From Roseobacter denitrificans OCh 114 (GTDB taxonomy: Bacteria > Pseudomonadota > Alphaproteobacteria > Rhodobacterales > Rhodobacteraceae), in the NCBI RefSeq assembly GCF_000014045.1, contig NC_008209.1:62001-126000 (forward strand): a stretch of DNA of 64,000 nt, in the 5' to 3' direction. The position numbers were made by a program, and so were the translations under genes. Every line of letters starts with the position of its first letter. Within the stretch, counting starts at the first letter, position 1. Shown one piece after another: positions 1 to 64,000 of the stretch. The notes beneath the pieces are model-generated. The model saw only the letters and a program-made list of their open reading frames with translations, was not told the origin of the DNA and did no database searches.

Positions 1-1094
1 GCAGGCCCGTCCCACGGCTCCATCACCGAGTTGCAATAGGAATACATGTCGCGCCAGCTCTGCGGCAATTCCACCGCCTGTTTGGACCAGCTTTCCGGCA
101 CCAGCATGGTCTTGGCCATCGGCGCACTGCGCCCGGCGCGCACCAACACCTCGAACACCGCATCAAGCGCCGCACTGTCGCTGGACCCCGCAGGCACAAT
201 CGGTTTGATGTCCTCTGCCATCTCCCCAAAAGTCGACGATGCCATGCGAATCTCATGGCTCTTCATCCAGTTCAGATTGCCCTTCAGCGTGTTGATTTCC
301 CCATTATGGGCCAGCATCCGGAACGGCTGCGCCAGCCACCACTGCGGGAAGGTGTTGGTCGAATAGCGCTGGTGATAGATCGCGAATGCGCTCTCGAACC
401 GCTCGTCCATCAGGTCGGGGTAAAACTCCGCCACCTGCTCGGCCAGCATCATGCCCTTGTAGATGATCGACCGGCACGACAGGGACGCGATGTAAAGCGA
501 AGGGACTTGTGCTGCCGCCGCCGCCTTTTCAATACGGCGGCGTATGACATAAAGTTCGCGCTCGAATGTCTCTTCGTCCACGCCCTTGATGTTCGAAATC
601 AAAATCTGCTCGATCTCGGGCCGCGTTGCATTCGCCTTTTCACCCAATACCGAGATATTGACCGGCACATGACGCCAGCCATAGATGTAATACCCCATCC
701 GCAACACTTCGGTTTCCACGATGGTCCGGCAGGTTTCCTGTGCGGCGAAATCCGTGCGCGGCAGAAACACCTGCCCGACCGCCATCAGCAATTCCGTCTT
801 GGGCTGGTGGCCCGTGCGGCGCACCTGATCATAGAAAAACGGCGCCGGGATCTGCACATGAATGCCCGCACCATCACCGGTCTTGCCATCCGCATCGACG
901 GCCCCCCGGTGCCAGATCGCCTTGAGCGCCTTGATCCCGTTTTCAACGACCTCGCGGCTGGGTTTGCCATCCACGGAAACGACCAGCCCGACCCCGCAGG
1001 ACGAATGCTCTTCCGCTTCGGAATAAAGCCCGTTTTCCGCCATATAGGCGCGTTTTGCTTCTTCGCGGGCTACCCATGCGTCATCATAAGTCAT
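1..1094 (-). CDS. gltB: Glutamate synthase (NADPH) large subunit, N-terminal part
   Basis: Partial gene: the first 364 codons are in the window and the rest lies beyond the left edge (family members are about 1500 aa). GltB releases ammonia from glutamine in an N-terminal Ntn-hydrolase domain and channels it to 2-oxoglutarate. The protein starts MTYDDAW; the motif HSSCGVG places the catalytic nucleophile at Cys33, exposed after propeptide removal. Further conserved class-II amidotransferase signatures follow (IWHRGAVDADGKTGDGAGIH, RYSTNTFPQW, LAHNGEINTLKGN). Its ATG overlaps the stop of the upstream GFA-family gene by 4 nt, so translation is probably coupled. gltD lies further upstream on the same strand. 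Confidence 0.96.
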   Translation of the reverse strand, partial: MTYDDAWVAREEAKRAYMAENGLYSEAEEHSSCGVGLVVSVDGKPSREVVENGIKALKAIWHRGAVDADGKTGDGAGIHVQIPAPFFYDQVRRTGHQPKTELLMAVGQVFLPRTDFAAQETCRTIVETEVLRMGYYIYGWRHVPVNISVLGEKANATRPEIEQILISNIKGVDEETFERELYVIRRRIEKAAAAAQVPSLYIASLSCRSIIYKGMMLAEQVAEFYPDLMDERFESAFAIYHQRYSTNTFPQWWLAQPFRMLAHNGEINTLKGNLNWMKSHEIRMASSTFGEMAEDIKPIVPAGSSDSAALDAVFEVLVRAGRSAPMAKTMLVPESWSKQAVELPQSWRDMYSYCNSVMEPWDGP

Positions 1095-1525
1095 TTTACG
1101 TCTCCCTCGACAAATCTGTTCTTTGCTTCGTATGCCGCGCCGGTTGCGCGCGGATGATCCCCGGTCAGCGTCGCCATCGCGCCGTCCACGTAAATTTCCG
1201 ACCGCACGTCCCAGCCGCGCGCCGCATCAAACAGGCCCGGCATCAACTCATAGGCGGTGCCCGGCGTATCCGTGTCGCGCATCCACAAATGCGACCCGCA
1301 GCGCGGACAAAACGCGCGCTGCGAAAAGTCAGAGGAGGCATAGCGCGCCACATCGCCCGTGACCGTCACCGCCTCGGCCTGCGCCTCGAAACACATGAAC
1401 ACGCCGCCGTTCCAACGCTGGCACATGCGACAATGGCAGGCACCGGGGCGCGGATCATGCGCGCCCGCGACGGTGATCTGCACTGCGCCGCACAGGCATT
1501 GCCCTGTCAGATGGTCTGTGCTCAT
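1091..1525 (-). CDS. GFA/CENP-V family zinc-binding protein (first of a pair)
   Basis: 144 aa. Carries the full zinc-binding cysteine pattern of the GFA (glutathione-dependent formaldehyde-activating-like) fold: C10-x-C12, C30-H-C32-x2-C35 and C73-x2-C76 (QCLCGAV, CHCRMC, FCPRCGS). Members are often annotated as aldehyde-activating enzymes but most lack a demonstrated substrate. It sits between a close paralogue upstream and gltB downstream with 4-nt overlaps on both sides, so all three are probably translated as a coupled set. The link to glutamate synthase is positional only; function unknown. Confidence 0.9.
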   Translation of the reverse strand: MSTDHLTGQCLCGAVQITVAGAHDPRPGACHCRMCQRWNGGVFMCFEAQAEAVTVTGDVARYASSDFSQRAFCPRCGSHLWMRDTDTPGTAYELMPGLFDAARGWDVRSEIYVDGAMATLTGDHPRATGAAYEAKNRFVEGDVK

Positions 1526-1956
1526 GCGCCCGGCTCTCCGCCTTCGGTAAAGGCCGCAATCGTCTCGGCCTCCGTCATGCGCCGGTGATCACCGCTGAAG
1601 GCATAGCCTTGCGGGCAGTTGTCCGAAAAATACTCCAGCGTCAGCGGGGCACCCGCCGCATCCGGGAACAACCCCGACGACAAATACCGCGCACCGTCAT
1701 GCAGCGTGCCGTACCAAAGGGTCGAACCGCAGGTGCCGCAAAACGCCCTCTCCGCCCAGTCTGACGATTTGAAAACCTTGATCGGGCCACTGGCCTCGGT
1801 CCCTGCCTGCTCCGTCATGATGGAGATATAGGGCCCGCCATTCTGACGCTGGCACATCCCGCAATGACAGGCCACCAGCGTGGGCGCATCAATGACCGCC
1901 GCGATCTGCACCGCGCCGCACAGGCATTGACCGTCAATTTTCTGTCTGTCGCCCAT
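1522..1956 (-). CDS. GFA/CENP-V family zinc-binding protein (second of a pair)
   Basis: 144 aa, same length and architecture as its neighbour at 1091-1525, with zinc ligands at C11, C13, C30, C32, C35, C73 and C76 (QCLCGAV, CHCGMC, FCGTCGS). The two look like a tandem duplication that has diverged. The stop overlaps the next start by 4 nt. The gap to gltD upstream is 130 nt and holds a short two-unit repeat. Substrate not predictable from sequence. Confidence 0.9.
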   Translation of the reverse strand: MGDRQKIDGQCLCGAVQIAAVIDAPTLVACHCGMCQRQNGGPYISIMTEQAGTEASGPIKVFKSSDWAERAFCGTCGSTLWYGTLHDGARYLSSGLFPDAAGAPLTLEYFSDNCPQGYAFSGDHRRMTEAETIAAFTEGGEPGA

Positions 1957-2030
1957 TTCTGGATATTCCCGTTACGTTTCCGTCAAAGGTCAGCCTTGCT
2001 GTCCTTGCCAAATCCTTACACCGCCAAGCG

Positions 2031-2071
2031 CACCGACGTGATACCGACGCAACACCGACATGATACCGATG
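2031..2071. repeat. Two-unit 22-bp-period direct repeat
   Basis: Two 19-bp units (2031-2049 and 2053-2071) of the form CACCGAC-R-TGATACCGA-Y-G match at 17 of 19 positions with a 22-bp period. They lie between the gltD stop and the GFA-gene start, about 75 nt upstream of the latter. The period near two helical turns would suit a pair of regulator half sites, but this is speculation. Confidence 0.4.
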
Positions 2072-2086
2072 GTGCGATCTGGCGCT

Positions 2087-3520
2087 TTACTCCGCTGCGA
2101 TCTGCGCGCCTGCGTCCAGCTTTTGCAGGATCGCTTCGGCGCAATCGCGCCCGTCACGGATCGCCCAGACCACGAGGCTCGCGCCGCGCACGATGTCCCC
2201 AACCGCATAGACGCCCTCAAGATCGGTCTCACCCGTCGTAAAGGCCGCCTTGATCGTGCCCCAGCGCGTGACCGGCAGTTCCGGCTGATCCCAAAGCGCG
2301 GGCAAATCCTCAGGCTCAAAGCCCAGCGCCATGATGACGATGTCGGCCTCTTCAACGTAATCGGCCCCCTCGATCACTTCCGGCGCCTGCCGTCCGGTGG
2401 CATCGGGTGCGCCCAGACGCATCTTTTGCACCATCACACCCGTCACCGGGTCGCCAACAAACCCTTTCGGCGCGGAGAGCCATTCGAAAACAACGCCCTC
2501 TTCTTCGGCGTTCTGGACCTCGCGCTGGGATCCCGGCATATTCGCACGGTCGCGGCGATAAAGGCATTTGACCGACGTCGCCCCCTGCCGCACCGACGTG
2601 CGCACACAGTCCATCGCCGTGTCGCCGCCGCCGATGACGACCACGCGCTTGCCCTCGGCATTCAACGTCCCGTCATCGAATTCCGGCACCGCATCGCCAA
2701 AGCTCTTGCGGTTGCTCGCCGTCAGGAAATCTATCGCGCGCACAAGGCCCTGCGCGCCCACGCCGGGGGCTTCGATCTCCCTTGATTTATAGACCCCGGT
2801 GGCAATGATGACCGCGTCGTGCCTGGCGCGGATATCTTCAAACGAGATGTCTTCACCCACCGTGCAATTCAACTCAAAGGTGATGCCGCCAAGCTCCAAC
2901 TGCTTGTTGCGGCGCATCACCACGTCTTTCTCCAGCTTGAACCCCGGAATGCCATAGGTGAGCAGGCCGCCCGCGCGGTCGTACCGGTCATAAACCGTGA
3001 CCTGCACCCCGGCCCGGCGCAGCACATCCGCCGCCGCCAGCCCGCCCGGACCCGCGCCGATGATGCCCACGGATTCGGTCCGCTCCTGCGCGGGTGCGAT
3101 CGGCAGAACCCAGCCTTCTTCCCAGGCGGTATCGGTGATGTATTTTTCCACCGCCCCGATGGTGACGGTGCCATGGCCGGATTGCTCAATCACGCAATTG
3201 CCTTCGCACAGGCGGTCCTGCGGGCAAATGCGACCGCAAATCTCGGGGAATGTGTTGGTGGCCTGACTGACTTCATAGGCTTCCCGCAGGCGGCCCTCGG
3301 CGGTCAGGCGCAGCCAGTCGGGAATATTGTTGTGCAGCGGGCAATGCGTCTGGCAATAGGGCACACCGCACTGGCTGCACCGGCTGGACTGCTCCTTGGC
3401 CTTGGCGTCAGCATACTCCGCATATATTTCCTTGAAGTCCTCGCGGCGCACGTCCGCTTCACGCTTTTCAGGCATGCCCCGCTCTACAGTGACAAACTTC
3501 AACATCTGCTGACTGGCCAT
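2087..3520 (-). CDS. gltD: Glutamate synthase (NADPH) small subunit
   Basis: 477 aa from the chosen ATG at 3520 (MASQQMLKF), preceded by GGAG about 10 nt upstream; a longer TTG-initiated reading frame exists but does not match the family N-terminus. GltD passes electrons from NADPH through FAD and iron-sulfur clusters to GltB. Visible motifs: N-terminal cluster cysteines (C48-x2-C51-x4-C56-x3-C60 and CGRICPQDRLCEGNC near residue 95-110), FAD-binding GAGPGGLAAADVL, and NADPH-binding GGGDTAMDC. Encoded upstream of the GFA pair and gltB on the same strand, probably one operon. Confidence 0.96.
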   Translation of the reverse strand: MASQQMLKFVTVERGMPEKREADVRREDFKEIYAEYADAKAKEQSSRCSQCGVPYCQTHCPLHNNIPDWLRLTAEGRLREAYEVSQATNTFPEICGRICPQDRLCEGNCVIEQSGHGTVTIGAVEKYITDTAWEEGWVLPIAPAQERTESVGIIGAGPGGLAAADVLRRAGVQVTVYDRYDRAGGLLTYGIPGFKLEKDVVMRRNKQLELGGITFELNCTVGEDISFEDIRARHDAVIIATGVYKSREIEAPGVGAQGLVRAIDFLTASNRKSFGDAVPEFDDGTLNAEGKRVVVIGGGDTAMDCVRTSVRQGATSVKCLYRRDRANMPGSQREVQNAEEEGVVFEWLSAPKGFVGDPVTGVMVQKMRLGAPDATGRQAPEVIEGADYVEEADIVIMALGFEPEDLPALWDQPELPVTRWGTIKAAFTTGETDLEGVYAVGDIVRGASLVVWAIRDGRDCAEAILQKLDAGAQIAAE

Positions 3521-3745
3521 AAGAATGATGCTCCACAACGATTTCAGAAGCGCACCAATACGCCAACTCAAAACAGAAATAAAGTCAGTACTACTTACCT
3601 ATTATCAATAAAAATGGCCCCAAGCCGGATCAGAACCTCGATTTCTTCCATTTTTTGCGTCCGATCCGGACCTAAATTGAGACTTTTCATTTGATTCCCT
3701 GTCCTTATACCAGCCTTGCACGCATGCAGGCAGCGGATTACCCAT

Positions 3746-4549
3746 ATGACCCTTTTCCACCTCATTCTTGTCGCCGCCATTCAGGGCCTGACGGAGTTTT
3801 TGCCTGTCAGCTCTTCAGGCCATCTGGTGCTGCTGCCTGCCCTGACCGGACAGCCGGATCAGGGGCTTGCAATTGACGTCGCCGTCCACGTCGGATCGCT
3901 CCTGGCCGTCATCCTGTATTTCTGGAGCGACGTGCGCATCGCTGCCACAGGCTCTCTGAGGCTCGCCCGGGGCAAGGTGGACACCCAAGGCGCATTCCTC
4001 GCGCTTTGCCTCATCATCGCGACCATCCCGGTCATGATCGCGGGTCTTATCATAAAGCTGACCGGTCTTGACGAAATGATGCGATCTGTCGCCGTGATCG
4101 GGTGGACCATGCTCGGCTTTGGCCTTGTGCTTTACTGGGCTGACAGAACCGGCGCATCAACGCGCACCGCCAGCGGCTGGACGCTCAAAGATGCCTTCCT
4201 CATGGGCCTCGCACAGATCCTGTCCCTCATCCCGGGCACGTCACGCTCAGGCATCACGATCACTGCCGCGCGGCGTCTGGGCTACGAACGTGAAGGGGCC
4301 GCAAAGCTAGCAATGCTGATGTCCATCCCCACGATCATCGCGTCCGGCGCGGTTCTTGGCGCGGATGTCATTGGCGAAGCGGACTGGCAAATGGCAAGGG
4401 ATGGCGCCCTCGCAGCAGCGCTTGCATTCGTCTCCGCGCTGCTCGCTCTCGCACTGATGATGCGCCTGCTGAAAAGCGTCAGCTTCACACCATATGTGGT
4501 CTACCGGGTAATCCTTGGCCTCATCCTGCTGGTCTATGCCTACAGCTAA
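3746..4549 (+). CDS. uppP: Undecaprenyl-diphosphatase (UppP/BacA)
   Basis: 267 aa integral membrane enzyme that dephosphorylates undecaprenyl pyrophosphate to recycle the peptidoglycan lipid carrier; overexpression in other bacteria gives bacitracin resistance. Family motifs are present: QGLTEFLPVSSSGH (Glu17, Ser24, His26) and PGTSRSG (Arg167). Start ATG at 3746 gives the conserved N-terminus MTLFHLILVAAIQG. The stop codon overlaps the stop of the convergent reductase gene at 4546-4549. The 225-bp gap to gltD is the divergent promoter region; I see no other gene in it. Confidence 0.96.
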   Translation: MTLFHLILVAAIQGLTEFLPVSSSGHLVLLPALTGQPDQGLAIDVAVHVGSLLAVILYFWSDVRIAATGSLRLARGKVDTQGAFLALCLIIATIPVMIAGLIIKLTGLDEMMRSVAVIGWTMLGFGLVLYWADRTGASTRTASGWTLKDAFLMGLAQILSLIPGTSRSGITITAARRLGYEREGAAKLAMLMSIPTIIASGAVLGADVIGEADWQMARDGALAAALAFVSALLALALMMRLLKSVSFTPYVVYRVILGLILLVYAYS

Positions 4550-5529
4550 GATCGCAGGTTTTTAGCAGATTTCTTGATCGCATCATATTGCCCGGACGGG
4601 CGGAAACGCCAAAGGTATTCCGGCAACACGGAAACCATCGTGACAGGTTCAATACCAAGCGCGTCAAACCCGCGCTGACCCTCTCCCACGACGTTGTCCC
4701 TGGCAAGGTTTTTCACCTGATCCCGGGTGATCATCCCATTCCTGATGAGACCGAGCGACGCCTTTTGGATCATGTCAAACGTAAAGCCCATGATCCGCGC
4801 GGCAAAAAACGGGATGTTCACGATCAAACGACGCTTGTGGATCGTCTCAAGCATAAGCTCCATCAAAGCGCGGAAAGAACAGACGTCAGGCCCACCCAGT
4901 TCATAGACACCCGGCGCGACCGTTTCGGTCAAAGCCTTTTCAGCGGCCTGCGCTACGTCATCAACATAGACCGGCTGAAACCGGGTTTCCGCGCCGACAA
5001 CGGGCAAAACCGGCCCGAGTTTAGCCATATCAGCGAAGCGGTTGAAGAATTGATCTTCGGGGCCAAACACGATTGAAGGCCGCAAGATCACCGCAGAGGG
5101 CATATGCTGCAGGACACCGGCTTCTCCCAGCGCTTTCGTGCGGGCGTAATCGCTGTCTGAATGCGCATCCGCCCCAATGGCAGAAATATGCACCATCCGT
5201 GCGACACCCTCTTGGGCAGCAATGCGCGCGATGCGTTCCGCCCCCTCTGCCTGCACCGTATCAAAAGTGTTCTTGCTGTCCTCTGCAAGGATACCGACGC
5301 AGTTCACGACCGCATCGGCGCCCATCATGACATGGCGCACCGACGCATCGTCGCGCACGTTACACAAAACAGGTTCAACCTGTCCAACAACACCGTAAGG
5401 CTTCACAAACATGGCCTCATTGGGCCGCCTTACGGCAACCCGGACCCGCCATCCCGCCTTGGCCATACGCCGCGCGATATAGCGCCCTACGAACCCGGAA
5501 CCGCCATAGATCGTAACCAGCTTTGACAT
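4546..5529 (-). CDS. NDUFA9-like NAD(P)-binding reductase (complex I-associated SDR)
   Basis: 327 aa atypical/extended short-chain dehydrogenase. The N-terminal Rossmann motif GGSGFVG is at residues 9-15, followed by VNCVGIL, VHISAIGAD and YARTKALGE, typical of the NDUFA9 family linked to respiratory complex I in mitochondria and alphaproteobacteria. Quinone-biosynthesis roles have also been proposed for relatives. Ends convergently on uppP with overlapping stop codons. Specific substrate not predictable. Confidence 0.88.
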   Translation of the reverse strand: MSKLVTIYGGSGFVGRYIARRMAKAGWRVRVAVRRPNEAMFVKPYGVVGQVEPVLCNVRDDASVRHVMMGADAVVNCVGILAEDSKNTFDTVQAEGAERIARIAAQEGVARMVHISAIGADAHSDSDYARTKALGEAGVLQHMPSAVILRPSIVFGPEDQFFNRFADMAKLGPVLPVVGAETRFQPVYVDDVAQAAEKALTETVAPGVYELGGPDVCSFRALMELMLETIHKRRLIVNIPFFAARIMGFTFDMIQKASLGLIRNGMITRDQVKNLARDNVVGEGQRGFDALGIEPVTMVSVLPEYLWRFRPSGQYDAIKKSAKNLRS

Positions 5530-5694
5530 TGCGTGCCTCTTTGATCAGATTTCGCGCTAGAAGTACCCCTGCAGAGTTGGTGAGACAAGGCGCAAATAGG
5601 CGCATCCTACGGATATCCAGCGAAGACGCATATGCCGCCAGTTTTCGTTTGACACCCAAAGCCGATCAGATTAACAGCCCTGTCAACGACACCT

Positions 5695-5780
5695 GCCCAG
5701 GTGGCGGAATGGTAGACGCGCTAGCTTCAGGTGCTAGTACTCGCAAGGGTGTGGAGGTTCGAGTCCTCTCCTGGGCACCA
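5695..5780 (+). tRNA. tRNA-Leu (anticodon CAG)
   Basis: 86 nt including an encoded 3' CCA. Acceptor stem GCCCAGG pairs with CCTGGGC followed by ACCA. The anticodon stem CTAGC/GCTAG closes a seven-base loop with CAG at 5728-5730. A long class-II variable arm (TACTCGCAAGGGTGT) and a T-arm GGAGG-TTCGAGT-CCTC fit tRNA-Leu. Confidence 0.97.
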
Positions 5781-6287
5781 ATTTTCCTAGAAATCTGTGT
5801 ATTATCAAAGAGAACAGGCCGATCTGTCCGGTCTCGGGTCCACAGTATGGTTGTGATGACGAACTTTAAGAGCCTCAACTCCGGCAGGGGTAAACGGGGA
5901 TGCTGAAAACGCGTTCCTGCTGCGGCACAAGAAGCGACTGGCCAATCTGAACGGAAACAGGTGGTCGAGGTGCGATCCAATCAAGTCCTCACGCGGAGAT
6001 ATACCTTGGCAGTCGCAAACATTAACGCAGATACTTCGTCGGCCAAAGCTCCCGCCTTGAAACCGTTCCCTCGGGTGGCGTGGACAACCGGCACTAACCG
6101 TAGCCGTGGCAAACGCCGATACGTGCAATTCAACCGCCCGATCCGTTACACATCTACGTCGCTTGTCTGCTCGATGGTGTCAAAGGTTACTCAGTTGCGA
6201 TGTACCGTGCGGCGCGAGGCATGAGTTCACTGCCCGGTCCCGTCAATTTTCCCCGGGACCCGGTGTTTTCTTTGAATTGCAGGGCTA
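5781..6287. other. 507-bp stretch without a recognisable gene
   Basis: Between tRNA-Leu and the sulfatase pseudogene. Short open frames exist on both strands but none has a family signature or convincing ribosome site. A basic-residue-rich frame near 5961-6224 might be a relic of something carried by an element that used the tRNA 3' end; no integrase motif or repeat of the tRNA 3' end is visible here, so this stays unassigned. Confidence 0.5.
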
Positions 6288-7861
6288 CTAGGACATGCCA
6301 CCTTCCGTGGTGACTTGCTTTTCCACCTTATCCTGATTGTCCACTACTGCGCCACGCGGCGGGAAAGCCTGAAAGCTCTGCAAGTGGCCCTGAACAAGGC
6401 GCGCTGCGGGACCAAACGCCCACATTTTCTTGCCCATCCAGATGGTGTACATGCCCGACTCTTCGGCTGCCTTTTCATACGGGTCACGCCGAAGGTTGAA
6501 GAGCAGAGGCGCGTTCAGTTCATCCTTTGGGCCAGCCCAGCCGTGATGCTGCACGACAAAATGGGCTTTCCAGTCGCGGTAGTGGATCGCCTGAAGGCTT
6601 GTACCTTCATAATAGACGATCTCATCGCGCTGGCTCTCCTCCCCACCCAGCAGATAGGGCAGTTGGTTGTAGCTATCGAGGTGCACGTTGTAGCCCTCGT
6701 AGCCCTCCAGCATCACCTCGGGCAGATTGTCTGGCCCACCCGCGGCAGCGACCAGCGTTGGCATCCAGTCCATACCCGAGAAAATACCGTTGGCGACACG
6801 ACCCTCGGGCACTTTTCCGGGCCATTTGATGATCGCCGGTACGCGAAAGCCACCTTCCCATGTGGTGCCTTTTTCGCCGTAAAACGGGGTTGTACCACCA
6901 TCAGGCCATGTCATCGTTTCGGGACCGTTGTCCGACGTAAAGACCACGATCGTATTATCACTGATGTTCAAAGCCTCAAGGCGGGCAAGCACTTTGCCGA
7001 CGTTGTCGTCCAGCTCTTTCATCACGACGTCCTGCAAGCCGCGCCCATTGCCCAGCATCGCTTCATACTCGGGGCTCAGGTGGGTCCAGACGTGCGCTCT
7101 GGCCGGGGCCATCCAGACAAAGAAGGGCGTTTCGCTTTCCACGGCACGGTCAATGAAATCAAGCGTCCTCGCGGTCACTTCGTCATCAAGCGTTTTTTGC
7201 CGCTCAGGTGGCGCGGGGCCATCATCGACAATGCGCTGGTTGCCGACCAAGCCCCACCGCGGATCAACGGTGTCGTCCATCTCTTCGGTGGCAAAGGCAT
7301 GGATGACATTGCGCGGTCCGTACTGTGCTTCGAACTCGGGATCATCCGACCAGTCAGGGTCGGACGTATATTCCATCGCATTCAGGTGGTAGAGCCAGAC
7401 CCAGTATTCATCAAAACCTTTCGTCGTGGGCAAAAACTGGTTCTGGTCGCCCAGATGGTTTTTGCCGAACTGACCGGTGGTATAGCCCAGTGATTTCATC
7501 ATGTTCGCAAGTGTCGGGTCCTCATTGCTCAACCCCACGGGATCGCCGGGCAGACCGACAGTGTGCATGCCGACGCGGACCGGAAACTGACCTGTCAGAA
7601 ATGCCGCGCGTCCGGCCGTGCAGCTTGGTTCAGCATAGTAATAGTCAGGCGCGTGCCTTCCATCGCCAACTGGTCGAGATTGGGGGTTTCAATGCTCTTG
7701 ATACCTTGGTGATAGCTGCCGAGGCTGGCCCACCCAACGTCGTCGGCCATGATGACCAGAATATTCGGGCGCTCGTCTCACGCGATCGCAGCGGAAACGC
7801 CAGCCAAGGTGACCAGAACGGCACCGAAGGCAGAGCGATTAAGGGAAGTTGAGAGGGGCAT
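6288..7861 (-). pseudogene. Arylsulfatase, broken by an in-frame stop and a frameshift
   Basis: A secreted formylglycine-type sulfatase in pieces. From ATG 7861 (good ribosome site AAAGGA) a signal peptide MPLSTSLNRSAFGAVLVTLA ending near residue 27 runs into TGA at 7778-7780; the same frame continues after the stop as [20 protein letters not shown]. Near 7640-7648 the frame then shifts by about one base, and the second frame carries the modification motif C-T-A-G-R ([13 protein letters not shown]), GKNHLGD, and the metal-binding FTSDNGPE through the C-terminus at 6288. Intact family members would hydrolyse sulfate esters, here in the periplasm. Two independent lesions argue for a real pseudogene rather than one sequencing error. 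It follows the DUF302 and MscS genes on the same strand. Confidence 0.85.
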
Positions 7862-7949
7862 GTTTTTCCTTTGTGCAAGTGTTTTGGCCATTTCAGTTTC
7901 GAGAGTTTTCACTGGCCGTTCGTGCGCGCATGTGTCGTTCAGAGTCGGT

Positions 7950-8813
7950 TCATTCCGTTGCAGGGGTGAATGTGGCACGGAGCCGTTTATTGAGCATTCT
8001 GTGCGGGTCGATCGACGTGCCATAGTGCAGTTTTGCCAAGGCTGCGATATCGTTGTAAATCACTACGGCGTTGCCATCGTCCCCCGCGTAGACAAATACC
8101 TTTTGGCAAAAGGCATCCAATCCAATGGCGGGGTACTCTGCCATCGCGACACCCCCCGGCGCGGGACCGCCAAAGAGCAAAAGCCGTGACGCGACCAGTG
8201 AGATGCCGAGCTGTGCCGCTTCTACCTGAAAGTCGATTTCGCCGAACCATATCGTGTCGGGTTGCGCTGTTACGGCGGCCTTCAGACGCGCGACCGTCTC
8301 GGGCACATCATACCGAGACCGGAGTTCAACAATGCCAAAGTCGGGGCCGACATCAAGTGTCGGCACCGGCGCAACCCGCGCGCGTTCCGAGTGAGCAACC
8401 AGATCATTCAACCGCGCATCGAACGCAGCAAGAGCCCGGGCATCGGTCAAACCATGCCTTTGTGACAGGAACGCCGACGATGTGTAGGTCAGGCTGGTGC
8501 TGCCGTTCTGGTCAAAGGCCAGCACGCGAAACGGCAAATCAAGGCCGGCGCGGATGTTTTCCAGCATCAGACTGGCGTTGATGGCACTGTCCGAAAAAAG
8601 TTGAACGCGGGACGCCGGCATCTCAACGCCTTCGGCTGCTGCGAGACGCGCGTGGTCGATCTCGATCACAGGGTTCAAACCCTGCGCCGCCACAGCCGCT
8701 TGAACCGATGTGAACAGCTCATCAACCTCCGCTTGGTCTGCCCTTGCAGCCATCGCAATCATAGCTGTGAGGGCAAACATCCATGCTAAAGCGCGAGTGA
8801 GGAAACGGTGCAT
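7950..8813 (-). CDS. Secreted tandem DUF302-domain protein
   Basis: 287 aa from ATG 8813, chosen for its AAGGAG site 8 nt upstream and because it gives a clean signal peptide (MHRFLTRALAWMFALTAMIA, cleavage after about ARA). Two DUF302-like repeats are visible, roughly residues 30-150 and 155-280, each with the pattern leading to a F/LLxFG or FDQNG strand. DUF302 proteins have no settled activity. Probably co-transcribed with the mscS-like gene upstream (54-nt gap) and the sulfatase pseudogene downstream (88-nt gap). Confidence 0.8.
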   Translation of the reverse strand: MHRFLTRALAWMFALTAMIAMAARADQAEVDELFTSVQAAVAAQGLNPVIEIDHARLAAAEGVEMPASRVQLFSDSAINASLMLENIRAGLDLPFRVLAFDQNGSTSLTYTSSAFLSQRHGLTDARALAAFDARLNDLVAHSERARVAPVPTLDVGPDFGIVELRSRYDVPETVARLKAAVTAQPDTIWFGEIDFQVEAAQLGISLVASRLLLFGGPAPGGVAMAEYPAIGLDAFCQKVFVYAGDDGNAVVIYNDIAALAKLHYGTSIDPHRMLNKRLRATFTPATE

Positions 8814-8867
8814 TTGGTGCTCCTTGTTCTTTTTGAACAACAGGTTTTAATCTCTATGGCCTCATGG

Positions 8868-10880
8868 TCAGGCAGGCGCCGCTCGGTCGATCACCGTTTT
8901 TGCAGCGGCTGCTGCTGCCTCGCCGCCTGTATCAACGATCACGCGCGGTGCAGCAATCTGGACGTTGTTTTCCGAAAAGGCTTTCTGTATCGCATTCAGC
9001 GCTTTACGCCGGATCAGGAACTGCTCTCCGGGTTTTGACGTGAACTTCACGCCGATTTTATAGTTGGAGCCGACCATGGCAACAGCACCCTGACTTTTAA
9101 GCGGAGCAAGGAACTGCCCCTCAAGCTCAGGGTCTTGCATCAGTTGCGCCCCGACCTTCTTGACGAGTTTTCGCACCTTTTCCAGATCCTGCGTCGGCGC
9201 GACTTCAAACGATAGCTTGACGGTCACCCAGTCACGGCTGTGGTTTTGAACTGTGCCAATGGAACTGAACGGGACGGTATAAACAGCCCCGAGGTGATGC
9301 CGCAACCTTATCGAGCGCAGCATGATGGCATCGACAACGCCTTGTCCCTCATTGGTTTCGATGTACTCACCTTTGCGGAACGCATCCTCGATCAGATAGA
9401 GCACGCCGGATATGATGTCTTCCACGATTTTCTGGGCACCAAAACCAACAGCAAGGCCAAGAATACCGGCCCCTGCCAACAACGGCGCGATCTGAACGCC
9501 CAGTGACGACAGGGCCAACAGCACGGTCACAGTGCCGATCAGGACCGCAAGCGCCGTGCGCAGGATTGGCAAAACCGTTTCAAGTCGACTGCCCCCCACG
9601 CCGCCCTCACCGTCGGGGACATTTGCTTCGTCGTCAGCACCCCCAACGGTTCCCTTGTCGAAAAAGCCGCTGATCATCCGCCATGCAGACACGCCGATGA
9701 CCGTTACGATGGCGGCACTCACCAAACCGGGTAGAATACGCTTTGCGCCCTCCAGATCCGTTGCAAAAGGGTCGATGTTCCACGCGTAAAGGATGAAAAT
9801 CGCAGCCCCCACGGTTACCGTGCCCTCCAACAAGGAAAAGACGCCTGCGACACGACCGCGCCTGTCCCAGTCGGTGCGGGACATCAGATCGTCCCGCCAG
9901 ATACCAAGGCTTGCGACAATAAAAGGTGTCAGCACAAATACGGCAAACGAGCGCTTCAAGGCCGATGCGTCTTCGCCCAGTGTTCCACTGAGATAGCCGC
10001 GCGCCTCGGCAATGATTTGCAGCAGAAAAAGAAAAATGTAGAGCGCTGGCCAAAACCTGCTGAGCAGGCGCACAAATAGCTTTGGATTGCCGGTGTCGCA
10101 GGACAAGGCGTTCACGATCAATCCACCGACCGGTTTGCGCACAGAGAAAAAGAAAAACCCGGTCGCCATGGCGTCCAAGGCCCGTGTCGCCACGGCAAAA
10201 AGCGCGCCGCTGTCACCCGCATCCACAACGCCCAGCACGAAGTCGCGGGCAAAAGCGGTGGCGGCAAAGAAAACAACCAGACACAGGGCAGACCGCATGA
10301 CATGCGACGCCTCCAAATCACTCAGGCTGTTTGCGCGCCGATGCGGGTCTTGTGACCCGGTCAGAACCTCCAGGACGAGGAGCCACGCGCGAGGCAACAT
10401 CAGGCTCGACAGGGCGACTGCGGCAAGTTCAAACGCCTCCGTGCTGGCATCAAACACAACATGGATGCCGACGAGACTCATCCCGTAAAACGCAAGGAGG
10501 CTTAAGCCGCGCGCGCCGCCCCAGCGTGTCGCGTTACCGAGTTTCTGCAAGGTCGTGACCGGTTCAGATACGCTGCCGGACAGCAGTCGTGCAATGACGC
10601 GTTCCAGCAAATACGCGATGGCAAAGATCACAGCGCAGATTGCGAGCGTGGCGAGTGGCTGATATCCCTCCGACACTGCGATTTGTGCAAACCATGCATT
10701 GATGTTTTGCGGTAAAGCAGCGCTTGCGCTGATGCTTGACGCGATCAGCTCCGCTGGCTGAGCCGCCGTATCCGCGCCAGACACAACGGCCTCACTGTCC
10801 TGAAGTTGGCTGGCCAGCTGGTCGATTGTCGCTTCGGCATTCCCTCCTGTTACGACAATCTCGATCCGTGTCTCAGTCAT
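8868..10880 (-). CDS. Large MscS-family mechanosensitive channel
   Basis: 670 aa from ATG 10880; an in-frame TTG at 10958 would add 26 residues but is less likely. An N-terminal soluble segment is followed by many membrane segments (from about residue 80) and the MscS core: pore helix LLAGAGILGLAVGFGAQKIV, then the beta domain (VYTVPFSSIGTVQNHSRDW) and a C-terminal alpha/beta domain. It would act as an osmotic safety valve in the inner membrane. Larger than E. coli MscS (286 aa), like multi-TM YbdG/YnaI-type relatives. First gene of the presumed mscS-DUF302-sulfatase unit. Confidence 0.92.
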   Translation of the reverse strand: MTETRIEIVVTGGNAEATIDQLASQLQDSEAVVSGADTAAQPAELIASSISASAALPQNINAWFAQIAVSEGYQPLATLAICAVIFAIAYLLERVIARLLSGSVSEPVTTLQKLGNATRWGGARGLSLLAFYGMSLVGIHVVFDASTEAFELAAVALSSLMLPRAWLLVLEVLTGSQDPHRRANSLSDLEASHVMRSALCLVVFFAATAFARDFVLGVVDAGDSGALFAVATRALDAMATGFFFFSVRKPVGGLIVNALSCDTGNPKLFVRLLSRFWPALYIFLFLLQIIAEARGYLSGTLGEDASALKRSFAVFVLTPFIVASLGIWRDDLMSRTDWDRRGRVAGVFSLLEGTVTVGAAIFILYAWNIDPFATDLEGAKRILPGLVSAAIVTVIGVSAWRMISGFFDKGTVGGADDEANVPDGEGGVGGSRLETVLPILRTALAVLIGTVTVLLALSSLGVQIAPLLAGAGILGLAVGFGAQKIVEDIISGVLYLIEDAFRKGEYIETNEGQGVVDAIMLRSIRLRHHLGAVYTVPFSSIGTVQNHSRDWVTVKLSFEVAPTQDLEKVRKLVKKVGAQLMQDPELEGQFLAPLKSQGAVAMVGSNYKIGVKFTSKPGEQFLIRRKALNAIQKAFSENNVQIAAPRVIVDTGGEAAAAAAKTVIDRAAPA

Positions 10881-11675
10881 ACTCTGGCCTATTGATGGTC
10901 TTGGAAGTGGCTTGGGTGGGGTGTCGTCGGCACTAGCAGTGGGCCAGCCTTCGCTCAATTGGGTAAACGAATGATTACCCTATCCTTTCGAATAGTCGCT
11001 GCGACGAAAAAGAGTGACGCCGCAGGTTGCGCTTTCTCCTTATATTGACCCTTACGCGCTTCTCGAACCCGCAACGCCAGCCGGTCTTGTTACGCGTTTT
11101 TATCAACGCTGTGCGCCGTATTTCTGACGGGCTGTTACGCATTGATGCAAACAGCCGGAAACAACTTTCACAAAATACCCGCATCACCAAGCAGAATTGG
11201 AATTCTTCAAAAACCCGATAAAGGTTGCCCCCTGTTGTTGATGGCAGAATTGAACGGAGCATTTTCGCCGAGCCCTCCAGCGAATTTACGCCGGACGCGA
11301 TTGGCCCGGACGTGCTTACCGGCTTCGGTTGGGTGTTGGCAGACTGTGAACATGCACGGATCGATCCACAGTCCATCGTCGCGCTGATGTAAGGTCTTGC
11401 AGCACGGGCTAGGCGCAAGAGCGTGTCGACGCCATGACCTGACAACCGCCTACAAGGAAATTTGCCTGTGGGCGCAGATGGAAGACCAAAAAGGGTGTGA
11501 CCGCCTGCGATAGCACCCTACCCGATGACAGCATTCATGGCGTGTTCACCGGCCCCAGCAAACTGGCTGCGTATGTGAGGTGCATCGCACAAGCGGGCAC
11601 AGTTGAAGCAAAGGCGGCCATTTCTGCAGCAACGGGAAGGATCGTCGCGTCTGCCCTGCGACGCTTTCCGGGGTC
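10881..11675. other. About 800-bp stretch with no intact gene, possible coding relic
   Basis: No frame here has a family signature. The most protein-like stretch is an open frame on the plus strand at 11225-11392 containing FTPDAIGPDVLTGFGWVLAD and ending in TAA, without a plausible start, which may be the remains of a decayed gene. Base composition of the 10960-11260 part is more AT-rich than neighbours. Confidence 0.45.
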
Positions 11676-11780
11676 TAGAGCGTCTGATGAAGTACCTGAC
11701 ACACCAAGCATCACGTAACCTGTCGAAACCTTTGATTTCAGGCAGCGCTACGTGATCGAGGTTTTTGCCATGGCGCTTCA
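11676..11780. repeat. Palindromic gene-end repeat, copy A
   Basis: About 105 bp, sharing the layout of copies at 20546-20650 and 31841-31939. Left arm AGCGTCTGA...ACCTGA...CATCACGTAACC, centre TCGAAACCTTTGATTTCAGG, right arm CTACGTGATCGAGGTTTTTG then CGCTTCA. The arms are imperfect reverse complements, so the RNA can fold into a long hairpin. It ends 5 bp before the lutC stop codon. Confidence 0.8.
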
Positions 11781-11784
11781 GGCT

Positions 11785-12429
11785 TCACTCTGAGATCAGC
11801 AGAATATGCATGAACCGCGGACCATGCGCACCGCGTACGTTTCTCGCTTCGATGTCGGCGGTGCCGCTGGTGCCTGTGATGATGTTGCAGCTTCGACCCT
11901 GTTTCGCACGCGTCGTACCGAAGGCGTCAAAGACATCTTCCATGTAGGGCCGGATCGTGCTGCTGCGCAAAACCGCCAGATGGTGGAGCGGCAGGAAGTT
12001 CAGCAGGACAGGTGCATCCGGCCCGGTGAAAAACACAAGTGAACCGGTTTCAGCAATGCCCGCGTCGGCAATCGTCAGAGCAATCGGCTCATTCATCTGG
12101 GCGTGATCTGTTATCTGCACGCCGGACCAGTCGATACCCCTGAGGCAGGCCCTGGGCTGCACGGCGATCTTCGCCCCCAGCTCTTTTTCCGTCAGATAAT
12201 GCGAGACGGCGGCGGGGATATCGGCGAGGGACGCCAATTGTTCAACGGTCGCGGTCACGGTTTCCGATGTGGCCTTTTCGATGAACCGGGCGATCAGCGG
12301 CTGCGGTGCAAAATCCGCGCGATAGCTATCCGGATCGGCAATCAGGGCGGACGCCTGCGCATCGATCTCAACCAGCGGTGCGGTCTGCGTCGCTGCGTCG
12401 ATTTTGGCAAGAATACTGTCGCGCGACAT
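11785..12429 (-). CDS. lutC: LUD-domain lactate utilisation protein C
   Basis: 214 aa LutC/YkgG-type LUD-domain protein. LutABC together oxidise L-lactate to pyruvate through iron-sulfur clusters. Motifs of the family: LTIADAGIAETGSLVF, LPLHHLAVL and NIITGTSGTADIE. Last gene of the dld-lutA-lutB-lutC run, 3 nt after lutB, and followed at once by a palindromic repeat that may end the transcript. Confidence 0.93.
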   Translation of the reverse strand: MSRDSILAKIDAATQTAPLVEIDAQASALIADPDSYRADFAPQPLIARFIEKATSETVTATVEQLASLADIPAAVSHYLTEKELGAKIAVQPRACLRGIDWSGVQITDHAQMNEPIALTIADAGIAETGSLVFFTGPDAPVLLNFLPLHHLAVLRSSTIRPYMEDVFDAFGTTRAKQGRSCNIITGTSGTADIEARNVRGAHGPRFMHILLISE

Positions 12430-12432
12430 GCG

Positions 12433-13839
12433 TTACCTCTTTTGCTTGCGATACTGCTGCATGAATGTGCCTGCCTCGGGCTGTGGCAGATCGCGGGTGC
12501 GTGTCCAGCCCCCGGCCAAAGGCACGGCACTGATTTTGCCCCGCCCCCGTGCCAGAACGCGCAGCATCATATTCGCCACGCTGGTGCCAAAATGGTAAAG
12601 CGCGGGCCGCGTCGCCAGCATCGCCCAGAGCTTCAGGCTCCATCTGGCCTTGGGCGTGACCATCCCGCTTTCAAACTGGCGCGCGCGCAGGGACCGCAGC
12701 ATATCCGGAAGGGGTATATTCACGGGGCAGACCTCTTTGCAGCGCCCGTTCAGCGTGCAGGCGTTCGGCAAGTCCTTGGATCCCTTCAGACCGGTCATGG
12801 CGGGCGTCAACACCGACCCCATGGGGCCAGGATAAACCGCGCCGTAAGCGTGACCGCCCACGGCCGCATAGACCGGGCAATGGTTCATGCAGGCCCCGCA
12901 GCGGATACAGCGCAACATGGGCCGCAGGAAATCAGACAACATGTCTGAGCGGTGATTGTCCACCAGAACGATATGCAGGTTCTCGGGCCCGTCCCGATCC
13001 CCATCCCGCTTGGGCCCGTTGTAGAAGGTGGTGTACTGCGTGATTTCAGTGCCAATGGCGGCCCGGGACAGCAACCGGATGAAAACCGCCGCATGTTTCA
13101 GGCTGGGCACCATTTTTTCAATGCCCACGGTGACGATGTGGGTTTTCGGCGGGGTCGTGGTCAGTTCTGCATTGCCCTCATTGGTGATGGTGACAAACGA
13201 CCCGGTATCCGCGATCAGGAAATTCGCACCTGAAATCGAGATGTCGGCATTCATGAACTTGGGGCGCAATTCGCGCCGCGCGCTTTCCACAAGCGACGGG
13301 ATGTCCTGCTGGTCGCCGGGGTCCTTGTGCTTTTGCGCAAAAAGCTCGGCAACCTGTTCGTGTGTCTTGTGCATCGCCGGCATGACGATGTGGGACGGTG
13401 GATCATCGGCCAGTTGAATGATGTGTTCGGCCAGATCGGTTTCGACCCGTTCAACCCCGGCATCACTCAGCGCCTGCGCAATGCCGATTTCCTCACCCAG
13501 CATGGATTTGACCCGCGTCGCCGTCTTGGCATTTTGCGCGCGGCAGATGTCGGAAACGATCTGGCGCGCATCCTCAGGTGTGGCCGCCCAATGCACCTGC
13601 GCGCCGTTGGCCTTTGCGTTCTCCTCGAACTGGCGCAGATAATGGCCCAGATGGTCCAGCGTGTGATCCTTGATCTTTTGCGCAGTTTCGCGGGCCTTGG
13701 CGTATTGAGGGAAAGCGTCGATGACTTTGGCACGGCGGGTGCGCAGCAGCGTGGTGGTGCGATCAAGCGCGACCTTCAGCGTCGGCTCGGCAAGGGCGCG
13801 CGCGACGTTCTCGTTGAATTGATGTGAGGTCTGTTTCAT
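12433..13839 (-). CDS. lutB: Iron-sulfur lactate utilisation protein B
   Basis: 468 aa. The N-terminal LUD domain (residues about 60-290) is followed by a ferredoxin-like region with the cluster ligands CIRCGACMNHCP and CTLNGRCKEVCP, then a C-terminal extension. Electron-transfer subunit of the LutABC L-lactate oxidation complex. Lies 10 nt after lutA. Confidence 0.94.
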   Translation of the reverse strand: MKQTSHQFNENVARALAEPTLKVALDRTTTLLRTRRAKVIDAFPQYAKARETAQKIKDHTLDHLGHYLRQFEENAKANGAQVHWAATPEDARQIVSDICRAQNAKTATRVKSMLGEEIGIAQALSDAGVERVETDLAEHIIQLADDPPSHIVMPAMHKTHEQVAELFAQKHKDPGDQQDIPSLVESARRELRPKFMNADISISGANFLIADTGSFVTITNEGNAELTTTPPKTHIVTVGIEKMVPSLKHAAVFIRLLSRAAIGTEITQYTTFYNGPKRDGDRDGPENLHIVLVDNHRSDMLSDFLRPMLRCIRCGACMNHCPVYAAVGGHAYGAVYPGPMGSVLTPAMTGLKGSKDLPNACTLNGRCKEVCPVNIPLPDMLRSLRARQFESGMVTPKARWSLKLWAMLATRPALYHFGTSVANMMLRVLARGRGKISAVPLAGGWTRTRDLPQPEAGTFMQQYRKQKR

Positions 13840-13849
13840 CGCGGACGCC

Positions 13850-14620
13850 CTATTTCAGCCGGGGGGCGCAGATCCCCGGGCCATCAGCCATATCCGCAAG
13901 CACTTCGATGGTGTGAAACACCCGCATCTCGCGCCCCTCGCGGCTGAGTTTTCCGGCCATGTTCATCAGGCACCCCATGTCACCGCCCAGCAGCGTATCA
14001 GCCTGCGTCGCCTTGATCTTGGTGGTCTTGTCGGTGACGACGGCCGTGGAAAGTTCAGGGTACTTCACGCAAAACGTCCCCCCAAAGCCGCAGCATTCGT
14101 TGTTGCCTTCCAAGGGCACAACGGACAACCCCTGCACATGGGCAAGCAAGGCGCGCGGCTGATCATGCACCCCCAGATCCCGCAGGCCCGAGCAGCTGTC
14201 ATGATAGGTGGCGGTGCCCTGATAGGTGGCGCTTGGCGTATATTTCATCACATCGGTGAGGAAGCTGAGCACTTCCCATGTTTTCGCGCTCAGCGCCTTT
14301 TGACGGCTCTGCCACGCCGGATCATCCGCAAAAAGCTCCCCGTAATGGCTGCGGATCATGCTGGCACAAGAACCCGATGGGACCACCACATAGCCGAAAG
14401 GTTCAAAGGCTTCGATCACCTGCTTGGCGATGGCCTTGGTCGTGGCGTCATCGCCGCTGTTAAAGGCAGGTTGCCCACAGCAGGTCTGCGCCGTCGGCAC
14501 CTCGACGGTGCATCCGGCGTCCTCCAGCAGTTTGAGGCTGGCAAACCCGATATTGGGGCGCATGGAATCCACGATGCAGGTTACAAAGAACCCGACGTGC
14601 GGCCCGTCATTATTTGTCAT
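13850..14620 (-). CDS. lutA: CCG-domain lactate utilisation protein A
   Basis: 256 aa with the two cysteine-rich CCG domains typical of LutA and heterodisulfide-reductase-like subunits (TCCGQPAFNSGD around residue 48 and NECCGFGGTFCVKYPE around residue 180). Thought to hold an Fe-S cofactor in the L-lactate dehydrogenase complex. Starts 125 nt after dld, so the four genes are probably one lactate operon. Confidence 0.94.
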   Translation of the reverse strand: MTNNDGPHVGFFVTCIVDSMRPNIGFASLKLLEDAGCTVEVPTAQTCCGQPAFNSGDDATTKAIAKQVIEAFEPFGYVVVPSGSCASMIRSHYGELFADDPAWQSRQKALSAKTWEVLSFLTDVMKYTPSATYQGTATYHDSCSGLRDLGVHDQPRALLAHVQGLSVVPLEGNNECCGFGGTFCVKYPELSTAVVTDKTTKIKATQADTLLGGDMGCLMNMAGKLSREGREMRVFHTIEVLADMADGPGICAPRLK

Positions 14621-14745
14621 GGATGGCTCCTGATTGCGCGCTGCGAACGCCGTCTTGCAAAGATACGTTCAAACCCATGGTGATGCATAATCCGCGGCGC
14701 GACAACCGCTGGCTGCTCTGGCGCATTGTCGGGCCGGCGTTCACG

Positions 14746-16467
14746 CTATTCGGCCGCCGCCGGGTGGTCAACACCGCATCCGCAGGGCGCGCCGTAGTAC
14801 CGCTCCCGCGAGGTTTTGCCGATGCCGGGATTGAACGAATTCGTCGGATCCAGCGTTTTGTAGTGATTGGCCAGCGCCGGTTTCGCCGCATAAAGGTGCC
14901 CGACGTTATGCTCTGCCGGGTATTCGGCACCGCGCGTGTCCAGCAGTGCAAGCATCTGTTCTTTCAGCGCCTTCGGATCGCAGCCTTTCTTGACCAAATA
15001 GTCCTGATGAAAGACGTGGCAGAAAAAATGGCCATAGTACATCTTGGCGACCAACTGATCCTCGATCTCGGGCGGCAGCGTCTCGACCCAGTTACGGTCA
15101 TTGCGTTTAAGCGCGATATCAAGTGCCAGAATATCTTCCGTCGTGCCGGGGTGGACCGCATGATACCGGATCGCGGCCCCCGCAGCGGCAAACCGGTGCA
15201 ACATCGCCTTTTTGGTTTCCTTGGGATCACAGGCAAACCAGCCATCGGCCCCGACCGTGTCGTTCAGGATACTTTCGGTTCCGACGATGCTGTCCGCGCT
15301 GACCTTGAGGATCAGGTGGTGTTCGAAGCGTGCGCGAAAATCCATCATCCGCTTGGGCAAGGCTTCTGGCAGGATGTTCGAAACCACCTGCATCACCCGG
15401 TCAACCAGATTGGCGGGGAGAAACGGCACCTTGGCAAAGCGCGCATCCATGGCACCCTTCATGGCGAAAATCCTCGGCAGAAAATCCGTGCCAAGCCAGT
15501 TGATCATCAGCAGCGTGTCCTTGCCGTATTTGCGGGCAATATCGAAACACTCGCGATGCAGATATTCACCGCTGACAGGCAGTTCGGGCAATTCCGTCAG
15601 GGCCCGCCTGCGCAATTCCGTGAGCTGTGCGGGATCATTGGTGCCGACGTAATAGACCTTTTCACCCGTGGCGATGGGGAAGGTATCCAGCCGCACCGCA
15701 AAAACCGCCAGCTTTCCGGCACATCCGGAGGCTTCGTGCAAGGTGCGGGGATCGGCATTGAACCTTGCAGGGCTATCGGCGTCCACATCGCTGACCCGTT
15801 CGGGATAACCTGCATCCGAGGCGCGGCCCGCATCATCGCTGAGGTCCTTGTCGCTGAATGCGCCATTGTCGATCCGCGTCAGAATTTCTTCGGGACTGTT
15901 GCCGAGGTTGATGCCAAGATGATTGACCAGTTCCAGCTGCCCTTCATGGGTGATCTGCGCATAGAGCGACAGTTCGGTATAGGCAGGCCCCCGCTGCACC
16001 AGCGCACCACCGGAGTTGTTGCACACACCGCCCATGATCGACGCGCCAATGCAAGACGATCCGATCACGGAATGCGGTTGGCGGCCATAGGGCGCAAGCT
16101 GTTTTTCGAGGCCGAAAAGCGTGCCACCGGGCAGGCTGACGATCTGCTGCCCATCACGCAGCAGGTGGATGCGATCCAATCGCAACGTGGACAGGATCAC
16201 AACATCGCGGTCATACGTCCCTTTTGGCGTTGAGCCTTCGGTCAGACCGGTGTTGGCGGCCTGCATGATCAGGATCTTGTCCGCCGCCACGCAGGCTTTC
16301 AGAATCTCCCACATCTCAACCAGCGAACCGGGTATGACAACCGCGATGGCCTCACCCTCGCCCGACCGGAACCCTTTGCGGTAGCGTTCTGTCTGGCGGT
16401 CCCCCGTCAGAACATGCCGCGCGCCGGCGATGGTCTTGAGTTTGGCAATCAGGTCGTCATTCGTCAT
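14746..16467 (-). CDS. dld: Quinone-dependent D-lactate dehydrogenase
   Basis: 573 aa, close to the E. coli Dld length (571). FAD-binding PCMH domain with MQAANTGLTEGSTP and IGSSCIGASIMGGVCNNSGG; C-terminal membrane-association part contains VFHQDYLVKKG and DPTNSFNPGIGKTS. It feeds electrons from D-lactate to the quinone pool. ATG 16467 is preferred over an upstream frame start because of the GGGGGA stretch before it. With lutABC downstream the operon would oxidise both lactate isomers. Confidence 0.95.
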   Translation of the reverse strand: MTNDDLIAKLKTIAGARHVLTGDRQTERYRKGFRSGEGEAIAVVIPGSLVEMWEILKACVAADKILIMQAANTGLTEGSTPKGTYDRDVVILSTLRLDRIHLLRDGQQIVSLPGGTLFGLEKQLAPYGRQPHSVIGSSCIGASIMGGVCNNSGGALVQRGPAYTELSLYAQITHEGQLELVNHLGINLGNSPEEILTRIDNGAFSDKDLSDDAGRASDAGYPERVSDVDADSPARFNADPRTLHEASGCAGKLAVFAVRLDTFPIATGEKVYYVGTNDPAQLTELRRRALTELPELPVSGEYLHRECFDIARKYGKDTLLMINWLGTDFLPRIFAMKGAMDARFAKVPFLPANLVDRVMQVVSNILPEALPKRMMDFRARFEHHLILKVSADSIVGTESILNDTVGADGWFACDPKETKKAMLHRFAAAGAAIRYHAVHPGTTEDILALDIALKRNDRNWVETLPPEIEDQLVAKMYYGHFFCHVFHQDYLVKKGCDPKALKEQMLALLDTRGAEYPAEHNVGHLYAAKPALANHYKTLDPTNSFNPGIGKTSRERYYGAPCGCGVDHPAAAE

Positions 16468-16657
16468 AGGTCGTCCCCCCGCGACGGGCCCCGAAAGTTG
16501 GCACGCCACACCACAATTATCGGGAAAACCGGCATAGGACGCAACAGTCGCAGAGTCGCAGGTGCTCCGATGGAATTGTGCTCATTTGTGCATGCCCGAC
16601 CCATAGCAACGAAAACAGGCGTTTTCGTGCGGATGTAAACGCGCTATCTTGCGCCCA

Positions 16658-17296
16658 ATGACAGATGCAACCAAGCCAGCGCCCCGGACGGACCTTATCA
16701 TCTGTCCAAATTGTGATGCCGTTTTCTCCCTTGCCCGACCCGGGCATGGCGAAAAAGCTGTTTGCAGCCGATGCGAAACCGTTCTGATCACGCCGCGCCG
16801 CAATGCCGGGCTTCAGATCATCGCTTTGTCCCTGTCGATCGTGATCCTGATTTCAACAGCGGCGGTATTTCCCTTCCTGTCAGTGGATGCCATCGGGATC
16901 AAGAATTCGGTCTCGATCCTCGAAACGGCTCTGGTGTTCAGCGATGGGCCCCTGGCCGTGCTCTCCCTCACAACGGCGGCATTGATCCTGTTTATTCCGC
17001 TGCTGCGGGTCATGCTGTGCCTTTATGTCATCGTGCCGCTGGTCCGGGATCGCGCGCCCGCACCCTATTCAGCCGATGCCTTCCGGGTGGCCGAAGCCCT
17101 GCGGCCCTGGTCCATGGCGGAGGTTTTCGCGATTGGCTGTGCCGTTGCGCTCATCAAGGTCAGCGCTTTGGTTCATGTGACTTTCGGGCCTGCTTTCTGG
17201 CTTTTCAGCGTGCTGGTCATGCTTGTGGTTGTGCAGGAAAACATAATCTGTAGATGGTCCGTATGGAACGCATTGAGCCGACCCAGAAGATCGTAA
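16658..17296 (+). CDS. pqiA: PqiA-domain membrane protein (first half)
   Basis: 212 aa with one PqiA unit: zinc-ribbon cysteines CPNCDAVF and CSRCETVL near residues 16-44, then about four membrane helices. E. coli PqiA is a single protein carrying two such units; here the second unit is a separate overlapping gene. Part of an inner-membrane complex that works with PqiB/PqiC in lipid movement across the periplasm. Divergent from dld. Confidence 0.9.
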   Translation: MTDATKPAPRTDLIICPNCDAVFSLARPGHGEKAVCSRCETVLITPRRNAGLQIIALSLSIVILISTAAVFPFLSVDAIGIKNSVSILETALVFSDGPLAVLSLTTAALILFIPLLRVMLCLYVIVPLVRDRAPAPYSADAFRVAEALRPWSMAEVFAIGCAVALIKVSALVHVTFGPAFWLFSVLVMLVVVQENIICRWSVWNALSRPRRS

Positions 17297-17913
17297 CCGC
17301 GCGCGAGTTAGGGCTGGTGGGCTGCGTTCGCTGTCATCAGGTCTGGCCTGAGGACACAGCACGATGCGGGCGCTGCGGGCACGCATTGAAAAGCCGCGAT
17401 ACCAAAAGCCTGCAAAGGGTCTGGGCGTTCTGGCTGATTGGCCTTATGTGCTATATTCCGGCCAATATCTATCCGATGCTGCAAACCCGTATGCTGTTTT
17501 ATGTGCAGGACAGCACGATCATCGGCGGCGCGGTGGAACTGATCGAATATGGCAGTATCGGGATTGCGCTTGTGATCCTTTTTGCCTCCGTGGCCATCCC
17601 GATTGGAAAGTTCATTGCCATTGCGTTTCTGGCCATATCGCTGCACCGGCCCACAACTGTTTCAAATCACCAGCGCCAAAGGCTTTTGGAGATCGTGGAA
17701 TACATCGGGCGGTGGTCCATGATCGACATATTCGTGGTCGCCATCCTGTCATCGCTGGTGCAGCTTCAGTTGATTGTGACCATAAATCCCGGTGCAGCCA
17801 GCATATTTTTCGCCGCTGCTGTTATTTTCACAATGATTTCGGCGCAGTCTTTTGATAGCCGCCTGATATGGGACCAGATCAACGCGCAGGATGAGAAACC
17901 GAAAAATGAATGA
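17254..17913 (+). CDS. pqiA: PqiA-domain membrane protein (second half)
   Basis: 219 aa, overlapping the upstream gene by 43 nt (a second in-frame ATG at 17263 would give a 34-nt overlap). Zinc-ribbon CVRCHQVW and CGRCGHAL, then four membrane helices, with the conserved ANIYPML and GRWSMIDIFVV segments of the family. Matches the C-terminal half of canonical PqiA, so the pair looks like a split PqiA. Confidence 0.9.
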   Translation: MVRMERIEPTQKIVTARELGLVGCVRCHQVWPEDTARCGRCGHALKSRDTKSLQRVWAFWLIGLMCYIPANIYPMLQTRMLFYVQDSTIIGGAVELIEYGSIGIALVILFASVAIPIGKFIAIAFLAISLHRPTTVSNHQRQRLLEIVEYIGRWSMIDIFVVAILSSLVQLQLIVTINPGAASIFFAAAVIFTMISAQSFDSRLIWDQINAQDEKPKNE

Positions 17914-19987
17914 TGCCCCGCCGGTTCCGATCGAAAAAGAACCGAAATCTCTTATCAGCAACCTGTCCATTGTCTGGATCATCCCGGCACTGGCGCTGGT
18001 GACCGCATTGTTTGTGGCATGGCAGAGCTATAATGCGCGTGGGCCAGTGATCACGGTCGAGTTTGAAAACGCTGCGGGCATCGTGCCGCGCGAGACCGAG
18101 GTGCGGTTTCGCGATGTACAGGTTGGCCTCGTCGAAGAAGTGATGTTCAGCGAGGGGCTGAGCAGTGTCGTTGCGAAAGTCCGTCTGGATAAATCCGTAG
18201 CACCCTATGTGGATTCCACCGCCTCTTTCTGGATCGTTCGGCCCGAGTTTTCCGCCAGCGGGATCAGCGGTCTTGATACGGTGCTGAGTGGCGTGTTTAT
18301 CCAAGGATCATGGGACAGTACCATTGGCCCGCCCGCCAGCGCGTTCAAAGGTCTCGATCGCGCGCCGCTCTATCAGACCGGCAGCGCCGATTTACAGATT
18401 GCGCTGAGGTCCTTGCCCGGTGGCACGCTGAGCGCGGACACGCCGATCCTGTATCGCGGCATCGAAATCGGTCGCGTGGGTCCGGCGCGCATCTCGCCCG
18501 AGGGGAATTTTGCCATCGCAGAGGCGGTGATCTACGAACCGCACGGGCGGTTGATCACGCCCTCGACACGGTTCTGGGACGCCTCCGGGTTCAGCTTTAC
18601 CATCGGACCCGCGGGGGCCGAGATCGATTTTACCTCCGTCGCATCGTTGCTGGGCGGCGGGATCACCTTTGACACCTTTGTGTCGGGCGGCGAGCAAGTG
18701 GGCGACGGGTCTGTTTTCGAGGTGTTCCCCTCCGAGACCGATGCGCGCAACAGTGTCTTTAATGCCTCCGAAGTCGATTTGCTTGAGGTGCGGGTCATCT
18801 TTGATGAAAACATCTCCGGGCTGACGCTGGGCGCGCCTGTGGAGCTGAGCGGTCTGCGGATCGGATCGGTGGAAAACCTTTCCGGCGTGGTGGATCCCGA
18901 AACCTACGGGGACAGCCGCGTCAGGCTTGCGGCCGTGCTGGGTATCCAGCCGGCGCGTCTGGGCCTGCCCGAAGAGGTCACACCGCAATCCGCGCTGATG
19001 CTGCTGGAAGAGCAGGTGCGCAACGGGCTGCGGGCACGGCTTGCCTCAACCAGTATTCTCACAGGCGGGCTGAAGGTTGAACTCGTGCAGCTTCCCGACG
19101 CGCCACCCGCGCTGGTCGAAGTCTTCGAAGGCTCAATCCCCCGCATGCCCACAGCCCCCAGTGAAATTTCTGATGCGGCGGCGTCGGTCGAGGGTGTTTT
19201 CACCCGGATCAACCGACTGCCCATCGAGGAAGTCTTGACCAGTGTCACCGATTTCCTGCGCGCTGCCGAGAACTTGCTGACCAGTGAAGACCTCAGGGCC
19301 GCACCGCAGGATCTGCGCGGCCTCCTTGGGGATATTCGCGGCGTCGTCACCTCGCAAACGGTTCAGGACATACCGGTTACGCTCAATGTCGCTCTGGTCC
19401 GGCTGGACGGCATCCTTGCCCAGATTGAGGAACAACAAGGCGTGGCGCGCATCCTTGCATCCATTGATGCGGCGACCTCTGCTGCGACAGCGGTTGGCAC
19501 CTCGATCGAAGGGCTGCCAGACCTCGTGACGGAACTCGCCGGCGTCGCGGCGGAAGCTGCCAGCCTGCCGCTGGCGGATTTGACACAACAGGTCACCGAC
19601 GTGCTGGCCTCGGCGGATGCAGTTGTCAGCGCGCCTGCGATGCAGGAATTGCCGGCCTCTCTGGCAGGTGCTTTGGATGAATTGAACCGGACCCTTGCCG
19701 AACTGCGCGAAGGCGGGGCCGTGGACAACGTCAACGCGACGCTGCGATCCACGCGCAATGCAGCAGATGCGGTCGCCCTGTCCGCGCAGGATCTGCCCGA
19801 CCTGGTGGACCGCATCACACAGGTTTTCGACGAAGCCAGCGCCACAATCGCAGGCTACAACAGGGGCGAAGTCCTGAGCCGGGATGCGCAGGCCGCCCTG
19901 CGCGACATCTCGCAGGCGTCCAACGCCATTTCATCCTTGGCACGCCTGCTCGAACGTAACCCCAGCGCTCTGATCAGAGGACGATAA
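17906..19987 (+). CDS. pqiB: PqiB-type MCE-domain intermembrane transport protein
   Basis: 693 aa from ATG 17906, which overlaps the previous stop. One N-terminal membrane helix (about 24-44) anchors three successive MCE domains (starting near residues 50, 165 and 290), followed by a long helical tail of about 300 residues that in PqiB builds a needle-like tunnel across the periplasm. Carries phospholipids between membranes with PqiA and PqiC. Confidence 0.93.
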   Translation: MNDAPPVPIEKEPKSLISNLSIVWIIPALALVTALFVAWQSYNARGPVITVEFENAAGIVPRETEVRFRDVQVGLVEEVMFSEGLSSVVAKVRLDKSVAPYVDSTASFWIVRPEFSASGISGLDTVLSGVFIQGSWDSTIGPPASAFKGLDRAPLYQTGSADLQIALRSLPGGTLSADTPILYRGIEIGRVGPARISPEGNFAIAEAVIYEPHGRLITPSTRFWDASGFSFTIGPAGAEIDFTSVASLLGGGITFDTFVSGGEQVGDGSVFEVFPSETDARNSVFNASEVDLLEVRVIFDENISGLTLGAPVELSGLRIGSVENLSGVVDPETYGDSRVRLAAVLGIQPARLGLPEEVTPQSALMLLEEQVRNGLRARLASTSILTGGLKVELVQLPDAPPALVEVFEGSIPRMPTAPSEISDAAASVEGVFTRINRLPIEEVLTSVTDFLRAAENLLTSEDLRAAPQDLRGLLGDIRGVVTSQTVQDIPVTLNVALVRLDGILAQIEEQQGVARILASIDAATSAATAVGTSIEGLPDLVTELAGVAAEAASLPLADLTQQVTDVLASADAVVSAPAMQELPASLAGALDELNRTLAELREGGAVDNVNATLRSTRNAADAVALSAQDLPDLVDRITQVFDEASATIAGYNRGEVLSRDAQAALRDISQASNAISSLARLLERNPSALIRGR

Positions 19988-20548
19988 ATGAGACCTTTTC
20001 CTTTCCTGTTGAGCGCGTTGATATGCCTTTCGGCCTGTGGCGCTGCGTCGGACAGGTATACCGTAACATCCCCGCAAGTAACACAAACCCAGACCATCGC
20101 CTTTCGCGCGGTCGAGGTGCGTGATGTGTCCCTGCCCGCCTATGCCGCCGATGACGAAATCACGGTTCAGACCACAGACGGGCGCATCCTGAGCGACGGA
20201 GGTGTGTTGTGGGCCGACACGCCGGACCGTGCCGTCGCACTGGAACTCAGCCGATATCTGACACAGATCACCCGTGCGCGTGTCGCCTCAGCGCCCTGGC
20301 CTTTCGAAGCGCTGCCCGATGCCCGCCTTGATGTGCGCTTTGAAACGCTTGTTGCGGGTGACGACGGTCAGTACCGCGCATCGGGTCAGTATTTCGTGGC
20401 GGTGCCTGACGGGCGGCGGGAACGTGCGGGGCTGTTCGATCTGTCGGTGCCCTTTGACCCTTTGATCGGACCGCCAGCCATTGCATCGGCGCGCGGGCAG
20501 ATCATTCTGGACCTCGCCGTATTCATCGCGCGCAACGGTCTGCGCTAG
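19988..20548 (+). CDS. pqiC: PqiC-type outer-membrane lipoprotein
   Basis: 186 aa starting immediately after the pqiB stop. Signal peptide with a lipobox LSAC puts the lipidated Cys at residue 17. The rest matches the ABC-type transport auxiliary lipoprotein (DUF330) family that docks PqiB at the outer membrane. Its TAG stop is the first three bases of palindromic repeat copy B. Confidence 0.9.
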   Translation: MRPFPFLLSALICLSACGAASDRYTVTSPQVTQTQTIAFRAVEVRDVSLPAYAADDEITVQTTDGRILSDGGVLWADTPDRAVALELSRYLTQITRARVASAPWPFEALPDARLDVRFETLVAGDDGQYRASGQYFVAVPDGRRERAGLFDLSVPFDPLIGPPAIASARGQIILDLAVFIARNGLR

Positions 20549-20650
20549 AGCGTCTGACGAAAAACCTGAAGTATCAAGCATCACGTAACCCGTTGAAACT
20601 ATTTATTTCAGGCAGTTTTACGTGAGTGAGGTTTTTCGCATGACGCTTTA
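20546..20650. repeat. Palindromic gene-end repeat, copy B
   Basis: About 105 bp between convergent genes. Left arm TAGAGCGTCTGACGAAAAAC and CATCACGTAACC mirror the right arm TTTTACGTGAGTGAGG and TTTTTCGCATGACGCTTTA; the centre holds a small TGAAA/TTTCA hairpin. The element supplies the TAG stop of pqiC on one side and the TAA stop of the aminotransferase on the other, so it probably acts as a two-way transcription end. Confidence 0.85.
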
Positions 20651-21775
20651 GGCCGACCAATCGCGCAACGCTTGTGACAGGCGGGCAAGACCCTGTTCCA
20701 GATTGACGCCTGCACCGCCCCCGACGCCCAATCTGATGTGCTGTGGCTGCCCATATGCGCTGCCCGGCAAAACAAACGTGCGGTAGGGATCAGCCAGCAA
20801 GAGCTTTGCAAATGCGTCACTGTCACACCCCTCTGGCAAGCGCCCCAGCCCGATCAGCCCCGCCTTTGGCGCAACCCAGCTTAACTGCGGCTCGGTCTCC
20901 AACCAGCTTGTGAGACGCGCCAGATTTGCCGCCCCCGCAGAGCGTGCATCTTGCAAACGTGGCGCCAACCGATCAGGGCGCAGGGCAATTTCGGCAATGA
21001 CTTCTCCCATGATATTCATGATCTCGGAGGTATTTTCGCGCAGAATGATCGCATCCATGACCAACGTCGGATCACGACAGATCAGCCACCCGGTGCGCAA
21101 TCCCTGCAAACCCAGTGCCTTGGAAACGGAGCCTGTGGTGATCCCCCGATCATAAAGCCCTGCAATCGAAGGCGCGCGCGGCCCTTCCCATTCCAGACCG
21201 GCATACACTTCATCCACAAGCAGCCATGCGCCCACGCGATCCGCAATATCCACGATGTCGCGCAACGCGCCCACATCAAGCACCTGCCCCGTCGGATTGT
21301 TCGGGTTGGTCAGGAAAATCAACCGGGTCCGCGGCGTTACGGCGGCGCGCAACGTATCAAGCGGCAAGACCCAGTTGTCACGCTCAGAACGCGCGACATA
21401 CACCACATTTGCGCCTTTGGCCTTGGCCAGAACCTCAGCCTGCGGCCAGCCCGGCGTTTCGATGACGATATCATCCCCCGGTTCCACAAGCTGCATGATG
21501 GCAAGGTAATTTGCCTCGGACGCCCCGGCGGTGATCAACACATCAGACGGCGTGCACACCCCATTCAGCCCGGCCTGCGCGAGCACATGTGCACGCAACT
21601 CCGGCAGGCCGCGAAAGTCACGGTTGTTCCAATCCAGAGACAGCGATGGATCAATATCCGGGATGAAATCCCCGAGGGTGGGCGAGGCCGACAGGGAAAA
21701 ACCGACAATCGCCTCGGGCTTGGATTGCGTCGATTCCAACAGATATTCAAACAGCCTGTGTATCTTGACTTTCAT
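20648..21775 (-). CDS. PLP-dependent class I/II aminotransferase
   Basis: 375 aa from ATG 21775, which has GGAG 6 nt upstream; the frame is open further upstream but that part has no family similarity. Fold-type I signatures: FLTNPNNPTGQ, LLVDEVYAGLEW, and the PLP-lysine region TGSVSKALGLQGLRTGW. Substrate not clear. Divergent from the lactonase-like gene with about 50 nt between starts. Its stop lies in repeat copy B. Confidence 0.9.
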   Translation of the reverse strand: MKVKIHRLFEYLLESTQSKPEAIVGFSLSASPTLGDFIPDIDPSLSLDWNNRDFRGLPELRAHVLAQAGLNGVCTPSDVLITAGASEANYLAIMQLVEPGDDIVIETPGWPQAEVLAKAKGANVVYVARSERDNWVLPLDTLRAAVTPRTRLIFLTNPNNPTGQVLDVGALRDIVDIADRVGAWLLVDEVYAGLEWEGPRAPSIAGLYDRGITTGSVSKALGLQGLRTGWLICRDPTLVMDAIILRENTSEIMNIMGEVIAEIALRPDRLAPRLQDARSAGAANLARLTSWLETEPQLSWVAPKAGLIGLGRLPEGCDSDAFAKLLLADPYRTFVLPGSAYGQPQHIRLGVGGGAGVNLEQGLARLSQALRDWSA

Positions 21776-21826
21776 CGGCTCCATCCGCTCTAGTCCACCG
21801 GCAACCAAAGAGGCCTTGGCGTATTT

Positions 21827-22579
21827 ATGCAACCCCTGCTTCACGGTCGGCCCGCGCGGTTGGCGATCCTTGATTATGGGTTGTTTCAGGTACATGAGGA
21901 CGGCCGCATCATCGGCATTTGTGGCTATCTGATCCAGACGACAGCCGGTGAAAACGTGCTGATTGATACAGGCTTTCCTGCCAAATACGGCGTGGATCAC
22001 GCGGCTGCGACCGAAGAAGACGCTCTGGGTGACTTTGGTCAGGTTCTGTCATTGACCGAAACAAACCTCGCCCCGGCGCAGCTTGCCCTGCTTGGTCTGG
22101 CGCGCAGTGACATCGACCTGATGATCCAAAGCCACACGCATATTGACCATGTGGGCTTCATCGGGGGCTTTCCGGGAGTGCCCATCTTGATTGCCGCAAC
22201 TGAACGCGCCCTGCCCCGCCCGCTCTACTGGTCGGGGAAACAGGCGCTGGAATGGCCTGACGCAGACTATATCGAGTTGCAGAGCGACACCAGGTTGGGC
22301 CCCGGATTTGACGTGCTGCTGGTGCCGGGCCATGCCCCGGGCCAGCTTGCCTTTGTCTTGGAGTTGCCGCACACCGGCGCGGTGGTTCTGACCTCTGATG
22401 CGATCAGCCGACCCTCAGAGCTCGATACCGATTTTGCCGGCGCATGGGATGCGCCACTTGCCCGTCAGCACGCAAACCGGTTGATGAGGCGGGCACAGGA
22501 CGACAAGGCGATGGTGATATATGGCCACTGCCCCGCACAATGGTCAGAACTGCGAAAAGCACCAAACTGGTATGATTAG
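21827..22579 (+). CDS. Metallo-beta-lactamase-fold hydrolase, AHL-lactonase-like
   Basis: 250 aa. The zinc motif H103-T-H105-I-D107-H108, followed by VPGHAPGQLAFV, ALTSD-like VLTSDAI and YGHCPAQW, matches the N-acyl homoserine lactonase branch of the superfamily. Could open the lactone ring of quorum signals, but many relatives act on other esters. Ends convergently on a small ORF. Confidence 0.85.
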   Translation: MQPLLHGRPARLAILDYGLFQVHEDGRIIGICGYLIQTTAGENVLIDTGFPAKYGVDHAAATEEDALGDFGQVLSLTETNLAPAQLALLGLARSDIDLMIQSHTHIDHVGFIGGFPGVPILIAATERALPRPLYWSGKQALEWPDADYIELQSDTRLGPGFDVLLVPGHAPGQLAFVLELPHTGAVVLTSDAISRPSELDTDFAGAWDAPLARQHANRLMRRAQDDKAMVIYGHCPAQWSELRKAPNWYD

Positions 22580-22767
22580 CGCAGGTGGCGCCGCTGGTTG
22601 AGAATGATGACCTTCCCGCTTGAAACATCGCCCGCCGGGGAAACCAGAAAGCCGGGCCAAGCGGCGATTTCAGCAGGGTGCAACACGTGCCCAAAACCAC
22701 CCGCAGCGCTGGTGAAGAAGGCCATCTTTTTCACCTCCCGCCCTCTTTCATGCCTGAACTTTTCCAT
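22576..22767 (-). CDS. Small hypothetical protein with faint SDR C-terminus resemblance
   Basis: 63 aa from ATG 22767, with a strong AAGGAG site 8 nt upstream. The second half (LHPAEIAAWPGFLVSPAGD and SSGKVIILN) recalls the last conserved segment of short-chain dehydrogenases (the PEEIA..FL.S..G..ItG..I pattern), without the rest of that fold. Could be a translated small protein or a fossil of an SDR gene. The remaining sequence up to the GltB-like gene (22768-22932) shows nothing else. Confidence 0.4.
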   Translation of the reverse strand: MEKFRHERGREVKKMAFFTSAAGGFGHVLHPAEIAAWPGFLVSPAGDVSSGKVIILNQRRHLR

Positions 22768-22932
22768 CTGCACGACTCCTTACCCCGGATCAGCAAATCG
22801 TGAAGCCTTGTGGAATGCCCGCGCATTCATTCGGTCACGCGACGGCTTGCGTCGCTGCGCACAATAGAACACGATCAGATAGAAAAATACGATCCGCAAC
22901 CACATGACGATGCCCGAAAACGGAGAGACCAA

Positions 22933-24558
22933 ATGCATTTCCTTGAACCGATGCTGCGCTTTACCACAATGGCCGTGGTGGCGGCGTTGGCCGTTGCATC
23001 GGCCCTTGCAGCAATGATCTGGAGCGTTTGGCTGATCATTCCCTTCGTGGTATTTGCCGCTCTGACACTGCTGGGCATCCATGATCTGCGTCAGCCGCAT
23101 CACTCGATTTTGCGCAATTATCCGGTTCTGGGACATATGCGGTTCCTCTTCGAAGGCATCCGGCCCGAAATTCGCCAATACCTCATCGAATCCGATCAGG
23201 ATGAGGAACCGTTTTCCCGTGACGCCCGCTCGCTCGTCTATCAACGTGCAAAAGGCGAGGAAGACAAACGCCCCTTTGGCACGCGTATGCGGGTCTATGA
23301 CGCGGGCTACGCGTGGGTCACACATTCGGTCAATCCGATCCACATCACGGATACGGATTTCCGCGTTACCATCGGCGGCCCCAAGTGCGCGCAGCCCTAT
23401 TGCGCGTCGATCTACAATATTTCGGCGATGAGCTTTGGCTCGCTTTCGGGCAATGCCATTGAAGCACTGAACACCGGCGCCAAAATGGGCGGGTTTGCGC
23501 ATGACACGGGCGAAGGGTCGGTCAGCAAATATCACAAGATCGGGGGCGGCGATCTGATTTTTCAGGTGGCATCGGGATATTTCGGGTGCCGCCACGAAGA
23601 CGGCACGTTCAATCCCGATAAGTTCCGTGAAACCGCCAGCCTTGATCAGATCAAGATGATAGAGGTCAAACTCAGCCAAGGGGCAAAGCCGGGGCATGGT
23701 GGTATGCTGCCTGCCTCCAAGATCACGGAAGAAATCGCGGAGGCACGCGGGATCCCGATGGGGGTTGATTGCGTGTCCCCTGCTGGCCACTCATCGTTCT
23801 CGACCCCGCTTGAGATGATGGAATTCATCGGGCAACTGCGATCCTTGTCGAACGGCAAGCCCGTGGGGTTCAAGCTTTGCATCGGGCATCGGCGCGAGTT
23901 CATGTGTATGGTCAAAGCCATGCTGCAGACTGGAATCGTGCCGGATTTTATCGTTGTGGACGGCACCGAAGGCGGCACTGGCGCGGCCCCGGTCGAGTTT
24001 TCCAACCACGTTGGGATGCCGATGGTCGAGGGGCTGGCCTTTGTGCATAATACGCTGCGCGGCGCGGGCCTGCGGGATCAGATCAAGATCGGGGCCGCGG
24101 GTAAAATCGTTTCAGCTTTTGATGTGGCGCGGGCGCTCGCGCTTGGGGCGGATTGGTGCAATTCGGCGCGTGGTTTCATGTTTGCAATCGGCTGTATTCA
24201 AGCGCAGGCCTGTCACACCAACCATTGCCCCGTGGGCGTGGCAACGCAGGACCCTTTGCGCGCGCGCGCCCTCGACGTGGTGTCAAAATCGGAACGTGTC
24301 GCCCGGTATCATCGCAACACCCTCAAGGCCTTGGGCGAAATGACCGGTGCCGCCGGGTTGGAACACCCCGGTTGCTTCATGCCACAGCATATGATGCTGC
24401 GCCTTGGGGATAAGAAAATGGCAGAGGCCAGCGATATCTTTGCTTATCTGCCCGAAGGGTTCCTGATCAACAATCAGGAAGGTTCCCCAATCATGGAGGA
24501 TTACCGAAAACGCTGGAACCGCGCGGATGCGGCGAGTTTTGCAGCCCCCGGGTTTTAG
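22933..24558 (+). CDS. FMN-binding glutamate synthase-family protein
   Basis: 541 aa. Starts at ATG 22933 behind GGAGAG. An N-terminal pair of membrane helices (about 12-52) precedes a GltB-like synthase barrel with MSFGSLSGNAIEALNTGAKM, GAKPGHGGMLPASKIT, VDGTEGGTGAAP and the Fe-S cysteines in QACHTNHCPVGVATQ. Lacks the glutaminase domain, so it is a stand-alone relative of the glutamate synthase central domain. Function in proteobacteria unsettled. Confidence 0.9.
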   Translation: MHFLEPMLRFTTMAVVAALAVASALAAMIWSVWLIIPFVVFAALTLLGIHDLRQPHHSILRNYPVLGHMRFLFEGIRPEIRQYLIESDQDEEPFSRDARSLVYQRAKGEEDKRPFGTRMRVYDAGYAWVTHSVNPIHITDTDFRVTIGGPKCAQPYCASIYNISAMSFGSLSGNAIEALNTGAKMGGFAHDTGEGSVSKYHKIGGGDLIFQVASGYFGCRHEDGTFNPDKFRETASLDQIKMIEVKLSQGAKPGHGGMLPASKITEEIAEARGIPMGVDCVSPAGHSSFSTPLEMMEFIGQLRSLSNGKPVGFKLCIGHRREFMCMVKAMLQTGIVPDFIVVDGTEGGTGAAPVEFSNHVGMPMVEGLAFVHNTLRGAGLRDQIKIGAAGKIVSAFDVARALALGADWCNSARGFMFAIGCIQAQACHTNHCPVGVATQDPLRARALDVVSKSERVARYHRNTLKALGEMTGAAGLEHPGCFMPQHMMLRLGDKKMAEASDIFAYLPEGFLINNQEGSPIMEDYRKRWNRADAASFAAPGF

Positions 24559-24689
24559 TTCGATCCGTTTCGCGTCTCTGGTTTCTTTGCATCGCTGGCA
24601 ACGGGAACGTCACTGCGCGTGGCCACCATCAACATGACGACAACCAGCGCCAAACCGCTGGACCCTATGGCAAAAAGTTCGATCGTCAT
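24555..24689 (-). CDS. Small single-helix membrane protein (hypothetical)
   Basis: 44 aa: MTIELFAIGSSGLALVVVML followed by a polar tail rich in Lys, Glu and Ser. One membrane helix at about 5-24. A GGAG lies 10-12 nt before the ATG. It is immediately downstream of the histidine kinase gene on the same strand and overlaps the stop of the convergent GltB-like gene. No family recognised. Confidence 0.4.
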   Translation of the reverse strand: MTIELFAIGSSGLALVVVMLMVATRSDVPVASDAKKPETRNGSN

Positions 24690-24743
24690 GTTTTCCAACT
24701 CCGTCAGATAGGTGCGCCTGTTGGCTGCATAACAGGAATTGGT

Positions 24744-26468
24744 TCAGAAATCGTAAGTGCCTTTTACGCGTTCTCTCAAGGGGAACGTGACCTCCAGCCA
24801 GTGTTCCTGCTGCTGATACCCAACCTCGACCGTGCCGTTGAGTTGTCGGGTAAATGCGCTGATCAACTGCGTACCAAGTCCTGTTCCCGCGCTGCCTTGC
24901 GCACCCGACGTCGTATTGGCGATCCTGAAACAGGCGGTTTCTTCGGCAGCCATCTCAAATGTGATATCAAGTCGGGCAGACCCGCCGTTTTCCGGCGCAC
25001 CAAGGTATTTGAGCGCATTCGTTAATGCCTCTGACACCAGCAAGGTCAATGGCGCGGCATCATCGGCATCCATCTGGATCGACGCATAGTGCTGCGAGAC
25101 CTGCACGCCGGCGCTTGCAGACAGTCCCATGGTCAGAAGTTGACCGATGATTTCTTCGAGTAATTTTCCTGCATCTACCCGGTCAAGGTTTTCCGTCTGA
25201 TAGAGGTTCTTGTGCACCGTCGCGAGGCTGAGAATCCGTTCCTGCAAGCGTTTCAATACCTGACGCGCATCATCGGATTCCGCGCGCCGGATCTGCATGT
25301 TCATGATCGAGGAAATCAGCTGAAGGTTGTTTTTCACCCGATGGTGGACCTCTTTCAGCAGGATGTTCTTGTCGCGCAACGTGTCTTCCAATGCGGCCTC
25401 ATCCCGCACAATGGAATCCGCCATGCGCACGAAGGCATTTTGTATCTCGACAAGTTCGCGCGGCACGCCCTGACCCAAGGTCGTGCGCGGCACCCGGCGG
25501 TTGAAAGCAAAATGGCGCATCTGCCGGCCCAGTTTCCTGATATGGCGCACCGCCAGACGGTTCAGCGACCAGAACGCAACCACGAGGCTGGCCAGCCACA
25601 TGATCACCGGCAGCGCCAGACTGAGCCCGATAGATTGTTGCAGGCTTTCCTCCATCTCATCGGGCCGCCAGATGCTCATCGCATAGGCGACATCGGGCAC
25701 CACCGGCACAACCGCATAGATGCGCGCCTCGCCAAGTGTGTTGGTGGACTGAAAGACCACCGAATCCTGCCCGACAAGCGCCCGCAGGGATTTATCCGCA
25801 GGCATATCCGCTTTGGTCATGTCATCGGCACGATCAGACCTTATGATTTTCCCATCCGCATTGAATGTAACAAGATGTGCGGGCATCCCGTCCAGCGGGT
25901 CCGCCATATTGGCGCTGATAACCCCAAGCGGAACGGACATGGTCATGAACCCGGCAAAGCCTGCGCGGGTGAAAAACGGCTGCGAGAGAACCAGCACAGG
26001 TTCTGCACTGATCTCGCCGCTGGGGTTGGCAGTGATCTGGCGGCGGGGATTTGCAAGCTCTTTTATGAAGTCGGGCGCATTGCTGAAATCATAGGACCCG
26101 CCCGCCGAGGAACAGCGCACAATGCCGTCAGGGGGCAGATAGCTGATGAAGGAATAGAGCCCGACCGCGCGGCGGTAAGCGCTCAGAAAAGACGAACATG
26201 CCCGCGCGTCGCTGGCATAAAGTTGCGCCAGTGCGCTCAGGGCTTCCGCCGCGCCAAAGGCTTCCTGAAAGATTGAGCGTTCCGCGCTGGCCGCCTGATC
26301 CGTGAGCGCCAAAAGGGACAACTCGGAATTTGAATTGGCTTGGCGTGCAATCTCACGCGTCTGGAAAACGGCGATCAGTCCGAACGGCAGCAGGGCCAGC
26401 GTCAGAAACACGAGAATTCGGAACGCGAGACCGCGAAAAACGTCACCGTCCAGAAAGCCGCCCGTCAT
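24744..26468 (-). CDS. Membrane sensor histidine kinase of the HisKA_2/HWE type
   Basis: 574 aa. Membrane helix near 17-34, a periplasmic sensor region of about 240 residues, a second helix near 278-300, a linker, then the kinase core: EVHHRVKNNLQLISSIMNMQ with the phospho-acceptor histidine at 375/376, and an ATPase domain with VSEALTNALKYLGA and GTGLGTQLI. This kinase type phosphorylates PhyR in alphaproteobacteria. It lies 1 nt downstream of ecfG, so it is very likely the input sensor for this stress pathway. Confidence 0.92.
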   Translation of the reverse strand: MTGGFLDGDVFRGLAFRILVFLTLALLPFGLIAVFQTREIARQANSNSELSLLALTDQAASAERSIFQEAFGAAEALSALAQLYASDARACSSFLSAYRRAVGLYSFISYLPPDGIVRCSSAGGSYDFSNAPDFIKELANPRRQITANPSGEISAEPVLVLSQPFFTRAGFAGFMTMSVPLGVISANMADPLDGMPAHLVTFNADGKIIRSDRADDMTKADMPADKSLRALVGQDSVVFQSTNTLGEARIYAVVPVVPDVAYAMSIWRPDEMEESLQQSIGLSLALPVIMWLASLVVAFWSLNRLAVRHIRKLGRQMRHFAFNRRVPRTTLGQGVPRELVEIQNAFVRMADSIVRDEAALEDTLRDKNILLKEVHHRVKNNLQLISSIMNMQIRRAESDDARQVLKRLQERILSLATVHKNLYQTENLDRVDAGKLLEEIIGQLLTMGLSASAGVQVSQHYASIQMDADDAAPLTLLVSEALTNALKYLGAPENGGSARLDITFEMAAEETACFRIANTTSGAQGSAGTGLGTQLISAFTRQLNGTVEVGYQQQEHWLEVTFPLRERVKGTYDF

Positions 26469-26469
26469 G

Positions 26470-27027
26470 TTAAAACGTGGTGGCTTTGGCAGCCGTCAGG
26501 ACAGAAAGCGTCGCGTCATCGGTCATTTCCAGCGCCTCCTCATCTTCGAGTTGCATCAGTTCTGCGAGACGCTGACGCCCGCGGCCTGTGCGACTTTTGA
26601 TGGTGCCGACGGCAACGCCACACATTTCGGCTGCCTCTTCATAGGAAAACCCGGATGCGCCCACAAGCAAAAGCGCCTCGCGCTGCTCATCCGGCAATTG
26701 CGCAAAGGCGGAGCGGAAATCCGTCATTTGCAACCGACCGTCATGGGCAGGCTTTTCAGCCAGTGCACCGAAGTGCACACCGTCCACATCTGCAACCTCG
26801 CGGCCGGATTTACGCGTCGATGAATAGAACGTGTTGCGCAGGATCGTGAAAAGCCAGGCACGCAAATTGGTGCCGGGTTGAAACTGGTCAAAACTTGTCC
26901 ACGCCTTGATCACAGCATCCTGCACCACGTCATCAGCGGCAACGGAATCGCGGGTCAGGCTGGTGGCGAAACCACGCATGGCGGGCAGGTGATCCAACAG
27001 CGCAAAGCGCGGATCGGGATCATTCAT
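26470..27027 (-). CDS. ecfG: General stress response sigma factor EcfG
   Basis: 185 aa ECF sigma factor. Region 2 is at about 10-80 (VQDAVIKAWTSFDQFQPGTN, AWLFTILRN) and region 4 at about 105-165 (LPDEQREALLLVGASGFSYEE, GTIKSRTGRGRQRL). Overlaps nepR by 4 nt (ATGA) and lies next to phyR, the arrangement that defines the alphaproteobacterial general stress response. Released for transcription when phospho-PhyR binds NepR. Confidence 0.95.
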   Translation of the reverse strand: MNDPDPRFALLDHLPAMRGFATSLTRDSVAADDVVQDAVIKAWTSFDQFQPGTNLRAWLFTILRNTFYSSTRKSGREVADVDGVHFGALAEKPAHDGRLQMTDFRSAFAQLPDEQREALLLVGASGFSYEEAAEMCGVAVGTIKSRTGRGRQRLAELMQLEDEEALEMTDDATLSVLTAAKATTF

Positions 27028-27182
27028 TTGGAGCGGCCCTGTTGCTGCTCCTGTTCCTTGAGCGCATCCAGCAAGAGGCGAAAACGGTCCGGCACACCCT
27101 CGTCCGCGACCTGATCATAGGCCTGCTTCAGAGACTGGTCGATAATCGAATCCCGTTTCCGCTGTGCACCTGACTGAGCCAT
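27024..27182 (-). CDS. nepR: Anti-sigma factor NepR
   Basis: 52 aa, found from the sequence upstream of ecfG. Start ATG 27182 and stop TGA 27024-27026, overlapping the ecfG start. The core IDQSLKQAYDQVADEGVPDR-F matches the two-helix NepR signature (Y-D-x-V-x2-E-x-VPDRF). NepR holds EcfG inactive until phosphorylated PhyR captures it. Confidence 0.9.
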   Translation of the reverse strand: MAQSGAQRKRDSIIDQSLKQAYDQVADEGVPDRFRLLLDALKEQEQQQGRSK

Positions 27183-27234
27183 ACTGATCAAAATTCCCTA
27201 AAGCGGTTGCAACTGTTGCTGCCGACAGTATCTA

Positions 27235-27260
27235 AACACCACACCTCTCTATATGGTTCC
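27235..27260 (-). promoter_or_regulatory. Candidate EcfG-dependent promoter of nepR-ecfG
   Basis: On the minus strand GGAAC (27260-27256), 17 nt of spacer, then TGTT (27238-27235), 52 nt upstream of the nepR ATG. The known EcfG consensus is GGAAC-N16/17-CGTT, so this has one mismatch in the -10 element. It would make the operon autoregulated. Confidence 0.55.
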
Positions 27261-27288
27261 CGTTGCGCCGAAAAAAAGGACAAGGTTT

Positions 27289-28098
27289 ATGTCAAATCCT
27301 TCCGATACCACAGATATCAGCAGCCAGTTGGCCAATTACCTGCCTTATTTGCGCCGTTTCGCCCGTGCGATGACCGGAAGCCAGTCCAGCGGGGACCGCT
27401 TTGCCGCCGCAGCGTTGGAAACCATCCTTACCGATCGTTCGGTCCTTGATGGCAGTGACGTCAAAACCGGGCTGTTCCGGGTGCTATATCGGATCTGGTC
27501 GAGCGCCGGTGCGCCTGTTGATGACGCGGAAAGCGGGTTGAAGGCGCGCGCGCAAAAACACATGGCCAAGCTGACCGACAACAGCCGGGAGGCACTGCTG
27601 CTGCATACGCTTGAAGGTTTCAGCTTTGACAAGATCGCGAATATCATCGGAATCGAACAAACCGAGGCCGAGTCGCTTGTGTCGATCGCGCGTCGCGAAA
27701 TAGCAGATGCGGCCTCTGGCTCGGTGATGATCATCGAGGATGAAGCGATCATTGCCATGGATCTGGAAAGTATCGTGTCCGAAATGGGCCATCGCGTGAC
27801 CGGCATTGCCACGACCCGCGCGGAAGCTGTGGCATTGGGCAAGGCCGATGCACCGGACCTTATTCTGGCTGACATACAGCTTGCGGACAACTCATCGGGT
27901 ATCGATGCGGTAAACGACCTGATTGAAGCCCTTGGCGAGCGCCCGGTCATCTTTATCACCGCCTTCCCGGAACGGTTGCTGACCGGTGAGAAGCATGAAC
28001 CCGCCTTCCTGATTTCAAAACCCTACGCAGAGGATCAGGTCATCTCCTCCGTCAGTCAGGCAATGTTCTTCTCATCGACGGAAACACTCACCACCTGA
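27289..28098 (+). CDS. phyR: Anti-anti-sigma response regulator PhyR
   Basis: 269 aa from ATG 27289 (AAGGACAAGG upstream). The N-terminal sigma-like domain (about 12-135, with LLLHTLEGFSFDKIANIIG) mimics EcfG; the C-terminal receiver domain (about 143-260, VMIIEDEAIIAMDLE) has the phospho-acceptor Asp195 in LILADIQLAD and Lys in LISKPYAED. When phosphorylated it binds NepR and frees EcfG. Divergent from nepR-ecfG. Confidence 0.96.
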   Translation: MSNPSDTTDISSQLANYLPYLRRFARAMTGSQSSGDRFAAAALETILTDRSVLDGSDVKTGLFRVLYRIWSSAGAPVDDAESGLKARAQKHMAKLTDNSREALLLHTLEGFSFDKIANIIGIEQTEAESLVSIARREIADAASGSVMIIEDEAIIAMDLESIVSEMGHRVTGIATTRAEAVALGKADAPDLILADIQLADNSSGIDAVNDLIEALGERPVIFITAFPERLLTGEKHEPAFLISKPYAEDQVISSVSQAMFFSSTETLTT

Positions 28099-28108
28099 GC
28101 CTGCGCGC

Positions 28109-29029
28109 TCAGCTGGTGGGCGCAAGCTCCGCGTCATCAGTCGGGACCTCTTGATCTTCGCGCGGGTCATCGGCGACCGGTTTGGCATCGCTCGGCTCCG
28201 TGCGTGCCTCTATTTCGGCATTCAGTGCAGCGCCGAAAAGCACCAGAAAGCTGCTGATCCAGAGCCAGACCAGCATCGCAATCACCGCCCCGATGGAGCC
28301 ATAGACCTCGTTGTAATTGCCGAAATGTGCCACGTAATACGAAAACGCGATGGACAGGGCCGCCCATGACACTGCCGCGAAAACCGACCCCGGCGTCACA
28401 AACCGGGTAATCGCGGGGCGTCGGTTCGGTCCGAACCGATAGAGCAGCCCAATCCCCGCAAAGATCACCGCGATCCCGACACCCCAACGCAAAAGATCAA
28501 TGATCACGGATGTGAACCCGCCCAAGGCAAGAAAGGCCAGAATGACCGGCGCGACCACCAGCGCCAGCAGCGCGATGATCCCGATAGCAACCAGGCTGAC
28601 GGTCAACAACACCGCGCGCAGATAATGGCGCCACGTACCCCGGCTGTCGGTGGCATAGACCACATTCAACCCATGCATCATCGCACCTACGCCCGCGCGC
28701 GCAGACCACAGGGCGACAATCACCGACACAAGGCCGGTCCACCCCAGCGTATCCGAGCTTGTGCTGACAAGCCCCACGATTTGCGCATTGAGAATATCAT
28801 AGACGTCTTCGGGCATGAGTTCCTGAAGTTCGGCCAGTTGCACGACAACCACTTCGGGGTCGGCAATCAGGCTCAGCACGGCGATCAAGGCCGCCAGCGC
28901 CGGGAAAATGGACAGCATCGAATAAAACGCCACGCCAGCCGCGATCAGCGCCAGATTGCTGCGGCCCACCAGCCCGAAGGCAGCAAAAAGCGCTTTGCCC
29001 AGCAGACCGATTGAAATCCGTGATGTCAT
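28109..29029 (-). CDS. YihY/BrkB-family inner-membrane protein
   Basis: 306 aa from ATG 29029, chosen for the GAGGAAAGAG upstream; an upstream in-frame ATG at 29056 is possible. Six membrane helices; family segments ALIAAGVAFYSMLSIFPALA, SARAGVGAMMHGLNVVY and PGSVFAAVSWAALSIAFSYY. Members (BrkB, formerly called RNase BN) have no firmly proven role. The C-terminal tail is acidic. Converges on phyR with a 10-nt gap. Confidence 0.9.
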   Translation of the reverse strand: MTSRISIGLLGKALFAAFGLVGRSNLALIAAGVAFYSMLSIFPALAALIAVLSLIADPEVVVVQLAELQELMPEDVYDILNAQIVGLVSTSSDTLGWTGLVSVIVALWSARAGVGAMMHGLNVVYATDSRGTWRHYLRAVLLTVSLVAIGIIALLALVVAPVILAFLALGGFTSVIIDLLRWGVGIAVIFAGIGLLYRFGPNRRPAITRFVTPGSVFAAVSWAALSIAFSYYVAHFGNYNEVYGSIGAVIAMLVWLWISSFLVLFGAALNAEIEARTEPSDAKPVADDPREDQEVPTDDAELAPTS

Positions 29030-29265
29030 GTCTCTCTTTCCTCTCTGCGTCGCCATCAATCAGGACTGGCAACGCACCTCGCCCAAGAACCTAAAGGGGA
29101 AATGCCCTGAATTCTACCGTGGAGTGCGCCTTTTGTCTTTGCGGGTCTCGCAGCGTGGCGTGCCGGTCGGCGCATGATGCACGTTTCAGCGTGGCAAAGG
29201 CGGCTTGACGAAACCCCGTTTGCCGCGCAAGCAGGCACGAAAGATATCGCTGCAAGGACCGCAAG

Positions 29266-30525
29266 ATGCCTGAATTCGCCCCCGATCTGATGCAAGACAT
29301 CCGCAGCCGTTTTGCCCATGTGGACGCCTGCCCCTTTCAGGGCCCGCGCGTCTTTTTCGAAAACGCTGGCGGCGCGCTGACGCTCAATTCGGCGGTTGAG
29401 ACCTCGGCGAAATTCGCGGCCATTCCCGACAATCAGGGGCGGGACAATCCGGCAGCGCAGGCGCTGGTCAAGATCATCGACCGCGCCAAATCCGATATGG
29501 CACTGTTTTTCAGCGCACATGGGGGGCAGTTCTTTGTCGGGGAAAGCGGCACCGAACTGACCTTTCGCCTGATCCGCACGGCGGCGATGGGCAGCGGCGC
29601 GGGGTCGATCATCGGGTCCACGGTTGAGCATCCTGCCTCGCGCTCTGCTGCGAGGCATTGGGCGGAACAGGCGGGCAAACCCTATATCTCGGTCCCGCAT
29701 GACGATGCGACGGGGGCGGTAACACCAGCGGCATATGCGGCGCTGATGACCCCGGATGTCAGGGTCGCGACCATCCTGCACACCTCTCCCGTGACCGGGA
29801 TTGCAAATGATGTCGCCGGGATCAGCGCAGCCATCCGCGCAGTGGCCCCGGATGCCTTTATCATCGTGGACGGCATTCAGCACGCCAGCCATGGGCGGAT
29901 TGATATCGCCGGGTACGACATTGATGGCTATGTCATCTCACCCTACAAGGTGTTTTCCCGGCATGGTTATGGCGTGGCATGGGTGTCAGATCGCATGACC
30001 GCCCTGCCGCTTGAACAACTGATCGACGGGCCGCGCGCCTCTTGGGAAATGGGCACGCGGGACACCGGGGCCTATGCGACGTTCTCCGATGTGGTGCAGT
30101 ATTTCGAATGGCTCGGCACGCAGCATACCGACAGCGACGACCGGGAGCAGCGGATCAGGGCCGCAGGCGGCGCGATCCATGCCCATGAACAGGTTTTAAC
30201 CCACGCGATGCTGCGCGGCACCGGCAATCTGCCCGGCCTTGCGGAACTGCCGGGGGTGACGATCCTTGGCGGAGCGGACAATCCAAGGCGCGAGGGGCTT
30301 GTCTGCTTTGCGCTCGACCACGTCCCGGCAGTTGAGATCGTCGAAAAGCTGAACGCGCAGGGCATCCGCACGCATATTCGCAAGGCGGATCACTATTCGG
30401 GCAATATCCTTTCGCCGCTGGGGCTGACGTCAGCGGTGCGCGTGTCGCTGTGCCATTACAACACCCTCACCGAGGTCTCGGCCTTTCTGGCCGCCATGAA
30501 AGATATCGCTGCTCGGGCCAAGTAG
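29266..30525 (+). CDS. Class V aminotransferase / cysteine desulfurase-like enzyme
   Basis: 419 aa. Fold-type I class V features: FFENAGGALTL near residue 31, ESGTELTFRLIR, and the PLP lysine in ISPYKVFSRHGYG. Lacks an obvious C-terminal catalytic cysteine loop of SufS/IscS, so it is more likely a lyase or transaminase of this class than an Fe-S assembly enzyme. The M20 deacylase starts 37 nt later, so both may work in one catabolic step. Confidence 0.85.
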   Translation: MPEFAPDLMQDIRSRFAHVDACPFQGPRVFFENAGGALTLNSAVETSAKFAAIPDNQGRDNPAAQALVKIIDRAKSDMALFFSAHGGQFFVGESGTELTFRLIRTAAMGSGAGSIIGSTVEHPASRSAARHWAEQAGKPYISVPHDDATGAVTPAAYAALMTPDVRVATILHTSPVTGIANDVAGISAAIRAVAPDAFIIVDGIQHASHGRIDIAGYDIDGYVISPYKVFSRHGYGVAWVSDRMTALPLEQLIDGPRASWEMGTRDTGAYATFSDVVQYFEWLGTQHTDSDDREQRIRAAGGAIHAHEQVLTHAMLRGTGNLPGLAELPGVTILGGADNPRREGLVCFALDHVPAVEIVEKLNAQGIRTHIRKADHYSGNILSPLGLTSAVRVSLCHYNTLTEVSAFLAAMKDIAARAK

Positions 30526-30562
30526 GCTTGCCATTTGAACAGCCACGGCCAAGACTAAGGCC

Positions 30563-31852
30563 ATGCAACCAGACCTCGCCGCAGCCATAGAAAACAGACG
30601 AGACGACCTGATCGCCCTCACGCAGGCGCTGATCCGGATCCCGACGCTGAACCCGCCGGGCTGTGAGTATCACACAATCTGCCAGTTGATCGCATCCCGT
30701 CTTGAGGCGCGCGGCTTTGCCATCGAGATGATCCGCGCCAGGGGGACACCCGGCGACAGTGACACATACCCAAGGTGGAACGTTGTAGCCCGGCATGATG
30801 GGGCCACACAGGGTGAATGCGTGCATTTTAACAGCCATATCGACGTGGTCGAGGTGGGGCAGGGCTGGACCCATGACCCCTTTGCCGGCACGCTGCAGGA
30901 TGGTCGGATTTATGGCCGCGGTGCTTGTGACATGAAGGGGGGGCTTGCTGCGTCGATCATCGCGGTTGAAGCCTTCATCGACACCTACCCCGATTACGCC
31001 GGTGCCATCGAAATTTCAGGCACGGCGGATGAGGAATCGGGTGGATATGGCGGTGTCGCCTATCTTGCAGAGCGGGGGTATTTCGACCCGCAGCGTGTGC
31101 AGCATGCGATCATCCCGGAACCTTTGAACAAGGACCGCATCTGCCTTGGGCACCGGGGCGGCTGGTGGGCAGAGATCGAAACCCATGGTGAAATTGCGCA
31201 TGGCTCCATGCCTTTCCTGGGCGATTGTGCCGTGCGCCATATGGGTGCGGTGCTGTCTGAATTCGAAGACAAGCTGTTCCCCGCCATGGCCCTGCGTCGC
31301 ACCGATATGCCCGTTGTGCCCGATGGCGCGCGGCAATCCACGATGAACATCAATTCGATCCATGGCGGACAGGCCGAACAGGATGCCGATTTTGACGGGC
31401 TGCCCGCGCATTGCGTACCGGACAGTTGCCGCATCGTGATTGACCGCCGTTTCCTGCTGGAAGAACCGCTGGATCAGGTCCGTGCCGAAGTCACCGGCCT
31501 GCTTGAAACCCTTAAACAAACACGCCCGGATTTCGAATATACGCTGACCGAGATCAATTCTGTGCTGCCCTCGATGACCGACCGGGACGCGCCGATTGTT
31601 CGCGTTGTGGCACAGGCCATCGAAGAGGTGATCGGCAACCCCCCGGACTACGTGGCCTCCCCCGGCACCTATGATCAGAAACACATCGACCGGATCGGCA
31701 AGCTGAAAAACTGTATCGCCTATGGGCCGGGTATTCTGGAGCTTGCGCATAAGCCGGATGAATATGTCGGCGTCGATGACATGATCGACAGCGCGCAGGT
31801 GATGGCGCAATCGCTGGTCACACTGTTGACGGGCAAGGCCCAGAGCGTCTGA
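30563..31852 (+). CDS. M20-family ArgE/DapE-type deacylase
   Basis: 429 aa zinc amidohydrolase. Metal-site motifs: HFNSHIDVV, GRGACDMKGGLAA, and GTADEESGGYGG with the general-base Glu pair. Hydrolyses an N-acyl amino acid or similar amide; the substrate cannot be read from sequence. Its last codons, QSV and TGA, are inside palindromic repeat copy C. Confidence 0.88.
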   Translation: MQPDLAAAIENRRDDLIALTQALIRIPTLNPPGCEYHTICQLIASRLEARGFAIEMIRARGTPGDSDTYPRWNVVARHDGATQGECVHFNSHIDVVEVGQGWTHDPFAGTLQDGRIYGRGACDMKGGLAASIIAVEAFIDTYPDYAGAIEISGTADEESGGYGGVAYLAERGYFDPQRVQHAIIPEPLNKDRICLGHRGGWWAEIETHGEIAHGSMPFLGDCAVRHMGAVLSEFEDKLFPAMALRRTDMPVVPDGARQSTMNINSIHGGQAEQDADFDGLPAHCVPDSCRIVIDRRFLLEEPLDQVRAEVTGLLETLKQTRPDFEYTLTEINSVLPSMTDRDAPIVRVVAQAIEEVIGNPPDYVASPGTYDQKHIDRIGKLKNCIAYGPGILELAHKPDEYVGVDDMIDSAQVMAQSLVTLLTGKAQSV

Positions 31853-31939
31853 CGGTATATCTGAAACATCACGTTACGCTTTGAAATCTTTGATTTCACG
31901 CAGCGTTGGCGTGATTGAGGCTTTTCGCATCGCGCTTTA
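31841..31939. repeat. Palindromic gene-end repeat, copy C
   Basis: About 99 bp: CAGAGCGTCTGA at the left and TTTTCGCATCGCGCTTTA at the right, with CATCACGTTACGC...TTTGATTTCACGCAGCG in the middle. Same layout as copies A and B, in a convergent gap. It encodes the last three residues and stop of the M20 gene and the TAA stop of panC. Confidence 0.82.
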
Positions 31940-32791
31940 GCGCGCCACCGGCACGTCGATATTGTCGATCAGCCGCACCCCCGCAAGCCAAGCCGCTGCA
32001 AAGAGGCGCGCAGGTACGGATGCGTGATCAAGAAGCGACAGCGAAGCACAGGAGCGCAGTTCGAAATAATCCACGTCAGTGAAACCCGCTGCCGTCAACT
32101 GCCTGAGTGCTGTGGCTTGCAACGCATCAAAGGGCGCACCCTGTCCCAAGGCCGTGGCAGCCTCCTGCATGATCTCGTGCATGCGCGGCGCCATGGTGCG
32201 CGCGCGGTCCGACAACAGCAGATTGCGCGAGGACATGGCGAGGCCGTCTTCTTCGCGGATGGTCGGGCAGCCAACAACTTCAATCGGTATATCCAGATCG
32301 CGCGCCATGCGCTGCACAACCATGAGTTGCTGAAAATCCTTTTCCCCAAAGAACGCCTTGTCGGCAGAAGTCTGGGTAAAGAGCTTGGTCACAACGGTCG
32401 CAACACCATCGAAATGGCCGGGCCGGTGCGCCCCGCAAAGCACATCCGTCATGCCCGCCACAGAGACATTCGTGCAAAATCCCTCAGGGTAAATCTGACT
32501 GACATCAGGCGCATAGACCGCATCGACATCAAATCGGGCCAGCTTGCGGGCATCATCTTCTTCGGTGCGCGGGTAGCTCGCAAGATCAGAGGCCTTGTTG
32601 AACTGTTTGGGGTTCACAAAGATCGTCACGATCACCCGGTCGCATGCCGATTTGGCCGCAGCCACGAGGCTGAGGTGCCCGTCGTGCAAGGCACCCATCG
32701 TGGGCACGACGCCAATCGTCTCGCCCGCCAAATGCCACTCTCGCGTCGCACTGCGCAACGCGCTCAAGGTTCGCAAGACAGGCACAGTCAT
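31937..32791 (-). CDS. panC: Pantoate--beta-alanine ligase
   Basis: 284 aa. Joins pantoate and beta-alanine with ATP to give pantothenate. Nucleotidyl-transferase motifs [13 protein letters not shown] and [13 protein letters not shown], then [13 protein letters not shown]. The ATG overlaps the panB stop by 4 nt (coupled). The stop lies in repeat copy C. Confidence 0.97.
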
Positions 32792-33627
32792 CGTTTGGTA
32801 TTAGCCTTGGGTTCCGCGTCGGCAAAGACATGTTCGGGGGCGGGAAACCTGCGCGCCCGCACATCAGCGGCATAAGCGGCAATCGCCGCCGCGCCCAGAT
32901 CGCCAAGTTCAGCATAGCGTTTGACGAATTTCGCCTTGAAGGCCGTGAAAAGGCCCAGCATGTCATCCACCACCAGAATTTGCCCGTCACATCCCGCCGA
33001 TGCGCCAATCCCGATCGTGGGAATGTCGATGCTTGCCGTGATTTCATCTGACAAGCCCTGCGGTGTCTTTTCCAACACGACCGAAAAAGCACCCGCCGCT
33101 GCAACGGCCTTGGCATCCTGCATCAACACCTCGGCCTGCGGGCCGCGCCCCTGCACCTTGTAGCCCCCCAAGGTGTTGATGGACTGCGGGGTCAGCCCGA
33201 TATGCGCCATCACGGGAATGCCACGTTGCACCAGAAACTCAATGGTCTGCGCCATGTGCTGCCCGCCTTCCAGCTTGACCGCACCAGCCCCGGTTTCCCG
33301 CATGAGCCGCGCCGCACTTTCAAAGGCTTGCTCGGGGCTTTGTTCGTAGCTGCCGAATGGCATGTCGATCACCATCATCGCACGGCTCAACCCACGCGAT
33401 ACCGCGCGACCGTGGAGGATCATCATCTCCATCGTCACTTCCAACGTCGAAGGCAGCCCATGCAACACCATTCCCAGGCTGTCCCCAACCAGAACGATGT
33501 CGCAATGCGCATCCATCATCTGCGCCATCGGGGTGGTGTAAGCCGTCAAACTCACGATAGGTTCGCCGCCTTTGCGGGACTTTATGTCCACAGGCATGGG
33601 GGCTGTTTGTCTGGCGGTCGCACTCAT
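32788..33627 (-). CDS. panB: 3-methyl-2-oxobutanoate hydroxymethyltransferase
   Basis: 279 aa from ATG 33627 (CGGAGA upstream); the open frame extends upstream without similarity. First committed step to pantoate and coenzyme A. Motifs: [27 protein letters not shown], and [23 protein letters not shown]. Operon with panC. Confidence 0.97.
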
Positions 33628-33872
33628 CCGCACATCTCCGATTGCATTTGCTGTTCCAATACCAAGGGTTTTGACAGAAATCCACGCACAACAGCGCACA
33701 GAACACGGAGTGAGGCATATTTGCGCTGTCATTCAGAGGCGTTGCGATTGATAACGCGCAAACCCCGCCCGAGGAACGGCAGGGTGCTTTCAATTTTCCA
33801 TTTTAAGTTCTTTATTTTGTACCCGGCTCGATTACCGTCAGTTGCAAGCATACACATGGGGGCCTGATTCCA

Positions 33873-34634
33873 ATGGCGGGTTGGCCGAAATCGTTCACGG
33901 AAAAAAAGCGTCGCGCGCGGGGAATCTGTCGCGCCATGCTGCTCGGCATGTCTGCTTCGATGGCCCTTTCGACTCCCGGCTTGGCCGATGACTGGGACTA
34001 TACGATTACACCCTACATTTGGGCGCCAGCGCTTGATCTGAACCTTGATGTGGGCCCCAATCCACCGATCCGTGGCGATGTATCCATGCTGGGTATTCTG
34101 GATGGGGCGCTCTTGCTGCAAGGGCAAGCGCGCCGGGGGCGCTGGTCGTTTCTGGGCGAGTTCAACTATCTCAACCTGTCTGACAACTTTGGCGTTTCAT
34201 CGACGGACCCGCGTGCCGAATGGCGTCTCAAAGGGACAATGGTATCGCTGGCTGCGGGCTACGCTGTCTATGACAATGCTGACACGCGCATCGAAGCCAT
34301 CGGCGGCATCCGGGCTTGGGATCTGGAAACATCGACCGAAGTGTCAAATCTGACAGCCTCCAGAACGAGCACATTCGTTGATCCGATGATCGGTATGCGT
34401 GTCGAAACACCTTTGGGTCAGGGTTTCAATTTCCACGGCTTGGCCAATATCGGCGGCAGCAACTTTGGGTCTGACCGTCAGGTTGAGGCAATCGCACAGG
34501 TCAACTGGCCCTGGACGCAGCGTACCAGCCTGTCTGCCGGTTACCGGTATCTGTCACTGGATTTTGACGAGGATCAGGTTCTGATTGATGCGACAATGGA
34601 AGGCCCCTTTATTGCCGTCAGCTTTGATTTCTGA
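33873..34634 (+). CDS. Outer-membrane beta-barrel protein
   Basis: 253 aa. Signal peptide of about 38 residues ending at GLADD, then alternating strands with the terminal SFDF typical of barrels that end in an aromatic residue. A distant paralogue of the barrel at 55165-55887 (both share the GYRYL segment near the C-terminus). Structural or permeability role likely; not predictable further. No gene is seen in the 245-bp gap before it. Confidence 0.75.
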   Translation: MAGWPKSFTEKKRRARGICRAMLLGMSASMALSTPGLADDWDYTITPYIWAPALDLNLDVGPNPPIRGDVSMLGILDGALLLQGQARRGRWSFLGEFNYLNLSDNFGVSSTDPRAEWRLKGTMVSLAAGYAVYDNADTRIEAIGGIRAWDLETSTEVSNLTASRTSTFVDPMIGMRVETPLGQGFNFHGLANIGGSNFGSDRQVEAIAQVNWPWTQRTSLSAGYRYLSLDFDEDQVLIDATMEGPFIAVSFDF

Positions 34635-34768
34635 CGCAAAGCCGCTGCCGAACTGAACATCACGCAGTTTTACTGGTGAAAAACCAAGCAAACGCGGCAA
34701 AATGCCTGTTATTTCCTCAACTATGGCGTGAATACTGTCGTCTTCTGTGATACAATTACGACTAAAGT

Positions 34769-35056
34769 ATGAGCGAGTCGGTAAATCGAGACGCTAACGA
34801 CTCAGATGCCCGCAAGGGTGGAGATAGTGCGCAATGGGAGAGAGCGATGACTGATCTTGAAATTCAGGCGAGTAAACTTGCTGACCGGGCTGAAAAAGCG
34901 ACACATGCCGAACGCATGATGCTGCAGCCCCAGATTGACCGCGTTCTGACCACGCTCGCGATGCGCGGTGCCCCTGTGAGCGGGCGTCTGCGCCGCATCA
35001 ACAACACGCTGAAGGACGAAGCGTTGGACGATATGTTCGACAACATGCCGGTCTGA
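34769..35056 (+). CDS. Small conserved-looking hypothetical protein
   Basis: 95 aa, charged and helical (QASKLADRAEKATHAERMML), without signal peptide or membrane segment. The C-terminal part GRLRRINNTLKDEALDDMFD looks structured. No family recognised. A second ATG at codon 27 (34847, MTDLEIQASK) is an alternative start. Confidence 0.6.
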   Translation: MSESVNRDANDSDARKGGDSAQWERAMTDLEIQASKLADRAEKATHAERMMLQPQIDRVLTTLAMRGAPVSGRLRRINNTLKDEALDDMFDNMPV

Positions 35057-35133
35057 GGCGCGTCAAACACATGTAACCCGCCCCTGCTGCCCGTCCGATA
35101 CGGCGGCGCGTTTTGAACTGCGACAACTGGACG

Positions 35134-36264
35134 TCAATGGTCCAGACGCAAACGGGCCGCCTTGCGCGAAAGCTCTGCCACCCGGTCGGTGATGTCCGAT
35201 CTCACCGGACCGGGTCGGGGTGCATCACGCAGTGTTGTGAACCAGTGCTCGGGCGGGTTCTTGCCGCGACGGTTGCCCTCAAACCGCAATGCGCGCAACA
35301 CGGCTTGCGCCTCGGGCGGCAGGCGGTCGGGGATGTCATGCCCGTTGAGCGTCGCCCAAACCCCTGTCCACAGTCGCCCAACCGACCACGGATTGTATCC
35401 GCCACCGCCCAGCACGAGCATGCGGGGCGCGATCCCCATCAGCGCCTTGGTTACGGCCCAATGCGCATTGTTGCTCAGGCACAGATGCGCCAACGGGTCT
35501 TCTTCGACGCCATCCGCACCGCAGAGCAGCACCACGGCATCCGGTCTGAACGCCTCAACCTGCGGAAGGATCAACCTGTCTCGGATGTAGGCCATTTCAG
35601 TATCATTCAGGCCACGCGGCACCGGCAGGTTCAGGCCTGCCCCTCCCGCTGTATCCTCCAGCAGCCCGGTTCTGGGCCAAAGCCCTTCTTCGTGCACCGA
35701 GATCATCAGACACTGCGGATCGCCATGAAAACCGGCCGCAACGCCGTCACAATGGTGCGCGTCGATATCCACATAGGCAATGCGCTGCACGCCATTGCGC
35801 CGCAGGCTCAGCATGGCGAGCACCGGATCATTCAGATAGCAAAACCCGTTCGCCCGATCCGGCATCCCGTGATGCGTCCCCCCGGGCGGGTTATAGATGA
35901 TGCCCCCCTCGCGCAGCAATTCGCCCGCCAGCAGTGAGCCCCCCGCCGCCGTCGCAGGTCGTCGAAATATTTCAGGGTAGACGGGATTGGTCACCGTGCC
36001 GATATCGTGGCGCTGCGTATCATGCGGAGTTGCTTCCTGCGTCGCCTCAACCCGCTGCAAGGCGGCGATGTAATCTGCCGTGTGCCAGGCCAGAAGCGCT
36101 TTGGGCTTGGCCCGGGGTGCGGTGATGAACTGCGCGGGGGGTAGCCAACCCATGGCACGCGACAGATCCATCACGGTGGATACACGCGGCACCCGCAACG
36201 GGTGCCAGCGTCCATAGCTCGAGTGTCGAAAAATCTCGGCTCCGATCAGGCGCGGCGCTTTCAT
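35134..36264 (-). CDS. Histone deacetylase-like / acetoin utilisation family protein
   Basis: 376 aa. Zinc-hydrolase family motifs: PPGGTHHGMPDRANGFCYLN and DIDAHHCDGV (metal-binding D-x-H), then LLCGADGVEEDP. Bacterial members deacetylate polyamines, small acylamides or acyl-lysines. Substrate unknown. Head-to-head with a GNAT acetyltransferase across a 180-nt gap, which is suggestive but not proof of a shared substrate. Confidence 0.88.
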   Translation of the reverse strand: MKAPRLIGAEIFRHSSYGRWHPLRVPRVSTVMDLSRAMGWLPPAQFITAPRAKPKALLAWHTADYIAALQRVEATQEATPHDTQRHDIGTVTNPVYPEIFRRPATAAGGSLLAGELLREGGIIYNPPGGTHHGMPDRANGFCYLNDPVLAMLSLRRNGVQRIAYVDIDAHHCDGVAAGFHGDPQCLMISVHEEGLWPRTGLLEDTAGGAGLNLPVPRGLNDTEMAYIRDRLILPQVEAFRPDAVVLLCGADGVEEDPLAHLCLSNNAHWAVTKALMGIAPRMLVLGGGGYNPWSVGRLWTGVWATLNGHDIPDRLPPEAQAVLRALRFEGNRRGKNPPEHWFTTLRDAPRPGPVRSDITDRVAELSRKAARLRLDH

Positions 36265-36444
36265 CCGCCTCAGCTAACACGCAAATCAGGCTCTGCAAGC
36301 CCCCCGAACAGCGTACAGGTCAAAACAACGCGGGCCAAAAGGGCGCAAAACCATCGTTTACCAAACTGAAACGTTAATCGGCGACAAAGACGGCCAAAGC
36401 TGCGTCACACCCCTTAGAACCGGCAGCCAAGAAAGGCGGGTCCG

Positions 36445-36945
36445 ATGCGGGATGACATCATCCTGAGTCCCATTACGCAGACACAACACCGCGAGGATGC
36501 GCTGGATCTTGCCATGCGCGCCACCGATTATGCCACGCTTGAGGTGGGGCACGCCCCTGATGGCGCGTATATACGTGATTTCTTTACCGCTGTGCCACCG
36601 GGGCTCGGACCGGATTGCCTGATGCATTTCGGGGTCATGGAAGGCCCGGCGATGGTGGGCATGATCTGCATCGCCGAAGGGTATGAATTTCCCGATGACT
36701 GGTGGATCGGGCTGGTGTTGCTTGACCCTGCGTTTCGGGGACAGGGGGTTGGGCACAAAGTCGTCTCAGACATCAAGACACGGGCGCGCAACCGGCGCAT
36801 CAATCTGCTCAAGCTGGCGGTTTTGGCAGCAAATCCCCGCGCGCTTAAATTCTGGCATCGCGAAGGGTTTACCCATCACCGCGATGCCCCCGCGACACCA
36901 CAAAGCGATGGACATGACAGGATCGTGCTGAAATACCAGTTGTAG
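36445..36945 (+). CDS. GNAT-family N-acetyltransferase
   Basis: 166 aa. Acetyl-CoA-binding motif A, LDPAFRGQGVGHKVVSDIKT (R/Q-x2-G-x-G), near residue 95-112, then LAVLAANPRALKFWHREGF typical of motif B. Substrate unknown. First gene of a plus-strand run with the SDR 15 nt downstream. Confidence 0.88.
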   Translation: MRDDIILSPITQTQHREDALDLAMRATDYATLEVGHAPDGAYIRDFFTAVPPGLGPDCLMHFGVMEGPAMVGMICIAEGYEFPDDWWIGLVLLDPAFRGQGVGHKVVSDIKTRARNRRINLLKLAVLAANPRALKFWHREGFTHHRDAPATPQSDGHDRIVLKYQL

Positions 36946-36960
36946 CTGGAGGAGTATTTC

Positions 36961-37707
36961 ATGCGACTTTCTGGAAAAACCGCCATTATCACCGGGGGCG
37001 CATCCGGGTTTGGCGCAGGTATTGCGCGTAGATTCATCGCAGAGGGCTGCCGCGTGATGGTCGCCGATATCAATGGCGACGCCGCCGCGCAGATGGCAAT
37101 TGAACTGGGTGAAAACGCGGTGGCACAAAAGGTCGATGTGTCAGATGGCGCTTCGGTCGACGCCATGGCCGAGGCTGCGCAAGAGGTGTGGGGGGATGTT
37201 GATATCCTGATCAACAATGCGGGCGTCACCCATTTGCCCGCCCCGATGGAAGACGTGAGCGAAAGCGATTTCGACAGGGTTCTGGCTGTTAACGTCAAAG
37301 CGGTCTACCTGACCGCCCGGGCCTTTGTCCCGCGTATGAAAGCGCGCGGGCAGGGGGTTATCCTGAATGTCGCCTCCACCGCTGGCGTGTCGCCGCGACC
37401 AAATCTGAATTGGTACAATGCTTCCAAGGGCTGGATGATCACCGCGACCAAAACCATGGCAGTCGAACTTGCCCCCAACGGCATCCGCGTGAACGCGCTG
37501 AACCCGGTCGCCGGAGAAACGCCGTTGCTGAAAACCTTTCTGGGCGAAGACACACCGGAGATGCGCGAAAAATTCCTGTCCACCATCCCTCTGGGGCGGT
37601 TTTCTTCGCCTGAAGACCTTGGCAATGCGGCCTGTTATCTCTGCTCGGATGAGGCCACGATGATCACTGGCGTTGCCTTGGAAGTCGACGGGGGCCGCTG
37701 CATATGA
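36961..37707 (+). CDS. Short-chain dehydrogenase/reductase
   Basis: 248 aa classical SDR. Nucleotide-binding TGGASGFGAGIAR at residues 12-24, NNAG motif in DILINNAGV, catalytic YNASKG, and C-terminal ITGVALEVDGG. A GGAG lies 7 nt before the start. Overlaps the cupin gene by 4 nt. Confidence 0.92.
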   Translation: MRLSGKTAIITGGASGFGAGIARRFIAEGCRVMVADINGDAAAQMAIELGENAVAQKVDVSDGASVDAMAEAAQEVWGDVDILINNAGVTHLPAPMEDVSESDFDRVLAVNVKAVYLTARAFVPRMKARGQGVILNVASTAGVSPRPNLNWYNASKGWMITATKTMAVELAPNGIRVNALNPVAGETPLLKTFLGEDTPEMREKFLSTIPLGRFSSPEDLGNAACYLCSDEATMITGVALEVDGGRCI

Positions 37708-38054
37708 AACCGATCAATCTGGCCGAAAAACTGGGGCAGTTCACCTCTCATTGGGACCCGCATGTGGTCGCGCAGTACAACGACAACGACGTCATGGTCG
37801 TGCGGTTTCAGGGTGAATTTCCGTTTCACATGCATGCGGACACGGATGATTTCTTTCTGGTGTTGCAGGGCGAGATGACCATGGATCTTGAGGACGCATC
37901 CCATGTGGTCAAAGCGGGCGAACTCTTCGTTGTCCCCAGGGGCGTGACGCATCGCCCCCGTGCCGAGGCTGAGTGTCACGTGCTGCTGATCGAACCCAAG
38001 GGGGAGCCGAACACCGGCGATCCGGCCACCGCCGCCGCCAAGCCACATATTTGA
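37704..38054 (+). CDS. Cupin-domain protein
   Basis: 116 aa single cupin barrel. Metal ligands HMHADTDDFF...E (motif 1) and the second motif with PRGVTHRPRA. Starts inside the SDR stop (ATGA) and ends 1 nt before the P1 peptidase start, so it is translated within the same unit. Confidence 0.85.
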   Translation: MKPINLAEKLGQFTSHWDPHVVAQYNDNDVMVVRFQGEFPFHMHADTDDFFLVLQGEMTMDLEDASHVVKAGELFVVPRGVTHRPRAEAECHVLLIEPKGEPNTGDPATAAAKPHI

Positions 38055-38055
38055 C

Positions 38056-39048
38056 ATGCGGCCCGGCCCGCGCAACCTGATCACGGATGTTGCTGGCCTG
38101 CGGGTCGGCAATGCGCAGGATCACAAGCTCAAATCAGGGGCAACAGTGCTGACCGCTGATGCGCCGTTCACCGCGTCCGTGCATGTGATGGGCGGTGCGC
38201 CCGGCACCCGCGAAACGGACCTGCTGGCCCCGGATAAATCGGTCGCATCGGTCGATGCGCTGGTGCTGTCCGGCGGCTCTGCCTTTGGTCTTGAGGCCTG
38301 CACGGGCGTGGTGGATGGGCTGCGTGCCATGGGTCGCGGGTTTGCCGTTGGGTCCGCTATCGTTCCGATCGTGCCCGGCGCGATCCTGTTCGACCTGATC
38401 AATGGCGGGGTCAAGGACTGGAGCACCAACCCCTACCCCGCTTTGGGCCGCCGCGCGCTGGACACCGCAAGCGATACGTTCGAGATCGGCACAGCAGGGG
38501 CCGGGACAGGCGCGACCACCGCCACCCTGAAAGGGGGGCTCGGCTCATCTTCCCTCGTGTTGGACAATGGCATTACCGTCGGGGCGCTGGTCGCCGCGAA
38601 CCCCTTTGGAGCGGTCACGACACCCGGCAGTCGCCATTTCTTTGCCGCGCCTTATGAAATGGGCAACGAATTCGCAGGGCTGGGGCCGGACCCGACAAAG
38701 GGGCATGGTTTACCCGTCCGGACGAAAGTGCTGCATGGCACCGGCGCGGGCGCGAACACCACAATCGCGATTGTCGCCACCGATGCGGCCCTCGACAAGG
38801 CGCAGTGTCAGCGCATGGCGATCGCCGCGCATGATGGGATGGCGCGCGCGATTGTGCCCAGCCATACGCCCATGGATGGTGATCTGGTTTTCGCCCTATC
38901 GACCGGCGGGAAAGCCTTGGCCGACCTTGACATGATCGGCCATGGTGCAGCGCTGTGCCTCACGCGCGCGATTGCCCGCGCTGTTTACGCCGCAACGCCG
39001 CAACCGGGTGATCTGCTACCAAGCTGGCACGACCTGCCGATCTCCTAA
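38056..39048 (+). CDS. P1-family aminopeptidase (DmpA-like)
   Basis: 330 aa. Self-cleaving Ntn-type peptidase family: [23 protein letters not shown], and the autocleavage region [17 protein letters not shown] followed later by [14 protein letters not shown], where the nucleophile is expected. Substrate may be a beta-peptide or amide. The stop overlaps the dxs stop by 4 nt (convergent). Confidence 0.88.
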
Positions 39049-40982
39049 CGCCGCTTTGCGTTCAGGGTGACGACCTTCAGGTCCCGCCCCAGAACGCGGG
39101 TGACCTGTTCAACGATGCCCATCGTATCAAGACCGGCATCACGGTACATCTCCGCCGGGGCGGCCTGGTCAATGAAGCGGTCCGGCAGACACATGGTGCG
39201 CACCTTGCAGCCCAGATCCAGCAGGCCTTCGGCAGCCATGGATTGCAACACCATTGCGCCAAACCCGGCCATCGCGCCCTGTTCCACAGTGATAAGCGCC
39301 TTGTGCGTTTGAACAAGGTTCGCGATCAACGCCATATCCAGCGGCTTGGCAAAACGCGCATCCGCGATGGTGGCATTGATCCCTTCTGCCTCAAGAATGC
39401 GGGCCGCCGCCTCGCAATCCGACAGCAATGTGCCAAGCGACAGGATCGCAACCTCGCCATCGCCTTCGCGGATCATGCGCCCTTTGCCGATTTCAAGAAC
39501 ACGGCCCGTTTCAGGCAGCGGCACGCCGGTCCCATTGCCGCGCGGATAGCGAAAGGCAATCGGGCCATCGTTGTGCGCGCCCGCCGTGGCGACCATATGC
39601 ACAAGCTCTGCCTCATCTGCGGCGGCCATCACCACCATCCCCGGCAAGGCACCGAGATACCCGATGTCGAAAGACCCCGCATGGGTTGCCCCGTCTGCAC
39701 CGACAAGACCCGCCCGGTCAATGGCAAAGCGCACCGGCAGGCCCTGCAAGGCCACATCATGCACGATCTGATCATAGCCACGCTGCAAAAAGGTCGAGTA
39801 AATTGCACAGAACGGTTTCAGCCCCGTCGCCGCCATCGCGGCGGCAAATGTAACACCGTGTTGCTCGGCAATGCCGACGTCGAACACCCGGTTCGGGAAC
39901 CGTTTGGCCATCCGGTCGACCCCGGTGCCCGAGGGCATCGCCGCCGTCACGGCGACGACGGACGGATCCTCTTCGGCCAGCGTGGTCAGCGCGTCACCGA
40001 ACACGGCGGTGTAGGACGGCGCATTCGCCTTGGCCTTGGCCTGCACCCCGGTGCCCACGTCGAATTTGCTGACCCCGTGGTATTTGTCTGCTGACCCTTC
40101 GGCGGGCGCATAGCCCTTGCCCTTGACAGTACAGCAGTGGATCAGAACCGGGCCGGTTGCGCGCGCCTTGGCCCCGCGCAGAACGCTGAGCAACTGGGCC
40201 ATGTCATGGCCATCAATCGGCCCGATGTAGTCAAAGCCGAGCTCTTCAAAGAACGTACCGCGATTTTCAAGTCCGGTAACCAGTTCGCGCGCCCGCCGCG
40301 CCCCGTCCCGCACCGGTTTCGGGGCAAGCTGCTCCATGCCTTCAGCAATGGCCACAAGACCCCCGAAGGGTCCGGCGCGCGACAGCTCGGACAGGCTGGA
40401 AAGGTAGGACGACATTGCACCGACAGGGGGCGCGATGCTCATTTCATTGTCATTCAGGATCACGAACATGCGCCGCCCCTCATGGCCTGCGTTGTTCATC
40501 GCCTCATAGGCCATGCCTGCACTGATCGAGCCATCCCCGATCACGGCCACTGCGTCACCGGTCGGCTGGCCCATGTCCCGGCTGATGGTAAACCCCAGTG
40601 CGGCGGAAATCGACGTGCTGGAATGCGCCGCGCCAAAGGGATCATATTCGGATTCGGAGCGTTTGGTGAATCCGCTGATCCCCCCGCCCTGCCGCAGGGT
40701 GGGCATCTGCTTGCGCCGACCCGTCAGGATTTTATGCGGGTAGCACTGATGCCCCACATCCCACACCAGTTTGTCGCGCGGCGTGTCGAACACCGCGTGG
40801 ATCGCAACGCTGAGTTCCACAACGCCAAGGCTGGACCCGAGATGCCCGCCGGTCTGGCTCACGGCTTCGACAACTTCGGCGCGCAGTTCATCGGCGACGT
40901 TGCGCAACTCGGTATCGCTCATACTGCGTAAATCGGCAGGTCCGGCGACACGGTCCAGTGTTGGGGTTTTTGTATCGGTCAT
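39045..40982 (-). CDS. dxs: 1-deoxy-D-xylulose-5-phosphate synthase
   Basis: 645 aa from ATG 40982 (AGGAGAGG upstream). Condenses pyruvate and glyceraldehyde-3-phosphate to start the MEP isoprenoid pathway that feeds carotenoid and phytyl synthesis. Thiamine-diphosphate motif [18 protein letters not shown], then [11 protein letters not shown] near the N-terminus and the transketolase pyrimidine region ([16 protein letters not shown]). It follows the puf operon on the same strand, so the cluster carries its own isoprenoid entry enzyme. Confidence 0.97.
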
Positions 40983-41054
40983 AGCGCACCTCTCCTGAGT
41001 GTTCGGCGCGGGTGGCTCTTGCCAAAGCCTCCGTCCCACACCGGGGAAAAAGAA

Positions 41055-41162
41055 GGGGTCGCATCGAGAACAAGCTCGTTACGACCCCAGGTTCCTGTAG
41101 CCAACAGGAAGGGAACCGGGGTGTTGAGACCCCGTGCCCGGACCAAGGAAGCCAATGGTCCG
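41055..41162 (-). other. Array of four stem-loops between pufC and dxs
   Basis: Four neighbouring inverted repeats in about 110 nt: GGGGTCG/CGACCCC (41055-41088, with an inner CGAG/CTCG), TTCCTGT/ACAGGAA within 41090-41118, CGGGGT/ACCCCG (41117-41134), CGGACCA/TGGTCCG (41139-41162). A fifth is the terminator at 41172-41198. None encodes protein. They sit in the 3' region of the puf mRNA or in the dxs leader. Confidence 0.7.
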
Positions 41163-41171
41163 TGCGAGGCT

Positions 41172-41198
41172 AAAAGGGGGCGACCCGAAGGCCGCCCA
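41172..41198 (-). terminator. Rho-independent terminator of the puf operon
   Basis: On the minus strand GGGCG-GCCTTCGGGT-CGCCC followed by CCTTTTA, 6 nt after the pufC stop. Confidence 0.7.
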
Positions 41199-41203
41199 AC
41201 CTT

Positions 41204-42319
41204 CTATTCGTAAACTGGCGCCTCTGTGGTCGCGAGTTCGGGCCAGTCAGCAATGACGTTCAAGCCTTGCATCGGTTTTTGATAGCCTTTGTGGCAGGTC
41301 TTGCAGGCCGCTTTGGGCGCATCTGCATAGACCGGTCCAAGGCGATCTTCGGGGTATTCATCTTCGAGCGGGATCAGGTATTCCTGATTCATCTCGATCA
41401 CCATCTGACGTCCCAGCAGCGCCGTCGCCCATTGCGGGGTATGCTGGCCAGGGTCATAGAATGCGCGGCTGTTGTGACAGAATACGCAGTTCACCCCGAG
41501 GCTGTTGGAAAAGTAGTTCATCAGCGAAAACGTCATCTCGGTCTTCTGGATGGACGCAACTTCGACGTCGTTGGGCACACCGGCCACACGGCTTTCAAGG
41601 TCATGCACATTCACCGCTTCGTATTCCGTCAGATAGATTTCCAACGCGTTTGACGGCAGTGATGTGGACTGGCTCAGCGGGGTGGCCCGGTTTTGCACCG
41701 AGGCCCAGCCGGCGGTCGCTTCGGTCACCGGCGTTATGTTGAACCAGATCTCCGAAGGCACATGTTCCCCGCGGTGGCAGGTGTAGCAGTTCACACCCAC
41801 CTCTGCGTTGGCATTCACGTGACCATCCCAGTTTTCATTGATGTTCTGGGTCATCTGGATCATGCGCCGCGCCACGACCTTGGTATAGAGGTTGTCCTCA
41901 CCGTAGGTTTCCAGATCCCCTTCACCATGGCAGTAGACACAGCCTTCTTCCGGCGCAATCCACTGTGTCATGGCTGTCATGACACGGTTGAAATTGTCAT
42001 CCGTCAGATCGCCCAGCACCTGAACATTCTCATAGATGTCCTTGGCGAGTTCTTCGCCGCCTTCGGGGATATAGGGCGCTTCGGTGTAATACTCCTCAAT
42101 CGTGGGGTCCGGCGCGAACCGGGTCACATTGAATTCTGCCACATGCATGCCCGTCCCGCGTGGGCCAGTTTGCATACTGGCCGTTTGCGCAGGATTGCCG
42201 ATGCTCACGATGGCAGCGGCGCCAAAGACAGCAACCCCAAGGACACCGATCAGGATCGCCGGACCGAAGATGTTGGTCGGGTTATCCGCGTTCCATTTGT
42301 CAAACCACTTGGGAAACAT
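41204..42319 (-). CDS. pufC: Reaction-centre tetraheme cytochrome c subunit
   Basis: 371 aa with four C-x2-C-H heme-binding sites at C127-H131, C178-H182, C278-H282 and C339-H343. It re-reduces the photo-oxidised special pair. An N-terminal membrane anchor (about 18-40) is kept; I see no lipobox cysteine, unlike the lipoprotein form in some purple bacteria. Starts 2 nt after pufM. Presence of pufC and absence of pufX fits roseobacters. Confidence 0.97.
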   Translation of the reverse strand: MFPKWFDKWNADNPTNIFGPAILIGVLGVAVFGAAAIVSIGNPAQTASMQTGPRGTGMHVAEFNVTRFAPDPTIEEYYTEAPYIPEGGEELAKDIYENVQVLGDLTDDNFNRVMTAMTQWIAPEEGCVYCHGEGDLETYGEDNLYTKVVARRMIQMTQNINENWDGHVNANAEVGVNCYTCHRGEHVPSEIWFNITPVTEATAGWASVQNRATPLSQSTSLPSNALEIYLTEYEAVNVHDLESRVAGVPNDVEVASIQKTEMTFSLMNYFSNSLGVNCVFCHNSRAFYDPGQHTPQWATALLGRQMVIEMNQEYLIPLEDEYPEDRLGPVYADAPKAACKTCHKGYQKPMQGLNVIADWPELATTEAPVYE

Positions 42320-42321
42320 GA

Positions 42322-43317
42322 TCAGTTCTCCTTACCGATAAAGGCTTCGTAGGAGCCGTAGTCTTCGTAGCCGTATGATCCGTCATACATTGGCGCGAAA
42401 TGGTGCTCTTGTGCCCAGATGAACCAGTTGTCCACCACTGTGCCGGTGAGCAGGATGCCGATACCGCCCGTGATCGGGGTCAGGACCGCGAACCACCACG
42501 CCCAGCGGTGGATGCCTTCCATGGTGGCGTTAAAGCCCATGGTCCAGCGCCAGAACAAAGCCGCACGTTCAGTGGCTGTGCCACGGTCATAGATCTGTTC
42601 CAACTCGCGGTCGCCGCCATAGCGGGTCACCGCCAGAATGGTGCCGCCATGCATGCAGAACAGCAGGACAGAGCCATAAAGGAACACGATCGAAAGACAG
42701 TGGAACGGGTTGTAGTAGAGGTTGCCGTAGCGGATCGAAAACGCTGTCGTCCAGTCAAGGTGCGGGAAGATACCGTAAGGCACCGCCTCGGACCAGGACC
42801 CCATCAGGATCGGACGGAACAGACCCAGCACGAGGAACAACCAGACCGCTGCCGCAAAGCCCCAGAAGATATGTTTGCCCATCTTGTGCTGTTCGGCGAG
42901 CAGATATGCGCGCAGCAGCCAGGTCATCACCGACACCAGCAAGAAGAAACTGGCGATGATATACCAGCCACCATCATTCAGCGGTGGCATGGACAGCCCG
43001 TACTCAGGCGAAGGCGGCTCAAGTGCGAGCCAGAAGAGCTGCCGGATGAATTGCGGGATCGACCAGCCGACCTGCGCCAGCATGTTGAAGCCCACGATCA
43101 CGAACCACGCAATACCGGTGCCAAAGGCCACGATCGACGTCCAGCCGAAATAGTAGGGTCCGATCTGACCGTTCCCGAACAGGCCTGCCAGTGTGCTGAA
43201 GAAGGGTTTGCCGACCCGCTCTTCCATCATGTTGTTGCCGGCATCGTCCATGCCCATTTCGGGCGTGCCACGGACCTGCACCTGCGTGAAGATGTTTTGA
43301 TATTCAGGATACATCAT
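42322..43317 (-). CDS. pufM: Photosynthetic reaction centre M subunit
   Basis: 331 aa with five membrane helices. Recognised by [33 protein letters not shown] and [12 protein letters not shown], which include the BChl and iron histidine ligands. The C-terminus carries a tyrosine-rich tail ([18 protein letters not shown]), which may meet PufC. Ribosome site GGAGGG. One non-coding base separates it from the pufL stop; pufC follows. Confidence 0.98.
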
Positions 43318-43318
43318 T

Positions 43319-44170
43319 TCACATCCCTCCTATGACTGCGATGGGTTCACCCCAGATCGGCATGTCGAGCCACCAGTTCCACCACTCGGGCCAACCTGCT
43401 GTCCAGACGGGGCCGGAGATGATGATACAGATTGCCGACCACAGCCCTGCATTGATCGCCAGGAGGTATCCCAGACGGTGAATGCCGAGAGTGCCGACCG
43501 AATAGCCGATGAAATCGCGAAAGAACGTGTCTTCGTGATCCGGCGTCTTGGCCTCTTCGCCCTTTTCGGGGTTACAGGCGGACAGGATCAGACCACCATG
43601 CAGCGCCAGCGCCAGTGTGGTGGTAAAGAACAGCGTCACCGCCAGCATATGCGCCGGGTTGTAATGGAAGTGCAGATAGGCATAGCCCACGTTGCTGACC
43701 CAATCGAGGTGGCTGAAGATCCCGTAGGGAAATCCGTGGCCCCATGCGCCCATCAGGAGCGGGCGGAAGATGACCAGCGTCATATAGGCGATGATCGCGG
43801 CGGCAAAGCCGAAGGGCACGTGATAGCCCATGCCGAGCTTGCGGCAAATCTCCACCTCGCGCAGCGCCCAGCTGATGAAAGCGCCGGTCGCACAGATCGT
43901 GATGATCTGCCACAATCCGCCCTCAAGCAGCGGTGCAAGGCCCAGACCATAACTCAGGTCAGGGGGTGCGATATTGATGAGCCAGGGATTGAACGTCCCC
44001 TGCTGGGAAGCGCCCCAAAAAATCAGGATCGTCCCGAGTAATGCAAAGAAGGCGGTCGTCACTCCGAAGAAGCCAACATAAAAAGGCCCCACCCAGAAGT
44101 CGAACAAATCGCCTCCCACCAGCGTCCCTCCGCGGACGCGATATTTTCTTTCGAAGCTGAGCAACGCCAT
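43319..44170 (-). CDS. pufL: Photosynthetic reaction centre L subunit
   Basis: 283 aa. Five membrane helices; starts [17 protein letters not shown], with the HFHYNPAHM segment that bears the special-pair BChl histidine ligand and [18 protein letters not shown]. Forms the L-M heterodimer with pufM. GGAG upstream of the ATG. Confidence 0.98.
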
Positions 44171-44301
44171 CTTCTATTCTCCGCGTGTGCGGCACGCCTG
44201 TTTCGAACCGGTCCGACAAAGGGCTGCGCGAGATGCGCAATTGGCCGCTTTGTCGACATGCATCCAAGGCGGAGGCCGTCGATAAATTAAGTTACGAGTT
44301 C

Positions 44302-44340
44302 GCTGCGGGCGTGTAGCGTATACACAAGACCGCCCGCAGC
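44302..44340 (-). other. Intercistronic hairpin between pufA and pufL (long stem)
   Basis: Perfect 10-bp stem GCTGCGGGCG (44302-44311) with CGCCCGCAGC (44331-44340), 19-nt loop. In related bacteria a stem-loop here protects the pufBA mRNA from 3' decay and makes LH1 more abundant than reaction-centre subunits. Confidence 0.75.
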
Positions 44341-44368
44341 ATTGATAGTCTGAAAGCCGGTATTCCGG

Positions 44369-44392
44369 TGGCGCATCTTGCGATGCGCCGCC
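44369..44392 (-). other. Intercistronic hairpin between pufA and pufL (proximal)
   Basis: Eight-bp stem GGCGCATC (44370-44377) / GATGCGCC (44382-44389) with a TTGC tetraloop, 3-4 nt after the pufA stop. A second mRNA-stabilising hairpin next to the longer one. Confidence 0.75.
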
Positions 44393-44395
44393 AGA

Positions 44396-44554
44396 TTACT
44401 GACCTCCGACGGCGGCTGCCGCCTCGAACCAGTTCAGGCCGCTGCTGAGCACCACCAGGTGGATCATCGCCGCCAAAAGGAAGAGAAACACGCCCTGCGC
44501 CACGAAAACGCGACGGGGGTCGAAGATCAGCCAGATCTTATAGAACTTTGCCAT
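44396..44554 (-). CDS. pufA: Light-harvesting LH1 alpha subunit
   Basis: 52 aa: starts [20 protein letters not shown], one membrane helix, with the BChl-ligand His32 in [11 protein letters not shown] and a C-terminal [14 protein letters not shown]. Ribosome site AAGGAGAG. Lies 12 nt after pufB. Found by reading the sequence, too short for a standard ORF search. Confidence 0.98.
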
Positions 44555-44566
44555 ATCTTTCTCTCC

Positions 44567-44719
44567 TTAACCGAACCACGGACGCCAGATGTAAGTCGCC
44601 AAGTGAGCGACCACAGCAACTGCCGCGAACAGGAAAAGCCCGCTCATGTAGACAGAATGCAATTCTTGCGCCTGTTCGTCTGTAAGACCTGTGAAGGACA
44701 GGTCGGTATTATCAGCCAT
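44567..44719 (-). CDS. pufB: Light-harvesting LH1 beta subunit
   Basis: 50 aa: starts [20 protein letters not shown], one membrane helix with BChl-ligand His39 in [15 protein letters not shown]. Ribosome site GGAGGA. Pairs with PufA to form the LH1 ring around the reaction centre. Confidence 0.98.
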
Positions 44720-44865
44720 AAATATTCCTCCGGAACGTTATGCTGACGCCGCGCACCCCACGGCCGGGTCCTTTGGGAGTTGCCCCCCTCCGGGCTCTGA
44801 AAACCTGTTCCCAGGGTTCCAGTCTCTGGACTCGACAGGCGCACACAGGTCGAGAATTCGGGTCA

Positions 44866-44888
44866 GATTGCACGCTCGCCGTGCAATC
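44866..44888 (-). other. Hairpin between pufQ and pufB
   Basis: Eight-bp perfect stem GATTGCAC (44866-44873) / GTGCAATC (44881-44888), 7-nt loop, about 15 nt after the pufQ stop. A likely RNA-processing or stability element separating pufQ from pufBA in the transcript. Confidence 0.6.
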
Positions 44889-44900
44889 CGGTCTTAAGGC

Positions 44901-46715
<1,815 letters not shown>

Positions 46716-46716
<1 letters not shown>

Positions 46717-48287
46717 TAAATCATCTCCTGCGCTTTGGCGGCACGCGCCAGTTTGTCGAGCTTTTTCTGGTGCTGCGCGCGGAAATCGGGGCGCAGGTTT
46801 GGCGCGCCTTCCCAGACACCGGCGGTATCGCCCGCACCCACACCTTCAAAGAATTCCTGCATATGTGCCATGCGCTCTTTGTTGCCGATGGCCGCATTGA
46901 TCACGGTCGCCAGCGATCCCGCACCGGCAACACCCATCAGGGGCCGGGCGGAAATCAGGTTGGTAAAGTAGAGGCCCGGAATGCCCAGTTGCTTGGCCTT
47001 TTGCACAACAGGCGTTGTCCCGATGGCAAGGTCAGGCTGGATCGCCTCCATGGCGGCGCAATCATCTTCGAGCGAAGCGCGGTATTTCACCTTGACGCCC
47101 TTGGCTTCCAGCCATGCCGCGTCATCCGCAGACCAGGGTGAATTGGCGCATGCGGTGCCGACATAAGGCACATTCGCCCCGCTTTCGATCAGCAAACGCG
47201 CAACCAGCAGTTCGGACCCTTCATAGCCCGACAAGGTGATCGTCCCGTTGATCGGTGTTGCACCAAGCGCGCCCCTGATCGCAGGCAACACAGCGTTCTG
47301 CGCCGCTGCGATATCCTCGGCAGAGACGCCATGTGTCTCACCGATGGCCTTAAGCCACGCGGCCGTCCCGTCATAGCCAACCGGGGCAGAGCCCACGACG
47401 GGTCGCCCGGCGGCTTTGAATTCACGGACCGTATCCACGTAGAATGGATGTATCGCGGCCACCACGGCACAATCGAGTGCTGCATAAAGCTCGCGCCACT
47501 CCCGACAAGGAAGTACCGGTCCTGCTGCAAGCCCCATCGGTGCCAGCATCTGCCCGATCATCATCGGGTCGGCGGGGAACATCTCCCCCAGCATGGCAAC
47601 GGTTGGACGTGCAGATTTCCCACCCACGGGTGCAGCCACCGGCCCCGCCATCGCTTCGGCGCGGGCATAGTTCAGCATGGCACCGGCCAGAACGTCTTTG
47701 GCCTCTGCATGTGTGGGAACCCCAAATCCGGGCACGTCGATTCCAACGATCCGGACACCATTGATTTCCTTTGGCAACAAACGCAGCGGCACACCGCTGG
47801 CTGTCGGCACACAAAGGTTTGTCACCACGATCGCATCATAGCGATCCGGGTCCGCCAACTCGTGGACCGAGTCGCGGATATCTTCATAAAGCTTGCCCGT
47901 CACAAGGCTTTCCGAGTTGAACGGCACATAGCCGACCGACCGGCGCGCGCCATAGAAATGCGACACGAAAGTCAGACCATAGACGCAGCACGCCGACCCG
48001 CTCAGCACGGTCGCGACCCGCTTCATCCGCAGACCCACCCGCAGGGACCCGAACGCCGGACACATGCTTTGTGGTTTGTCATGCGGGCCAACCGGATAGT
48101 CGGCCTTGAACTTGTCCAGCAGTTCAGACTGGCCGGCGTTGCGTGCGGCCTCTGCCATATCCGCGCCGGAGTGACAGCCCATCGCATCGGCAGGTGCGTC
48201 GCTTGCCACACGGGATACATCGCCGTGCGGGTGACCCTTGATCACCTCTACCTCGGCGGCATCATCATATGTGACTTCACTTTTCAC
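46716..48287 (-). CDS. bchY: Chlorophyllide a reductase subunit Y
   Basis: 523 aa. Conserved segments SMCPAFGSLRVGLRMKRVAT and SGSACCVYGLTFVSHFYGAR. Starts with GTG at 48287, overlapping the preceding small ORF by 4 nt. Partner of BchZ in the catalytic component. Confidence 0.95.
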
Positions 48288-48451
48288 TCAGGCTGCTCCG
48301 TTTTTGTAAAAGGCCCGCGGGCCAGGTCTTCCAGCAATTGCCGCGTCTCTTCGATGGCACTCTGTGCGGCGTCGAATATCTGCTCTGAGGCGGTAGCCTG
48401 AAAACGGCCCCGCGCGATGGCACGCTGTGATTTCTCAAATCGCTCACGCAT
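48284..48451 (-). CDS. 55-codon ORF coupled between bchX and bchY
   Basis: 55 aa from ATG 48451 (57 from an ATG at 48457): [20 protein letters not shown] and SAIEETRQLLEDLARGPF, charged and helical, without membrane segment. It overlaps the 3' end of bchX by 8 nt (14 from the longer start) and shares GTGA with the bchY start. The tight packing suggests it is translated. No family recognised. Low but real chance that it is only an accidental frame. Confidence 0.55.
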   Translation of the reverse strand: MRERFEKSQRAIARGRFQATASEQIFDAAQSAIEETRQLLEDLARGPFTKTEQPE

Positions 48452-49448
48452 CGTCATAGACGACCTCCAGCGATGGTTTGGGTTCGGCATTCTTGCCGCG
48501 CATGTCCACATCCGTTGCCGGGACAAGCACGTAATCGCCGCCTGTTTCCGAGGCATCGAAAAGCCCAAGCAAACCGTCCTGATCCAGAGGCGTGGGGCGT
48601 TGTGGAGGGGCCACGGCGACATTGTCCCCAAGCATCGCAAACAGATCGCCCCACTGGGACTCCTGCGTGCCGACGATCTGATAGTTTGCGGACTTCTTGC
48701 GCAGGTCATCATCCTGCGGGATCGAGGCCAGCACCGGGATGTCGACCGCTTCGGCAAAGGCTGCCGCCTCGCCGGTGCCGTCATCCTTGTTGATCACCAG
48801 CCCGGCTACACCGACGTTACCACCCAGCTTGCGGAAATATTCCACGGCGGAGCAGACGTTGTTCGCCACATAAAGCGACTGCAAATCATTCGACGCAACA
48901 AGGATCACCTTTTGCGCCATGTCGCGCGCGATGGGCAGACCAAAGCCGCCGCAAACCACGTCACCGAGGAAATCCAGCAGGACGTAGTCGAAATCCCAGT
49001 CATGAAAGCCGAGCTTTTCCAGCAGTTCAAACCCGTGGATGATGCCGCGACCACCGCAGCCGCGCCCCACCTCGGGACCGCCGAGTTCCATCGCGAAGAC
49101 ACCGCCGCGCTTGAAGCAGACATCCCCAATCTTGACCTCTTCGCCGGCAAGCTTCTTGCGGGTCGAGGTTTCAATTATGGTCGGGCAGGCCTTGCCGCCA
49201 AAAAGCAACGAGGTCGTGTCGGATTTCGGATCGCAGCCGATCAACAGGACGCGCTTGCCCTGCTCCGCCATCATGTGGCTCAGGTTGGCGAGCGTGAAGG
49301 ATTTGCCGATACCACCCTTGCCGTAGATCGCGATGATCTGCGTTTTGGATGCGGGCTCACCTTGCGGGACTTCCAGCGTGGGCTCAGCCTGCGCTTCGTC
49401 ACGCAGACGTTTGTCGAAGTCCTTCAGGTTTGGAACCTCATCTTTCAT
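48444..49448 (-). CDS. bchX: Chlorophyllide a reductase iron protein
   Basis: 334 aa nitrogenase-iron-protein-like ATPase: P-loop YGKGGIGKS (43-50), cluster cysteines in GRGCGGRG and DVVCGGFG. Transfers electrons to BchY-BchZ at the cost of ATP. Overlaps bchC by 4 nt. Confidence 0.97.
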
Positions 49449-50386
49449 GCCACGTCCTTCCAGTTCAATATCATCTTGAGGCAGTCCGGATCCGTGAATG
49501 CCTGAGCATAAGCTGCCCGCGCATTCAGGTGGCTGGCCTGATGTGTGATTAGGTTTTCGAGGCTCAGCGATCCGCCCTCGACAAGCGCGCGCGTCGCCGC
49601 AAGATCGTCATGCGTCCACTCAGCCGCCACGCGGAACCGCGCTTCTTTCATAAAGGCAGGCGGAAAGGCAAAGCTGATCGCCGTGGTGTAAAAGCCGGCG
49701 AGCACGATTTCACCGCCCTTGGCCAGACGCCCCACCAGATCGTTGAGCACCTCAACCGAACCGGAAGCATCATAGACCGATGTGTAATCGCGGCGCGGAT
49801 CATCTTCGGGCGCGATCACCTCGTAGCCCTGCGCACCCTTGCGGCGGCTTTCGTCAATTTCCCAGACCATCGGCGCAGGCGCACCGGCGGCAATCGTCAG
49901 ACGCGCCAGCAAGCGGCCCAGCACACCGTGGCCCACGATCAGATCGGGAACGGATTTGTTCAGACCCGCCATGGAATGGCGCGCTGTCGCGGCCAACGCC
50001 AGAAGCGCGCCGCTGGCACCATGCCCCGCATCAATGCGGGTCACACGATCCGACGCGGTAACAACACGGGATGCTGCCCCGCCGAACAGACCAAAGGCAC
50101 CGTCATAGCAATTCGCGCCGGGAACAAACACACGTTCGCCAACCTTGAACCCCGTGGCCCTGTCAGCCTCAACCACCTCGCCCACCGCTTCATAGCCGGG
50201 CACAAGCGGATACCCCATGCCGGGGAAGGGGGGCATCTCACCGGACCAGAAAAGCTTTTCGGTGCCTGTTGAAATACCGGAGTGTTCAATCTCGACCACA
50301 AGATCCCCGTCACCCGGCACGTGTAGCTGCAGGGTGTCAACGTCGAGGTCTTTGGGACCTTTCAGTAGAACGGCTGTGGTGTCCAC
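49445..50386 (-). CDS. bchC: Bacteriochlorophyllide a dehydrogenase
   Basis: 313 aa of the medium-chain dehydrogenase family. Oxidises the 3-hydroxyethyl group of bacteriochlorophyllide. GTG start at 50386 is chosen for the AAGGAGCC before it; the frame is open upstream. Conserved PGYEAVGEV, and VGHGVLGRL in the nucleotide-binding part. First gene of the bchCXYZ-pufQBALMC transcript. Confidence 0.95.
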
Positions 50387-50460
50387 GGGTTTGGCTCCTT
50401 CCGGCTGAGTCCTGGGGCAAATACTGTCCAGCAAGACTCACAGATTCTGGCTTCGTTACA

Positions 50461-50478
50461 TGTCAGTTTAAACTTACA
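50461..50478. promoter_or_regulatory. PpsR/CrtJ-type operator 1 upstream of bchC
   Basis: TGT-N12-ACA palindrome (TGTCAGTTTAAACTTACA). Centre 26 bp from a second site at 50487-50504. The family represses photosynthesis genes under oxygen and light. Confidence 0.85.
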
Positions 50479-50486
50479 TGTCAGTG

Positions 50487-50504
50487 TGTCAACTATAATT
50501 GACA
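50487..50504. promoter_or_regulatory. PpsR/CrtJ-type operator 2 upstream of bchC
   Basis: TGTCAACTATAATTGACA, a nearly perfect 18-bp palindrome of the TGT-N12-ACA form, 101-118 nt before the bchC start and just after the crtF stop. Confidence 0.88.
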
Positions 50505-50513
50505 CATTTTACA

Positions 50514-51641
50514 TCATTGATTTGGCTTGCGTGCCGAGATCACCCGCGTCACGTAATTGCGCGCCGGGCGCGGGCAGCGGATGTCGGTAAAACCAGCCGC
50601 CTGACACAGCGCTGTGATCTCTTCGGCGGACCGTGTGCGCCCTGTCTGCATCGCCATTGTGTAAAAGGCGAAATACACATCCCCCGCCCGATCCGGCTGC
50701 GCACCGCCACCCATAGGCTCGGAGATGATGAGCCGCCCGCCATCGGGCAGCGCGTCAAAGACGTCCTCCAGCAGCGTTGCCACCGTGTCATCGGCATGAT
50801 CATAGAGGACCCGGATCAGCGAAATCGCATCTGCCCCATCCGGCAAGAGGTCATCGCGGAACGAACCGGGGTGCAGAGTGACACGGTCCATCATGCCCGC
50901 CTGCTCAAACCGCGCCGTGGCGCCGGGTGTGACCTGCGGCAAGTCAAAGAGGGTCATTTTCAGATTGGGATAGGCATCCCCCACCGCCTTCAAAAACGCG
51001 CCCGTGCCCCCACCGATGTCCAGCAGATGCTGCACACCTTTCAGCGACACCGTGCGCAGCGTATCCTGCGCCACCAAAAGCTGGCTCTGCGCCATCAGGT
51101 CGGAATAGGCCTCGGCCACCTGCGGGTCGATCTCGCCGCGCGCGCCGAAGACGTAGGGCCAGAATTCGGAAAGCTCCGTGCGCTCCGGCCCGCGCAACAG
51201 ATCAACGGGATCTTTCAGGTCGGTGTAAAACGCCCGGTGATGACGAATCATCGCCTCCAACCCCGGCACGCCCATCAGGGCCGCGCCCTTGCGCGCCAGA
51301 CCATATTGCCCGCTCCGCGTCCGCTTGAGCAGCTTCAACGCGGCTGCCGCCTGCAACAAGACCTGCATACGTTCGGGCGGGATCGCGGTTGCGCGCCCCA
51401 GCATTTCCGCCGATTGCGGCCCACCGCGCAGACGACGCAACAGGTCAAGCTCGACCACGGCCATCAGGACCTGGCTTTGTACAAACCCCTGCACCACGTC
51501 GAAGAGGATCGCACCATCACGGCGTGCCTGCCCGCGTGTCAGGAGAAATCGGCTGGCCCAGCTTTGAAAACCCGGCCGGGCCACCAGACGGTTCAGCCAA
51601 CCGCCGCGCCACTCGGGCATGTCGTGGATCGTGTCAGACAT
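50514..51641 (-). CDS. crtF: Hydroxyneurosporene O-methyltransferase
   Basis: 375 aa from ATG 51641, which overlaps the crtE stop by 8 nt. SAM-binding motif [13 protein letters not shown] near residue 180 and an N-terminal dimerisation part. Methylates the 1-hydroxyl of demethylspheroidene in carotenoid synthesis. Confidence 0.95.
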
Positions 51642-52518
51642 TGCTGCGCGAGGCCGCAACATTCGGAGCCACAGGCGTCAGACGCTCTGCATATCTGCGC
51701 ACCATATCGGCCAGCTGCGCCTCGCCCCGGCAGGACGGGATCGAGGCAATGGCCCCGCCCAGAATATCCTTGAGCCGCGAAATCGCCCCCTGCACACCAA
51801 GCAGCGTCACCGCATTGGGTCGCCCATGTAAATCATCCTGACCCACAGGCTTGCCCAATGTGTCGGCATCATAAAGCGCATCGCGCAGATCATCGGCGAC
51901 CTGAAAGGCCTCCCCGATGCGCGCGCCCAGTTCAAACCACGGCTCAGCCTCCTGACCGGCAGCGACCGCCCCCATTTGCGTCGCCGCAATGAACAGCGCG
52001 CCGGTCTTGGCCTGATGATAGGCGGAAAGGTCAATCTCTGCCTCGCTCTCCCAACCCTGCCCCGCACAGATACCGCCCGGCATGCCGGTACGTTGCGACA
52101 GGATGAGAATCATCTGCGCCACGCGGTCGGGCGCAAGGCCCGACTGCCGCGCCAGAATTTCAAAAGCGAGCACGATCAGGCTGTCCCCGGTCAGCACCGC
52201 CAAAGGCTCGGAATAGGCTTTGTGCACCGAGGGTTTGCCGCGGCGCGTATCCGCGTCATCAAAGCAAGGCAAATCGTCATGCACGAGGCTCGCACAGTGG
52301 ATCAGTTCCAGCGCAGAGGCCGCCGCATCCGTCAGCTTGGGCTGGTCATCGCCACAGGCCAGCGCGACGGAGGTTAGAATCGTTGGCCGGATCCGTGCAC
52401 CGCCCGGGGCGGTCGCATACCCAAGCGCGGAGGACAACCGTTGCGGCACAGCCCCCCGGCCCTGCCCAACGGCGACAGCTTGCGCAATGGCGGCTTCAAT
52501 TCGCGAATTCATGCCCAT
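51634..52518 (-). CDS. crtE: Geranylgeranyl diphosphate synthase
   Basis: 294 aa from ATG 52518 (AAGGA 8 nt upstream). First aspartate-rich motif DDLPCFDD and second DDLRD are present. Makes C20 diphosphate for carotenoids and phytylation. Divergent from crtD with shared operators. Confidence 0.95.
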
Positions 52519-52541
52519 ATGGATGTCCTTTCGAGCGCAAG

Positions 52542-52559
52542 TGTCAGTATTTTCCGACA
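52542..52559. promoter_or_regulatory. PpsR/CrtJ-type operator in the crtE-crtD gap (site 1)
   Basis: TGTCAGTATTTTCCGACA, a TGT-N12-ACA site. Confidence 0.82.
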
Positions 52560-52565
52560 CTCAAG

Positions 52566-52583
52566 TGTAAATCATACTGGACA
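52566..52583. promoter_or_regulatory. PpsR/CrtJ-type operator in the crtE-crtD gap (site 2)
   Basis: TGTAAATCATACTGGACA, TGT-N12-ACA with the arms less symmetric; centre 24 bp from site 1. Both sites lie between the divergent starts of crtE and crtD. Confidence 0.78.
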
Positions 52584-52611
52584 CTTTCGCCATTCGAGTC
52601 AACAATCCCTT

Positions 52612-54162
52612 ATGCATGTTTCAACCGCCCCCCTCATTCCCGACCGGCCACGTGCTATTGTGATTGGTGCAGGCATCGCGGGTCTTGCCGCCGCTTTGCG
52701 TCTGGCGACCAGCGGCATGCAGGTCACCTTGCTGGAACGGCACAATCATCCCGGCGGCAAGATCAGAACCCTGAGCAGCGCCGCCGGACCCGTCGATGCC
52801 GGCCCCACCGTTTTGACGATGCGTCATGTTTTTGACGATCTGTTTGCCTGCGCGGGCACGCGGCTCAAGGACCATGTGACGCTTGTGCCACAAAGCATCC
52901 TCGCGCGGCATTTCTGGCCCGACGGCAGCAAGCTGGACCTGCACGCAGACCCGCTCTTGAGCCGCGATGCCATCGCCGCCTTTGCGGGCAACACATCCGC
53001 CGATGAGTTCATGCAATTCAACCGACGCACCCAACAGCTGTTCGATGCCTTTGATGCGCCGATGATGCAGGCCCCCAACCCAAGGATGCGCGACCTTGTC
53101 CCGCATGTGCTCAAGCAACCGCAGTTGATTGCCGCCATGGCCCCGCTGTCGACGTTGAAAACATCGCTGGGCCGCGCCTTCAGCGACCCGAGGCTTGCGC
53201 AGCTATTTGGCCGCTATGCCACCTATGTGGGCGGTGCGCCCCACCTCAGCCCGGCGATCCTGTCGCTGATCTGGCAGGCAGAGGCCGCAGGCGTCTGGGT
53301 CGTCGAAGGAGGCATGCACAAACTGGCCCACGCCATCGCCAAACTGGCGCGACACGCAGGTGTCGACATCCGCTACAACACCCATGTGGACCGCATCAAA
53401 ACAGTGGGCGGGCGCGCCGTGGGCGTAGAAATCGACGGCACCTATCTTTTGGAAGCCGAGGCGATCCTTTACGCGGGCGATCCGCGCGCGCTCGCCACCG
53501 GCAGCATGGGTGCAGACCTCAGGGTCGTGGCCCCGCAGACCGTCAAACTGCCCCGATCCTTCTCCGCCCGCGTGCACAGCTTTGCCGCGACCCCGCAGGG
53601 ACGTGATCTGACCCATCACAACGTCTTCTTTGCTGCGGACCCGGATTGCGAGTTCAAAGAGCTGATGGCAGGGCGCATGCCCGCGGATCCCACGCTATAC
53701 CTCTGTGCCGAAGACCGAGGTCACGGCGCCGACATCCCCACCCTTGAGCGTTTCGAGATGATCTCGAACGCGCCCGCAACAGAGACACACACTCCCCCAC
53801 AGGAGATTGAAAAATGGCACCAGCAGATCATGCAACGGATGGCGGATATGGGCGTGACTTTCACGCCGATGCCGACAACAGAGACGCTCACGACGCCGCA
53901 GGATTTCGCGATGCTCTTTCCCGAAACGCTCGGCGCGCTTTACGGCCAGACGCCGCACGGGCTGACAGCGGCACTCCAGCGCCCGACAGCGCAGACGCCG
54001 ATTGCGGGACTATGGCTCGCGGGGGGCGGCACCCATCCGGGGGCGGGGGTCCCGATGGCGACACTCTCCGCCCGGCACGCGGCAGAGGCGATCTTGCGCG
54101 CCCAAACTTCAACGTCGCTGTCGGCCCCAACGGCTACGCCTGGTGGTATGTCGACGGGCTGA
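52612..54162 (+). CDS. crtD: Methoxyneurosporene dehydrogenase
   Basis: 516 aa CrtI-family desaturase. FAD-binding AIVIGAGIAGLAAALRLA near residues 16-33, LLERHNHPGGKIRT, and C-terminal GLWLAGGGTHPGAGVPMA. Introduces the 3,4 double bond of the spheroidene pathway. ATG 52612 gives the standard length; the open frame extends upstream through crtE antisense without similarity. Confidence 0.95.
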   Translation: MHVSTAPLIPDRPRAIVIGAGIAGLAAALRLATSGMQVTLLERHNHPGGKIRTLSSAAGPVDAGPTVLTMRHVFDDLFACAGTRLKDHVTLVPQSILARHFWPDGSKLDLHADPLLSRDAIAAFAGNTSADEFMQFNRRTQQLFDAFDAPMMQAPNPRMRDLVPHVLKQPQLIAAMAPLSTLKTSLGRAFSDPRLAQLFGRYATYVGGAPHLSPAILSLIWQAEAAGVWVVEGGMHKLAHAIAKLARHAGVDIRYNTHVDRIKTVGGRAVGVEIDGTYLLEAEAILYAGDPRALATGSMGADLRVVAPQTVKLPRSFSARVHSFAATPQGRDLTHHNVFFAADPDCEFKELMAGRMPADPTLYLCAEDRGHGADIPTLERFEMISNAPATETHTPPQEIEKWHQQIMQRMADMGVTFTPMPTTETLTTPQDFAMLFPETLGALYGQTPHGLTAALQRPTAQTPIAGLWLAGGGTHPGAGVPMATLSARHAAEAILRAQTSTSLSAPTATPGGMSTG

Positions 54163-55031
54163 GCGATTGCGGCAGCCGCGCGGTCTCCGTCATCGGGTTT
54201 ATCGGATCGGTGTTTTCGCCGTGGTATCGTTGGTCGGGGCGCAAATGCCCGCAGGATCACGTCTGCATCAATGTCGCCACCTACGGGCCCGGCGGACGGT
54301 TCACCATGACGGACCGGGGGCAAAGCGCGCTGCGCCAGACCGCCTCCCGGCTGCAGGTTGGTCCGTCGATGATGCGCTGGGATGGCAATGATCTGGTTAT
54401 CGAAATCAACGAGGTGTCCAGCCCGCCGCTGATCAACCGCATCAGAGGCGAAATCCGCGTCACCCCTTCGGCCATCACCAATGTCGAACTGCCCCTGACC
54501 CCGGATGGCGCCCACGTCTGGCGCCCCTTCGCGCCCCGCGCACGCATCAGCGTCAACATCGACCGCCCCGGCTGGCAATGGCAGGGCGAGGGCTATTTCG
54601 ACGCGAATTTCGGGTCCCGCGCGCTGGAAGAAGATTTCAGCTACTGGACATGGGGCCGCTTTCCGACCTCGGGCGGTGCCACCTGTTTCTACGACGCGAC
54701 GCGTCTTGATGGTACGGAACTGTCGGCAGGCTTCGCCTTTGATCATGACGGAACCGCGCGCAAGATCGAGATGCCCCCGAAAACCGGGTTTCGCCGCACG
54801 CTCTGGGCGGTCAAACGCGAAACGCGCAGCGATGCAGGCTACAAACCCCATCAGGTGATGAGCATGCTCGACGCTCCGTTTTACTCCCGCTCTGCCGTAC
54901 GCACCAGGATCGACGGCGAGGAAACAACCGGCGTGCACGAAGCGCTTGATCTGACCCGGTTCCGATCGCCGCTCTTGAAACCCATGCTTGCCGTGCGCGT
55001 GCCGCGGCGGAAAAACTGGAGCTGGGACTGA
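54012..55031 (+). CDS. crtC: Carotenoid 1,2-hydratase (hydroxyneurosporene synthase)
   Basis: Recognised from YAWWYVDGLSDCGSRAVSVI, FIGSVFSPWYRWSGRK, RFTMTDRGQSALRQ and ALDLTRFRSPLLKPML. Adds water to the terminal double bond of neurosporene-type carotenoids. Start uncertain: from ATG 54012 the protein is 339 aa and overlaps crtD by 151 nt, with a Gly/Arg/Pro-rich leader; family similarity begins only near 54116 (NFNVAVGPNGYAWW), and no in-frame ATG, GTG or TTG lies closer. Confidence 0.9.
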   Translation: MARGGRHPSGGGGPDGDTLRPARGRGDLARPNFNVAVGPNGYAWWYVDGLSDCGSRAVSVIGFIGSVFSPWYRWSGRKCPQDHVCINVATYGPGGRFTMTDRGQSALRQTASRLQVGPSMMRWDGNDLVIEINEVSSPPLINRIRGEIRVTPSAITNVELPLTPDGAHVWRPFAPRARISVNIDRPGWQWQGEGYFDANFGSRALEEDFSYWTWGRFPTSGGATCFYDATRLDGTELSAGFAFDHDGTARKIEMPPKTGFRRTLWAVKRETRSDAGYKPHQVMSMLDAPFYSRSAVRTRIDGEETTGVHEALDLTRFRSPLLKPMLAVRVPRRKNWSWD

Positions 55032-55109
55032 CCGACCGCCCTTCGGGGCAAGACAGGCGTTCGGTAGTGCTGGAAACTCTCAGGTTGCGCTCTTAACATA
55101 ATATTTCTA

Positions 55110-55155
55110 CTCAGGGTGTATTGGATCGTTTGAAACGATCCGACCCAAGCCTGAG
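55110..55155 (+). promoter_or_regulatory. Leader hairpin before a TTG-started membrane-protein gene
   Basis: Perfect stem GGATCGTTT-G-AAACGATCC (55123-55141) inside a second stem CTCAGG (55110-55115) / CCTGAG (55150-55155). The outer arm overlaps the likely ribosome site TGAGGA, so folding could mask translation start. It could equally be a protein operator. Confidence 0.5.
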
Positions 55156-55164
55156 GACCAGCAT

Positions 55165-55887
55165 TTGTATCATATCAAAACCGGCACCCTTGCAGGATTG
55201 CTGGCCCTCTCCGCAGGGCCCGTGGTCGCGCAGGGCGGTGCGTGGACCTACGAGGGGTCGTTTTACCTTTTCGCTGCAGAGACGACGCTGAATGTCGGCG
55301 GGATCGAGGGCGAACTCAGCTTCTCCGATGCGCTCGATAATCTGGAGTTTGCCGGGATGGGCGCGTTTACTGCCAGCAATGGTCAGTGGACGTTCATCGC
55401 GGATCTGATGTATTTCAACCTCGGCTTTGAAAACAGCACACCGGGTGATGCGTTTTCGCGCCTCGATACGTCCTCCAAGACCACCGTTTTCAACGCATTG
55501 GCCCTTTACAAGATGCGCGACGCCTCATCGTATTCATTCCATCTCGGGGGCGGCTTCAGGTATTTCAACACCGATACAACCTTGCGGCTGCGCCCCGGCA
55601 CCCAGCCCGGAACGACGGTCGGCGACGACAACAGCTGGACCGACCCGATTGTCGCAGCGATGGGGCGTTTCGAGTTGTCAGATACATGGAGCACCACGAT
55701 CTCTGCCGATTACGGCAATTTCGTCAACGATCGTGAGACCTATCAGTTCACGGTTACTTTCGACTATGAATTCGCAGAAAACTGGACGGCGCGCGCCGGG
55801 TATCGGTATCTGAACGTGGACAACGACGATGATGACTTCCGGCTTGAGCAATCAGGCCCGGTGTTGGGCGTTTCCTACAGGTTCTGA
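55165..55887 (+). CDS. Outer-membrane beta-barrel protein in the carotenoid cluster
   Basis: 240 aa from TTG 55165. Signal peptide MYHIKTGTLAGLLALSAGPV cleaved after about VAQG, then a 12-ish-strand barrel pattern ending in SYRF. Related to the barrel at 33873-34634. Lies between crtC and tspO, both photosynthesis-cluster genes, and converges on tspO. Role unknown. Confidence 0.75.
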   Translation: MYHIKTGTLAGLLALSAGPVVAQGGAWTYEGSFYLFAAETTLNVGGIEGELSFSDALDNLEFAGMGAFTASNGQWTFIADLMYFNLGFENSTPGDAFSRLDTSSKTTVFNALALYKMRDASSYSFHLGGGFRYFNTDTTLRLRPGTQPGTTVGDDNSWTDPIVAAMGRFELSDTWSTTISADYGNFVNDRETYQFTVTFDYEFAENWTARAGYRYLNVDNDDDDFRLEQSGPVLGVSYRF

Positions 55888-55906
55888 CCAGCGTCCGTTG
55901 CCGCGC

Positions 55907-56389
55907 TCAGGTCGCTACATGCGGCGGATTGCGCGCCACTTCCGGGTTCAGCCACCACACGCCGGCATTGAGGGATGCCGCGATCGTTACCCAGATCAGA
56001 TAGGGCACGAACAAGAGCGCTGCGATCTGATCCACCGGCCACATCACGATGATCCCGCCAAGCACGATAACCCAGAGCATGCAAACAACCGCCATGCCCA
56101 GTCGGATGTTCCTGATCCCGAAAAATACCGGCGTCCACAGCCCGTTGAACGCGATCTGCAAAGTCCAGAACGCCATCGCCACCGCGTTGTTTTCAGCCAT
56201 CGCGATCCGTGCGCCCGCCACAGCGATGCAGACATAAAGCACGCTCCATGTAACGGGGAACACCCAATCGGGCGGGGTAAACCACGGCTTTTGCAGTTTA
56301 CGATACCACGGACCGGGCGGGAACAACCCACCCGTCAGGCCCGCGCCGACGCAGGCGACCAGAAACAAACTGAATAAGAGCCAGAACAT
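55907..56389 (-). CDS. tspO: TspO/MBR tryptophan-rich sensory protein
   Basis: 160 aa with five membrane helices and the family pattern PPGPWYRKLQKPWFTPPDWVF, FNGLWTPVFFGIRN, LNAGVWWLNPE. TspO (formerly CrtK) is an outer-membrane tetrapyrrole/oxygen-responsive regulator of photosynthesis genes in Rhodobacter. Immediately after crtB on the same strand, as in Rhodobacter. Confidence 0.95.
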   Translation of the reverse strand: MFWLLFSLFLVACVGAGLTGGLFPPGPWYRKLQKPWFTPPDWVFPVTWSVLYVCIAVAGARIAMAENNAVAMAFWTLQIAFNGLWTPVFFGIRNIRLGMAVVCMLWVIVLGGIIVMWPVDQIAALLFVPYLIWVTIAASLNAGVWWLNPEVARNPPHVAT

Positions 56390-56412
56390 GGCTGACAGCT
56401 AGAGACTACGGC

Positions 56413-57432
56413 CTAGCCTGTCAACTCGGCACGTTGTGCCTGACGGCGCGCCTCCAGCGTCGAGAGCACTGACATCAGCGCATCACTGCGCGATCTTTGC
56501 GGCGCACCGATGGCTGTCGCATCCACCAGAAACTGCACTTCCGGCAAGGGTCGCGCATAGAGCACTGACGATTTCGGCATGATCATGCTCGCCCCGCTCA
56601 ACAGCATGGATTGACCGAGCCATCCGATCTTTTGCCATTTATTCGTGCGCGCCCGCGCGGAAATGGAATCGTATCCCATGCGCGTCAGTTGACCGCCAAT
56701 ACCGGCATAGATGAACCGCGCGCCATAAATCCCCGGACGACACCCACGCGGCAACGCGCCAACGCCCGCTTCGGAGCGCATGTAGAGCCGGTTGGCCTCC
56801 ATCACCAGCCGCTTGACCATGCCCCGCACCGCCTTCGTGGCCCTGGGATCGGCAAAGAATACTTCGACCTCTATCCCGGCATCCTCCAGCCACTCCAGCG
56901 GCAGGTAGATACGCCGCTCCAGCGCGTCCTCGCCCACATCGCGGGCAATATTGGTCAACTGCATGGCGACGCCCAGATCACAGGCCCGCGCCAGAGCATC
57001 CGCATCGCGCACCCGCATCAATACGCACATCATCGCCCCAACGGCCGAGGCCACCCGCGCGGAATAGTCTTTGACGCCCGACAGGGTATCATACCGACGC
57101 TCTGCCGCGTCCCATGCCAGCCCTTCGAGCAAGGCATCAGGCAGCGCGCGGGGCATCTCGAATTCCTCCACGATGGCCGCAAAAGCACGATCCGTCGGCG
57201 CATCTTTCGGCCGCCCGGCATAGACCTGATCCAGCCGATCCCGCAGCCGCAAAACCGACGCGACCTTGTCCTGTTTCAGATCGACCTCATCATCCGCCAG
57301 ACGGCAGAACGCATAAAGCGCCAAGGCCGGGTCGCGCACATGCGCGGGCAGCAATTTGGACGCCGCATGAAAGGACAAGGACCCATGACGGATCGCCTCG
57401 CGGCAGTGCTCCATATCCGCGGGCGCAATCAT
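56413..57432 (-). CDS. crtB: Phytoene synthase
   Basis: 339 aa. Condenses two geranylgeranyl diphosphates. Aspartate motifs LADDEVD near residue 48 and NIARDVGEDA near residue 165. Start overlaps the crtI stop by 4 nt. Confidence 0.96.
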   Translation of the reverse strand: MIAPADMEHCREAIRHGSLSFHAASKLLPAHVRDPALALYAFCRLADDEVDLKQDKVASVLRLRDRLDQVYAGRPKDAPTDRAFAAIVEEFEMPRALPDALLEGLAWDAAERRYDTLSGVKDYSARVASAVGAMMCVLMRVRDADALARACDLGVAMQLTNIARDVGEDALERRIYLPLEWLEDAGIEVEVFFADPRATKAVRGMVKRLVMEANRLYMRSEAGVGALPRGCRPGIYGARFIYAGIGGQLTRMGYDSISARARTNKWQKIGWLGQSMLLSGASMIMPKSSVLYARPLPEVQFLVDATAIGAPQRSRSDALMSVLSTLEARRQAQRAELTG

Positions 57433-58976
57433 TTCACTGTCTCCGCATCAGGCACCAGTTTGCCCAGCACCTCAGCGGTCGAAATCACGCCCGGCACCCC
57501 TGCGCCGGGATGCGTGCCCGCGCCCACCAGATAGAGCCCCTTAGCCTCTTCCGAGACATTATGCGGGCGGAACCACGCGCTTTGCAGGATGCGCGGCTCA
57601 ATCGAGAACCCTGCCCCCAGAGGGCTGAGGTAACGGTCGCGGAAGGTCTCGGGGGTAAAGACGACCTCGGTGCTGATCTTGGCAGTCAAACCGGGCAGCA
57701 ACTGGTCTTCCAGAACTTTCAGCATCTTGGCCTTGTACTTGGGCTCTTCCACGGCCCAATCGACCCCATTGTCATGCCCCAGATGCGGCACGGGGCTCAG
57801 GACATAGAACGTATCATCGCCCTCAGGCGCAACGCTCGGATCGGTGACCGAAGGGCGGTGCACATAGAGGCTCATGTCGTCACACAGCTTGCCCTTGATA
57901 AAGATATCCTTGAGCAATCCGGCATAGCGCGGTCCGTTCAGGATCGTGTGATGCCCCACATCCTTCCAATCCCCGCGCGTACCCTTCGTCCCGAAGTACC
58001 ATACGAACAAGCTCATGGAATAACGCGTCTTTTTTAGCTTGGCAGGCGTCCAGCGTTTCTTTTTGTGGTTGCGCATCAGCCGCGTATAGGTGTGGCCCGC
58101 ATCCGCGTTTGACACCACCACATCCGCGCCCATTTCCAGCCCGCTTTCCAGCCTGACGCCGGTGACGGTGCCATCGCGCACCACGATCTCATCCGCTTGC
58201 GTGTTCATCAAAAGCGTACCGCCCTGATCCTCGATCACGCGCCCCATCGCCTGCGCCATACCGGCCAGACCGCCCATGGCGTAATGCACCCCGAATTCCT
58301 TTTCGAGGTAGGCCACGAGGATATACATCGACGTCACATGCAGCGGATCGCCACCGATGAACAGCGGATGAAAGCTCAGCGCCATGCGCAGCTTTTCGTC
58401 CTTCACCCGGCTTGCGGCATGGGCATAGACCGATTTATCCGCGCGCAGCAGCGCAAAGGTCGGCAGCACCTTCACCAGATCCCACAGCTTGTGCATGGAG
58501 CGTCGGCCAAGGTCTTCGAACCCGAACCAATAGCGTTTCGAGCTATCCACCAGAAACTTGTCGAACCCCGCCAGATCACCCGGCGCCAGCTTGGCCACTT
58601 CAGCCCGCAGCTTTTCAGTATCCTGTTGGGCGACAAATTTCGTGCCATCCGGCCAGCGAATTTCGTAAAACGGATCGAGCGGCTTCAGCGTCACATCCGC
58701 GTCGAAATCACGCCCACAGGCTTGCCATAATTCACGATAAAGCTGCGGCACCGTGACAATCGTCGGACCCAGATCAAAGCGGTGCCCGTCCTGCCAGATC
58801 GCGGAACCACGCCCGCCGGGAACATCCAGCTTGTCGATCACCGTAACGCGGTAGCCCTTGGCGCCAAGGCGCATCGCCGCCGCCAGACCGCCGAGGCCCG
58901 CACCAATGACGATCGCACGCGCACCCGCGCGATCGCCGGTCTCTACAGATTCGATAGTCTCAATACGTGTCATCAT
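57429..58976 (-). CDS. crtI: Phytoene desaturase
   Basis: 515 aa from ATG 58976 (a second ATG follows at once at 58973). FAD-binding AIVIGAGLGGLAAAMRLG near residue 22-39, then DVPGGRGSAI, and C-terminal LVGAGTHPGAGVPGV. Desaturates phytoene to neurosporene. Divergent from crtA. Confidence 0.96.
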   Translation of the reverse strand: MMTRIETIESVETGDRAGARAIVIGAGLGGLAAAMRLGAKGYRVTVIDKLDVPGGRGSAIWQDGHRFDLGPTIVTVPQLYRELWQACGRDFDADVTLKPLDPFYEIRWPDGTKFVAQQDTEKLRAEVAKLAPGDLAGFDKFLVDSSKRYWFGFEDLGRRSMHKLWDLVKVLPTFALLRADKSVYAHAASRVKDEKLRMALSFHPLFIGGDPLHVTSMYILVAYLEKEFGVHYAMGGLAGMAQAMGRVIEDQGGTLLMNTQADEIVVRDGTVTGVRLESGLEMGADVVVSNADAGHTYTRLMRNHKKKRWTPAKLKKTRYSMSLFVWYFGTKGTRGDWKDVGHHTILNGPRYAGLLKDIFIKGKLCDDMSLYVHRPSVTDPSVAPEGDDTFYVLSPVPHLGHDNGVDWAVEEPKYKAKMLKVLEDQLLPGLTAKISTEVVFTPETFRDRYLSPLGAGFSIEPRILQSAWFRPHNVSEEAKGLYLVGAGTHPGAGVPGVISTAEVLGKLVPDAETVK

Positions 58977-58992
58977 GGAACCACAGTAGATG

Positions 58993-59010
58993 TGTCTAGT
59001 TGACTTGACA
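58993..59010. promoter_or_regulatory. PpsR/CrtJ-type operator in the crtI-crtA gap (site 1)
   Basis: TGTCTAGTTGACTTGACA, TGT-N12-ACA, 17-34 nt before the crtI start. Confidence 0.83.
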
Positions 59011-59039
59011 ATTGTGATCTTCCATTTTGCGCAAATTGG

Positions 59040-59057
59040 TGTCAGACTAAGTTGACA
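59040..59057. promoter_or_regulatory. PpsR/CrtJ-type operator in the crtI-crtA gap (site 2)
   Basis: TGTCAGACTAAGTTGACA, TGT-N12-ACA, centre 47 bp from site 1 and 25 nt before crtA. Confidence 0.85.
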
Positions 59058-59081
59058 CTCACGAAAGAACCCGTGCGCGAA

Positions 59082-59798
59082 ATGACCGAAAGACCCGTTG
59101 TAAGCATTAGCTTTTTCCGCTTTTCGCGGATTCCTGCCCGAATTTGGGCGCTTTACATGATGGGGCGGGCGCGCCTGTCCCTGCCATCGGTTCCGGGAAT
59201 CGGTTTCTGGAAACTCTGCGGATCGGGCAGCGGTGAGGGTTTCACCCCCCTGCCCAACACCGCCGTGTTCGCAATCCTCGCCACTTGGCCGGATGAGCAA
59301 ACGGCCCGCCAGCAAATTGACACTGCCCCGATCTTTGCCAAATACCACCGCAAAGCATCGGAAAGCTGGACGATTTTCCTTGAAACCGCCTCAGTGCGCG
59401 GGGTTTGGTCCGGGGACACGCCGTTCCACCCGACGGGTCAGAAAATCACGGGTCCGCTTGCCGCCTTGACCCGCGCCACTGTCAAACCCTCCCTTGCGCT
59501 CAAGTTCTGGCGACGCGTGCCCGACATCAGCCAGATGATCGGCAGCGATGAGAACGTCGCCTTCAAGATCGGCATCGGAGAGGTGCCACTGCTGCATCAG
59601 GTCACCTTTTCGCTCTGGCCGGACGCCAATGCGATGGCCGCCTTTGCCCGTATGAACGGACCCCATGCCGCCGCCATCCGGGCAGTGCGCGACGAAGACT
59701 GGTTTGCCGAAGAACTCTACGCCCGTTTCGCCATATTGGGCGATACAGGCTCCTGGGAGGGCGCAAGCCCTCTTGAAAAATTGGAATTACATGCATGA
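59082..59798 (+). CDS. crtA: Spheroidene monooxygenase
   Basis: 238 aa from ATG 59082 (an in-frame TTG within the operator is less likely). SFFRFSRIPARIWALYMMGR and FKIGIGEVPLLHQVTFSLWP are family segments. Makes the keto carotenoid spheroidenone under oxygen. Overlaps bchI by 4 nt and starts the bchIDO unit. Confidence 0.94.
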   Translation: MTERPVVSISFFRFSRIPARIWALYMMGRARLSLPSVPGIGFWKLCGSGSGEGFTPLPNTAVFAILATWPDEQTARQQIDTAPIFAKYHRKASESWTIFLETASVRGVWSGDTPFHPTGQKITGPLAALTRATVKPSLALKFWRRVPDISQMIGSDENVAFKIGIGEVPLLHQVTFSLWPDANAMAAFARMNGPHAAAIRAVRDEDWFAEELYARFAILGDTGSWEGASPLEKLELHA

Positions 59799-60799
59799 AG
59801 ACCCCCTTCCCTTTCTCCGCCATCGTTGGTCAGCGCGAAATGAAACAGGCCATGGTGCTCACCGCCGTGGACCCCGGTATCGGCGGCGTGCTGGTCTTTG
59901 GTGACCGCGGCACCGGGAAATCCACGGCCGTGCGTGCGCTTGCGGCCCTGTTGCCGCCAATTCGCGCCGTCGAAAGCTGCCCGGTGAATTCATCAAGGGC
60001 CGCAGATTGCCCCGAATGGGCGGAGTTAGGCTCGAAAAAACTGGTTTCGCGCCCCACCCCTGTGATTGACCTGCCCCTCGGAGCCACCGAGGATCGCGTG
60101 GTCGGCGCGCTGGACATTGAACGCGCCCTGACACGCGGCGAAAAGGCCTTTGAACCCGGCCTGCTGGCGCGTGCCAATCGCGGATACCTCTATATCGACG
60201 AGGTCAACCTGCTGGAGGATCATATCGTCGATCTGCTGCTCGATGTGGCGCAATCCGGTGAAAACGTGGTCGAACGCGAGGGCCTCTCGATCCGCCACCC
60301 TGCCCGTTTTGTGCTGGTCGGTTCCGGCAACCCCGAGGAAGGCGAACTGCGCCCCCAACTGCTGGACCGCTTTGGCCTGTCCGTCGAGGTGCGCTCCCCC
60401 AATGACGTGGCTGAGCGGGTCGAAGTCATCAAGCGCCGCGACGCCTTTGAGAGCGATTTCGACGCTTTCATGGCCCATTACAGCGCCGAAGACACCAAGG
60501 TGCGCGACACGATCCTCAAGGCCCGCAAACGGCTGGCGAAAATCAAAACGCCGGACGATATTTTGCATGACTGCGCCGCCCTGTGCATCGCGCTTGGCTC
60601 CGACGGTTTGCGGGGCGAGTTGACGCTCTTGCGCACCGCGCGCGCACTTGCGGCCTATCAGGGCGATAAGGTTCTGTCCCGTGCCCATCTGCGCGATATC
60701 GCCCCCTCCGCCCTGTCACACCGCTTGCGGCGCGACCCGCTGGACGAGGCCGGATCAGGTGCGCGCGTCGCCCGCATCGTCGCCGAGGTTCTGGGGTGA
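59795..60799 (+). CDS. bchI: Magnesium chelatase AAA+ subunit I
   Basis: 334 aa. Walker A GDRGTGKST at residues 36-44, Walker B LYIDEVNLL near residue 130 and sensor GSGNPEEGELRPQLLDRFGL. With BchD drives Mg insertion into protoporphyrin by BchH. Start in crtA stop, stop in bchD start. Confidence 0.97.
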   Translation: MKTPFPFSAIVGQREMKQAMVLTAVDPGIGGVLVFGDRGTGKSTAVRALAALLPPIRAVESCPVNSSRAADCPEWAELGSKKLVSRPTPVIDLPLGATEDRVVGALDIERALTRGEKAFEPGLLARANRGYLYIDEVNLLEDHIVDLLLDVAQSGENVVEREGLSIRHPARFVLVGSGNPEEGELRPQLLDRFGLSVEVRSPNDVAERVEVIKRRDAFESDFDAFMAHYSAEDTKVRDTILKARKRLAKIKTPDDILHDCAALCIALGSDGLRGELTLLRTARALAAYQGDKVLSRAHLRDIAPSALSHRLRRDPLDEAGSGARVARIVAEVLG

Positions 60800-62454
60800 G
60801 CCATGAGTCCGACAGCTGGGATCGCGCGGCCCTTGCGCTCCGGCTTTTGACGGTTGAAAACGCGGACCTCGGTGGTGCCGTCATTCGGATGCGCGCCAGT
60901 CCGGCGCGGGATCACGTTCTTGCCGCGCTGCGCGGGCTGAAACTGCGCAAGATTCATCCCACCATCAGCGACGACCAGCTGTTTGGCGGCCTCGACCTTG
61001 CCGCAACGCTGGAAAGCTCGCACCTTGTTGAAAACACGTCATTCTTTGACGATAAAACCAATGCCCTGCTGGTGATGGCAGAGCGGTGCGGCACCGGGCT
61101 GGCCGCAAAGCTGGCACAGATCCTCGACAGGGATGCCGGCCATATGCTGATCGCGCTTGATGAAGGTGCCGAAGCGGATGAGCACGCACCCCCTGCCCTT
61201 GCCGACCGGCTTGCGCTGCACATCGAACCCGAAGGCCGTATGCCGGAGGGGTGGCAACCTGCCCCCGCAGGAACATCGGCGCTTGACCCCCGCCACGTGA
61301 CAGTGAGCGCAGGCGATATCCAAACCCTTGCCGAGATCGCGGCGGTTTTCGGCATCGACAGTTTGCGCGCGCCTTTGCTGGCGCTGCGTGTGGCGCGGGC
61401 GCATGCGGCGCTGAACGGACGCGACAAGGTGACGGACAGCGATCTCAATGTGGCTGCCGAACTGACCTATCCACACCGCGCCACGCGGCTTCCGCAAGAA
61501 CCCGACGCCGCCGAAGATCCCCCCGCCCCGCCCGAAGATTCGCCCGAGGATGACGCGGCAGGCGACAGCGATACCCTGTCCCTGCCCGAAGGCGACATGC
61601 TGGTCGAAGCCGTCAAAGCCTTGTTGCCGCCCGACCTGCTGGCGGGTCTTGCCCCTGCGGGGACATCGCGCGGGGCAAGTGGCGCGGGGGCCGGGCAAAA
61701 ACGCAAAGGCAACCGCCGGGGTCGCCCTCTGCCCTCCCGACCCGGGCGGCTTGACGGGCGCGCCCGCATTGATCTGGTGGCGACTTTGCGTGCTGCCGCC
61801 CCGTGGCAACCGCTGCGCCAACGGGCTGTCCCGACACGAACCGGCCTGCACATCCGCCCTTCGGACATCCGCCTCAAACGGTATCAGGAGCAATCGGACC
61901 GGCTGCTGATATTCACGGTTGATGCCTCCGGCTCTGCCGCCATGTCGCGCCTGAACGAAGCCAAGGGCGCTGTCGAATTGCTGCTGGCACAAGCCTATGC
62001 CGCCCGCGATCACGTGGCCCTTGTGGCCTTTCGCGGTGAGGGGGCCGAGTTGCTGTTGCCACCCACGCGATCACTGGTGCAAACAAAGCGCCGTCTGGCC
62101 AGCCTGCCCGGCGGCGGCGGCACCCCGCTGGCCGCTGGCCTGCAACAGGCCGCTCTGCTCGCGCAGCAAAGCCGCTCGAAAGGGCTGACCCCGACGGTCG
62201 TCGTTCTGACGGACGGCCGTGCCAACATCGCATTGGACGGCACGCCGGATCGCACGGCAGCACAAGCCGACTCAGAACAGATGGCTCAAATCATTCAGAC
62301 CCAGAACATCGCCGCATTGGTGATTGACATGTCCAAACGCCCGCAAGAGCCGCTCAGGGCTTTGTCCGCGCGGCTTGGCGCGCCATATCTTGCTCTGCCC
62401 CGCGCCGATGCAGAGCGGCTTACCGGGGCCGTCAACGCAGCACTGGACGCCTAG
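60796..62454 (+). CDS. bchD: Magnesium chelatase subunit D
   Basis: 552 aa, GTG start overlapping the bchI stop. A degenerate AAA+ domain (about 1-220), a Pro/Asp/Glu-rich linker (about 233-260) and a C-terminal von Willebrand A domain with the MIDAS sequence TVDASGSAAMSR. Bridges BchI hexamers and BchH. Confidence 0.96.
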   Translation: MSHESDSWDRAALALRLLTVENADLGGAVIRMRASPARDHVLAALRGLKLRKIHPTISDDQLFGGLDLAATLESSHLVENTSFFDDKTNALLVMAERCGTGLAAKLAQILDRDAGHMLIALDEGAEADEHAPPALADRLALHIEPEGRMPEGWQPAPAGTSALDPRHVTVSAGDIQTLAEIAAVFGIDSLRAPLLALRVARAHAALNGRDKVTDSDLNVAAELTYPHRATRLPQEPDAAEDPPAPPEDSPEDDAAGDSDTLSLPEGDMLVEAVKALLPPDLLAGLAPAGTSRGASGAGAGQKRKGNRRGRPLPSRPGRLDGRARIDLVATLRAAAPWQPLRQRAVPTRTGLHIRPSDIRLKRYQEQSDRLLIFTVDASGSAAMSRLNEAKGAVELLLAQAYAARDHVALVAFRGEGAELLLPPTRSLVQTKRRLASLPGGGGTPLAAGLQQAALLAQQSRSKGLTPTVVVLTDGRANIALDGTPDRTAAQADSEQMAQIIQTQNIAALVIDMSKRPQEPLRALSARLGAPYLALPRADAERLTGAVNAALDA

Positions 62455-63327
62455 ATGCGCTGGCCGCCGCCCAAAGACTGGCCGCACGCTGATCATTCAC
62501 GACAGGTTTTCTGCCATCCGCACAGATGGCATGTTCAGGAATTCGGGGCAGGGCCGACGGTTTTGCTCTTGCACGGTGCAGGCGGCAGCACCCATTCGTT
62601 TCGCGATCTCGCGACCGCATTGAGCAAAAACCACCATGTGGTGGCCATTGACCTGCCGGGACAGGGATATACGCAACTGGGTGCGCGTCACCGTTCGGGC
62701 CTCGCGTCGACAACCGAGGATATCGTGGCGTTATGTGCGCAGGAGGGTTGGCAGCCTGTGGCCATCATCGGCCACTCGGCAGGCGGGGCGCTTGCCTTGC
62801 GCCTGTCCGAACGTGTTTTTTCACCGCAGGAACAGACCCCCAGGGTCATCGGTATCAACCCTGCCTTGGACAACTTCAAAGGGCTCGCCGGGGTCCTGTT
62901 CCCCGTTCTGGCAAAACTCTTGGCCGCGGTTCCGTTCACCGCGCAGATCTTTGCATCTGCAACCAGTTCACCGGCGCGCATTGCGGCTCTCATACGCAGC
63001 ACAGGCTCTGAACTGGACGCGCAGGGGCTATCTTATTACCAACGGTTGATCAGCAACAGGAACCACGCGGATGCCACCCTGATGATGATGGCGCAATGGT
63101 CCCTTGATGATTTGCTGCGCGACTTACCGACCATTCCCGCCCAAACGCTGTTCATTGTCGGGGACAAGGACGCCACCGTACCGCCCAGCGTGTCGGACAA
63201 GGCCGCCCAAAAACTGCAAAATGCCCGCGTCATCCATCTGGAACACCTCGGCCATCTCGCCCATGAAGAAGCCCCGGAAGAGATCGCCCGGCTCATCCTC
63301 GCCTTTCTGTCCGATCATGGCGCCTGA
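62455..63327 (+). CDS. bchO: Magnesium chelatase accessory alpha/beta hydrolase
   Basis: 290 aa, starting right after bchD. Alpha/beta-hydrolase fold with LLHGAGGSTHSFRDLA, IGHSAGGALALRLS (nucleophile Ser), and HLEHLGHLAHEEAPEE with the His. BchO is linked to Mg chelation but its reaction is not defined. Stop TGA lies in a sequence resembling the left arm of the palindromic repeat. Confidence 0.93.
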   Translation: MRWPPPKDWPHADHSRQVFCHPHRWHVQEFGAGPTVLLLHGAGGSTHSFRDLATALSKNHHVVAIDLPGQGYTQLGARHRSGLASTTEDIVALCAQEGWQPVAIIGHSAGGALALRLSERVFSPQEQTPRVIGINPALDNFKGLAGVLFPVLAKLLAAVPFTAQIFASATSSPARIAALIRSTGSELDAQGLSYYQRLISNRNHADATLMMMAQWSLDDLLRDLPTIPAQTLFIVGDKDATVPPSVSDKAAQKLQNARVIHLEHLGHLAHEEAPEEIARLILAFLSDHGA

Positions 63328-63374
63328 CGAAAAACCAGACACATCATGTACCACCTCACGCGTTGATGTCCTTG
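63319..63374. repeat. Possible half copy of the palindromic gene-end repeat
   Basis: GCGCCTGACGAAAAACC then CATC and CTCACGCGTTGATG, matching the left arm of copy B, with no matching right arm. Carries the bchO TGA stop. Weaker than the other copies. Confidence 0.4.
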
Positions 63375-63482
63375 CCCCCGGGAAGCGGTGGGTGATGCCG
63401 GTGTTTGGCGTCAAGGAATATCGAAAAAGAGAGGCCGCGAACAGGTGATGCAGGATGAACTCGAAACGCTTCAGGCGCGTGG

Positions 63483-63716
63483 TCACCCCCAGCGCACGAG
63501 ACCGAGGATCGCGGAGCCACCGTAGAAGGCTTGCAGCATCAGGAAGGTCCAGCGCCGGTCGATCACCGCCCAGGCTGCAAAGAGACTGGCGGAGATCAGC
63601 AACAGTGAAAACCCAAGGATTTCGTTGCCCGTATTCGAGGCGATCAGCACGGCATAGACCATCGCAGACAAAGACCCCGTGATTTCGAAGAGAGACGTGA
63701 GTTTTCGATTGTCCAT
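63483..63716 (-). CDS. Small membrane protein, CBU_0592-like
   Basis: 77 aa with three hydrophobic segments (about 13-28, 30-50, 55-75) starting MDNRKLTSLFEITGSLSAMV. Looks like the small CBU_0592-like membrane domain. Convergent with bchO. No function known. Confidence 0.7.
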   Translation of the reverse strand: MDNRKLTSLFEITGSLSAMVYAVLIASNTGNEILGFSLLLISASLFAAWAVIDRRWTFLMLQAFYGGSAILGLVRWG

Positions 63717-63864
63717 CCGGTGGCCTGCTTTTCAATGTCGGGCGTATATTGTCGCTGAACGGTTGGGGAAGGCAACGGCTATTTGACGGGGCATGTCGGT
63801 CCCGGCTGGCGCACAAGGCGAGCGGCGTTTTCCGCTGGAAGCCTGCTTCGTGCGGGGTCTGCCA

Positions 63865-63897
63865 AAACAAAAACGCCGCCCCGCGATAGGACGGCGT
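63865..63897 (-). terminator. Rho-independent terminator after a cytochrome c gene
   Basis: On the minus strand ACGCCGTCC-TATCGC-GGGGCGGCGT followed by TTTTGTTTT, 23 nt after the stop of the cytochrome gene. Confidence 0.85.
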
Positions 63898-63919
63898 CTT
63901 CGGTTCAGTTTGTCGGCTA

Positions 63920-64000
63920 TCAGCTTGAGCTGCCGGACACCGATGCGAGGTAGGCCGCGATGTCTTCGCCGCCGCTTCTCAGCTTATATGCCATTTTGGA
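63920..64000 (-). CDS. Class I cytochrome c, C-terminal end
   Basis: Last 26 codons only; the rest is beyond the right edge. SKMAYKLRSGGEDIAAYLAS matches the C-terminus of small class I cytochromes c, with Met in SKMAY as the expected heme ligand. Position next to bchIDO suggests an electron carrier to the PufC/reaction centre, such as a c2- or c551-type cytochrome, which is inference. Confidence 0.8.
   Translation of the reverse strand, partial: SKMAYKLRSGGEDIAAYLASVSGSSS

Follow-up and report, generated by a model that had tools for sequence, protein, structure and literature searches.

Within a 64-kb window of the Roseobacter denitrificans OCh 114 genome (the whole stretch analysed here, part of a contig of 4,133,097 bases in a genome of 4.33 Mb), two convergent genes end inside one and the same palindromic repeat, each using a stop codon formed at one of its ends. 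The locus raises the question of which came first, the repeat or the stop codon, and of what has kept the repeat in place. An earlier, sequence-only reading had regarded it as an element that supplies stop codons to its neighbours and that has been domesticated as a two-way terminator. We favour, with a probability of about 0.88, a different process, where an orphan miniature transposon (MITE) of the TA-duplicating, DDE type lands in a pre-existing stop codon that forms a YTAR target and rebuilds it, the rebuilt stop then being kept by selection.

The repeat family and its distribution

The three full copies that had been recognised before (A, B and C, Table 1) align from end to end, with common arms and a central mini hairpin (TTGAAA.../...TTTCA, with TCGAAA in copy A). 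Copy A has an intact left TA and a right end reading TTCA where the consensus has TTTA; its stops are used by neither of the flanking genes, and the open frame leading into its TAG is only about 25 codons long. In copy B, both convergent neighbours terminate in the terminal TA plus purine. Copy C differs from the consensus by 7 bases missing after CTGAAAC and by 1 extra base in the right inner arm. The sequence-only reading was right in placing the stops of both convergent neighbours inside copies B and C, and in having copy C encode the last three residues of the upstream protein. The fourth copy had been overlooked; an alpha/beta hydrolase gene (62455-63327) terminates at its internal TGA, at position +9. 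As a separate observation, the aminotransferase-domain gene beside copy B seems to be about 600 internal bases shorter in R. litoralis (NC_015741.1, 44004-44841), where NCBI annotates nothing more than a hypothetical short gene at the 3' end (44650-44841).

Table 1. Copies of the element in the window and features of the adjoining gene ends
Feature	Position	Strand	Remarks
Copy A	11676..11780	+	105 bp; covariance model 106.5 bits
LUD-domain protein gene, right of copy A	11785..12429	-	stop 4 bases outside the element
Copy B	20546..20650	+	105 bp; covariance model 117.9 bits
TAG stop of ABC-type transport auxiliary lipoprotein gene (19988-20548)	20546..20548	+	target TA plus first element base G
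TAA stop of class I/II aminotransferase-domain gene (20648-22000)	20648..20650	-	target TA plus last element base
Copy C	31841..31939	+	99 bp variant, also in R. litoralis; covariance model 78.3 bits
CAG AGC GTC TGA, 5' end of copy C	31841..31852	+	three element-coded residues, then backup stop TGA
TGA stop of M20 peptidase-family gene (30563-31852)	31850..31852	+	element position +9, inside copy C
TAA stop of panC (31937-32791)	31937..31939	-	right end of copy C
Fourth copy, degraded and older	63316..63420	+	45 bits, E 1e-10

The element is about 105 bp long, with the consensus TA-GAGCGTCTGACGAAATACCTGAA...ATCACGTAACGCGTTGAAATC-TTT-GATTTCAGGCAGCGTTACGTGAT-TCAGGTTTTTCGCATGACGCTT-TA and the inverted ends TA-GAGCGTC... 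and ...GACGCTT-TA. Its outer arms form terminal repeats of 22 pairs, in which 91.5% of cells are paired across 32 copies, and surround an inner hairpin of 21 pairs; the consensus has stops in all six frames, so that it is non-coding. Rfam returned no family at its gathering score for the copies. A miRNA match with E 0.52 was put down to chance, its 16 bits being below the cut-off of 60.

A covariance model built from 32 copies was searched against the R. denitrificans genome and 58 other genomes, a check that the earlier reading had itself proposed. There are at least 150 matches in the own genome, and 149 of the 150 listed cover model positions 1-105, which excludes chance for the copies in the window. 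The genome counts given below refer to 148 copies, namely those on the main contig with at least 30 bits, leaving out one copy on plasmid C3 and one match of 21 bits; the fourth window copy lies outside the 150 listed matches and hence outside these counts.

Matches were found in 12 of the 58 other genomes. Among 18 other members of the genus there are at least 62 in R. litoralis Och 149 (G012), at least 23 in G014, at least 22 in G006 and at least 12 in G010, with 1-4 in six further genomes and none in eight, among the matches listed; outside the genus but within the family, two genomes have matches, 2 in one and 1 in the other. Plasmid matches are confined to 3 of 72,556 records, including an R. 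denitrificans plasmid and NC_015741.1 of R. litoralis, with a partial match in Alisedimentitalea, and no match was present among 50,697 phage records. An exact 28-base core matched once, in R. cerasinus, in a collection of named species from which the own and very near genomes may be absent. Such a patchy distribution points to amplification of the element in a few lineages. The matches in G006 score low (best E 6e-10) and perhaps represent a separate, diverged subfamily. Variants of 105 and 98 bases also occur at the same locus across species (995661 and 1007748 in R. denitrificans, 234093 and 246267 in R. litoralis), differing by a 7-base gap after CTGAAA or CTGAAAC; they could reflect independent insertions or recurrent deletion.

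Insertion at TA and the prior existence of the stop codons

For 53 of the 148 copies both flanks were found in R. litoralis, and the sites were scored as empty-like (22), filled (17) or other (14). Of the 22 empty-like sites, 13 show an overlap of exactly two bases between the flanks. In ten of them the two bases are TA, nine within YTAR and one within ATAG; the junctions of the other three are CCTA, ATTG and CTGA. The third base at 5' ends is G in 33/39 copies with a far-flank G and in 16/20 with a far-flank A, and at 3' ends it is A in 43/47 and 18/20 by far-flank class. It thus follows the element and not the flank, so that the duplication is TA. A three-base duplication, TAR, as made by IS1031, was rejected for the same reason. 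Flanks of the form Y..R are seen in 82/90 copies carrying a stop and in 45/58 other copies. Three stacked pairs, in which a copy has inserted at the terminal TA of an older one (952781/952883 on contig C1, spanning 952781-952987; 1866186, spanning 1866083-1866290; and near 1352017), show that a rebuilt junction can be hit anew. When the comparison was turned round, 20 R. litoralis copies had their flanks in the R. denitrificans DNA sampled, with 17 sites filled, 3 other and none empty; this DNA had been chosen around the copies of R. denitrificans and is therefore biased against finding empty ones.

Filled sites are not always simple. The R. litoralis site orthologous to copy 2773912 (locus L239) holds a different TA-ended element, TAAAGCGTTTCGGG...CGAAATGCTATA, which suggests a second MITE family that hit the same stop. 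The double-stop site of copy 38751 is filled in both species in opposite orientation (3981151 in R. litoralis), which may represent an independent insertion or an inversion in place. To treat all filled orthologues as vertically inherited would be unsafe in view of these two cases.

By its anatomy the element is a non-autonomous transposon, a MITE: it is short and non-coding with defined ends, has terminal inverted repeats, duplicates TA within a YTAR target, is patchily distributed and is missing from orthologous empty sites in R. litoralis. With at least 150 copies, the view that it is a mobile or amplified MITE-like palindrome is supported. A high-copy palindrome near gene ends in an alphaproteobacterium might also be a REP/BIME or RAYT-linked repeat, or belong to a family of structured RNA genes. 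This we consider extremely improbable, as it is at odds with the TA duplication, the terminal-repeat architecture of about 105 bp, the empty Rfam result and the lack of covariation between paired positions. The last point also led us to discard a conserved, structured RNA as such; the copies are decaying repeats.

Gene ends were taken from our own codon-usage gene caller and cross-checked at two sites against the NCBI annotation. Of the 148 copies, 101 lie between convergent genes, 42 between tandem and 4 between divergent genes, and 1 is unclear (no clear left neighbour); no called gene spans any of them. The copies are faced by 244 gene ends. In 102 of these the first base of the stop codon falls exactly on the terminal T of the element; another 15 stop at +8 or +9 and 5 at other positions within it, which leaves 122 with their stop outside. 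Stops at 0 or +8/9 are present at one end or both in 90/148 copies, and at both in 27. The enrichment at gene ends that the sequence-only reading had anticipated is evident from these figures.

If the element supplied new stops, by inserting at random near gene ends so that interrupted frames end inside it, the empty sites should tell. In the subset of the 13 two-base sites where both genes end at the element, all 7 have an overlapping YTAR stop in R. litoralis, shared by two open frames of 82-665 codons. The empty site of copy B reads CTAG there, and the NCBI genes overlap by these four bases (44838-44841). Of three copies with a single stop, 1072295 and 1866186 correspond to a stop at YTAR in R. 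litoralis (the site of 1866186 being the end of an older copy), and 3129691 to a TGA stop that is not YTAR. As orthologous empty sites already hold a stop at the same TA, the element has landed in an existing stop and rebuilt it. The comparison of loci lacking the element, also suggested by the earlier reading, hence upholds only part of its claim: the copies do carry the stops of their neighbours, but as a rule the genes had a stop beforehand.

Insertion creating new stops may hold for a minority of cases, as 15 of the 244 ends stop at +8/9 and 5 elsewhere inside, and as copy C and the fourth copy terminate genes at +9. As the general explanation it is highly improbable, because 102 of the 122 stops inside the element lie exactly at the terminal TA and because of the stops at the empty sites. 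The purine that follows the far TA in 55/56 single-stop copies adds little, since it is also found at 161/177 non-stop ends, as would be expected with YTAR as the target; as stand-alone proof of an ancestral stop, this purine footprint was discarded.

Landing in an existing stop proceeds as follows. The YTAR target contains the TA of an existing TAA or TAG, often where the stops of two convergent genes overlap by four bases. Insertion converts Y-TA-R into Y-TA-G...T-TA-R, duplicating the TA, and since the first base of the element, read inwards, is G on one side and A on the other, a TAR stop is rebuilt for both directions. Each new junction is again a YTAR target, permitting stacking. Transposition presumably occurs in trans, by a transposase that may have been lost, and purifying selection would remove insertions in coding and promoter DNA. 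The rebuilt stop is retained by selection, its loss at the 5' end being tolerated through the stop at +9 and giving three-residue extensions. A host function for the body of the element would not be needed.

Constraint on the terminal stop and on the element body

Element ends were classed as used or unused according to our own gene calls. The terminal triplet is still a stop at 104/122 used ends against 96/174 unused ends (p 4e-8). The stop is intact in 58/59 used and 56/89 unused 3' ends, and in 46/63 used and 40/85 unused 5' ends. The contrast is also seen within single copies: of 66 where a gene runs into one end only, 28 have kept the stop just at that end and 5 just at the other (p 7e-5). 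Age does not explain the difference, as used ends are not on higher-scoring copies (mean score 91.0 bits, against 94.5 for unused ends) and the difference is present in all three score bands (37/49 vs 16/47, 28/34 vs 25/56 and 39/39 vs 55/71). The rebuilt stop is thus kept by selection after landing.

The 3' and 5' ends also differ in intactness (p 5e-5). This would be expected if loss of the first stop is made cheap by the second in-frame one at +9 of the 5' end (TAG AGC GTC TGA); at the 3' end the next in-frame stop comes only at +21. Copy C illustrates such a loss. The orthologous copy in R. litoralis has the stops of panC and of the M20-type gene precisely at its two ends, the latter gene being annotated there as a member of the acetylornithine deacetylase/succinyl-diaminopimelate desuccinylase family. 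The first stop is TAG in R. litoralis and CAG in R. denitrificans, where the TGA at +9 takes over; the three extra residues are due to the loss of the rebuilt stop with an in-frame TGA nine bases on.

The remainder of the element behaves differently from its terminal triplet. In 15 filled orthologous pairs, some of which may be independent insertions that would lower identity, the element is 85.2% identical (1287/1511) and fourfold sites of the flanking genes are 84.1% identical (2154/2560), a difference of 1.0 point with a bootstrap range of -1.3 to +3.3. Two of the 17 filled pairs were left out here, 38751 for its opposite orientation and 2773912 for its different element; with all 17 pairs the values are 83.7% and 83.8%. 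Among 32 copies, 2 stem pairs have changed on both sides, against a mean of 2.3 after shuffling. The element body evolves as if neutral, and the terminal stop triplet alone is constrained.

These data bear on the proposal that the element is a domesticated bidirectional terminator or gene-end module, kept because its hairpin ends transcription on both sides and insulates convergent genes. Its position between convergent genes (101/148 copies) would fit, and so would the consensus hairpin, with a predicted -28.9 kcal/mol followed by TTTTT on one strand and -27.1 followed by TATTT on the other; moreover, occupancy is highest at overlapping double-stop sites (27 occupied and 10 free in the sampled DNA), where a terminator would have no space. 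However, divergence at the fourfold rate and compensatory changes no more frequent than in shuffled data are not what such a role would leave behind, 8 of the 18 other genus members have no match among those listed, and a simple terminator scan found nothing in copy B, although a scan that wants unbroken stems can miss this hairpin. We therefore do not follow the sequence-only reading on this point and regard domestication as unlikely; incidental termination by the hairpin, as modelled from the consensus, is possible.

Choice of site, source of mobility and known elements

It could be argued that the motif is sufficient, the transposase taking any YTAR and stop sites being merely the harmless survivors. 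This would agree with the similar YTAR preference of copies without a stop (45/58), with the absence of any called gene spanning the 148 copies despite 655 coding YTAR sites in the sampled DNA, and with the nearly empty divergent regions (4 copies, 341 free sites). Within convergent regions, however, stop sites are still favoured, although insertion at interior sites ought to do no harm there either. Free convergent YTAR sites in the sampled DNA comprise 10 double-stop, 52 single-stop and 163 interior sites, and the occupied ones 27, 47 and 27, so that stop sites make up 74/101 insertions against 62/225 free sites, which gives an odds ratio of 7.2 for stop against interior sites (p 1e-14). The corresponding ratio for tandem regions is 2.6 (p 0.009), and a logistic model including region type and flanking G+C gave odds of about 3.4 for single-stop and about 9 for double-stop sites. 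As free sites came from DNA chosen around copies and occupied sites from the whole genome, absolute occupancy is inflated, while contrasts within regions should hold. In R. litoralis, where 35 copies were found in sampled DNA and 32 kept, 24/32 carry such a stop and 25/32 are convergent, a replicate that is only partly independent as at least 17 of the 32 loci are also filled in R. denitrificans.

Motif plus tolerance may therefore not be the whole account of the stop excess, which goes beyond YTAR, region type and G+C. The objection is not decisive, as interior convergent sites may overlap native terminators, and we give tolerance alone a chance only slightly short of even. That the transposition system is actively drawn to sites of translation termination or colliding transcription, with purine ends adapted to rebuild stops on both strands, is a more tentative idea that we rather doubt; if true, stop codons would be a genomic safe-harbour target class for a bacterial transposon.

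The TA duplication argues for a DDE enzyme. IS630-Tc1/mariner elements duplicate TA and groups of IS5 use a YTAR target, and both features fit the Roseobacter element. No transposase with matching ends was found for it. PF13358 (DDE_3, IS630 type) gave no match in the own genome or in G006 and one partial match each in R. litoralis and G014, without matching ends. PF13340 (DUF4096), which we take to be an IS5-group domain, is likewise absent from the own genome; there are 2 matches in R. litoralis and 5 in G014, and two of the four loci inspected have a plausible terminal repeat, with different ends. TA-flanked inverted repeats with the ends of the element were not seen in any of six loci searched. 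Of the 85 places in the own genome where the exact end motif occurs, 84 fall within listed copies and the last within a further, unlisted one (about 1093375-1093483); with one mismatch allowed, no opposed pair at the distance expected of an IS was read by eye among the matches listed for 16 relatives. By these tests the family looks orphaned; the parent element may have been lost, which is compatible with MITE status.

TA-ended MITEs of this size are known, such as ERIC, RUP and Correia (PMC2229807). ERIC/IRU of enterobacteria and RUP of pneumococcus are similar in being palindromic repeats of about 107-127 bp with terminal repeats and TA ends, mainly intergenic and non-autonomous; they differ in sequence, and landing in stop codons is not among the features described in the accessible parts of these sources (PMC2229807; PMC6267812, on the ERIC-like MITEPlu5). 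RUP has a likely partner transposase, being linked to IS630-Spn1 (PMC2229807), whereas none was found for the Roseobacter element. Pneumococcal repeats are enriched between convergent genes; 36 annotated genes have their stop codon encoded by BOX, and SPRITE resembles a terminator, but BOX is a different, modular repeat, and exact landing in a stop with both ends rebuilding it does not figure in the accessible part of that report (PMC3049150). QMITE2 of Coxiella burnetii is also found mainly in 3' untranslated or intergenic DNA, and one strain has a copy that lengthens EnhC by 33 residues; it has direct repeats of 7-11 bases of variable sequence and not TA, and the accessible part of the source mentions no targeting of stops (PMC5896051). 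The REPs tagged CGTC or GTAG come close in some respects, the CGTC type being mostly alphaproteobacterial palindromes without a known transposase, and in S. wittichii and P. entomophila most convergent REPs are no more than 20 bp away from either gene end; they are hairpins of 20-40 bp with unpaired tags, however, and the part of the paper at hand gives 0 occurrences in Roseobacter and Rhodobacter (PMC3733652).

A literature search that covered few subscription journals, and so is weak evidence of absence, gave no description of the Roseobacter family or of exact stop landing with rebuilding by both ends. The kind of element is known, the family is new, and its mechanism of landing in stop codons is clear. 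Its behaviour offers a concrete and testable answer to the question of how some 150 copies of a transposon can accumulate in a genome dense with genes, namely by using as target the single codon that tolerates being cut and rebuilt, and it explains element-coded protein tails through loss of the rebuilt stop. It also provides a case where selection is shown on a codon that was partly contributed by a transposon, and it is a warning that such repeats should not be called terminators or RNA genes from their hairpins alone.
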